A DNA stretch of 64,000 nt from Odiellus spinosus (taxonomy: Eukaryota; Arthropoda; Arachnida; Opiliones; Phalangiidae), in the NCBI GenBank assembly GCA_963920705.1, contig OY987225.1, positions 30,937,538 through 31,001,537 of the forward strand. The letters run 5' to 3'. The notes beneath the pieces were generated by a model, which was not told the DNA's origin, did no database searches, and worked only from the letters and a program-made list of their open reading frames with translations. A program made the position numbers and the translations under genes. The number at the start of each line of letters is the position of its first letter. The first letter of the stretch is position 1. This document shows, piece by piece, positions 1 to 64,000 of the stretch.

Positions 1-417
1 GAAAAATTGAGATTGAGAAAAATTGAGATTGAGAAAAATTGAGATTGAGAAAAATTGAGATTGAGAAAAATTGAGATTGAGAAAAATTGAGATTGAGAAA
101 AATTGAGATTGAGAAAAATTGAGATTGAGAAAAATTGAGATTGAGAAAAATTGAGATTGAGAAAAATTGAGATTGAGAAAAATTGAGATTGAGAAAAATT
201 GAGATTGAGAAAAATTGAGATTGAGAAAAATTGAGATTGAGAAAAATTGAGATTGAGAAAAATTGAGATTGAGAAAAATTGAGATTGAGAAAAATTGAGA
301 TTGAGAAAAATTGAGATTGAGAAAAATTGAGATTGAGAAAAATTGAGATTGAGAAAAATTGAGATTGAGAAAAATTGAGATTGAGAAAAATTGAGATTGA
401 GAAAAATTGAGATTGAG
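1..417. repeat. 16-bp satellite array
   Basis: About 26 nearly perfect head-to-tail copies of a 16-bp unit (gagaaaaattgagatt), purine-rich on the plus strand. It starts at the window edge, so its true length is unknown. It breaks off sharply at about 417 into single-copy sequence holding a cathepsin exon. The near absence of divergence between copies suggests recent expansion or homogenisation. Confidence 0.97.
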
Positions 418-478
418 CTTTATTACATTAGACACTAACGCGTCTATTGACTACCGAGAGAACCAAGCCATTACATAC

Positions 479-760
479 CGAAAGGAGTCGAACAATCTAC
501 TCCGTTTTGAATACTTAAGTTGTACATTTTTCCGTGATTAAAGTAGATTTGACTTTGCATGGCCTCGACCGCGGAAGCTGCCCAACAAGAATTGCAGATA
601 CCCTAGATTGTAAGTAATTGCGTAAATATTCTAATATATTTCAATGTCAGCACGTATTAGAGAAAGCCCATTTGGGATTTCTTCCGCGCTTTCTGGTGTA
701 ATTGAGTTTACATTGACAAAAGCGTCTAGGAAATAGTCTTCTACTTTACTTGATACCTAA
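479..760 (-). pseudogene. cathepsin L-like gene fragment (probable pseudogene, partial)
   Basis: Read on the minus strand, 602-479 is a clean exon: an acceptor (tctag), then GICNSCWAASAVEAM around the papain-family active-site Cys, continuing to a VDCSTPFG end at a good GTATGT donor. It ends in phase 1, like the matching exon of the copy at 23315. Upstream, about 750-640 can be read as a decayed linker exon (SSKVEDYF...ESAEEIP), but the expected DW...TPVKDQ end is replaced by unrelated residues and a stop. No propeptide exons are recognisable up to 2700, and downstream exons would have to lie beyond the satellite or outside the window. The active-site Cys is kept, but Phe of CWAF is Ala. The homology of the 602-479 exon is firm; pseudogene status is an inference from the missing parts. 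Confidence 0.7.
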
Positions 761-979
761 CCAACGACGAAACGACACCAGATTTTCTGTAATCCAAGAA
801 TTTTTCAACTAGACGACTTCTAGTCCAATTCACTGCGGCATACAATTAATCAACGCTAATTTAGCTACAAATAAACAGTTAAACCAAAAAAAAAAAGGAA
901 AAAAAACGCCCCGAAGCTTAATAATATCAGCGAAGTTCCAGGTAAATGTACCGGCAGATTCTGATTCGAGACACTCTAG

Positions 980-1130
980 CGGCCGCAGACTAAATTCCGT
1001 CCATCTTTCCCGACTCAAAATATCAAGGAAGAGTTCAAACCGCTTGAGGCAGATAGGGGTGATGACGTTTTAAGTCACGGACTAATACGTTTACATGGCC
1101 CTTTGCTGATAGTATTAAGCTACGAGATCT
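980..1130 (-). repeat. dispersed repeat, third copy of the 32.5-kb repeat
   Basis: The minus strand reads actatcagcaaagg..., then a catcacccct segment, then ttttgagtcggga...gacggaattta. This matches the tandem pair at about 32500-32789 in the same order with moderate divergence. It explains a spurious open frame here that mimics a cathepsin propeptide (RWTEFS). Confidence 0.75.
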
Positions 1131-2713
1131 AGTTTACTTTGATAAACGTTTGGTTAAACTCATATAGAAAGACTAACCTTCATATTGCTCGGCATCAACT
1201 AGCAACTCAGATAACCAAGTGAGGTTCGGAACCTGATGAGCTAATTTGAAACGATCTTCCGGGCTCTTTTATAGGAAAAATAAAACCCGGTCCATTTATT
1301 TCTTGTTTTGGCTCTAATGATTTATATTTAAATGCATATTAAACAGACCCAATGAGAAAAATGATTGAGTCCAACGTCGAATTTGAAATCGCATTTGGAT
1401 TTCCTAATCTTAAACTCCGATATGTATCTCAGTGTATGGCCAAAATTACTGTAAATCAATGTCATCTAATTTTAAAACAATCGTAAAATCTAGCAAAATG
1501 CCAGAAGTCTAATATTTGATAAGAGAATTCCATATAACCTTTGACTTTGAAACTTTGCAAGTGCCTAATGAATGTACCTCGATAATTAAGGGATCCAGAG
1601 TTAGGAGAGGGTGGTATAAAATAAGACCCGCTCCTACAAAAACCAACTTTGGATAGCTTTAAAATGGTACATGAGCTCGATCCCCATACCAATTTCAGAG
1701 ACCTCCGGCGAGTTTTCTATTTTAAATGCAAGAATTAATTTTAAAATAATTTAGAGAGAATGACTAGATTTGTATCGTTCGAGCGAACGTAGGTTCAGCT
1801 TTCACTGGTCACTAGACTAAGTTTTAAATGTATGTTCTAGGACTTTTAACAACGGACTGTATGGACATCTGTTAAACAAAAACGTGGCGTCCATAAGCGT
1901 CCTCTAACCGCAAACAGACGCGCTAGTGGATTTACTAGCTACTACTTTTAAATTAATTCTTGGTATATTTGTAATCATTATTACTCGAAGTCTCTGTTGT
2001 TGAGGTTAGTTTTATTAAACTTTTCCTGAAAAAAGGAGTCGGAAGAAAATTTACAACTTTAAAGACGCGATTAAGTACTTAATTATGGATATTCGAGATA
2101 TTTGATCACTAACCACATAATGATTCCACGCAATTCCATGGGAAATTTCATCGGCTGCCAAAGAAACGGACTCTTTTAACAAGATTAAATGTAGAGTAAA
2201 GTACTCGATAAACATTATTTTGACCACTCTCTTTAAATTCATATTTAAATTGATACTTCTATTTAGGCAAATTTTATCGATATAACAAAAACTGGTCTTC
2301 GTTTTGTGAACCTTAGAATTATGTTTTCAACAAAAAAGTTTAAGTTCAATGTACTAAAAGATTAAAACTACAAACTTCACTACATGTGTATAAACAAAAA
2401 CATCTAGGACAGTTCCACCGACTAAAATTCGTTCCATCCCATTTGCCTACACATCAGAGGATAAAGGTAGTATTATCATAAGCCTATTAATTCAGGCGTA
2501 AGTTACAAACGAGGGTCGTTTTAGCGTGAAGCTAATGACTGGCCAATCTTGCGACTCAAATCCATCTAGTGAAGGGATATTTTAGTCCCTATCAAGAATC
2601 TAAAAGCGAGTGTATCTAGTAAATGTCATCAAAACAACGGGAGTTATTCGATAAAGAATTTTTATTATCAACTTTAGTGACCTTAGTACGAATACCTTCC
2701 ATTTCCGGGTGAG
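1131..2713. other. non-coding stretch upstream of cathepsin gene 1's 3' end
   Basis: No convincing exon, RNA gene or intact mobile element is seen on either strand. Open frames here (for example 1462-1692 and 2051-2242) lack start context, splice partners and family similarity. It may hold decayed remains of the fragment at 479-760 plus the 3'UTR of the minus-strand gene that ends at 2714. Confidence 0.5.
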
Positions 2714-4640
2714 TTACATAATAGGAAAACTGACCATATTGCTGATTCCGCACATATTTTCGTTTCGAGCGATTTTGAAGTATCCTTTATTACCCCAGTC
2801 GGTTCCCCAACTGGAAAATATATAAAGGAAGCCTAATTTAACTACGCGATAGTTCCTGAAAGTTTGACCTTGATCTGTAAAATAGGTCCCGCCCCTTCGT
2901 ACCTATTTTTGGCCAACCAGTAATCTTGACCAGATTCCTCAGTACCGTAACCAATAATCAAAATAGCGTGGGAAACTTCGGTAGTGCATTTAATGTTCTT
3001 ATACACCCCGGACCTTAATATAAAAGAAGAAAAAGAGCCGATTTAGACAGCATTCTGGGTAAATTAAGTAAAGATTTAAGCCTAATTACTTGTAATATTG
3101 AAAACGGGGAGAGTCGGCGTCAAAAGCGGCCGTGATGGGACCCATCAACGCCAAGGCTTGTTTCATAGCCGCTTCGTCTCCTTCCTCGATAACTGCGTAG
3201 TTCGTGATGTTAGCAGCGCGACAGTTATGTCGAAAATAGCATTTACGTAATTGCTACGATTGAAAGAGAACTCCTACATCAAACTACCAAGTATGCTCAT
3301 AGAATAAGATCCTTGAAAAATTACCCTAGCCCTGTATGGATAGCAGCTTTCCAGGTTGATACCATTGTCCCGGACATACTCGAAAGCGTCCTCCATGTCA
3401 CCGCCATTACAACTATCTGACAGTCTATTGGTGCAGTCCAAAAGATTCTGAGCACTCAAACTTTGGAGTTTACCAGTCTTGATGGCGTAAGCACTTTCGA
3501 TCGCTGCAGCAGCTGAGAAGGCCCAACAAGCGCCGCATTTTAGCTAATTGTGATGATAAAGCTTAATGTTTAATTACTATCGTAATTATGGTACACTGAG
3601 AATTGATTTTCCGAATGGTGGGGGTTGGGATACATTTTTATTGCTAGCTGACATATTGATACCACCAACTATCTCGCCGTTAACGATTTTCCCTGATTGG
3701 TTGCTAGCAAGACGTTCGAGAAATTTGCAAAATTTAAGTAGAGTTAATTCTCAGTCTTGAAGTGGTTCTTCGATCGAGAAGAAAAATAAAGGCCAAGGGA
3801 AAAACAAGCATTATTTGTCTCAATCTAATTATTTTTCGTTAACCCTTAGCCGTTGTAATTTGATATTACTACGTCATAACTGGAACGTTATTGATGATCG
3901 CCGTCAATAAATGACATTTCAAAACGTTTGCAAGTCACTCCCACAATTCGAAGTTGAATACTGTCAATCCTTAAGACTTCCTAATATATATCCTTTCTCG
4001 CTATCATCTATTTACTGGGATGGTAATATAAAAGTACCTGGTCTTTAATTGGAGTTACGACATTCTTTTCCCTCCAATCGATTTTGTCTGGTAACTGGCT
4101 ATCGTTAACACTGGCTTTGTAGATAACGGGTTCCAATTCGTCGATTTCGTCATCTTTCTCTTGATTCAACTCTTTCAAAAATCCGTTTAAGATTGACTTG
4201 AATTCTTCGACGGTCTGATATCGGATTTAGAGATACTGATTTTTAGTTTGTTATTTCTTTGGTTTATCAACTTGGGCTTACCAAATCGGCAAACTTGTTA
4301 ACCCCTAACTTATGGGAATATTCACCCTGATCAGCTTCTTCATTATGAGCGAAGATGCTAACAACATTTTCCAGATAAATTATTTTTCTCATGATTTCTT
4401 CTTCCGGAGTGTAACTTTTACCGAATTTTTCCTGTAAAGCGCGTTTTCTCAGAATTGAGATTAATTACTGATAGAAAGCAACCAACCAACCAGCCAAGGA
4501 CACTCTCCATAAAGGAGATTTTCACTAAAATTATTTCTCTAACTTACTTTAAAAGACTCCCAATTACGATGCCATCTGGCTTCTATCAAGGATGCAAACA
4601 TTATAAACGAAACTAAACATAATGAGAAAACTTTTTTCAT
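2714..4640 (-). CDS. cathepsin L-like cysteine protease, copy 1
   Basis: Papain-family (C1A) endopeptidase, expected to be secreted or lysosomal and made as an inhibited zymogen. Seven phase-consistent exons: 4640-4548, 4431-4282, 4214-4038, 3543-3325, 3253-3090, 3013-2903, 2810-2714, giving 336 codons. A signal peptide of about 21 residues is followed by an I29 propeptide (WESFK, then EKFGKSY and an N-x-x-x-I type ERFNIN helix, ending KFADL). The mature domain starts near DKIDWREK. Oxyanion Gln is in IKDQ, catalytic Cys146 in CGACWAF, the His in VSHAIL and the Asn in KNSWG, so it should be active. The usual CGSC is CGAC. An intron directly follows WESFK, as in copies 2, 6 and 9. The gene lies head-to-head with copy 2, about 0.8 kb apart. 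Confidence 0.88.
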
Positions 4641-5452
4641 TCTAATCTTAATCTTGAGATAATTTTGGATTAATCCTTTTACCAACAAAGTCAAGTGTGA
4701 AAGAGTATGGCATTTTTTTTAAATAACGTTTATAAAACCAAGAAGATCGTGCCTATGGTTTAATTTTTGTTCTAGTTAATTATGCTTGAAAGTAAGAAAA
4801 CTATCCAATCCTATTCAGCAATTTCAAACAATTACTCGGAAAAAGTGATTTTGTGATTTTTAATTTTTACGTAAAAGGTAAGCTTACGCGTTATTTTAAA
4901 TCAAGGGGTTGTTTTCGAGATGTTTCTCCAACGGAATAAGTAATATATTTTTTTGTTCCTTTTTTTTGTTATGGTAATTTTAGAACTCTAGGCACTATCG
5001 TATGTATTCTACAACTACATATATTCATATCCCCCCACCCAACTTTTAACAGACAAAAAGATTTAATATAATTTGTTATCAGTATCCCTTTAAAAACGGT
5101 CAACCCAGAGATGTACAATTAAGAATAAAGGTTTTCTTATAGTATGAAAAACTAAAAATATAAACCATAAGCCTTCAAAAAATGGTGAAAATGGACTATT
5201 GGCTACTTCTTGACGAAAATAATCCAGTGTATTGGTAACAAGATTAAGGGTTGAAGACCCTTTTTAACCCGTCTTTGAGTATATAGGAATGATAAAAATC
5301 GTACGAAAGCCTCGTGAATTACACTTTAAACTTTAGAATTTTGCAATAAGTAGATTATTACTCGAGAACCATTTTTAAAAGATATTTTTCAAGTATTGAC
5401 TAGTGAGGCGCTGAGCTTTGCAGACGCGTTTAAAATGGCAATTAATTTAACT
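4641..5452. promoter_or_regulatory. shared head-to-head 5' region of cathepsin copies 1 and 2
   Basis: About 0.8 kb separates the divergent starts of copies 1 (-) and 2 (+), so it must hold both promoters. It is very AT-rich with no coding signal. I see no unambiguous TATA box comparable to those of copies 3, 5, 6 and 8. Confidence 0.4.
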
Positions 5453-7539
<2,087 letters not shown>

Positions 7540-7659
7540 ATCACCAATTAAAGGCCACTATTCGTAATTCTGATTGATTTCCAATGTTCAAATTAAAATA
7601 CAAAAACAATGATATGTTTAAGTTTAACTTTATTGTATTATATAATAAAAAAAAACAAT

Positions 7660-9065
7660 TTAAGCAGCTGGATTTCCTGCTACGATTGGGTAACTGGCCA
7701 TGGTGGTTATTCCGCAGAAATTAGATCCGCGGAAAAGCTTGAAGTATCCATTTTCGCCCCAAGTTGGGCCCCAACTGTACCACGGAATATTTCAGTTTCG
7801 GCTACGTGAATTACTCACGAATTAGGCTTACCTGTTTTTGACCAGGTAGTAAGGCTTTCCACCCTCGGTACCGTAACCAACAACCAAAACAGCGTGATTG
7901 ACCTTCGAGGTACATTTGCTGTCGTCGTAAACTCCGTTTTTGTACAACTGGAAAGATCTTTGTCCAGCATCAATACCGACAGCCAGTGGTCCGATGGTGG
8001 CCAAAACGTTCATCAATTTGTTTTCGTGCTTAGGCAATTCCTTGTAGTCTACGATAGTAGCGGTATTGCAGCCTTCGTCGTAACGGCAAGTTCCTTCCTA
8101 TATTAAAATCACCCGTTAGGCTTAAGGTGTTTACGTTTACCGTCGGTGCACTTTTCACCTTCATTTCGTAAGGGTAACAAGTATCGCTAACGATACCGCC
8201 ATTCTTGATGATGTATCTGTAAGCTCCAGTTGGATTTCCACCATTGCATCCGAAGTTGAAGAACTTCTTGTCCGCGCAATCTATGTGTTTGTATAAAATG
8301 CTACGTTTGGCTAGTTTCCTTTATGTAACAAAATCGTCACTGTAAACGAAAAGGCCTTGCGAGATAAAACGCGCCTGACGTAACCATTGAGGATTCGGTT
8401 CCATCAAAAACAACGGGTACAAGCCATTTTACATAATTACCAACTAAGTTTTGCTCTGATAGGGTTACTCTCTTGTTCTGATAGATGGCAAGGTGAGCTT
8501 CAATGGCACCAGTCGCGGCGAAAGACCAACAAGATCCGCACGACCTCTACGATATCATAGATCTTGGTCGTTAGGCCTAACATAAAACTTAAGCCTATTT
8601 AAAATTAAACAACCTGGTTTTTAACAACGCTGGTGTAGCTAGTCCAATCATGACTTTCCGGGATTTCTTTCAAGGGTTCTTGAGCTTCCAATGATTGGCT
8701 GGACGAATTAGTTTCGACGTAAATCAAACCCAAAAACTTAGATCTGAAATCGTCCTCAGACTTAAACGACAACGAACTTTGAAATTTTGAGCCTTATGAC
8801 TTAAAAGATTCAAATTATCTACCAAATCAGAGTGCTCGTTGATACCGAGGGTGAAAGACTTCAAACCCAAATCAGCTTCAAGATTGTGACTAAGTACGGC
8901 TTCAACGTTAGACTTGAAAGCCTCCTTCCTTTGCGATTCGGTTGCCGAGTCATAGTCCTTACCATGCTTAGACTTAAAGGATTCCCAATGGTTATTAATG
9001 GATGTGGACAGTTCCAAACCCACCGCCAAAGTAGCCAAAAGCACGAAACAAGTAAACCTCAACAT
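7660..9065 (-). CDS. cathepsin L-like cysteine protease, copy 3
   Basis: C1A protease zymogen. Six exons: 9065-8823, 8760-8614, 8546-8441, 8280-8159, 8097-7832, 7774-7660, giving 332 codons. Signal peptide ([16 protein letters not shown]), then the I29 propeptide in one 81-codon exon (no intron after [14 protein letters not shown] is continuous), ERFNIN helix, mature domain from about SHDWTSY. Catalytic Cys136 in CGSCWSF, His in VNHAVL, Asn in KNSWG. The intron between NLV and DC is phase 1, 4 nt from the phase-0 intron of copy 2 at the same place. The first exon, the QNKRV segment and the CYPYEMK end resemble copy 5, so copies 3 and 5 are probably a duplicate pair in the same orientation with copy 4 between them. 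Confidence 0.9.
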
Positions 9066-9184
9066 CTATATGGTAGAAGTGTTTTTTTGGCTTAAATCAT
9101 TTGGAAACACTAATGGCAAACTCACCCCAATTTTCAGTCTGGAAACAAAAGAACCTAGGTTACTGAGATTTTGGGACTTATATA
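9066..9184 (-). promoter_or_regulatory. TATA box and 60-bp 5'UTR intron of cathepsin copy 3
   Basis: On the minus strand a TATATAAG box lies at 9184-9177. A donor (ggg|gtgagt) sits at 9125 and an acceptor (catatag) ends exactly at the base before the ATG at 9065. This gives a short leader exon and an intron of 60 bp abutting the start codon, the layout also seen in copies 5, 6 and 8. Confidence 0.65.
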
Positions 9185-9251
9185 AGAATAAGGATCGGTA
9201 AATAATAAAACTAGGCCTAAGTCTCAAGATTAATTGCGAAATATTTTCCAT

Positions 9252-9639
9252 TGTTTCGAAGGAATCACTTGTCTAGATGTCATTCATTTCTAGGTCTTTT
9301 CACGTGAATGACATTGAGTGTTAAGATTTGTTACACCTGCCACAGAAATACGAAAGGAAATCTATTTGCATATTGGCATTCAAATTCAATCTTGAAAAGT
9401 TAATTAATCATTAATTTAACGTAAATAAAAAAACTAAAACCACTTATAAAGCATCATCAAATTCGTGGACTGTCCAACAGACGTCAATTTGAAATTGCTC
9501 TGCACTCCAAGCTCAGTCCTAGGTATGTTCTGGTTTATAGTTTAAAGGTTTCTTGAAATATGGAGAGCATGCCTTTTACTTTAGTAAAGTCTCCGAATAA
9601 AGATTATCAGCTTATTACAATTACTGAACTCCTTTAGCC
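9252..9639. other. intergenic region between copies 3 and 4
   Basis: The head-to-head spacer between copies 3 (-) and 4 (+). I looked here for a propeptide exon of copy 4 (W-x-x-F-K, ERFNIN helix, FADM-like end followed by GT) and found none, which supports the reading that copy 4 lacks a prodomain. Confidence 0.5.
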
Positions 9640-10671
9640 ATGGTTTCATATTTATTGTGGATCAGTTTGGGAATTTTTATAATTCAAGGGTGGCCATCAA
9701 GTGCTCAAGAATTACCAGAAACACTAAATTGGGCAGAGAAAGGCTTAGTAACCCCAGTTAAATCACAAGTAAGCAATGAACTAGATTTAATCGAATAAGT
9801 ACATTGCTTTAATTTAAATAATTAGGGAAAATGCGCGAATGGTTGGGCTTTCGCCACTGTTGGAATTGTTGAAGGAGCGCATGCGCTGAAGACAGGAAAA
9901 CTTATAAACATGAGTGAGCAACAAGTAACCGATTGTTTGCGGGGTAAGTTTATTTCATTCTCAATAAATTAAAAACTCTAATAAAGGGTAAAAATAGAAG
10001 GAGAAACTGGGGGATGCAATGGAGGAAATGACGTCAAAACAGCCTTGAATTATGTCATGGAAAATAAGGGTTTGGATACGTCTTCTTGTTACCCATATCG
10101 TTATAAGGTAAGTATTTAAATTTGATATTTAAAATCAACAGCTTAAATTTTACCCGGTAAGTAATTACAAATGCAGGAGGGAACTTGTCAGCGCAATTAC
10201 CATTACATTTGTCAAGGAGGCAAGATAACAGCCATGGGGTTTGTTCAAAAAAATAACGAAGCTGCCTTGAAGGAAGCGCTGTACCGTACGGGACCCATGG
10301 GTGTCATGATACATGCCTCGGATAAATTTAATCAATACAAGTACATTAACTACTAATTCATTTTAATCATTTTAGCTAAATTGATTTTGATGTTTTACAG
10401 TGGTGGGATTTTTATGGGCGAAGATTGTTCACCGAACTCTATCAATCACGGCGTACTATTGATTGGTTACGGTACAGAAGCGGGACAAGATTATTGGTTG
10501 ATTAAGAACAGGTTAGGATTGTAAAGTTTGAAACTAAAAGTTGATATTTGAATATTTGGTAATTGTTACAGTTATGGTCCCACTTGGGGAGAGGCAGGTT
10601 TCGGTAAAATTGCCAGAAATAAGGGTAATACATGTGGTATAGCTTCAGCAGCCGTTTTTGGTATTGCCTGA
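9640..10671 (+). CDS. propeptide-less, catalytically dead cathepsin L-like protein, copy 4
   Basis: Six phase-consistent exons: 9640-9768, 9826-9943, 9998-10107, 10177-10340, 10401-10511, 10572-10671, giving 243 codons. The first exon encodes a hydrophobic signal peptide ([16 protein letters not shown]) joined within a few residues to the mature N terminus ([17 protein letters not shown]), so the I29 inhibitory propeptide is missing. The active-site motif reads GKCANGWAF where active relatives have GxCGSCWAF, so the nucleophile is Gly49. The His (INHGVL) and Asn (KNSYG) remain, but the conserved Trp after Asn-Ser is Tyr. Frame, splice sites and structural Cys (GCNGG, CYPY, CGIA) are intact and AATAAA signals follow the stop, arguing for a maintained gene rather than a pseudogene. 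Role unknown; a secreted non-enzymatic binding or decoy protein is a guess. Confidence 0.88.
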
Positions 10672-10861
10672 TTGATGTTTTGAGTATTAAATAAATAAAG
10701 ATTGAAATCGTATTATAATACTACTTGCGTTATATTTTACATTTTAACTATATATATATAAATAATAAAATTATACTTTTATATATGATACAAAATTTTA
10801 TTGGTTCGCTATTAAAAAAAAAGTACAAAAGTTCAAAGTTAAAATTCACTGTCCTGGTTTA

Positions 10862-12149
10862 CTATGGTGCGACAACTGGGTAGCTAGCCAAATTGGTAAC
10901 TCCGCATCTGTTCTTGCCACGGGCCAATTTGAAGTAACCGTGATCGCCCCATGAGGTACCCCAACTAAAACATGGCCATACGAAATTATGTCAATGTTAG
11001 ACATCACATTTTAGTAGCCATAAGTTAAAAATTAGGCTAGTGTCGACTCTTTACCTATTCTTGACCAAATAATAAGGTTTTCCGTTCTCAACACCATATC
11101 CTACAGCCAAGACGGCGTGGTTAGGCCTATCCTTACACATAGCATTATCGTAGACGCCGGTCTTGTAAAGCTAGCGGGTCGTAGACAAATTAGTGCAAGT
11201 TCGAAAAACTTAAGTTTCTCAAGTCCTTTACCTGGAAGTCCCTCTGTCCAGCATCGATTCCGATCGCTACTGGTCCCTTGTTGGCCAAGGCATCCACCAG
11301 GTTTTTCTCATTACCTCTTTGCAAGTGCTTGAAACCGGTAATGGTAGCAGTGTTGCAAGAGGAATCGTAACGACAAGTACTCTCCTTCATTTCATAGGGA
11401 TAGCAAGTATCGCTGTCCAATCCACCGTTTTGAATGATGTACCTGTAAGCGTTATCTGGAAGACCCCCGCTGCAGCCGTAATTGCCATAAGTTCGACCAC
11501 TGCAGTCGACAAGGTTTTGCTCTGATAGGCTTACTCTCTTGTTTTGGTAGATAGCGACGTGGGCTTCTACGGAACCAGTAGTGGCGTAGGCCCAGCAAGA
11601 ACCACAAGCTTTCTAAATAGTTAATTGAACATTTCATAAACTCGTATTCCCTAAATTTACGAGTCGTCGGTCGAAATTACTTGATTTTTAACTGGGGTAA
11701 CGAAAGTAAGCCAATCCTTGCTTTCGGGAACGTCTCCCACTGGTTCATCTTCGCCCAGTAAGCCCTCAGTCTCGTTGAGAGCCGATTCGTCGTAACGGAG
11801 ACCCAAGTAAGTAGCTCGGAACTCTTCGTTTGACTGAATTTTATATACCGTCAAAATATACTCTACCACTTCTGGTTGGAATTTACAACGAGGTTTAAAA
11901 ACCTACCATATCTGCAAAAGCGTTCAACCCCAAGGTGTAAGACTTCAAACCAAGATCGGCTTCGATGTTATGCTCGAAACAAGCTTCAACGTTGTCTTTG
12001 AAAATCTCTTTTCGTTGTTGTTCGGTATCTTCGTCGTAGTTCTTGTTGTGTTTGGCTTTGAAGGCGGACCAATGATTGACCAAAGACGTGATGACTTCTT
12101 GGCTAACCACCATGGTTAACAGCAACGTGCAGATAGTAACGCGCAACAT
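10862..12149 (-). CDS. cathepsin L-like cysteine protease, copy 5
   Basis: C1A protease zymogen. Five exons: 12149-11907, 11833-11681, 11612-11232, 11170-11055, 10964-10862, giving 331 codons. Signal peptide ([16 protein letters not shown]), I29 propeptide in one 81-codon exon, mature domain from about [14 protein letters not shown]. Catalytic Cys138 in CGSCWAY (Tyr for Phe), His in PNHAVL, Asn in KNSWG. The third exon runs unbroken for 127 codons from the active site through NLVDC, CYPYEMK and DAGQRDFQ, where copy 3 has two introns. The intron after DFQ (phase 0) is at a position different from the phase-2 intron after LQxY of copies 6 and 7. Confidence 0.9.
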
Positions 12150-12152
12150 TTT

Positions 12153-12288
12153 CTAACCAGATTTACCAGTTAAACTTAAAATCGACGCCAATTTCAACTC
12201 ACCGTTAAGTATGTTTATTGAAGTTCTACTTGAGAGGACAAGCTGGGTTTGTGATGATGTCCTGGTACCGACACACGGTTCTTATATA
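12153..12288 (-). promoter_or_regulatory. TATA box and 50-bp 5'UTR intron of cathepsin copy 5
   Basis: On the minus strand, GGTATATAAG with its core at 12288-12281 serves as the TATA box. The leader ends at an acg|gtgagt donor (intron from 12202) and the acceptor (ggttag) ends at 12153, three bases before the ATG. Same promoter layout as copy 3. Confidence 0.65.
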
Positions 12289-13272
12289 CCAAAATCGGAA
12301 CCAGGAAGTATCGAAAAATATATATTTTCTGTTGTTTCAATAGATGTTTGTTTGTTTTAAGGTGTTTATGATAGATTTGACTGTTACAATATTTGGCTCG
12401 AGTCAAAAAATTCATTTATTTAGATGTGTCTATACTTGAATACACCTGGATTTTGAGTAATTGTTAGCGTGATACGTTTCGGAACTAGATATTGTTACGA
12501 GAACGGGTCTCCTCTAATTCGAATTCCAAATAAGGATTCAGGTGACAAGTTCCGATTCCGGTCGGAAGTTATATTAGAAAAAATGATATATCATTACGCG
12601 GATAAATTATCAGGGTAATGGTAATTACCGGTTTGTTCTGGTAAAATTATCAAATTGGTAATTTATAATTTAAAATATTTCGTATTAACAGTGACCAAAT
12701 TACTAAAAGAGGTCAAAGTTTAACGTTAAAAAACGTCTAAGAGTTTACAGTAATTCGTTTTTGGCGTCATTAAGAATATGTTACTTTAACTTTTCATGTG
12801 TGCCCTATCAATGAAAGGTCAAATGGTCAAACATATCATGAAAAACATTTGTACTTTCTACGTGTCTAGGGGGTTTAGTCAGAAATAATATGTTTGAAGC
12901 CTTTGAAAGAGGAATTAAAATAAAAACTTAAATCATTTTGTGAATAAATGTAATTTACCAAGATTACGGTAATTTATAACTCTAGTTAAGGATTAAATTC
13001 GTGATTATTCTGACTAATCAACGTAACATGAATTGTTTATGGATCATTGTCGAATTTATCCAAGGAGTGATGAAATATTTGTTGAGTTCTATATTATTAA
13101 TTGGGATAAAAATTGGTTCCACAAGGCTAAATCACACGTAATTCAAGTTTTAGACTATTTCAATTTAGGTAGGTATATAGGTTGGTACCTATCAATCTCA
13201 AAACAATGAAGAAATTAATCAAATCAACGACTCCAAGATCATTGAGAGAAAGAGAAATAAAATTATCGTGGG
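12289..13272. other. intergenic region between copies 5 and 6, with dispersed repeat
   Basis: No gene seen. Positions about 12590-12690 carry a diverged repeat rich in ggtaat/attacc that recurs inverted at about 16560-16670 and directly at about 26310-26400 (shared core gtttRYTCTGRTAAAATTA). The rest is AT-rich spacer containing the upstream regions of two divergent cathepsin genes. Confidence 0.5.
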
Positions 13273-13422
13273 TATAAAACCGAAGAAAATCGATGACAGA
13301 AAATCTACATCTTTTTATCGACTAACAACAAACCTACAAAGGTAATTCTTTATCGGGTTTCCAAACTTAGAAATTCTACAAATTCGCAATAAATTGGAAA
13401 CAATTTTTTTCACGAATTTCAG
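13273..13422 (+). promoter_or_regulatory. TATA box and 81-bp 5'UTR intron of cathepsin copy 6
   Basis: TATAAAA at 13273-13279, a leader ending caaag|gtaatt (intron from 13342) and an acceptor (aatttcag) ending at 13422, directly before the ATG. Matches the promoter layout of copies 3, 5 and 8. Confidence 0.65.
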
Positions 13423-14885
13423 ATGTCGGGTTTGTTAAAATTGTCCGTTTTGTTTTGCGTAACGTTAACTTTCTTGCAAGTTAACGGAAGTACGCACGAA
13501 ATTTGGCAAAAATTCAAAGTAGGTTGTTAGCGCGCCGTTTTCTTCTTGGGAACAATGTATTAAACCACGAGTTGCCCATTGTATTTTAGCAAACGCACTC
13601 CAAGGATTATCATCCTCACTTGGAAAGCAAGCGCAGAATTGTTTTCGAAGCTAACGTACAAGCCATCGCTGATCATAACATTAAAGCCGACTTGGGACTA
13701 GCTACTTTCAAGCAAGGATTGAATCCTTATACTGACATTGTAAATTGAATTCTACCTGACTCAAATGAAATCTGAACAGAAGTATATATTGACTTTTTCT
13801 TTTAGCCTCATGACGAATTCGTCAAGACTGTTAACGGCTACAAGAAGTCCCGCAATAGTGAACTTCTTTCTAACGTTCAAGAGCACCAAGTTGAAAGTCT
13901 TCAACTACCGAATGAAGTTGATTGGGTTAAAAAGGGTTTAGTTTCTTCCGTCAAGAACCAAGGTAGTTGCGGATCTTGTTGGACCTTTTCAACCGCCGGG
14001 GCTGTCGAAGGTGCCTACGCTTTGAAAACCGGTAAATTGGAACCACTTTCTCAACAACACTTGTTGGATTGTTCGGTTGATGGTAACTACGGATGTGATG
14101 GAGGCGAACCAGCTATCGCTTTGCAATGGGTTGTCGACAACAACGGGTTAGACAAGGAAGGATGCTATTCTTACAAAGGAACCGTAAGTATTTGGAGGAC
14201 CATTGCAATTAAACAGTTGTGAAAATTGGCATTAGAACATAAGCAAGTCTTTGGACCAATGACGTTTCAGGGCTACTCGGCAATCGGGCTTTAATTTTTT
14301 AATTTGCAGCAAGGAAAATGCAGACCAGTTAGTAGCTGTCTTTCTGGCAAGATCAAGAGTTACAAGAGGGTCCCTAAAGGTGACGAAGTGGCTTTGAAAG
14401 AAGCTCTATCTCGTGTTGGACCAATCTCTATCGCTATTGACGCTAGTCACGAGAGTCTCCAAAATTACGAGTACGCTTAATTACGTTTAATCATCCCACG
14501 AGTTAAAAGGTTAATCTCAGTTAATTACAGTTCTGGAGTGTACAGCGAAAAAAACTGTGACCCAGAAGCCTTAGATCACGCCATTTTATTGGTTGGTTAC
14601 GGTACCGAAGATGGACAAGATTATTGGAAGATTAAAAACAGGTAATTAGGATTTAATTACCCGTACTAATGTAGTAATTAGAAATTAACGATGATTTAAT
14701 TTTGGCAGTTGGGGAACTTATTGGGGAGAAGGTGGTTATTTCAAGGTAAGTTATCCGGAAGTTATATTAATTAATAATTTTTAATAATAACCGAGTTTTA
14801 ATATTTTTTTAATCGAAATTAGATGGCCAGAAACAAGGGTAACATGTGCGGAGTTGCTACCGAAGCTTTCTACGGAGTTGCTTAA
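13423..14885 (+). CDS. cathepsin L-like cysteine protease, copy 6
   Basis: C1A protease zymogen. Seven exons: 13423-13518, 13590-13739, 13806-14183, 14310-14470, 14531-14641, 14709-14745, 14823-14885, giving 331 codons. Signal peptide, I29 propeptide split by an intron after IWQKFK, mature domain from about [17 protein letters not shown]. Catalytic Cys140 in CGSCWTF, His in LDHAIL, Asn in KNSWG. The 126-codon third exon runs through the junction that is split in copies 1-5 and 9. A late intron after GYFK is unique to this copy. AATAAA lies 25 bp after the stop. Its IDASHESLQ segment is shared with copy 7, suggesting these two are close relatives. Confidence 0.9.
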
Positions 14886-16766
14886 ATTATGTTTGATTTT
14901 TAAATGATTAATAAAATAAAAGCATTATAATATAAACTTGTGAATTTTGATTGTGTTATAATTATAAAAATATACGAAGTAGCATTACAATGATACCATT
15001 TAACCTAATTGTAAAATCTCCACAAACCTTGGTCTAATTTATCATAGTTCAAAAAGGCTTGTAGTAATTTGATTAAAGTTATGCTATCATTATTTTATGT
15101 AGGCTTATTATATATTTAGCTTTTTCATGTTAAAAAAAAACAAAGTAAAGTCAAGATTTTACGCGTTCCAACTGAATACTCTTACATGAAGTCGGGATAA
15201 TTTTTAGATTTTGAGATTTCACTATTTGAACTAAAGCTTGTTCGTTCTTCAAATCTCAAACTGAAATTATGACTTCAGCAAAAGATATTGGGGAGCTATG
15301 GATCTGTTCAAGAAGAGTTGAAGTAATGGGAAAAACTTAGGCGGATCGGTACACAATATTAAAATTGACAGAAAAGAAAATAGTCGATAGCAAAGAGCCC
15401 CCGGTATTTCTATTTTCCATTTAGAAAATTATATTGAAACTATGGAGGAATGAAAACCGGAGACTAAGGTTACCAAATCATTAAAGATTATTGTTTATAA
15501 ACCTTGACCTTTCGATATGTTATTTCTATGTGATTGGAACAATTTTTTATAGCTACTTGAATATTAATTGACCAATAGAAAAATTCCAAATGGCATGGTT
15601 TGCCCCTCATACCTATTTCAAAAAGAGTGAAGAAGCTAAAAGGCAGAAACCAAACCATGCAAAGTTGAACTTTGCCCTCCCGTGACTTTCAAGAAGATAC
15701 GTGTCCATAGTTAAAAGTCCAAGATCTCACCCACGAAGGGTGGCTCGACTTGGGTCTAGGATCCACGTTGAGTCGGTCATTTTTATTTTTTTGCTTAACT
15801 ATAGAATATCATATACTATACCGAAATTTAGGTTCGAAAAAATATGATATGCCCTTACAACACGCACTAACAGGTGCCAAACGCGATTCATCTTTGTAAT
15901 TCTGTAACTTGATATTAATGGCGTTGACAAAAAATTCTATCAATAACATGATCCTTTATAAAACCACCCAAAACAATAGCGAAATCAATCAGCTGTCACA
16001 TAAATTAACTTCGAACCAGAGGAAATCCAATCTAGATAGTAATTTATTTGTTAAAACAAAATCAATCGGGTTCATATTCTTAAGAGTACTTGGGAGATTC
16101 CGTTGGTCCGTATAAAAACTGCCAAATTATTACGAATTAATTCTGAACACAAATTGTCTTCGATAAAAAAAGGTAATACGGATTTTTTTTAGGTTACAAG
16201 GGTTGCGACAAATGGTTTGGTTGGAAATACAGACTGACCACTATAATATCCCTGACTTTTCCCGTAGTAGAGTTCTAAAATTAACCTAATTTTAGAAGGC
16301 GGTAATTTAAACGTATTCACAAAATTATTAGTAATTTAATTTCTGTGATTTTAAATGTCAAATTACTTTTTCAAAAGATTCAAAATTCTTATTTCTGACC
16401 TATCACTAGCGAAAATTGCATTTTTTTCAAGATATTCCTAACCATTTGACTTTGCACTGCATGGCAAAAGTTACTCGGACAACGGACATGAAAAATTTCA
16501 TTAACATGTTATTAACGTCGTGAATCACAAAAATTTTTTAGACGCTAATCTTTTTCCCTTTTAATCTAAAAGTTAAGTTATAAATTACGATTTTGGTCAT
16601 TTTACCAGAGCAAACCTTAAATTACGATTACCCTGGTAATTTACGACGTTAATTACCGATTTAAAACTCTACTCATAAGCTTCGAAGATCTAATTTTACT
16701 TTGTATTGTGTATCATTAGTGTATTTTGACGGCTAAGACTAATTTTCTTTTTTGTTCTCCCAAAAG
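14886..16766. other. intergenic region between copies 6 and 7
   Basis: 1.9 kb without a recognisable gene. It contains an inverted repeat (gcatggtttg at 15593-15602, caaaccatgc at 15651-15660) and, at about 16560-16670 on the minus strand, a copy of the ggtaat/attacc repeat also found at 12590 and 26310. The ATG of copy 7 is directly preceded by an acceptor-like cccaaaag, so a 5'UTR intron is possible here too, but I see no clear TATA box or donor. Confidence 0.5.
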
Positions 16767-18366
<1,600 letters not shown>

Positions 18367-20165
18367 AAGTTATAATGTTGAAAAATGTTCCTTAATTTGC
18401 ATTAGTTTAATTAAACTTTTCCCATTTGCTTTTTCGATTTTTTAGTGGGTCTAAACATGAATTTATAATTTAAGAAATAAGGAATATTTGTCTGGCTTTA
18501 GTAGATGATTTATACCGTTAAATTTTGACCCCTTTTACAATTAGTTCACTGTTTGAAATTATAATTTACTATTTACTTAAGTAAATTGTAAATTGTTACA
18601 CGAACCACGATTATAGAGTAAATAGATATATTGTATTATAATATTTATATAAAATCAATCAACTAGAAAAAAGTGCAATTCATTATATATTTAATCGACG
18701 AATCCGATAATAAGGTGAAGAAGATTATTTGTGTGAGAGCCTCACGTGATTATTTTAAGACAGTTTTAAAGGTTAAAGTAAGATTAGATGAAAATGATCC
18801 TTTTCTAAGAATTAAACATTCTTGACAGATAATATTCAATGACAAACACTTAAAAATAAAAATTGCATAAGATTAATTCAATCAACCGCAATGCTCTTAA
18901 GCCCAAAATGTGGTTCTTTTTAGGTTACCGCGGAACTGAATAAATTAAAAAGTTCTTAAAGATGAATGCAATTTTGCTTTCAAAAATAAAATACTTTGAA
19001 TCTTTAAATGTATCAATAATTTTTAACAGATAATAATATAGAGTAAAGCATGAAGTTTAATTAGTGTGAAATTAATTTAAACTTCAACTAAAACCTTCCT
19101 ACTAAAACGTATGATTAAAAATATATAATTTCTAGTATCTCTTAAAGGGAGAATGCAGCCTCACGATTCATTATCGTTTAAATACGGTTATTACAACAGT
19201 AAAAAAAATTACAGATACTAAACTAGAAATAAATTTAAAACTTACCATCAAAATAGGCTTAGCTGGATTCATGGAGATATCCGGAACTCCGCGACCAATG
19301 ACATTGATCATGGAGATCCTACATTCCTCATATAAGTGCCATCGATCAACGTCATTGGTCGCTAGTCCGTATATGGGGAGTTAATGTGAACTCCATGAAT
19401 CCAGCTAACCCTATTTTGATGTTAAGTATTATATTTATTTCTAGTTTAATATTTGTTTTTATTTTTTTTTACTGTTATATTAGGCCTATTTAAACGATAA
19501 GGTCATCACCTTTGACCCATGACTTGGACAAGAATACACAAAAATGTTTTTAAACTATCATCCAAAATTCCCAACCAAGATCAGATCATCATCGTATCAG
19601 ACAACATAAGTTTAATAAACTCAAAATCAGCATTATAGTTAATATCTATTATGGAAACAATGTTTGTAACCGATTAATATTGTAAGAGTTCATGACACAG
19701 CAAACCTAAAATCTACCGCAAGATCACAACGCCCCTTTAATTATACGAAATAACAAAATCTCCATTGTCACCTTCAGACCACGTTCGTCTATGTCTAAGC
19801 TAGTAATCTTGGATTTAAAATGGCATCTAACATAATCAATAACTTCTTAAACGAAAAAGTTATCTACAACGATGGGAAAAATCAGGTCTCAATATTTATT
19901 TCGTTTCTATTCGAGTTGAAATAATTAATTCAGAGAATGGCTGAAGGTGGTTCATTTCAAGGTAGCCTATAATTAAAGTCCTTAACTCGCAACCCTTGAC
20001 ATCAATTAGATTTGGTTCCCGAACTATACTCGAATCACTCGAAAATATATTGAGTATTAAATGCTAAAAGGTTGAATTATTGAACAATGAAAAGAGATTA
20101 CGAAAATTCTTATCAGAATAGTAGAACCTGTGACTAAAGTGGCTTAGATTACGATAAAGAGGTAG
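18367..20165. other. intergenic region between copies 7 and 8
   Basis: 1.8 kb, AT-rich, without a gene. Contains the inverted-repeat element at about 19141-19500 (listed separately). Scattered AGGCCTA/AAGCC motifs occur. No other structure that I can support. Confidence 0.5.
19141..19500. mobile_element. long-inverted-repeat MITE, copy A
   Basis: Strong mirror symmetry: ttatcgtttaaata (from 19171) pairs with tatttaaacgataa (to 19500). Inward, aaactagaaataaat...aggcttagctggattcatg (about 19210-19278) pairs with ccatgaatccagctaa...atttatttctagttt (about 19403-19447). It shares arms with copy B at 25501-25943, including the outer cttaaagggagaa stretch and the inner ggattcatggag boxes. No coding capacity; a non-autonomous element is the best reading. 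The right boundary and target duplication are unclear. Confidence 0.8.
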
Positions 20166-20317
20166 TATATAAAGGCCCTACCTAGGGCTACTAACATTAC
20201 TGCGGGAGACCGTTCTAAACCTCAAGGTAATTGAACAATTCACTTTTTCCAACAAGTACTTTGGAATCTTTCTGGGATTTAATCGAACAGGTTTTTTTTT
20301 TGTTAAATTCCCTCTAG
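20166..20317 (+). promoter_or_regulatory. TATA box and 91-bp 5'UTR intron of cathepsin copy 8
   Basis: TATATAAA at 20166-20173, a leader ending ctcaag|gtaatt (intron from 20227) and an acceptor (ccctctag) ending at 20317, the base before the ATG. Clearest example of the promoter layout shared with copies 3, 5 and 6. Confidence 0.7.
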
Positions 20318-21904
<1,587 letters not shown>

Positions 21905-23314
21905 ATTTGAACAACATTTGAACAATTATCTGTAGAAATGACGTCGGAAGTTGGAAGCTTATTCCCGCTTAAATTGGGGATAACTTACAAATTAGATAAA
22001 TATTCATCTGGTCAACAAAAAAATCTGTGATCTGATCACGCCAATATAAAACGAACAAAAAGAAAAATACCAAAAAAAAAATAAAAAAAGCTTAAAATCT
22101 AGTGCTCAAATACTCGTTCAAAAATGACAATAAATATTTTTAAAAATGTTAAATTTTGTATTCCTTCGAATTGTTTTTTTTTTTAATCTAAACGACCAAT
22201 GCATGGTTATAAGAATTCTAAAGGGATTAGAACAACTCAGTTAAATTCTCATGACGTATTTGTGACGGGGGTCATTCATAATATAGGGAGGAAGGAATCT
22301 TCCAAAAATGAAGCCTTAACTTAGCATAAATTTACTGCATAGTCTACATACTTGACCCTTGACGTATTTCTACCAAGGCAAGAATGAAGATTACGCCTAA
22401 TTTTTTAATTTAATTTAATCCATTAAATTGGAACCATTTCTATAATTTAAAAGGGGTATTTAACATGCCTCGTCCCTCTTAAAGGTTCTATAACATGTTC
22501 CGAGGCTTAGCACCTGAATATAATTAATTTCAGTGGAGGAAGGTATGTAGAACCAATCAAATTAGTTACTTCATTTTCCCTCTTAAGGTTTATTACGAAT
22601 TACATCATTTTTCCTCTCAAGCTTTAGTTGCTGGACTTTCCCTATTTGCTGCAAGTTTGCTTCAACTACTAATACTACAACTACGTAGCCGACGACTCAA
22701 TGAATATAATAGCTACACCCTTCCAGTAGGGGGTGTAGCTAAAAAATGAAAATTCGAGCCGATACACAGTATAGTTATCAGTTTGGTTAGGGGAGCTGAC
22801 TATAAATTAATTATTATCATTAGAAAAAAAGGCTAATGATGCATTGTTAGATAAATTAATACTTGTAGGTTATTCCCTTTTCTTATAAGTCTATTTCATT
22901 TCGAATTGGGATTCAGTACAAAAGCTTATACCAGTTTAAAGGTTATATCTAATTGCTTGGAGATAAAGGCACCATGTAGCTTCGTATGTGCTGTCAATTT
23001 AAGGTCGAAAAGATAATATATAAAACGAATGTAATATAGTCGAAATAAAATTGTCCCTTAAAAGGTTAGAAGAATATGGTATAATTAACGCTATACCTTT
23101 GTATTTTTTCTATGGATTGTTATTTGTTAATATTATCTTAATCTGATTCTATAATTTAATTAGCGATAAGTATGTAACAGATGCTATTTTTCTACATAAA
23201 CCACCTCATTCTTATCTCTGATAAGTGTTGAGGTATTACGAAACCAAATGAAATTCAGTATTAGTTGGGTTTTAAGTTGGGCCTAATTGAACATTAATTA
23301 GTAAGTCTGTAAAT
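21905..23314. other. intergenic region between copies 8 and 9
   Basis: 1.4 kb without a gene. Possible poly(A) signal for copy 8 in acaataaata near 22128. A hairpin-forming site at 22710-22741 is listed separately. TATA-like atatataaaa near 23020 lies about 300 bp before copy 9's ATG, but no leader intron is evident. Confidence 0.5.
22710..22741. other. short perfect hairpin
   Basis: tagctacaccc and gggtgtagcta form an 11-bp perfect stem around a 10-nt loop. It is isolated in the spacer and matches no feature I recognise. Confidence 0.6.
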
Positions 23315-25184
<1,870 letters not shown>

Positions 25185-25500
25185 ATAATACAAAAACTTT
25201 GTATTTGTTCAAAAGGCACTTTTTATTTTCAATAAAATTTTGTTGGATGTTTATAAATTTTGCAAAAACTACATAAATCTCAATATGGTTTAAAAACACG
25301 TAGTTGTACATGAAAAAAATTAAAATTTACAATTTTTTTCTAATTCTAAATTTAAATATATACAATGTTTAAAGTTACCATTAACTACTATATTTCGTAG
25401 TTATTAACCGAAATTCATTAATTTGAACTATAACTCAATTAAGGTCTAATTAAAAAATATATATGACGTCACTGTTCTTCAATTATTTTGACAAATACGA

Positions 25501-25943
25501 CTTTAAGGGAGAAAGCAATCTAATAATTGATTTTTTATCGATTCATTACGTTAAAATAGGCCTAATTCACCGATAAAAAGTTTACAAAACAAATATTAAA
25601 CTAGAAATAATTTAAAACTTACCAGGAAAATAGGCTTAGCGGGATTCATGGAGATCCTGAATTGCCTCCGTGTAAGGTCTACCGACCAATGAGCAAAGAC
25701 CCGTCGTTCACGCGAGATCTCCACGAGACTTATAATCGCATTCGATTGGTCGCTAGATCTTATACGCGAGGAAAACAGGATCTCCATGAATCCCGCTAAG
25801 CCTATTTTCCGGGTAAGTTTTAAATTTATTTCTAGTTTAATATTTGTTCGTAAATTTTTTCACTAGTGGATTAGGACTATTTAAACAATATGGAATCCAT
25901 AAAATTGGCTTGTTGTTATGTTTCATTCTCCCTTTACTAGTTT
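25501..25943. mobile_element. long-inverted-repeat MITE, copy B
   Basis: Inverted repeat sharing its arms with copy A at 19141. The outer ctttaagggagaaagcaa (25501) pairs loosely with the cattctccctttac end near 25925-25938. Inner arms aaactagaaata...aataggcttagcgggattc (about 25600-25655) pair nearly perfectly with tgaatcccgctaagcctatt...tatttctagttt (about 25785-25837). No coding capacity. Confidence 0.82.
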
Positions 25944-26099
25944 TGAAGGAAAACCCAAGGAAAAACCACTTTCTCGTAATGTAGGACGTATTTGACACAA
26001 CGAAGTTGGGTAACAGTTTTAATTCGAATAAAACTGGCCTAAAATTAATTTTAATATACCTAAATAAAGTAAAAATAATTCTATAGAATTGTTTTGGGG

Positions 26100-28478
26100 T
26101 TAAATACTATTCGAACTCCAATCGTAAGGGATATAAACAATTTTACGATGAGATTGCATCGCTTGCCCGAAAGCCACCCGCTTATCACCTTCTTTCATAT
26201 GCACAAATATAAATTCCAAAACCTAAAAAACACGTTTAAGTTTAATTAGCATTTTAATTAAAATTGAGTTAATGCAAATACTTTGGATTACCGTACTTAT
26301 TAGAGTTCTAAAACAGTAATTTTATCGGTAATTTACCATGGTAATGGTAACTTACGGTTTACTCTGATAAAATTACCAAAATTGGTAATTCAGAATTTAA
26401 AGTTTTTGAATTAAATTTAGAACTAAAGTTGTACTTATTGTACTTCCTAAGAGTACAAATGAAACTAAAGGTTCGTACTCTTAAAATCTCAAAATATTTG
26501 CCACCTCGAAAATATATTAATGATGTTTTAAAAAAATGAAATGTACCTTTTGTTGAGATCCTCCGAAATCATCAATAAACCATCTAAATATGCTAGATAT
26601 GGCAACTTGACCGTCTTTCGCCACGCGAACTTTCGTATCATCGTCGAGAAAAGCTTGAGCAGCTAATCCAAGTTCTTTGTCAATATTCTACAAAACCATT
26701 TAAGTTTTAATTTGTACTTAATCGCGTATTTGAAGACGAAATTAAGCCCGTAAATTCAGCGCAAAGAATCGCGAAGCAACAAGCGAGTCTACTTTATGTG
26801 ATGCAAGTTAGCACAAAGTCTGTGAACAGTCAAGTCAAAGTACCAAAACGTGTAATGGGGAAATCGGGGGAAATGCAATTCCACGGAACAGAATTTTCCA
26901 CAGAAACGTAAACCGCGATTAAACTAAAGTTATTTACCAAAACCATTCAAGATAAACAAGAAACGGGCCAACCAACAAAGCCCCACAATAATAGTTCTGT
27001 GATTTTCGGTAAATATTAGTTAAATTATGAAATATTTTTCATATAATCGTAAAAATAAACCAACGAATTTTAGTGTGCATGCAGTGCACCAACCATGCGC
27101 TACATTTCTTAAAACGACCAGCAAGCCCAACTAATTGCCATTAATTTTAGTGACAAAGGCTTAATGCACAAATTATTCAACCCTCCAAAAGGAAAATATT
27201 AAAGTTGTCCTACCTGAGAGGTGTAAGTCTTTATGGTTGGACATCCTTGAGTTCCACAAACGAGAGCGAAATGGACGAGAGCTTCGCAACGTGGTAATGA
27301 TAATTTCTTCCTAGGATCTCCTTTCCCGAATTGTTTGCGACGAAACGGTGGCCACGGTATGGCTCCTTGTTTATTGCCCCGCAAAATACCGTGTTCGATT
27401 TCTTGCAAACTAAACAGTAATCCACCCACGATGTAACAAGAGTTGTTGAAAAACTGCCAAAGTAAATAATGACGTTGTTAGAAAAAAATACAGTGAAATA
27501 CTGGCTGCTTTTATCTATGGTAAATAGGACATCTTAACTTTACCATAACTACGGTAAACATTACTACATAACTGTAGGGTCGATATTTTAACTATTTGTG
27601 GTAAAGAGGACATAAATATGGTAGGCAATTACTTGTGATAACTGATAAAGTGGACTTGGTAAAAATAAAATACGTTTTTCTTTTTTCTTTTTTTTTTTTT
27701 TTCCTGAACTCATCGGGTCTATAACCAACATTATTTGGTGGGGCAATTGTGTTAAACATAACTGTAGGACCATTGTGGAGGGCAATTACTTGGTGTAAAC
27801 ATAACTGCAGGTCCATTGTGGAGGCAATTGTGTTAAACATAATTGTAGGGCCATTGTGGAGGGCAATTACTTGTGTTAAACATAACTGTAGGACCATTGT
27901 GGAGGGCAATTACTTGGTGTAAACATAACTGCAGGTCCATTGTGGAGGCAATTGTGTTAAACATAATTGTAGGGTCATTGTGGAGGGCAATTACTTGTGT
28001 TAAACATAACTGGAGTACAATTGTGTTAAACATAACTGTAGGGCCATTGTGGAGAGCAATTACTCGTGTTAAACATAACTGTAGAACCATTGTGGAGGGC
28101 AGTAACTAGTGGTAACTAGTAAGACAAATTTCTTAACTATAGTGGTCAATTGCGGTAAGTAGTAAGACCCTTGAATAAATTATGTAAAAGTACAAGAAAA
28201 CTTACCATTAACTTTTGTAGAAACTTGTTGGGTGCTCCACGGGCTATGATAGAATGTACCACCAAAGAATTGTACAAATTAACGAAAAATGCCAGCGTAT
28301 CTTCTCGAGTTAACCTTTCCAAAATGACCCTTTGCAATTCTTTCGTCAAATGAACGTAGGCTTCGAATTCCCGACTTTTACGCAACGCTTCGTAATCAAT
28401 CCTCTACAATAATTAAATATTCCTATACATTAATAATAAAAAAATGAAAACCTAACGAAGGTAAACGAACCTTCAATG

Positions 28479-28519
<41 letters not shown>

Positions 28520-31500
28520 GATATCGTAGCTAATTTTTGTCATAAATCATAATTTACGAAATAAAAAAATGAATAAAAATGTTCCACTTGACTAAATTTC
28601 GTTCATAAAAATTTGGCGACTAGCTCTAATCAAAATATATCTTAGACAAAAAACCCTGGGGGAGAGGGAGGTTAAATTTTGGTAAAATATGTCTGGCTTC
28701 GATGACGTCAGTAAAATTATTTTTTGAGTGTCTACGTGTCGCATTTATTACTATTGTATGTAGTACATAATATTTAGGCCTTAATAACAATCAAATAGGT
28801 TTAAAGTGACCCTGAAACTAATTTGTTATTAAAAAATTAGATTTTTACTGTTAAAATACATTATTCAAAATTTTACACCTTTTGGGCATTAAAGTAGAAT
28901 TCTTAAAACCCAGGTTAACACCGAATTTTAAATTCTCTGACTTTCCTAGTTTTCCCTGACCATCATTGACCTTTTTCCCTGACCAAATTACTATATTATA
29001 CTCCACTTTTGCTATGACATCATCTGAAGAGAACAATCTTCACAAATATACCAATTTTCGTTACAAAACTTATCCGACTTTTTAAATCCCCCTATTTATC
29101 CCTGACCTTATGAGGTCATTTCCCGACTTCTGAGCTTGGGACGAAACCTTAAAATTTATCGACTTTTCCCTGACCTTGGGGTAACCCTGAAAAATCTTTT
29201 TTCTGTTAGATGACGTCAAATGTACCATACTATACTGGATTAAGTAAATACCACGCGAAAGGGACCTTATTAAGTGCCAAAATGAGCGAGAATCATCTGT
29301 AGGCCAATAGCCACGCGACGATAGTGATGACGTAGTATTGCGGGGAATTTTTATTTTAAAAATTTCGAAAATGACGATTTTAAAATAATTTTTTTTACTG
29401 TCGCGGTAATTTTTTCTATGACATATGTATATATATTTAGCATGATTTTTTAACGATATTTCTGAAAATCCTACTCAAATTACGTTTGCTATGAATGAAA
29501 ATGGACTTCGCATCGCTTTAAGAATAGGGTACGCGTTTTAACACAATTGTATAATATTTTAGGCCTAAAACACGCTCGACTGGGTTAAAGATATTTGTGA
29601 CACAAAAAAGCACTTTTCAAAACAAAAATAGCGTGAGGATTGTTGGCGTGACATTAAGCTATTCAATGCCAAGACTACTATATATCTGAATATGTAATTA
29701 AGCCTTTTTGTAAGGTATATAATGGGATTACGTGATACGAATTAAGAAAAAATAAAAAAAGGTTCAACTTACTTTTCCGTCGGGTGAAAGGTGAGAAGCG
29801 TAAAGTCGTAATAAAAGACGTCTCATTTCTTCGCCTAATTCTGAAGCTGAAATCAAACAAAAGTTTTAAATAAATTTTAGATTCAAATATTTACAAGGGT
29901 TTTGTAAGAATTTAAGCCAATTAAAGGATTTGGGTCCACTTGATCGACACCCAAATGATCGACTCACAATTGATCGACTCCCAAATGATCGACAAAAGGT
30001 CCACTTGATCGACTCCCAAATGATCGACAAAGGGTCCACTTGATCGACTCCCAAACGATCGACAAAGGGATCAAATGATTGATGCCTAATCCCAAATTAC
30101 CGACAACAAAGGGTGCATTTGATCGTTTCCCAATTGGTCAACTTCGTAATAACGATTATAAATAGATTAACTAACCCTAACCTAACCTAACCTATACTCG
30201 TTACTCTCTAAAAAACTGGGCTGTCGATCAATTGGAATGGCTTGTCGATCAAATGGGAGTCGATCAAACGGACTCCTTGTCGATCAATTGGAAGTCGAGC
30301 AAATGAACCTAAGCCAATTAAAGGGACTGATGAAGAGAAAAATCAAGTTATTCTACTATTAAAAATAAATAAAACATTCAATTGAAAGAAGACTCTTTAC
30401 ATATCTGGCTTCAAAAAATATATATCAAAGAGTGTCCCGCAGCACGTGTCGAGGGGATTTTATTAATCTAAAGGTTTTGATTGGTAGGAGGTAATTGAAT
30501 ATCAAAACAAGGTTTCCGATTTTTTGTACAATTAAGAGACATTTCCTAAACGTTTTACTACGCAGAAGTGTCTTTAAGTATTTTTAGAAACAGCATCATA
30601 AAAGAAATTACTTAATTTTCCTCTTCATCCTCTCTTTAAGTACTTATGTAGTACTTACCAGGTCTGGGTTTGGCCACCGACGTCTCGCCGGAGTTGATGG
30701 CATTGGGATAAGCGTGAAGTAGACACTTGTAAGTGGCTCTGGTTTGGAATGGAACCCCGTGATTGGTCAAGTTACAAGGAACCAAAAAATGACGACTCAA
30801 GAGAGATTGGCCGATTTGACAAGCGTCAATGGGACCTAAAGATTACATATTTATAACTACTCCGACTACTTGTGACGAAATCAGTTCAAATTGAACTTAC
30901 TCATTCCTTTTTCCCTTTTAAGCCAATCGACCAAATCTTGACCAGTAAATGAGGAACAGTTTCGGGTACAGTGACCGTGGGTTAAACGGCTTCTCTGAAT
31001 TTCACTATAAATGTCGAAGAACTCATCCTTGGCGTAGAGTCCCAATACGCTGCCTGTAATGAAAATTAACAATTTGGTTAGATTGGAAAAAAAATAGACA
31101 TTCAAACGTCCAAAAAATTATACCAGTTCTTGTTAATTTGTAAAATAACAGAAAATTATAAAAATTAAATTCAAATTCACTTACAATTCGAAGAATATAA
31201 ATTATTAAAGCAAATAAATTTTAGGTTAAAATTTTAATTATTATTTTAGGCGAAAATTGGTTGAATTTTTTTTTTTTTTTTTTCCGAACGAATAACTCTG
31301 ATATTTTTTTAGATTTCCGAATGAAAATTAGTTAATTAGAATGATAATTAGTATATATATTTAAGAAAACGTAATATCTGAATATATTCCAGTAGATCTA
31401 TTAAGTTAATTAATAAAAATTAAACTAATTCCTCCGAGAACTACTCTCCTTATTTTAGCTCTAACTTGATTCGTATTACATTTCGAAAATGGTACTACAA

Positions 31501-34500
31501 AGAGAATAACACGGCTTGAATTAAATTTAAGAGCTTCGACCTTGGGAGGTCATCATTTTGATTTGATTCATTTTAGTAAACATCCTGATTTAGATACCGA
31601 GTGCATAATGACTAGCGTAAAGAGTGCATATAAAAAGTACCTGTAGGTCTAGAGTAGGGATGAACGGAATGGTCCTCAAGGTCAACGTCTTCCATGCCCT
31701 CTTCGAACGAAAGGTCACCGGGACCATTGCCAGGTCCCCAAGAATCTTCACGCAATAAATCGCAAGCTCGTTTCCATTCAGAAGCATTGTTCATCTAAAT
31801 TAAAACAACATTAAATATTAATTTCAAATTCATATTCTATCTTTGTCAAAACAATAACTAATTTCAAATATTATAGGCATAATTGTCTATACAACATACA
31901 TTAAAAGTAAATTTAAAAAGAGAGTTATTCTATGGATAATATTGAAATTAAAAAGTCCTTATATGGAGGTTATTTTTTTTTTAAGACTTTAGAGACAAAA
32001 AAAAGGCAATTAATTCAATGACATTGTAATTTCTAATGAACCTTCTAATATATGTATAAATAATACGGAGATATTCAACCATCCGTAAAGCGTGCTTAAC
32101 GATTTAAGTCGTGTGACTTAGTTCGTTACAAGTCGTTAATTTCAAGCTTTTTCTTCTTCAAAAAAAAATAATTTTGGAATATTTTATGTCTTCTCTTTTG
32201 GTACTCGAGATTCCATAGAAGTCTAATAATAAATGAACAACTCGAAGGTTGATTCTATGGAAAGATTAATTCTCATTCTTGCGAGGAGAATGAAAGAAAA
32301 ATTAAGAAAAGGCTTAAATTGGCAAACGTCCCATCGCTTTACAGATAATTCGCGTGGCTCGTCCTGAGACTCATCGACTCGAAAGACAGTTAACAAAGTG
32401 ATGTCACAAAATACTGCAAGACTAGGTATATTCTACAGACAGCAATTGCTTTTAAAGTCTATCAATTTATTCCGTGAAAAGTAAACAAACCCAAGTAACT
32501 AAATACTATCAGCAAAGGTCCAGTTTTACGCCCATAACTTAAAAATAAGTCAAAAAAGTCATCACCCCTGTCTGGCTAGAGTGATTTGGACTCTTCCTCG
32601 ATATTTTGAGTCGGGAGAGAGGGACGGAATTTAAGCGGGCCACGCTTTGAGGAATACTTAAATAACTTAAAAAATAAGTCAAAAAAGTCATCACCCCTGT
32701 CTGGCTAGAGTGATTTGGACTCTTCCTCGATATTTTGAGGCGGGAGAGAGGGACGGAATTTAAGTGGGCCGCGCTTGGAGGAATACTTTGGGAGAAAAAC
32801 CTAACACATTGGCACTACAACCTTCTTACATTCTGATTGTTTATCAATAACGTTTTTGGTTCAACGTTTAAGTACAATTTTACAAATGGTACATAATTAA
32901 ACCAGGGCAATACGAACACTACGATATTTCCTATATTGATATTAACGTTGTCAAGGCAACGTTATAAATCTCGGTAAATCTGAAATTTTAGCGTCTTTAT
33001 TTTAATCAATCATATAGACGCTATTTCCTTCTTGAAAGAGAAAAATTCACAACAGATAAGAAATCTAGGTCCACGCTAACCCGCTAGCGGAGACAATACC
33101 AAAATTATTTTATGTAACTCTCAATAAAAATTGCTTTTAAATTTTTACGAAAAAAAGTAAATTCTTTTTCGCTTTCCACAGAAAGTAGGAAAAGACTTAT
33201 ACGGTCCAATTCACAATTATTATTCAATTTGAGGAGGCAAAATAATAAACTTTTATTAGTTATTTCCTCGAAAAAGTAACGAAGAATATTTTTCAAGCGC
33301 GTGTGACACGTAAAGTAATTATGAAAGTATTTTAGCGCGAAATCTAGACGAAGTAGGGAACAGAAACACGAGATATAGCCATCTTTTCCCACCAGGCGGA
33401 CTAAATATTTATCCCAGCATGCAATTTAAATCCCTTAATTTCTGTCGTTGATTTCATGAAACACTCCAACAAGTGTGACGTCACATAATGTTGACTGTAG
33501 TTGACATATTGCAATGGTTCGTACAGAATTCCCTGACCGTTTCTAAATAATTTCCCTGGCCAATATCTTTAATAATTTACATGACTAGTCATATTTGTGA
33601 GCTCTCGGCAATGCACACGCGATTTGACACAAGCTGTTAATATCTCTGAGCAAACTATCGACCTGAATAATAGACTAAAATAATTATTTATTCTAATTAA
33701 ACATTTCCTTGACCTGTACTGAAATTCTTTATTTCCAAGGCTCATTTTTAAATTCCTCGAATTAATTTTTGGCCCATTTTCAAATTCCCTGACTTTTCCA
33801 GGTCGTGAAAGGGATTTCTATGGTTGATGTTAAGACTTCAAGATTTCACATGGACCAATAAAAATTAATATTCGCCCACGAATTTCCCTAGTATATATTT
33901 GAATAGTAATTATTAAATTCCGAAAGGATTTTTACTCGGAATTTCTTGTCAAGTTGTCACTGTCAATTTAATTTTTATTTTTGTTGACTTAATTTAAAGA
34001 ATCAGATTTATAGATTAGTAGCAAATATAAGTTTTTAGTAACGCTGAAATTTATTGGAAAAATAATTAGGCTACCATATTTTTGTTTAGCCCCGTTTTGA
34101 GGGCATTTTTCTTCCTTTTTTGCGAGTTCTATATTGAATATTGATCGATAATTAAAATGATAAGAATCTATTTTTGAAATATCTAGGTCTTCGGTAAACT
34201 TATTTTGAAACTCTTATATAAATTATTATTTATCTTAATTTGACAGCATCACGTACACAGAGCTACGTCGTACGTTGATATTTGTTACTTAAAAATTAGC
34301 TTGATATACAATTATTATTTCCCTGACTATTTGGGTAATTTTCTAATTCCATGACTTTTCCCTGATCTTAAGGGTTAAGGTTAATTTCCAAAATTTCCAA
34401 CTTATCCTCGAGATTAAGGGTTAATTTCCAAAATCCCTGATTTATCCGTGAGCTTAAGGGCTAATTTCCAAAATCCCTGATTTATCCCTGAGCTTAAGGG

Positions 34501-37500
34501 TTAATTTCCAACTTATCCCTGAGCTTAAGGGTTAATTTCCAAAATCCCTGATTTATCCCCGAGATTAAGGGTTAATTTCCAAAATCCCCGATTTATTCCT
34601 GAGCTTATAAGGGTTAATTTCCAAAATTACCGACTTAACCCCGAGCTTAAGGGTTAATTTCCAAAATCCCTGATTTATCCCTGAGCTTAAGGGTTAATTT
34701 CCAAAATCCCTGACTTTTCCCTGAGATTAAGGATTCATTTCAAAAATCCCTGACTTTTCCAGGTCGTGTACGAACGTTTTGAATAATTGATCACAGATCT
34801 ACAAGAATGACCCCGAAATTTTACAATTTGACCTTTGTTTCCAAGACGATTCAAAACTGTCTAAATTCTATTGTGTGAAAGCTCCTTAAGCGTTTATCTT
34901 CTGCTACTAGAGCCTGACCCTTTAAATTATAAAACATCAAATAAATAAATCAAGTACGATGTTAAAAATGGCCCAGATATCATTTTAAACAAATATAATG
35001 TTATGAAATCGAATAGAAAACTAGATCAAAGGGTATTAAAAATTGGGTTCAAGAAAATTAAAATCTATATCCTAGAAGTTCGATATAAAAGATGTAAATA
35101 TTTTTGTACCAAAAAGCTTTTTAAAGATAATTTTTTCCCATATTTAAAACTATAATTTATTAGCATTGAATCTTATCTCACAGGGAAAAAAGCGTTTATA
35201 AATGGGGCCCAGTCTTGTTCGGTTAGGGGGTCAATATGGGATTAAAGATATGTTTAAAATATTTTTTATTCTAAGTGCGTAACATTTTATAGCTTACATT
35301 TCACCTAGAGTTGTTAGCAAACAAATGTGCAAAAGACCGAGTTATCTCGGAGTGAAAAATCATAGAGATAAATGGAATTCTACCTTTAAACTCGATGTCA
35401 ATTCAAATTGAAATTACTATAAATGGTTCGTTTTAAATAGGAGGTCCCATATAATAATCAGGGTCTATTATATGAATTCACGCGAAATTCGTCTCAAATA
35501 GTTTAGACTTAACGTATCAAGAACAAGTTTCTAAAACTATTTTTAAACTCGATGAGATTAAGCATTGTGTATCAATAAACCTCGGCTTTAACTATAATGC
35601 ATTCTTTGTAACATTCTTTCGATTTTCTCCTATTCGAAAACCAATATTCTTGACTATTTTTCTTCCCAATTAAATTTAACATTACGTATAAATCCGCCGT
35701 GACTACGACTCTTGTGCAAGGTTCATCGCTAACAAAAGTGAAACTCTACATCCCTCCACATTCCAGTGAGTCGTGGGACGTCGAGACAGTTTTTTTGCTT
35801 CATTTCAACGAGAGCTTTTGCTTTTTTTTTTTTTTTTTTCCCTGTAGCCATAAGAAATACCTATTTTTCATCAGTTTACATCTATTTCCGCAATTAGCCC
35901 TATCAAAACAATTTGAATAAAAAGATTCAAGGGAAGATTTCAAACTGAACAAAGCTGTTGAAAGTATTATTTCAGAGTTTACTACAAAATCTTAGATATA
36001 AATTAACTTTTCAACAACTACTTTTGTCAAATTTAGGAACGAAAAATAGCGTTGGTGATTTTTATTCATTTTAGGCGAAATTACGTTTCTAGAACATTTT
36101 AGATTAATTGTCATAAAGTCAGAAGTGAGGGCTTCAATTAGCCAATATCTTAAACAAATGATTGTTGGTCTTCTAACAAAGTAAAAGTCATCTTTTCTTA
36201 AGTCGCAGTTCCCCAATCAAACAAGACCTTAATGGGTGTTGGAGCGGGTACCCGAATAAACTACGGGTACCCGAATAACATTTACATTAAAATGTATTTG
36301 ATTATTTTCTTCTGACTACATGATAATTATAATCAAAGCATTTATTTGGGCCCTCACTTGAGCTTTTCAGACATTTAGTCTAAAAAAATTGTCTATTAAC
36401 GTATCTCCCTCCTGATAGGCTTATCAAGGTTTTAATGTTCAAACAGTTGCATTATATTTTGACCAATAAAGCTTTAAAATTTTGGCGATTTTTTAAATCA
36501 ATTGTTAATTTAAAGCTTTCGTGATTCTTTATTATATGTCATAATTCTGTGAGAGAGATCTGACAAGTTTGCACACAATACTAATATTTCAAAACTAGCT
36601 CGAGTATTATGATTCATAATATACAACTGTATCTCTCGATTCAACCATGATTCAACCCAGAGTTTAGAATTAAAGAGAAACGTTTAATTTAAGCCTTATT
36701 CTCCGAATATTTTGTGGGCTTCTTGTACCAATATAAGAACTCGATAATAAATTAATAATAATTGATGTTTTAAATGAAATCTTCAATCACTTTAAAAACC
36801 TACTTAATGTGACAATAGAAACCAAAGTCGGGGTGAAAGATTTGTTTGATATTGTAAGGATGTCAGTGGGCGTATCTCTTTGGAACGAAATGATACTACT
36901 TCTAAGACAATGAATTAAAAACTTGTTTCAGCATTGAAATAAAATTCGATTTATAGTATGGAACATTTGTTTTTGTAATTAGGTTTCTAATGTAAATAGC
37001 AAGAGTAAAAATAATAAAAAAAATCACTATTAGTTTAAAAAAAAACAGAAGAGATTAACTAGGTCCAAATTCATAATTATTTGATCATAATATAATAAAA
37101 TTGCTTCTTAAACGAGGCATAAAATTACTCTCGCTTAATAACAAATTAGTGTCTAGGACTAACGTCTCCGAATGTAAAACTATTACTTTCTTAAACTAGG
37201 GAAATGGCAATTACTGATTAATTAGGCTTACTGTGTTTTACAAAACTTCATCATTAATTCAAGAGGACGTAATCGTAAAAATGACTAACTCATGACTTAT
37301 TCAAAATCGTTATTACACGTAAAACGCGGGTTGTATAAGGAAAAAGTTATTTACCAATTTTTGTAGGTCGTCTTTACCCCCAACGTGCTTACTACCGATA
37401 AAAACTTGAGGAACTGTTCTTTTGCCACCAGTTTTTCGTATCATTTCCTCGCGTAAAATTGGATTAATGTCCAAATTGAGTTCGATGTACCCTAATCCTT

Positions 37501-37576
37501 TGCCGGCTAACATGGCTTTAGCTTGTTGACACTGTACGCAATCTCGAACCGTGTAAACCACAACTTGATCTCTCAT
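26100..37576 (-). CDS. glutaredoxin-DEP-DUF547 fusion protein
   Basis: Nine phase-consistent exons: 37576-37355, 31794-31641, 31053-30901, 30835-30659, 29846-29773, 28403-28206, 27453-27214, 26687-26547, 26222-26100, giving 493 codons. I start at the ATG at 37576, since the open frame upstream has no ATG. Residues 1-74 are a glutaredoxin fold: VVVYTVRDCVQC with a C-x-x-C pair (Cys13, Cys16), the TVPQVFIG glutathione-binding loop and GGKDDLQKL. An acidic linker (DVDLEDHSVHP) follows. Then comes a DEP-type domain (SRLTHGHCTRNCSSFTGQDLVDWL, Cys-Gln-Ile-Gly-Gln) and, in the C-terminal half, a DUF547 region (DTLAFFVNLYNSLVVHSI, EIEHGILRGN, DPRKKLSLP, HFALVCGTQGCP), ending YIPYDWSSNS. Redox adaptor is a reasonable guess; the function of DUF547 is unknown to me. 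The first intron (5.6 kb) is far longer than the others and full of repeats. Confidence 0.88.
26310..26400. repeat. dispersed ggtaat/attacc repeat
   Basis: Direct copy of the repeat at about 12590-12690; the copy at 16560-16670 is inverted. The shared core includes gtttactctgataaaatta followed by ccaaaattggtaatt. Here it lies just downstream of the penultimate exon of the glutaredoxin-DEP-DUF547 gene, in an intron. Confidence 0.6.
27735..28110. repeat. intronic minisatellite, about 45-bp unit
   Basis: Seven to eight imperfect copies of a unit containing gttaaacataactgtaggRc and cattgtggagggcaattac. Lies in the intron between the 28403-28206 and 27453-27214 exons of the DUF547 gene. Open frames on both strands in this array are produced by the repetition and are not genes. 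Confidence 0.9.
28479..28518. repeat. 40-bp poly(A) run
   Basis: Forty consecutive A on the plus strand within an intron of the minus-strand DUF547 gene. On the gene's sense strand it is poly(T). It could be the tail of a decayed retroelement, but no body is recognisable. Confidence 0.8.
28880..29190. repeat. dispersed 'ccctgac' low-complexity repeat
   Basis: Loose array of ttccctgacc/tttccctgac phrases inside a DUF547-gene intron. The same phrases recur at about 33520-33810, as an ordered tandem array at 34370-34760, and in reverse near 50030-50110. Confidence 0.55.
29935..30311. repeat. inverted 'gatcgac' repeat with CCTAA centre
   Basis: The left arm (29935-30135) repeats a unit of about 18-37 bp built on cttgatcgactcccaaatga. 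The right arm (about 30218-30311) carries the reverse complement (tcgatcaaatgggagtcgat). The single-copy centre contains about four CCTAA units (aaccctaacctaacctaacc, about 30174-30194), the arthropod telomere motif. Lies in an intron of the DUF547 gene. Confidence 0.85.
32534..32789. repeat. 128-bp tandem duplication
   Basis: Two near-identical 128-bp copies (32534-32661, 32662-32789) containing aaaaaagtcatcacccctgt and gatattttgag. The few differences (agtcggg/aggcggg, gcgggcc/gtgggcc) indicate a recent duplication. A diverged, inverted single copy with extra flanking homology lies at 980-1130. Confidence 0.92.
34370..34760. repeat. about 40-bp tandem array
   Basis: About nine to ten copies of a roughly 40-bp unit with ccctgatttatccctgagct followed by taagggttaatttccaaaat. 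Copy lengths vary slightly. It sits in the large intron and is the most ordered example of the ccctgac repeat family seen elsewhere in the window. Confidence 0.9.
36247..36277. other. paired GGGTACCC palindromes
   Basis: Two copies of cgggtacccgaataa with the 8-bp palindrome GGGTACCC, about 20 bp apart, within the large intron. It could be a duplicated protein-binding site or a small repeat. Confidence 0.5.
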
Positions 37577-38983
37577 TTCGTTAATTATTTTGAGGTCAAA
37601 AAACAACTTCCGTTTGTTAGAAAAAACCGCGAAATCTGAAGCTTTTTTTTTTTGGACTTGAGGATAAAAAAATGAACTAAGAATTTGAATTATTTGTTTA
37701 GCTCATCGCGACGGGGGATTTATGATGAATAACAGTTGTAGTTTTTGTTTGTGTAAAAAACAAAAAAGTTATTTATAGATTTCAGCGGGACATCAAAATG
37801 TTTTTGGCAAACTTGATAACTGTGGGTGCCGAAGAGATAGTTAGGGACGAAACCTCGTTTGCAGAAGGCTTGATAAAAACACAAATGTTTCTAAGGGGGA
37901 TTTTTGGCAAAGGGTTCCGAATCGCGATAAAAAAAGCTCAAAATAGCGGTCATTTAAGAGTTGCGACGTGTTTTATAACGATGGTATCGCCAGTTAAAGG
38001 TCTAGGACGCATCCCGGATGCATCTAATTTACTCGGTTGATGATGATGAAAACATTACCGCGAGAACGCGACAATTTTTTGCTCGGGTGCGAGCAAACTT
38101 TGGCGCGGTCACCACTTTCCCGGTTAAAAAACGAATGCCAAAAAATCGCGACTGGAGATGAGCGTTTCAAAAGTTCGCCTTTTTTTTCGCGCCCTACTTT
38201 TACCTCCCCTTTTCCTTTCCTTGTTTACGTAGTTGTCATGGAAACGAGGGCAATTTTCCCTAGTAGCTAGAGCCATCTATTACACGTTTTAGTTTTACAA
38301 GTTCAGTGCTTGTAATCGAAGTAACCGGTATTCAATGAATATAAACCAAAAATCAGTTTGTGGTCAAGATGTCAAGCCATGAAAGTGGTTACGTTTATGG
38401 CCTACACGTTGGCAGCTGAACTTTACCATAAACTTTTAGTGTATATTGTAAAAATCTTAATACCAAGAAGTCATTTATGTACCTAAGAACATGCAGGCTA
38501 ACTAAACTGTTCTAAACCGATCCATGGTGAAACCATAACCATAAACTTTTAGTGTATATTGTAAAAATCTTAATACCATGAAGTCATTTATGTAACTAAG
38601 AACATGCAGGCTAACTAAACTGTTCTAAACCGATCCATGGTGAAACCAAATCGAAAATAATACATTAAAATCCGAAAGTATTAAACTGAAGCTACAAGGC
38701 ATTGTTTATGAAATTAGCCTCAGAATAAAAATGAAATGCTCACTAGTAAGCTCTGCTTTTCGAGATGATAGCTAATTTTGGTAACCAGAGGCTAATGCTG
38801 TACTCTATTCCCAGGTTCTTGTGTACATGAATGAGTTCTTGTTAATTCTAAATTAAAAACCCCGGGGACTTTTTTAAGACACCAGCGCCGCCAATCTGAA
38901 GTAATAAAACCAGAATCCATTGCCAATAAAACTGCTCAACGCTGTACGAGACTATTAAAAGTATTTAAAACTAATTATCAGAC
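37577..38983. promoter_or_regulatory. divergent 5' region of the glutaredoxin-DEP-DUF547 and Prx3 genes
   Basis: 1.4-kb spacer between the ATG of the minus-strand redox fusion gene and that of Prx3 (+). It must contain both promoters, and two thiol-redox genes sharing a head-to-head spacer is notable. Open frames at 37798-38270 show no family resemblance and I leave them out. A 113-bp tandem duplication (38426-38651) lies in the middle. Confidence 0.5.
38426..38651. repeat. 113-bp tandem duplication between divergent redox genes
   Basis: Two almost identical 113-bp copies (38426-38538 and 38539-38651), from ccataaacttttagtgta to gatccatggtgaaacc. Only a few substitutions are seen, so the duplication is recent. 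Confidence 0.92.
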
Positions 38984-39664
38984 ATGGCTTCTTTGGGTAT
39001 GCTTAGTCGTTATGGTAAAAATATAGTTACTACTTCCATCAGAAACATCAGATACTTGCAAACTAGTTCTAAATTACTCTCAGTAAAAGTACAAAAACCA
39101 GCGCCAGATTTCAAGGGTACAGCAGTAGTCAATAGTCAATTTCAAGAAATCCAACTATCTGATTATAAGGGCAAATATCTGGTTATCTTTTTCTACCCAT
39201 TGGATTTCACTTTCGTTTGCCCAACAGAGATTATCGCTTTTAGCGACCGCGTTGAAGAATTCAAGAAAATCAACACCGAAGTCATAGCTGTCTCAACCGA
39301 TTCGCATTTCAGCCATCTGGCCTGGACCAACCAATCCCGTAAAGAAGGCGGTTTAGGACCTATGAAAATTCCCCTGTTGGCTGATTTCACTAAAAGCATC
39401 GCTAGAGATTACGGGGTATTGATTGAAGATGCCGGGATCGCGTTAAGAGGACTATTCATCATTGATCCGGAAGGCATTGTAAAACAAGTTACCATCAACG
39501 ATTTACCGGTTGGAAGATCAGTTGATGAAACTTTGAGGCTGGTAAAAGCTTTTCAATTCGTCGAGAAACATGGCGAAGTCTGTCCCGCAGGTTGGACTCC
39601 CGATAGTCCATCAATTAAACCTGATCCAAAAAAATCTAAAGAATACTTCAATAAAGTTAATTAG
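38984..39664 (+). CDS. Prx3: mitochondrial 2-Cys peroxiredoxin (Prx3)
   Basis: Single-exon gene of 226 codons. Thiol peroxidase that reduces H2O2 and peroxynitrite, recycled by thioredoxin in the mitochondrial matrix. The N-terminal 35 or so residues ([20 protein letters not shown]...) are basic, hydroxylated and free of acids, a mitochondrial presequence. The peroxidatic Cys is in [13 protein letters not shown] and the resolving Cys in GEVCPAGW. The GGLG motif ([12 protein letters not shown]) and C-terminal YF motif (EYFNKVN) mark the eukaryotic, overoxidation-sensitive 2-Cys class. Length is normal. Absence of introns contrasts with its neighbours, so it could be an old retrocopy that replaced the parent gene, though the frame and motifs are perfect. 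It is divergent from the glutaredoxin fusion gene and convergent with the MOSPD1-like gene. Confidence 0.96.
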
Positions 39665-40044
39665 AATGAATTATTCTCAGTTTAAATTTGAAAAGAGCAT
39701 TTATTTTACATTTAAATTGGCGAAGGAAATTCCTCTTTACATTTAATTATATTATATATTATTATTGTACAGATTTGGTTCGTTTTCTCGTAATAAAAAG
39801 AGAACTTAATTTTCCCGAAACACATCATTTATCTTCGCTTAAATTTCTTGCATGTTTTTATAAAATTATTAAAAATACCCTAAAAGTCAACACAAATGTA
39901 TTTTGCTTTAAAAATATATCAGTTTGATACTTTTTGCAAATTCACACTCTCACAAACACTTTTGTCAGCCAAATGAACGAACAAACCTTAATATTGGTAA
40001 TGTTTTACCATTATTTGACATGATGAGTAAAATTAACAGAAGTA
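39665..40044. other. 3' spacer between Prx3 and MOSPD1-like gene
   Basis: AT-rich 380 bp between two convergent genes, presumably mostly 3'UTR of both. Open frames seen here are artefacts. Confidence 0.5.
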
Positions 40045-43431
<3,387 letters not shown>

Positions 43432-44835
43432 TCAGTGCTCTTCGTACGGTTTTAGTTCTTTAATCTGTTTTATCAAATAGGCTTTTTCATCGTTAAACTG
43501 TTCGTCGTCGGAACGATCAGTATGAAATTTTGTCAGAAAATCTACAAATTTATCTTTGTTTCTTAACAATATGTCTAGAATCGGTTTTGGCTTGTTCGGA
43601 TTGGCCACAAACACCTAAAAAATGATTAATTTCTTAAGAGATTTTGAAGATGATGAAAAATGTTAACAGTATCCACTGATCTTTTGCCCAGCAAGATTTT
43701 TATTACCTGTAAAAGGATATTTAATCTTACCTTAAAAACGTGGAAGGCTTCAAATTGGATATTTCGACTCTTTTCGCGCAACATGTGCATCATCAACTTT
43801 AAATTATCAGGATTTGATATATAACGCGTCATTATTGTGAAATTGTGCCGGTCCAATAATAGTTCGCCTAAAAGCTGATTTTAAATAAGATTTTCAAATC
43901 AAATTAAAAGAGAATAACTAATTAAATATCAAATTCATATTTTAAAACTTACTTTTAAAGATTGCCGTCTAGTAACGTAATTTTCAGAACTGAGTAACTG
44001 CTGGTAATGTTCGAAAACTTTATCATAATTGTTTTCTAAAAATTCAGCGCACAGAATTTTGTGTCGCGTGAGAAGCTCCTGTAATTAACTTAAATTAAAA
44101 ATTTTTTCCATGACTCGAAACCCCAAAAAACAGGACAAAGTTAAACTTACTTTAAAAGTAGAAAAGGCATCTGATGCGATATCGAAAGTGGAAACTTCGA
44201 CATATTTGAAAAAGTTGTAAAAGGCATCGGAATATAACATAATCTTGGCCAAGGCCTCATTTCGAGCGCATTCTCGCAACATTGTGCCGCAATTTAAAGC
44301 TATTTCTTGTTTCTCATACCTTCAATCCCATTTTATTTCAGTTAGTTTTAGAGAGACGCGAATCGGAAAGTAGAGTTAACTTACCCCGACATTAGGGTAA
44401 AGAGAATTTCCGGTTTTGTGCAAATATATTCGACAGTCGGAGATCGTGTGCCAATTTGACGACGTAAAATATTGTTAAATATTTGGGCCACATCCTTTTT
44501 ACCCTCAAAATCAATTTTTTGCAAATTTTGAATGAGTAGTAGGAGTAGATGCGTATTGTATAATTCCTGAGCCAGCTGCGCTACCACGATATCAGTTTGG
44601 GGTTCTTGATCGCAAGTACCGTAAAGCATGTTTTTCATCAACACCAAATTCTTTGAAACATCTTCTTGCGCCTATTATTTTTAATTTTCCAGCCATTAAA
44701 CTCCTCTATTTCCGCATGATTATATTTTTTTACCTTCTCCGCTTTCTTATCCCCTCTTTCTAGAGCCTGAACCGCTTCTTTAAGAGCTTTAACAAGCTCG
44801 TAAGGGCTTTTTTGCGATTTTCCAAAGAGGGGCAT
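43432..44835 (-). CDS. Mo25: Mo25/CAB39 scaffold protein
   Basis: Six exons: 44835-44734, 44671-44385, 44319-44151, 44078-43953, 43874-43731, 43614-43432, giving 336 codons, the usual length for the family. Mo25 is a helical-repeat scaffold that, with the pseudokinase STRAD, activates LKB1 and also activates SPAK/OSR1 and MST kinases in the cytoplasm. The match is residue-for-residue in many blocks: [100 protein letters not shown]. The last residues (KELKPYEEH) are shorter than the vertebrate tail. Introns are small except around the 5' side; the 5'UTR was not resolved. Confidence 0.97.
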
Positions 44836-46592
44836 AGCGCTGTGAAAAAAATCCAGGGAGACGAATAAAAATAAAGCTCCCTAACCTTTGTAAGGCAGGG
44901 ATTTCTGAAAATTAACTTGGTGTTAAATGATTGTTTAATTATGAAAATGACATAATTTTACACCTACCTTAATGAGGTTAAGTTGGTATGTTTAAATTTA
45001 CTTCCAACTATATTCCTTCACAAACTATCAATCAACATAGTTCAAATTGTAGTTGCGTAATGAAGCCAAATCTTGATTGCAAAGTAGGAAGATATGATCG
45101 TTTGTTATAATGTTTCACAAATATTTAATATCTAGGTCTATCCTGATTTCCCGATGAAGCCAATTTAACATTAACAAGAAAACTACCTTAGCAAAGGCCT
45201 AACTTAGGTTTAACCGTGTAAAAATATGCCCGTACTACTGAGTCCTACTGAGTCAGTAGTTTAGTTTGTTCCCAAGTTCCTTCCTTCCATCGCTTCCTAA
45301 GCCTAGCTTACTTAACGACGTAGTTTCAGTTTTGATTCATAAAACTTTTTTCCCACATTTATGCCTATTTTATTATGGTCTAAATAAACTATTACGACTT
45401 ACTAGGCGATATGATATCCTTTGAGGATGGCGACTCTTTATTAAAATATACTATTCATGAAATTATATTGGCGAAATAGGCCAACCGCGAAACGTACGCG
45501 AGAAGTAAGAGGCCTACTTTAATGAACGGGTGACTTCAAAGGAAAACGGTAGAATTGGTAGAATCTACAGGCGAAGTTACGGGTATTATTTCACCAAAAA
45601 GGGGGACCAGCGATAAATGAACAAAAAGGGGGCGGTAAGGGCTAGTTCATTTTATGGCTTCATTTCTTTATGGAATATTCCATTTATAGGTTATCCCCTT
45701 AGAGGGAAAAACAGCGGGGAGTAAATATATCACGTGGTACAAAACGAACCAATCGTATCTTTGTATTTATAACAAACATCCCACTGGCTAGACATTTTTA
45801 GACCAAGACTTTAGTTTAGGCCTATTTATATCTCGATTCAGTCGTTTACAAATCTTATAGACGTCTGGATAGAACAAATTATTTCGTAAGTAATTATTTT
45901 ATTAACAACGATATTTTTGAATGTATGATTATTCCAGTATGATTGAATTATAGAAATATTACAATCATTAATTTATGTGACAAGCTAAGCCTATTTCTAA
46001 GCCTGAAGTTCTCGCCTCTCGGCCCGGGTTCCCTTTAACCTTTGCTTTGGTCAAAACTCTTTGAGGTAAAAAATAGACCAGGAAGCTCAAGATGAGTTAT
46101 TTTTCCGTGGTATCGAGATAAATAACGGATAAACAATATGGTTAGACCTATTTTAAAAGTTTTGTGAAGATTTCATGGGCTATAAAAGCAGGCCTACTTT
46201 CTTTCCAAGCCGCGAGGGAAATAATTTTCTATGTACCGTAAGCGCCAGAGATAAATATTTTCTTGGGTGTGTTCCCAAATTTTTCTACTATAACTAAACT
46301 GGAAAAATAGCCGAGGTTGTTTTGAAGGAACGAACGCGAACGATCCTTGGCTTCGTTTAAAAAGCTTCGCCGCGATAGAAACCAAACTAAAACCCTAGCA
46401 AAAACTGGGCTAGAAACATTTCCCGATTTTGTCGCGCTTAGAACTGACAACAGTTTAGAATTCAGGAGAAATAAAAGGCTTCTCAAATAATATTTTTATA
46501 TAAAGCCAAGGCTTAGATAGTTTCTAATTAATAATTATCAACTTCTCAAACCTAAGTCTTTAATGGTCAGTTAAATATAAACAACCAAAAAA
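44836..46592. other. divergent spacer between Mo25 and F-box gene
   Basis: 1.8 kb containing the 5' regions of Mo25 (-) and the F-box gene (+). No gene can be supported. Contains several TAGGCCTA/AAGCCTA motifs (near 45823, 45990, 46191 and 46504). Confidence 0.5.
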
Positions 46593-48029
46593 ATGGATTT
46601 GATAAAGCTTCCAATAGAAATACAAGAATATATACTATCATTTTTGGATACAACATCTTTGATACAATGCAGCAAAGTATGCTCCTTATGGAATACCTTA
46701 TCGCAAGGTTGTTGGCAACATTGTTGTCTGAGAGAAATAAGTTCCGAAGTTTTGGTTGAAATATTAGGAACTTGTCAACCTTTAAAACATATCTTGAGAC
46801 TAAAAGCTTCATTCAAATGGGAGAACTTGTTCCTAAAATGGAATCATTACACCGCGATTACCAGAACCCCTCATCAAACGTTTGGATTACCATTTCGCAA
46901 CACAAACGCTAGTAACCGCTGCGTTATAAGACTATCTGGTGACTTTTTGATAATTGCACCTACTGTGGAAAATGTGAGAGTGTATAAAGTTCATATCTAC
47001 GAAAATGGAAAATGCGTCGGTATCATTGCCAAGCATAAAAACCCTATTCAAGACATCGCTTTGATTGATGTACAAAAAAGTGGGCCTTACAACGTAAAAG
47101 GGTCTTATAAATTGTCAGAATACGATGTAGTTATCAGCGTATCTATGGACCGGGCTCTACAACTCAGCGAAATAAACTGTCATGGTAGAAAACCTCTAAC
47201 TATATGGGAGAAGAGAATCTCCTCGGATTGTGTTGACTCTACAATTAAAGCATTCAGTAACAAATTCATTTTGGTCACTCAAGATCGCGTGATACACGTT
47301 TTTTCCGTATCAAAAAGTAACTCTAGAATAGGCGGAATTATAGTAACAGATATTGCCCAAATTTCTTGCCCAATTTTGTTAACGGACATAAGTATTTGGA
47401 AAGATAAAATCTATTGTTTATGGTGGAATTTACCGGGAGTTCATTTAATGGCTTGGGACACAAACTCTTCTACGTGGAGTGAAAATATTTACATTGAAAA
47501 TATTTTATGCGGTCCAAACATTTTATCCTTCAGAAATATAGTTTTTGGGGTTGGAGCCCAGTTAACCATCTTAAAAAATGGTCAATTTTATCACAAATAC
47601 GATTTATGGGAAACGCTCGGTCAATCTAGAGTTCCTGTAGAAAAAATATCCACCGTTTGTTTGAAACGAAATTTGTTAGTCATTGGTACCCAGTCAGGGG
47701 AGGTTTACGTATTTTTAATCAACCACGATAGGCAGCTGAAGGAGTTAAAGACCGCTACTCCAGTTAATAGAATAAAAGTGGTTCCTAGCATTTTTCCTTT
47801 CGCGCAACACGAAATTAAACATTTAGATATTAGTTTTGACGGTAGTGGGTTACAAATTGCCGTACAAACAAGCTTTGAAGTACACGTTATACGCTGGTTT
47901 CCTTTTGATAAGAATATCATTGGTAAACCAAAAATAACCGTGGAATTACCTTGTTTGTATAATAAAAGTGAAATTAACGAATCTGGAGAATTAAGCGATC
48001 CTGATTATTGGTTTTACGATTCTGACTAG
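46593..48029 (+). CDS. F-box protein with predicted beta-propeller body
   Basis: Single open exon of 478 codons. Residues 1-45 form a clear F-box (MDLIKLPIEIQEYILSFLD...CSKVCSLWNTLSQ...CW), which binds Skp1 in SCF ubiquitin ligases. The rest (about 100-445) is built of short hydrophobic beta strands with repeat-like phrases such as VVISVSMDRALQL, NKFILVTQDRVIHVFSV, NLLVIGTQSGEVYVFLI and HLDISFDGSGLQIAV, the pattern of degenerate WD40 blades. The C-terminal tail is acidic (ELSDPDYWFYDSD). I cannot assign it to a named FBXW or FBXO subfamily. It lacks introns like the nearby Prx3 gene. Possible poly(A) signal aaataaata near 48496. Confidence 0.85.
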   Translation: MDLIKLPIEIQEYILSFLDTTSLIQCSKVCSLWNTLSQGCWQHCCLREISSEVLVEILGTCQPLKHILRLKASFKWENLFLKWNHYTAITRTPHQTFGLPFRNTNASNRCVIRLSGDFLIIAPTVENVRVYKVHIYENGKCVGIIAKHKNPIQDIALIDVQKSGPYNVKGSYKLSEYDVVISVSMDRALQLSEINCHGRKPLTIWEKRISSDCVDSTIKAFSNKFILVTQDRVIHVFSVSKSNSRIGGIIVTDIAQISCPILLTDISIWKDKIYCLWWNLPGVHLMAWDTNSSTWSENIYIENILCGPNILSFRNIVFGVGAQLTILKNGQFYHKYDLWETLGQSRVPVEKISTVCLKRNLLVIGTQSGEVYVFLINHDRQLKELKTATPVNRIKVVPSIFPFAQHEIKHLDISFDGSGLQIAVQTSFEVHVIRWFPFDKNIIGKPKITVELPCLYNKSEINESGELSDPDYWFYDSD

Positions 48030-48122
48030 TTTAATAGTGAATATAATCTATTTTATTCTGAAGGATTTTTTAGAGTTTATATATTGGGTTTCAGCTTTTT
48101 TATGCCATTAACACGAGCATTG

Positions 48123-48358
48123 GTTTAAACCAGGGGTTGTCAAAGTGCGTTGGGGGAGTAGTAAATGGACTCTGTTTCGGTTTTAAAATAGCCACGTGGC
48201 GGTATAAAAAGGTCAAATTTGTTACAAAAATTAAGGTTTTTGTTCGAATTAAGACTCGCTTTGTGAAAGAAATTGAAATCTCGAAGTCATTCGTTAGGAA
48301 ATTTTAAATCTTATAGTCAATCGCCGGTGCAAAAAGTCTGCTGACCCCTGGTTTAAAC
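48123..48358. mobile_element. hAT-type MITE with 8-bp target-site duplication
   Basis: The element spans 48131-48350 (220 bp). Its terminal inverted repeats start CAGGGGTTGTCAAAG on the left and CAGGGGTCAGCAGAC on the reverse complement of the right end, the hAT CAGGGGT-type end. It is flanked by an exact 8-bp duplication gtttaaac (48123-48130 and 48351-48358), the size hAT transposases make. No coding capacity, so it is non-autonomous. Confidence 0.93.
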
Positions 48359-49589
48359 AAATTTTTCCTAATAAAATAATTTTTAAGTATAGTTCAAGGC
48401 AATTTTTCTAATTTATATTACGCTGTGTAAAAAATTCACTATGTAGTTTTTGATACAGGTATGCAAATTTTGTATATAAAGTGTATATACGTTTCAAATA
48501 AATAGTATTTAAAATATTAATAGATTTTGTGATTAAAATGTCTCGTTTCCCTTCTCAACTTGCTCTTGTTTTAGATAACATTTGTTAGCCGTAGAGGCAG
48601 CTCTTAATAATAGAAGCAATGGCTTCTATGATATGACATTAAGGTGGCATTCAACTTAGAGCTTTATACTCCCTTCGTATTGGTTTGTTGGGATTAGACC
48701 ATTTTAAAAGATAAGAAAACCATATGTGGTTGCGTTGCATTCTCCCTTTAAAGGAATAAATTTGATAGCGCTGTTTTAAAATCCAATTATCTAGCCCTTC
48801 AAATTCGTTAGATCTGTACGCCATTAACTAGTAATTATATCTTGTTTTCTAAAAGTTTCTAAAAATAGAGCAAACAGTGATAAGATTTCTGTCTCCGGCC
48901 GTAGGAAGTACGGGGAATTTTTTAAACTGGGAAGATTGGCTAGCCTTTTTATTACTTTAGGCTCATTGCCACAAAAATAGACCTTTTTCTAATTTCTACA
49001 ACCTCCCAAGAGTTTTAAAAATGTCTTTGAAATTTTGGTTGACATCCGTAGAAAGTTTAAGAAGAAAAATTAGCGCTATTCTAGATACGAACCATTGAAA
49101 GAAACGTATTGTTATTTGTTAATTACACAGTCATTATCTTTGGGCGAATGCTTTTAAATGTTTTTGTTGCATAAATGCTAATATAAATTTACAGGGATAG
49201 TTAGAAGGGATGTCTAGACTACGGGAAAAAAATATTTTTAATAGAGTTTAACTGTTAAAATGTGCCTAAGTTGAGTTTTTATTAGGTTTTTACTCATATT
49301 TTAACAGGCCAAATCGTTTTAAAATAAATTATCTAAAGCTACGTTCACACTTGGCACTTTGGAACCAATTTCAAACAAGTTTCGAATGTTCAAATCGACT
49401 TTTCAAGATATTAATTTGGTTTTTTTATCAAAGATTTACACGGGTAACCCCAAAATTTAATAATTTGACCTTTACAAAACGGTTAAAAACAGTTTATAAG
49501 TCGTGTGAACGCAGCTTTATTACATTATCCCTTAAATTATGACTAATTAAAATTCATATTTATACAGATTTCAAAAACAGTGGCGAGAA
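48359..49589. other. intergenic region upstream of the FUNDC1-like gene
   Basis: AT-rich spacer between the F-box gene and the FUNDC1-like gene. Contains the GCGTTCACACT-type MITE at 49335-49519 and, near 48745, a cattctccctttaaagg stretch resembling the outer end of the MITE family at 19141 and 25501. An open frame inside the MITE is not a gene. Confidence 0.5.
49335..49519. mobile_element. GCGTTCACACT-type MITE
   Basis: About 185 bp with inverted ends aaagctacgttcacac and, on the reverse complement of the right end, aaagctgcgttcacacgac. The internal sequence (gacctttacaaaacggttaa) matches the internal parts of the elements at 24658 and 61757. Confidence 0.82.
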
Positions 49590-50918
49590 ATGACGATCAG
49601 TAAACCAACGAAAGAAGATGTCTACGAAATTTTAGATATTAGGGGAAAAGGACGTGACGATTCAAATTGGTTAAATAAATTTATGAAAGATATGGCAAAT
49701 GCTTCAGCCGCTAAACAGTTAACTGTAGGAGGAATCTCAGGATGGTACGAATTGTTTTAAAAATTGACTTTAGTCCAGAAATAGATTACTTTAAAGGAAG
49801 ACTGACAAAAGTTGTAACTTTTAAGCTTAAAAGAAAACTTTTACTTATAATATTAAAAGAAATCGACTTTCCCTATGAATAAAAATCTAATTTGGTCAAA
49901 AAATGGTCCAAATCCAACAAAATTTGACGAAATAGACCAAATAAAATGAAAGTCTAGTGTAATCAAGGGTTGGTTTTGTGTGTAAAACTTTTTTCTGTCC
50001 GTCTCCGTTTAAAAGATGGTTTAAATAAAGTCTGGGAATTCTCCTAAGGTCAGGAGGAAAAAAGCTTTTGAAAAGTCAGGGAATTTTAAGGTGAAAATTA
50101 AACAACCTTGAAACTCGCGTTGACAAGGAATAGCTTTTGAAACTAGGCCAATGAAAATTCAAAGTAGATTTTTTTGTTCATTGATGGTTATCATTAAAAG
50201 GTGCGCTGGGTTTGCTTTCTCAAAAGTTGGCAAAGTTGCAGCTACAGCAATCGGTGGAAGTTTACTACTAGTTCAGGTATCCTCTATCGTTTAAATGTCA
50301 TATTTTTGACATTGACGTAAGTCACATAACGGGTAATTAATGGGAATTTTTTAAATTTATATTTATAGATAGCGCAACATCAAGGCTACATTAAAGTCAA
50401 CTGGACGCGAGTGAATAAAGATGTGGAGAAGGCTAAACGTAAAATAGAAAAAGAAGCGCAAGCCAAAATTCCCTTAATTTTAGAAGAGGTATGTCAACAA
50501 TGTGTTTCATCACTAGGTGCCTGGTATCTTGTCTCAAAGATCCCTTCGTTTATATCATTAATTTCAACAGCTAACGCTCTTAAATTAGATTGATTATTCA
50601 GCACGTACAGTTAGAATGCAAGTTGCAAAATTAAATTTTTCCATGAAGTGGATAGGCCTTCTCTAGAATATCTTGTACGAGCTGAAATTTCTTACTAGTT
50701 TCATCAAGATCTTAAAGCATATTTTAAGCGCTAATTCCGTGGAATTAAAATGTTGCCAAGACTTAATTAAAATCTCGTGCTTATTAGTTTTGTTAAGAGG
50801 GCGCAACTTTTCACCCTGAGAATTCTCTTTCTTTCAGAGTCAAAATTTCATTCAAAACAACATTTACCTTGCTGGAGGTTTCGCTGGTGGCTTTCTGTTA
50901 GGCATAGCGTCTTCGTGA
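49590..50918 (+). CDS. FUNDC1-like mitochondrial outer-membrane mitophagy receptor
   Basis: Four exons: 49590-49744, 50201-50276, 50369-50488, 50838-50918, giving 143 codons. FUNDC1 is a small outer mitochondrial membrane protein that recruits LC3/Atg8 during hypoxic mitophagy. Shared blocks: the N-terminal LC3-interacting-type motif YEIL (vertebrate YEVL) at residues 11-14, then GGISGWCAGFAFSKVGKVAA, QHQGYIKVNWTRVNKDVEKA, and the C-terminal membrane segment IYLAGGFAGGFLLGIAS. The middle VGGSLLLVQ-like segment forms another membrane span. Length is close to the usual 155. The N terminus has lost the DYESDDDS-type stretch of vertebrates. I start at the first ATG of the exon, which follows a probable 5'UTR intron acceptor (tatacag). 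Confidence 0.92.
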
Positions 50919-51687
50919 CTAGTGGCCAAATAGCGTTGATCGTATTTGATGAACGTATTAACAATTGACACAAAGTTGCTCGTGATATTTCATTACAAAA
51001 ACTGCAACAAAAATTAAAAATCGCATTGTAGAAACAAAAAAAAAAAAAACCCAGTGAAATACGATCTTCGATATAAACATTTAGTTTACTAATAATTCAA
51101 TGTGAAAATCTTATTCTGTTCTTTTGTTAATTTCCTAAGTCAAGAAGTTGCATTTTTAATTAAGTTAAAAAATGCTGCGGATTTCAATTAAATGCCAAAG
51201 TATTGTCAATTAAACGTGTAAATTGTGTATTAACTCTAGTAAAATTTACATTAAACCTAGTTTTAACAAAATAATAACTTGTAATGATTTTCAAAAGACT
51301 CAAAAATAAGTCTTACCCTAAAGTTTTTAGACTAATATGCCTTTATATTAAATAATCTTGGAAACGGTTAAAATACCCGTTAAACACCTGTTTGTACTGA
51401 AGATGTTGCCTTTTTTCAAGGTTGTTACAAAGTGTGGGATTTCTTCCACTTTTTCCAACCTTGAAACTAACAAGAGCCGTTAAATAGACTCTGTTGGGAC
51501 GAAGACAGAATTTATACTAACGTCTATTATTAGTTAGATGTAGGCCTAATTTTCCCGGATCTCTAGTTCTACTGAAAATTTTATGTCTAGGTAGAATTAT
51601 AGTCCCATTTTTTTAACAAAACTATCTCTGCAGTTGAACCCATTTTGACCTTTCCAAAACGTTTAACAGTTTCAAAGACTGGAGTGA

Positions 51688-51835
51688 CCCTTACAGAAAA
51701 AAGTTAGTCTGATCTTAAGAGGTCTTCAAGAACGCTACAAAAGTCTTGAGGAAGTTTTTGAGACCTCCCCAAGACTTCTTGACGTAATGGAAGACTTCCC
51801 CAAGACCTCTTAAGACTAACTTGGTTTCGTAAGGG
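51688..51835. mobile_element. 148-bp inverted-repeat element
   Basis: The left end cccttacagaaaaaagttag pairs with the reverse complement of the right end (cccttacgaaaccaagttag). Inward, cttaagaggtctt pairs with aagacctcttaag. The centre is a second, looser hairpin of aagacctc/gaggtctt words. No clear target duplication and no coding capacity. Confidence 0.75.
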
Positions 51836-53128
51836 GATTGCGGATTCTGATAGCGAGTTTTATGTTCCAGAGCAGTAAAAATCAACTGCAAAAACGAGCT
51901 TTTGATTTGAGAATGGAACTCGCCCTAAATGCTTAGAGCAGATTAAAATGACCAAAAGGTACACATTGCTCTAGAATGGTCATTGGAATAACAGTACAAT
52001 TCCAAAGTTTAAAAACTAATATACGTGTCTTAGTTTTTAGAATAATAAAACTTTGATTCAAATGTTTTCAAATTTATTTTTCACTCTAATTGTGAAAGGG
52101 GGGGGGGGGGCAGTTTTTTTTAAATATTACATAAATTACAATGATTTAATTTAGACTCAAAAATTTTGTTTTAACACAAAATTATCGTAAAGATCATGGA
52201 TCATGTATTTGAAAGTTTGTTGACGTTTTTTTCCCGAATTAAGAAACGCCCAAATTGAAAATTAATTTTTTAATTAATCCTTTAAGAATTGATATTAAAT
52301 AAATTAGGCTTAACAAACTTCAAATTTAGTCAGTATTTTTAACTAATATTCAGAACGCTAATCATTAGGGGCACCATTTAAAGAAACATGAAATCTAACA
52401 GTAGTTAAAACTACACCACTTTGACAAGGAGTTCAAGGTTATCCTTCTTAACCTACAGACAACTAATTACTAATTTACGAAAAGTAGTTTTAGTTTGTTT
52501 AATTTATGTAGTCATTATGAACGCCGTAATGAACATAAATTAAAACCCAATGTGGGAAAACGGGAAGAAATCATTTAATATTTATCCGAGCTTTGATAGT
52601 AAAATTATATTGCTAAGCCTTGGTACTAATATTTAGGCTTAATTCATTTTGACAACCGTTTTTAACTTGTCAAAGCCACCAAAATGATGATGGATTTTTT
52701 TTTAACTACTATTAGCAAAAATTACATAATCCACGATTTAATTTGTTATTAAAACAAAAATATTGAATTAAAATCAAAAATTAAACAGCCCTTTTTTTTT
52801 TTATCGAAGACTGATAACTAAACAAGGAAGGTTCTTGCGGGATATTTTATTTAAAATGTACGGGATTTAAATTTGAGATCATCGTACCCCTTTTTTTTTA
52901 TCAATTAAACAAAAAAAAACTTAATGTACAAATAAATTTGACAATCTGTACATTATATTCAATACTGAGGGGAACAAAAAATAAAATTACGATAAAAATG
53001 AGCAAATTAAAAGTTAAATTTAAGGATTAACGATTTTCCATTTAAAAAAAAAGGGCCAATCTGTACATAAAAGGTCAGGTTTTCGTGAAAACGACCTAAA
53101 ATTTGTACAATGTACATTTGGGCATGGC

Positions 53129-53470
53129 CGAAGAAATGATAAATTCAGGACATGATTCTGGTCTACTATGACGCTAATTGTGGGCCATTTTTGTACAAAG
53201 GTACAGCGTTTTGAGGTTGTTAAAATACGTCAAACGCTCTTTGTTTGAACGATCGAGTGTCTCTCAACTCAAAAGAGTCATGTCCTGGCTTTACCTGAAG
53301 AAATGATAAATCCAGGACATGACACTGGCAGGTTACGTCATCAACCTGGTTTTATTTAAATTACGTTCTATAATGTTCAAATGCTGTTTGTTTGGAATTT
53401 TGTTCCCTCAAACGAAGAAGAGTCATGTCTCAGATTGAACGTTTCTTCCTCCATGACTTGGGGTTTGCGA
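53129..53470. repeat. 170-bp diverged tandem duplication
   Basis: gaagaaatgataaattcagg at 53129 recurs 170 bp later as gaagaaatgataaatccagg, and agagtcatgtc near 53274 recurs near 53430. The two copies have diverged considerably and gained indels. Confidence 0.7.
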
Positions 53471-53974
53471 AAATTTGAATTTACTGGGTTTTTGGGATAA
53501 TTTTCCGATCATTTCATTGAATTTTTAGTTTTTTAAAATGGGCCTATACGTCGTGACTTAATTTTTTAATGAAATTAGGAGTGAATTTTAATTTTTACTT
53601 CAAATTTTGTTTGGTTTATGGAGTCTTTGATGTTATGTAGAAAAAATGTTTAGAAAAATGATATTTTTTTATCACATAATTATGTTTTTAAGGTTCTGTT
53701 ATTTACTTTAATTAATAAGTCTCTTAAAAAATGTTTTTTTGTATCGACTATCACTTGTTTTAAAACTGGCAGTGTAACCGCGGCTTTCATTCTAAACATA
53801 AAACATTTTGCTCCTTCATGAGTTTAAGTGTTTAAATTAAAATTAAATATATATTTTTTGCGCTAAATTTAGAAGTAAATATAAAAATATGCTGTAGTTA
53901 TATCCTTAATTAAACTGGAGTAAATAAGATTTTAAATAAACGTAAGGTTGCAATTGTATTATTAATTTCTCGTT

Positions 53975-54215
53975 ATTAGCACGCGCTAAAAATAGGAATT
54001 AATATTAATACCATGTGCTAATAATCTTAAAACCAAATATCTGCATTGATGCCACGTGCATCTTATAACTAATTTAATTTAAAAGAGTATAATGTGGTAG
54101 ATCTAAGATTCTAAATTAGCATGTGCTAAAAATATAATATCAAATGCTTAATTTTCTTATAAATTTAATTTAAAACATTCGAATTATGGAAGATATATTT
54201 AGCACGTGCTAAAAT
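53975..54215. other. array of TTAGCACGTGCTAA palindromes
   Basis: Five related sites at about 53978 (ttagcacgcgctaa), 54011 (ccatgtgctaa), 54050 (gccacgtgca), 54117 (ttagcatgtgctaa) and 54199 (ttagcacgtgctaa). All centre on a CACGTG or one-base variant with TTAG/CTAA flanks. They could be degenerate copies of one repeat or a cluster of E-box-type bHLH sites. Nearest genes are 3 kb away. Confidence 0.55.
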
Positions 54216-55477
54216 CAATAATATCTTCACAAACCTGGTTTAAAATTACATAACCTAATATTAATTATTTAAGCTTGAAGATTGCATAGAATCGAAAGAT
54301 CCTTCTGTTTGCGCAAAATTAGGCCTATTATAGGCCAATTCATCGGTTATGTACTTATCATAAACTTTCCAACACTTTATATTAACCTCATTTTCATTCT
54401 TATACAAATATCGGGAGGGAATTTAATTAAGGTTGACAAACACTTCAAGACTATCTTTTTCAGGATTCATTTGTGACATTAGCGCTAAGCCTAACTGAAC
54501 GGGTCCAGTCAAAATTGGAAACACAGTTTATAAATTTATCACTTCAAAAAATCTTTCTGTTCTGTACAATATATACTTCTTTTTAAACTAATAAGACGGG
54601 GAGGGGATGAAATTTTGGTTTGGAAAAAAGATTTCTAAACTTCGGCTATTTTTTTTTTAAAGACTTACAACTCTTCTCTTAAAACTTTACACGGACATTT
54701 ACATTAAATTAAATTAATTTTTGTTTAAGGATGATAACGTTCATGATTTTAGCTTAATTGAAAAAATAATTAAACACTAATTATAACCACGAAGGGGAAA
54801 AAATTGAACGAATTTAAGCGTTCCATATGCGCGCAAATTTTGGAAAATTTTCTGCGCTTTTTTTGGCCCCGAGATTTTTTTCCTTGAAAAATAACTAAAT
54901 TTAAAAAAAAAAAAAAATGGCGCTTGATCATAGAAATATACCTAATTTAATTATATATTTAAACAAAGTTTATTTTTAATTCAAAATAAAATAAACTTAG
55001 GAATTTAAACTAATGATTTTAAAAAAATCTCAATATTGGCAGCGAATTTTTTTTTTGCATTTACGTTATCTCAATTAAATTGCCATTTATCGCGCGCATT
55101 TGGTTCAACATGTTTTTCCTTTCATTTCTCGCATTTTTAACCTTCGTTAACAGTCCTTATTAATTTCATATATTTATATATATAAAAGGGGGATGAGTGG
55201 TCGTAATGACAAAATTATTTTGGCAACTATAAATTCCAACGTTAGTGTCATGACGTTGATGATGTTGGAGGCTGACTCTGTCGATAAAAATGAAGTTTTT
55301 TTTTTATTTTAACGACATTTTGGTAAAGAGAATCAAAGGGGCAAGATGGCAGACTGACCCCCCTATATTTAAGCCTAGCCTAAAACCTTTTGGTTAGGTT
55401 AGGTCAGGCTTTAACATACAGGGAATTGGTCTTGCCTACTTGCCAAACAAAAACTAAACCATATCAGCGACAAGTGA

Positions 55478-55772
55478 CTATAAACAAGGAGGATTAGACA
55501 AGGAGAGGAAATGTGGGGCTGCGTTGAGTTAGAGAGAGAAGAGCCAACCTCCCACTCGGGTGGAAAGGGGGGATAGGAAATTCTCGAGGTAAACTGTTGT
55601 CACGTGGTCGCTAGCTAGCGCGTCTCATAAAGGATTCGTTTTACCCACGCGACAACATTTTACCACAAAACGTCTCTACCCCCGTTCTCCCAGAGTGGGA
55701 GTTTAGGCCGACGCAGTAGGAACCGCGCCGTCCCCACATTTCTTCTCCTTGTCTAATCCTCCTTGCTATAAA
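55478..55772. mobile_element. 281-bp MITE with 7-bp target-site duplication
   Basis: The element spans 55485-55765. Its terminal inverted repeats are CAAGGAGGATTAGACAAGGA at both ends (right end on the reverse complement), extending to about 35 bp with one mismatch region. It is flanked by ctataaa at 55478-55484 and 55766-55772. Internal GC content is higher than the surroundings. No coding capacity; ends starting CA and a 7-8-bp duplication suggest a hAT-like origin. Confidence 0.87.
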
Positions 55773-56619
55773 CAAGCAAAATTTCATGCATTAATTGCAA
55801 ACTATCGCGAAAATCATAAGTACCAAATAACCATGACAAACATCAAATTCAAGCAAGCGTGTTTCCAATTTTGAAAAGTTTTAATTAAGGTTTAGGGTTA
55901 AGAGGTTATTTGTGCCCAATACTACTCATTTGAACTATTCAGGGCAATTAGGGGTTCAAATTCTAATAACGCCATAGTGGTCTAACACTAAACTCATTAT
56001 GAAGAAACCCTTTTGTTACCATGGTTAGGCTTAAGCCCTACTTCAAAGAAAAATATATATTTACCATGAATAATGAGATAATCCTTTGAAAATAACAACA
56101 CGATTTCACTTTTTGAACTATTAACTTAGTAATTAATACTCTAGATACATTAAAACTATCTTAAATCAATTTTAAAACAGCCTTAGAATAGAACTGTACA
56201 AACTCTACTGTATAAAGATCAAAGGGTGAAACAGGCGGGAAAAATTCTTTTGTGATGTAAGGTCATAAAGGGGTCAACTTGAATTAAGCGTCTGCACTAT
56301 TTTAAAGGGGTTTTGAGTGTAAGACTTTAACAATGTGTTTTAGAATAATTTATGACACTTTTTAACTTGTGTTTTGAACTATATACTATAAGTAATGTGA
56401 CACAAAGGTCACAGGGCGAAATATTAGGTAAAATTATTGTAAAGAGTGCAATATGGATAAGGTGCAATATCAATAATTATAGCACAGCTGCTATATAAAG
56501 AATTGCATGCGTAGCAAGAAGCAAAAACCAATGTGTAATCAAAATATTTCATGCAAATTGCAAAGCACGGATAAAAACTGCTTAAAAACCAAATCATGTA
56601 ATGAAAGAAATAAACTTAC

Positions 56620-59600
56620 GGGATGAAGGATGAAATTGTCATAAACGTCCATTAGATCTTCCATAGTGTATTCCTCAAGAACGACAAATTCGTCCAATTT
56701 GGAAGTAATTTTTCGTGAACAATCTAAGCAATGGACCACGTGCTTCTTATCAACTTCTTTCACCAACAATAAATTGAAAACTTCGACCTTTTTAAAACAC
56801 AAAAACAAAATATTGAAATTAGACCAGTTTAGATTTAACTTGAAAAAAACGCCTAAATGATTTAATATTGTATCAATAAAAAACAAGTTAAAAAATTCTA
56901 AACTTACTTCGCAATTGGTGCAATAATGCGCGGCTTCATTTTTGCCTCTACCATGCCACCTGACTTCTTTCCCCAAAGATTTGACATATTCCATAATTAA
57001 CTGGCATTGTCGTAATGTTCTCAGTAGACAGTACCTGAAAAATATTAAAAAATGATTAAATTAACTATTTCAAAGTTAAGACATTGTTAAAAATAAATTA
57101 TATTATAAACAATCATTAAAACCTTTTGAAATCAGACAAGGATGAAGGAATTTAGGACTTACTTTATCTGCTCGAAGAGCAACTGTTCAGTAACCTTGAC
57201 ATTTCTGGCCAAGTTCCAAGTGAGGTGTATCATAGGAACGATGGATTTGAAATTCTGTAACTTATTCCATTCGTAGCGCTCTACAGCCAACTGATATTGT
57301 CTGGCATTCAGTGGGCCAACATTCCAAGCGATATTGTTGCACCAACCCTGTTAACGTGACATTTTTTTTAGGTTAGGTGTTACAATTTCATGGTATTTGG
57401 AATTTGTTAAGCTGCTAAGTATACTTTGCCAACGAATTCATCTAAATTTAATCGCAACAACAAAAACTTGGCCTAATTTGATTGCTCTCAACAACAAAAC
57501 ATGACCCAGATTAGTTGGGGTATTAACATCGCAACTTTACGATTCTTCTAAACCCTCAAAAATACTAGTTTTATTATTAAATAGCTCAGATTAAATTGAA
57601 CTTTTAAGTAACATCCTGAATAGTTCTATCGATTGATTGAATAAAAATAAACTTCTTGTTGCAAAACACATACAGACTAGGTTTACCTCAGACACGTTGT
57701 TGTAAAATATGTCATAATTTAAAACTTACCACAGCTTGAACCCAATGAACGGTTCCAGCGTTGACCCAGACTAGATCTCCGGGTCGTTGTAGGAACCTAT
57801 AGACTGGAATGTTCTCGTTAACGAGGTCTTCCAAAATGGGCCACCAAGATCCGTGAAGAAAGTTTAAATTGTTTCTAATAGAAAAAGATAATATCGATCT
57901 TGATATTAATTTCTCATAGACAAAACTAGTAAAACAAAAAGACCCTGTCAAGGAAAAGCGCCCTTACTTTTCGCAAAGCTGATGGACCATACCCCAATAT
58001 GGTTCTGGTACGGCAAACCACTCGCAATCTCCCGGACCAATATTGATATTGACCGAACAAAAGTTATTATTTTCTTGATGACCAGGAGTTCTCGAACCGG
58101 GAACTTTCATATATAATTGAACAGTGTTCATGCCCAAAATAGTATGTCCCACATGACTCAATGCGTTGCTGGCAGACACAACTCGTACGAAAGACGGCAA
58201 CTTCGTCAATTCTTGTAATTGAGGACGCCATTTTTTCTCATCCGATAAATCCACATTAGTGCCGAATTTAATTGTTTTAAATAAATTATTTTTCTTGGAT
58301 TTCTTCGTTTTGCTATAGTGAAAATTTTAAGACACACTAGGTTTTAAATCGTTCAGGCTAACGGGATTCGTTCCTATTTCAACTACATACCCAGCAATCA
58401 TAGAAGAATTAGAATCACTATCTGATTCCCTCTGTACACCTTGAGTCTTTTCGCTTTCTTCTTTGAGAGACTCCTGAAATGATGACGCTTGATATTGCGC
58501 GTATCGAGCGATCGATGTATGAGATCGGTGACTTTCGCATCTCCAAACCATCCTCCGCCTATCTGGGTCCCAATTCTCGTCAGACGTTTGCATCAACTGC
58601 GTTCGGACCTCTATAGTATGATCTGGATTAGCTTCGACCAATGTCTTGGTCGAAAATAGACCCAGATCCAATTTGAGCACACTGGCTAAGCCCCTGACCA
58701 CCGCAATTGGTTGGGCTAAGCAAAATTCTTGAAGTTGAGGAGAGAAAGCGTCTTTCTTGTTTTCCAGCTGAAGATGAAGAATTGTTTTAGACTAAGTCTT
58801 CGTACCATCTCAAATGAGTCAAAACTTACAAAAACGCTGGGAGTCGGTGGCAAGAGTTTATCCTTGTTAATAGGAGGATACGGTGGATCGGGAGGTAAGG
58901 GCGGTGGACATCGTTCGGACATGATGCTTGTATTAGAAACCGCGTTCTTTCCCGCTCCTTTGAAAGCCGCCAGCAGCAAAGACGAACTCATGTTTATCGA
59001 TAAAGAAGCGGGACTTAAAAGATTTTCCAATTCGCTTCGTTCCTCCATCGTTAAATTCATACAGACAGAACTCTTGGACTCTAAAAGACTGCAATAGGGA
59101 CTATCCCCCGTTCTTTTATGTTCTGGAGAGGTTTTAGAGGAATACGGATGAGCCCTAGTGGGTCTTTCCCCATTCGATACCCTTCCATCTATACTGATTC
59201 TTTCGTACTTCTTTTCCTGAAATATCAAATGGTTCCTTCTTTAGACCTCAATACCTTAAGTTAATGAGTTGTTTACATTAACTGATCAATGTCAGGTTTA
59301 AGTTCTCGAATATATAAATGCGCGTCAACATTGCAACGTTTAATATAGTCAAAAGATTTAAGACTTACCTTCTTAATTACATCCTGACTAGTATTTCCTT
59401 CTCCAGTTTTCCCATCTTTCTTTTGTTGAGCGCTTTCGGCCGCGATAATGTCGCCAGCAAACTGAGCCAACAGATCTTCGGCAATGGACTTAGCCATGGC
59501 TTTTTTGGACAACAGAGTTTGAAGATCGTTGTCGTTAAAAGGACTGACTACCGAATTCAAATCCTGGACAGACAAACAAAAATGTACCATTTTAATCTCT

Positions 59601-62600
59601 AAAATTCGAATTTTGTTCTAAAAGCTTCATAATCTTACTCGCGAACTGTCTCTGGATATAGCGGCTCTCGTGTCGACGTTGGGGCTGGGCGTAGCGGGAT
59701 ACGTTTGAGGAGAAGGCACTGTGGTATTGGTCACCGGTTGACCAGTCACGTTTCCAGCCGGATGGGATGTGGCGACGGCCGCGATGGCCGTCGTTGTCGA
59801 TGTCGAAGTTAAAGAACTCGCGGCGGTGGTACTTTTACAAATTATACTATCTGGGAAACCATTAACCGCGGAACCGAGCATCTGATGCGCGTCCCCGGGT
59901 TTAGTCACCGCAACGTTGGGTACCCCCCTATTCGTATCACTTTCTTGACTCTGAGGTAGCGAACTCGATACTACTTGAGGTTGAGCCAGCGGAGGTTGAC
60001 CCAATTGAGACGCGGTGCCAACGTTCTGCTGTTGTTGCTGTTGACAACGCAACATGACCATTTTTTGTTCTTGCTGATGTTGAACCATCAAACGATGCCG
60101 GTGTTGAAACTGTTGCATCAAAGCTCGTTGTTGAACCGATAAATTTGCCTGGTTTTGTTGCAAGTAACTTAAAAGTTGAACTTCTTGTTGGCTAAGGTAA
60201 AACGGAGGGGGAGGACCGGATGTTTGGACATTCGGAGACGATTGTCCTTGAGGAATTTGAGCGCGCATACTAGGTCCATTCGAAGACGCGCCTTCTTCAG
60301 CCTGGATAACGGTTCTAGGCACACCTGTCGCCGCTTTCATTCTTTTAACCGCGCTACCTTGTTGGGTAACTTCGCCGCTTCCTTGGGCACCACTAGCCGA
60401 ATTTCCAGCACCTTGACCCTACAATCGAACCCAAGTTTAAAGTAAACCCTTACCGAACAACGAATGTAATTCGCCGGCCTATGACTAAGAGATGAAGAAA
60501 TTTCTAAAACCCGGTCTTTCTGAGAAATAAGGAGAATAGCCCAATCAACTTACAGTCATGGCGAAATTTGGTTGTTGAGCTCCAAGGAAAGCCTGCTTCT
60601 GGGTATTGTTATAAGTGGCCCCTTGGTTGGTATTTCTGCTTTGTTGCGCTACACTGTTCTGTCTCGATTGCATTTCTTGGGATATTGGAATATCCCACGC
60701 ATCTTCGATGCAAGGCAACTGAGGAGGTCTGAAGAACGACGAGATTCAAAGATTTAATTACCTAATTCCCAATAAATTAAGCACGCTAAGTATTAATTTT
60801 AAATCAATTACTTTTGCAAAACTGGATGAGGAGCGTTTGCTAATTGATTCTGTAAAAATTTGACCCTGGCCAATAAATTTGGATTTGCGGATCCTATCGG
60901 CGCGAAAGAATAAAGAGTTAAGTAAAGCTCGATTGGGGTTTTAAAAGCGGTAATAGAAAATGATGAAGCTAACCTCTTCCCCTAGTAGCGTTAACGTAAC
61001 ACTTTAACGCATCTTGTAGCTGGTTACAATTTTCGTACAGAATACCCAAATTAGTCCAGGCTGGGGTATGACTTTTATCCAGCTGAACGGCGCAAATGTA
61101 AGCTTGCAACGCGTCCATAGGCTGGCTTTGTTGTTGATATAATACCCTAAGTTTACAAAAAGCCTCGTAAGTATTAAACCAATTGGAGTCGAAAGACGCG
61201 ATTGTTAATCAACGTACCCTATGGAGCACCAGGTATCTGCATTGGCTTCAGCCTTGTCCACCGAGCTCCGATACGAAATAAAGGCATCATGAACTTTCCC
61301 AATACTGGCGAAACAGCGGCCCAAAAAATAAAGACTCTGACCACTAGTGGGGTCAGCGTCTATAGACTTTTGAAGGCAGTGAAGAGCGTAGGCTTGTCGT
61401 TGAGGCTTTTCAACCAAACCTTCTACAGTATGATGCATCCAACCTATTTCAAATACAAAACAAATCCAGAGAGAATAAAACGTCAATTCGGGTTCGCCCA
61501 ATCTTCTCGAATATCTTAGTAAAAACAAACGTTTTAAAAGTAAAAACTAGAAAGTTACCAACCTAATTGCCTCAAGGTCTCGGCTCTAACCCACTGAGGC
61601 AAGTCTTTCTGCTCCAATAACTGCTCATAAGCTTCTTTCGCGGCTTTGTGCTTATTCTATAGATTTTAAACAACAATAACCGTGATGTAAATAAAGAATA
61701 ACCATCGTTAACAAGCGCGGAAAGTCATAAGAAACAAAACACCTTTAAGTGGAACTCTAGCGGCGTTCACACTGGAGACAAACTATTTCTAAGCGTTTTA
61801 GAAAGGTCAAATCGTAAGAATTTGAGGTCAAATGTAAAGATCATATCTCAAAATATCTAATTATTATCTTTAAAAGTTGATTTGAATCTTCAAAACGATT
61901 TGCGAACAATTTCAAAGTCTAGTGTGAACGTAGCTAATGTCTAACAATGACTGTTTCCATTGTGTCAGTGTCACACTTCTGGATATTATGTTTTTATGGC
62001 AAAAGTTTTTTAAATTTAACATAAACACAAACCTGAATCTCGTAAAGATGAGCAATATGAAATCTTACTACAAAGAAAAATAATTGAACACTATTAAGAT
62101 TTTAATTTTGATTTGGTCCAACTAGCTAAAGATTGTTTCAATGTAAAGAGTGAAATAAATAAATTAAATATAAAAGTTTAAATATCATATCAAGGATTTT
62201 CGAACTTATATTCCGCGTCATTGTTTAAATGTAATAGTTTTTTTTAATAATAATAAAAAGGATGTTAGGATAATTACAAGTAATTAGAATAAGGTTAATT
62301 AACTTACTTTCAGACTTGTGAATAGTGCTTTTATTTGAGTCGATTAATGATAAATGAAAATGCTGTCAAAGAATTAAGAATTTTTTTTACTATCTCGTTT
62401 TTATAGTCAAAATTTATAAAACTTTGAAAATGTGCAAACACTTTTAATAATTATCTATATAGTCTAAAGTCAACCAAATTATCTTACTATCTTAAAACAA
62501 AAAAACTCTCAAAAACCAAATCTGACAAAACACTAAAACTAGAAAAAAATCACTCTTGAAATTAATAAAATATTCTAAAATCAACGTAACCTTAGAGCAC

Positions 62601-62914
62601 TATTTAACTAAAATATACGATATTGTACCAAAGCTTTTAGTCTTAGTTTAAGCTGATAAATTATAAAATTACAAAATTAACTTAAATCGTTAATTTAACT
62701 TCTCATCACAAAAACTTTTCAATTTAAATCTATGTCAAGTTAAATTACTATCTTGTCTTTTTAATTAATTTGAGTGACAACTAATGAACTTACTTTTAAC
62801 GCAGATTCATGATCAGAAAGAACTTTGAACATCAAACCGAGACGAAAATGAATTTCATTTGCTCTTTTGAAACTTGGATCAATGTATAAAAGTTGACGAA
62901 ATGTTCGTATGGAC
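56620..62914 (-). CDS. Utx: UTX/KDM6A histone H3K27 demethylase (5' part outside window)
   Basis: Seventeen phase-consistent exons, 1223 codons: 62914-62794, 62362-62308, 62067-62033, 61656-61563, 61443-61218, 61146-60974, 60893-60812, 60728-60554, 60418-59639, 59563-59369, 59216-58830, 58767-58391, 58312-57968, 57874-57730, 57347-57163, 57034-56908, 56787-56620. UTX removes methyl groups from H3K27me3/me2 in the COMPASS-like MLL3/4 complex. N-terminal exons encode TPRs ([57 protein letters not shown]). A 260-codon Gln/Ser/Thr-rich exon follows, then the pre-JmjC block ([25 protein letters not shown]). In JmjC the iron ligands are His/Glu of GHQENNNF and the His of GTVHWVQA. The C-terminal zinc domain has HYCTNCE and HCLDC. 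The frame closes at a good donor at 56620; a short last exon is likely but not located (reading on gives a stop at 56539). Confidence 0.95.
61757..61936. mobile_element. GCGTTCACACT-type MITE in UTX intron
   Basis: About 180 bp in the intron 61657-62032. The left end tagcggcgttcacact pairs with the reverse complement of agtgtgaacgtagcta at the right. The internal gaaaggtcaaatcg box is shared with the elements at 24658 and 49335, making three copies in the window. Confidence 0.83.
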
Positions 62915-64000
62915 CTAGAATGAAAAATTTAAATATAAATCATTAATAAATGTAAACTTTATCAACAATTATTATGTTCACATACTTAAAACGCAAAATA
63001 CTCTAAGCCTAAATCATAATTTCACGTCTAGTTATTGTGAATTTTATCATACGAACTCATTCCTTTTAAAAACAAGAGTGCAATCGACGTCTAAGCCCAA
63101 AACTAAATTCCGTCATAAGCCGGTTAAATCAGAACAAAGATTGAAACAATTTTCCTTCTGAATGTCTGCGGGGGCGGAAAGAATTCTGGTAATATCTCTT
63201 TAAATCGGCGGCGCGCAGCTAGTGGTCTATCCCACCGGAAGTATGACACAAACTCATTGTGTCACGCAAGAGGAAGGCCAAACTCTTTTCCACAGAACTT
63301 GCCTCGGATAACTTAAATTCTAAACCATCATTTAAAACGTAATTTCCCCTTTTCCTTCTTACGTACTACCATATCTCTTTGGGGAATTTTACTGCTAAGC
63401 CTAACAGCAAAATTATATTCAAAAGCTAAGCCTAACAGCAAAAGTATTTTAAAACGCCAAGCCTAATAGCAAAATTATTTTAATGCGCTAAGCCTAATAG
63501 CAAAATTATTTTAATGCGCTAAGCCTAATAGCAAAATTATTTTAATGAGCTAAGCCTAACAGCAAAAGTTTTTTAAAACGCTAAGCCTAACAGCAAAAGT
63601 ATTTTAAAACGCTAAGCCTAAAAATTTAAATTAGTGCATTCAGATTTAATTTCTCAAATATCAAATAAAAACAATTAAACCACATGTAGATTTCTCATAA
63701 AAATTAAAAAATACAATATTTTAATTCAAATTTCAATGTTTCCCAACTAAAACTAAACAAAATTTGACCTACATTATCCAACGAGACTTAGGGACAGATC
63801 TCATTTCCTAAACATCATTAAAACTTGTTTTATTCATATCGATTGTTAAGCCTAACTTAGAACCATTAGCATTAAACTAGATTAAAATATACCTTTTGCT
63901 CTTGAAATTCAAAATATTTTCATATATTTATATCGTGCGTTGGATTTCTGAAGATCTTGCCAACTATTTAGCAAGACGGAAATATGACGTTAAACAACGG
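62915..64000. other. UTX upstream intron, right window edge
   Basis: The next upstream UTX exon should end in phase 2 and encode TPR sequence. I could not find it, so this is probably one long intron that continues out of the window. It contains the array at 63390-63620. Confidence 0.5.
63390..63620. repeat. minisatellite of 'gctaagcctaacagcaaaa', about 33-bp unit
   Basis: About seven copies of a 32-34-bp unit made of gctaagcctaacagcaaaa plus ttattttaatgc or gtattttaaaac. Variants alternate, so there may be two sub-units. It carries the AAGCCTAA motif that is scattered singly through the whole window. Confidence 0.9.

Follow-up and report, generated by a model that had tools for sequence, protein, structure and literature searches.

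A cathepsin L-type gene without propeptide or catalytic cysteine in a gene array of Odiellus spinosus

The cathepsin L array and the structure of g9

The window, by which we mean the whole stretch of 64,000 nt analysed here, contains cathepsin L-type genes arrayed over both strands, from position 1 to approximately 25,200. At its left edge (positions 1-512) lies a tandem array of a 16-bp repeat, perfect over most of its length. The searched genome comprises 443 Mb in 286 contigs. Using a spliced aligner, 26 C1 peptidase genes were modelled, ten of which are in the array and are named by their window kilobase: g0 (which runs past the window edge), g4, g5, g8, g9, g11, g13, g17, g20 and g24. The models leave out six loci with other C1 genes, cathepsin B-like and others (L017, L019 and L022-L025). 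One of them, L024 (C3:6425000-6430000), contains a C1-like gene with the motif NCASSWAIS, with serine at the cysteine position, which we take to be perhaps a TINAG-like protein. A second cathepsin L array (G000:C3:9976000-10005999, L010-L012) has seven genes, including the nearly identical c3b and c3c, and each of the seven shows both the catalytic Cys and an I29 match. The neighbours of g9 that matter most below are the following.

7660-9065, minus strand: g8, array neighbour, divergent to g9, with propeptide and catalytic Cys (CGSCWSF)
10862-12152, minus strand: g11, array neighbour; propeptide present, motif CGSCWAY
13423-14885, plus strand: g13, nearest paralogue of g9 in the tree (bootstrap 69); propeptide present, motif CGSCWTF
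23315-25157, plus strand: g24, second dead gene of the array, CGSATLF (Cys25 to Ala, W26 to T)

The g9 coding sequence consists of six exons that join into 732 nt, that is, 243 codons plus TGA, with no internal stops and GT/AG borders at all five introns. The open frame through six exons claimed in the preliminary description is thus intact, and none of the marks of a pseudogene (frameshift, stop or broken splice site) was found.

9640-9768, plus strand: coding exon 1, signal-like peptide (approximately residues 1-22) fused to the mature N terminus
9826-9943, plus strand: coding exon 2, active-site loop GKCANGWAF (G23A, S24N, C25G)
9998-10107, plus strand: coding exon 3, GGCNGGND
10177-10340, plus strand: coding exon 4
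10401-10511, plus strand: coding exon 5, retaining His (NHGVLL) and Asn (KNS) of the catalytic site; the sole DNA match to g13
10572-10671, plus strand: coding exon 6, with W177 replaced by Y, the final disulfide Cys and the stop TGA
10690-10699, plus strand: overlapping AATAAA polyadenylation-like signals 3' of the stop, recognised by eye

The predicted protein belongs to the papain fold family C1A by descent, with a full-length Peptidase_C1 domain (PF00112; residues 25-241, 223.4 bits, profile positions 1-219 of 220). Its score is lower than those of five neighbours with the catalytic Cys (242-281) and higher than those of g24 (216) and g0 (193). Four of its intron positions (44.0, 120.0, 174.2 and 211.2) are common to several paralogues, and the fifth, 83.1, adjoins their 84.1/85.1. 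Five introns at or beside paralogue positions led us to reject an origin as a processed retrocopy, and a chance open frame was rejected in view of the full-length Pfam match and the conserved columns described below. We also rejected a second copy or an assembly duplicate: the genome-wide DNA search returned g9 itself and one 79-bp match in g13, while the protein search returned exons of other genes at identities of at most 60%. In the maximum-likelihood tree of the 26 genes, g9 groups with g13, and the nearby deeper nodes are weak.

The 5' end and the missing propeptide

According to the preliminary description, the signal peptide is joined directly to the mature N terminus with no propeptide in between, and both statements are borne out. 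The signal-like stretch of exon 1 is followed by the Peptidase_C1 domain from residue 25, and Pfam Inhibitor_I29 has no match on the g9 protein. A genome-wide I29 search, in which the best candidates were scored, gave 26 matches (23 above the curated cut-off), with none at g9 and one at each of the eight other complete array genes. A propeptide HMM built from 21 of the 26 gene models scored 50.8-108 bits in these eight neighbours, all of them among its training rows. Across 9066-10700 its best score was 2.4 bits, compared with up to 5.1 bits in 50 mononucleotide shuffles of 9066-9640. The divergent g8, with its ATG at 9065, leaves approximately 570 bp upstream of g9. A hidden propeptide exon at g9 was rejected because the I29 and propeptide profile searches were empty there; g9 lacks the I29/ERFNIN propeptide of cathepsin L subfamily zymogens. 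By eye, 22 of the 23 I29 matches above the cut-off lie in or beside a modelled gene, and the remaining one (C4:7662305) is located approximately 5 kb before gene c4a. It is unlikely that a separate I29-only gene supplies g9 with a propeptide.

Upstream of the coding sequence, a putative promoter element and a putative untranslated exon can be placed as follows.

9445-9451, plus strand: TATA-box-like TATAAAG, 195 nt upstream of the g9 ATG, a consensus match only
9475-9522, plus strand: putative g9 5' untranslated exon, with an approximate start, ending at the donor CTAG/GTATGT
9523-9637, plus strand: putative g9 5'UTR intron (GT...AG), with the acceptor CTTTAG two bases 5' of the ATG

TATA-like matches are likewise found upstream of g5, g8, g11 and g13. 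Taking out 9523-9637 as an intron eliminates three upstream ATGs (9525, 9560 and 9569). Among the five genes scanned for it, the donor pattern in the 5' region occurs in g9 and g13 only, and an AG directly precedes the ATG in g8, g13, g17 and g20, though not in g4, g5, g11 and g24. The g9 ATG therefore looks like a genuine start, sitting behind a splice acceptor as in four of its eight complete neighbours. At the protein level, the signal-like start of g9 is similar to its g17 counterpart (local score 50, matched by none of 2,000 shuffles); among the eight neighbours compared, g4 came second (score 25, 27 of 2,000 shuffles as good) and the other six showed nothing. The DNA similarity between the g9 and g17 signal exons was not significant (417 of 1,000 shuffles as good). 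Under the (-3,-1) rule for signal peptide cleavage, a predicted cut after A22 would give a mature protein starting with QELPETLNW; the mature chain of fibroinase begins at the position matching g9 L25.

Active site, scaffold and selection

The active-site motif of g9 is CANGWAF, in which G49 (codon GGT) takes the place of the catalytic C25, so that the loss of the nucleophile and the replacement of CGSCWAF noted in the preliminary description hold. Papain numbers are those we take to be equivalent from the alignment and from recall. Around this glycine lie Q43 (Q19), C46 (C22), A47, N48 and W50, and two further catalytic positions are present as H190 (H159) and N210 (N175). Of the residues expected in an active cathepsin L peptidase, g9 has Gln19, His159 and Asn175 and lacks Cys25. 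Next to this, Y212 (TAT) replaces W177.

We defined conserved columns as those identical in at least 22 of the 23 paralogues with the catalytic Cys (the 26 models minus g9, g24 and g0), and g9 retains 36 out of 42. The six changes are G47A, S48N, C49G and W212Y (papain G23, S24, C25 and W177) and the mild L72M and L77V. They affect four of 11 active-site columns against two of 31 others (one-sided Fisher p = 0.032, for a site set chosen knowing the changes). By the same measure, g24 has lost nine of 43 columns and g0 eight of 41, while each of the 23 active genes, compared with the others, has lost between zero and four. Six of the eight g9 cysteines (46, 80, 89, 113, 183 and 232) align to the canonical C1A disulfides, presumably C22-C63, C56-C95 and C153-C200, and the remaining two (123 and 131) form an extra pair seen in the array. 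Judged from these aligned positions, all three canonical disulfides appear to be available. Since the loss of Cys25 leaves an even number of cysteines, all at array disulfide positions, a free thiol is probably absent and an unpaired one in the protein is unlikely. By its predicted sequence, g9 is an inactive cathepsin L homologue in the sense used for beetles, at least in the available text of that work: an L-like mature domain with an active-site substitution (PMC4336737).

Two other array genes bear on the argument that an enzyme unable to cut needs no zymogen control. Like g9, g24 has a dead active site, but its I29 propeptide exon is still there, and more of its conserved residues are gone, among them C63 and the GG pair at the S1 site. 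For g0, which extends on the minus strand from window position 819 down into locus L009, with a possible first exon near 2241, six exons give a readable, very diverged mature domain that has Cys25, His and Asn; the genome-wide I29 search, among the best candidates scored, found no match for it. Visual inspection points to a possible propeptide-like exon near 2027, decayed and containing a stop. Either g0 is a degenerate gene or it is another propeptide-less one; both g0 and g24 look degenerate. The argument is reasonable, but it does not amount to a rule here, given a dead gene that keeps its propeptide exon and a gene with Cys25 for which none was found.

The codon tests used 21 of the 26 gene models (g0, c3b, c3c, c15w and c3h were excluded), with fits run to at most 150 iterations. 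Silent sites have largely lost their signal: fourfold third bases of g9 and g13 are identical at 13 of 43 positions, i.e. at the chance level (0.29 expected), despite a protein identity of 48.6%. They are also near chance against g17, c4a, c4b and g5, and above chance against g20 (19 of 40, 0.32 expected). One exception in the DNA is the His/Asn exon, where g9 10445-10520 and g13 14575-14653 share 82% identity over 79 bp. Against otherwise random silent sites, this match suggests that the exon may have been converted by g13, which makes the retained His and Asn weaker evidence.

An omega of 1 on the whole g9 branch was rejected (2dlnL = 23.0), and in a conditional neutrality test the observed value was 21.9; the highest among 200 neutral simulations was 5.6. 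The free estimate of omega on this branch, 0.016 against 0.064 in the background, a non-significant difference, is not usable because silent sites are saturated. An omega of 1 was equally rejected for g13 (2dlnL = 14.6) and for the degenerate-looking g24 (32.1). Since the branch spans time before any loss and g24 rejects neutrality too, the test alone does not mark g9 as functional. The earlier claim that selection has kept the gene is therefore upheld along the g9 branch as a whole; for the period since the loss, taken separately from the time preceding it, the support is only indirect.

That indirect support comes from the length of neutral evolution that the gene can accommodate. Codon data alone permit a neutral tail of up to approximately 0.12 substitutions per site before two log units are lost, and the profile for g24 is nearly the same. 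Once stop codons and splice sites are counted, a g9 tail longer than approximately 0.025 costs more than two log units. The rough binomial probability of at least four changes in the 11 active-site columns is 0.003 at a tail of 0.027, 0.014 at 0.043 and 0.04 at 0.06. Because few active-site changes are expected in so short a tail, the active site probably changed while the remainder of the protein stayed under selection, and decay of g9 by chance appears unlikely.

These figures also weigh on the strongest competing account, a young pseudogene in which the propeptide was recently deleted, the protein is unfolded or unmade and stops have not yet arisen. A loss this recent is compatible with the data below approximately 3% neutral divergence; for a neutral divergence of up to 0.06 substitutions per site, or up to 0.043 with splice sites, the chance of seeing no stop exceeds 5% (indels uncounted). 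The account also draws on the degenerate look of g0 and g24 and on the failure of the branch test to separate genes such as g24. Against it, four active-site replacements are more than so brief a neutral period would readily produce, one of them (W to Y) requires two base changes, 36 of the 42 conserved columns are kept, and the canonical six cysteines and every splice site are intact. We regard it as possible, if unlikely. That g9 has another catalytic role, or a structural or storage role, rather than inhibitor binding, is very unlikely. Gln19, His159 and Asn175 are retained and the papain-fold silicatein, which has a non-digestive role, is among the matches recorded, but glycine cannot act as a nucleophile and the tryptophan beside the His-Asn pair is lost. 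Most improbable of all is that g9 is a normal dead zymogen whose propeptide exon escapes notice through divergence or distance, or is included through an alternative start: first exons do diverge fast in the array, but the profiles find nothing in the short interval before g8, and the g9 ATG, behind its acceptor, opens a signal-like peptide.

A possible binding role and known counterparts

The reading that we consider probable is that g9 encodes a secreted papain-fold pseudopeptidase of approximately 24 kDa, with a cleft open from secretion and used for binding without cutting. An array cathepsin L paralogue would have lost its propeptide-coding stretch and its catalytic Cys, in either order, most simply through an in-frame deletion that joined the signal exon to the exon carrying the mature N terminus. 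Signal peptidase alone would be expected to free the mature protein, leaving the cleft open with no activation needed. The analysis establishes the gene anatomy, the two losses and the preserved frame and scaffold; that g9 is expressed, that its product is secreted and folds without a propeptide, and that it has a binding partner, we infer. The likeliest use would be the uptake of cysteine-peptidase inhibitors from food or from the animal itself, as a decoy protecting active paralogues; alternatively, the same protein might hold substrates or ligands. A decoy for cystatin-like inhibitors is our first guess, because this function needs no nucleophile and requires a cleft free of propeptide. Cystatins bind inactivated papains. 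Counting against a decoy, W177Y, G23A and S24N may impair not only catalysis but also the binding of cystatin-type inhibitors. A propeptide-free g9 also has to be set against the help in folding with which C1A propeptides are credited in the consulted part of PMC3355106. In its fullest form, the proposal would be that the domain evolved to fold and be secreted without a propeptide and has been kept as an always-open, thiol-free inhibitor sponge shielding the array's active digestive enzymes; as a whole, this is speculative and rather unlikely.

Dead cathepsin L homologues of the beetle gut are already published (PMC4336737). Like g9, the tenebrionid TmL29 and TmL30 (Tenebrio) and XP_970773 (Tribolium) are paralogues of cathepsin L in which the catalytic Cys has given way to another residue (QA, ES), and for them expression in the gut or in feeding stages is documented (PMC4336737, PMC4727968). 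XP_970773 maps to the chromosome that carries the principal digestive cathepsin L genes (PMC4336737, PMC4727968). In the available text of these reports, the beetle proteins have Ala or Ser at the Cys position and XP_970773 has no predicted signal peptide, whereas g9 has Gly, a signal-like peptide and no propeptide. The extracts on Tribolium describe a dead cathepsin L homologue expressed in feeding stages that does not respond to dietary inhibitors, and a dead cathepsin B homologue that rises 18-fold on them (PMC4727968).

The closest counterpart is SjCL3 of Schistosoma japonicum, from a different phylum, which is reported, in the text available to us, to have neither the catalytic residues nor a propeptide, the same double loss as in g9 (PMC12266431). 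With at least this one published case, g9 is a variant of an already known phenomenon. For insects, we found no case with both losses in the open-licence literature under the few wordings searched. A non-enzymatic, pro-coagulant activity is described as demonstrated for an arthropod's secreted dead cysteine-protease paralogues; the likeness to g9, drawn from that description, is that of a secreted dead paralogue, and the masses predicted for their recombinant forms, 36-37 kDa, exceed that of a mature domain alone. Soybean P34 (Gly m Bd 30K) is a papain-family protein that, like g9, has Gly for the catalytic Cys and, unlike it, comes from a plant and is made with a propeptide. A review on P34 calls its family membership uncertain and, in the text available, does not confirm those details (PMC10931198).

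If the proposed role is right, g9 would be a further case for the idea, so far little tested, that insect-gut pseudoenzymes act as decoys. That dead paralogues can matter is suggested by RNAi in a leaf beetle, where, in the available account, knockdown of dead GH28 proteins impaired larval growth more than knockdown of active ones (PMC6549527). The roles ascribed to C1A propeptides are inhibition and targeting as well as folding (PMC3355106, as far as its available text goes). A selected, secreted member of the family without a propeptide would, if true, separate those roles in nature, and g9, if it folds propeptide-free, would be a natural test of whether folding in the C1A family needs the propeptide.
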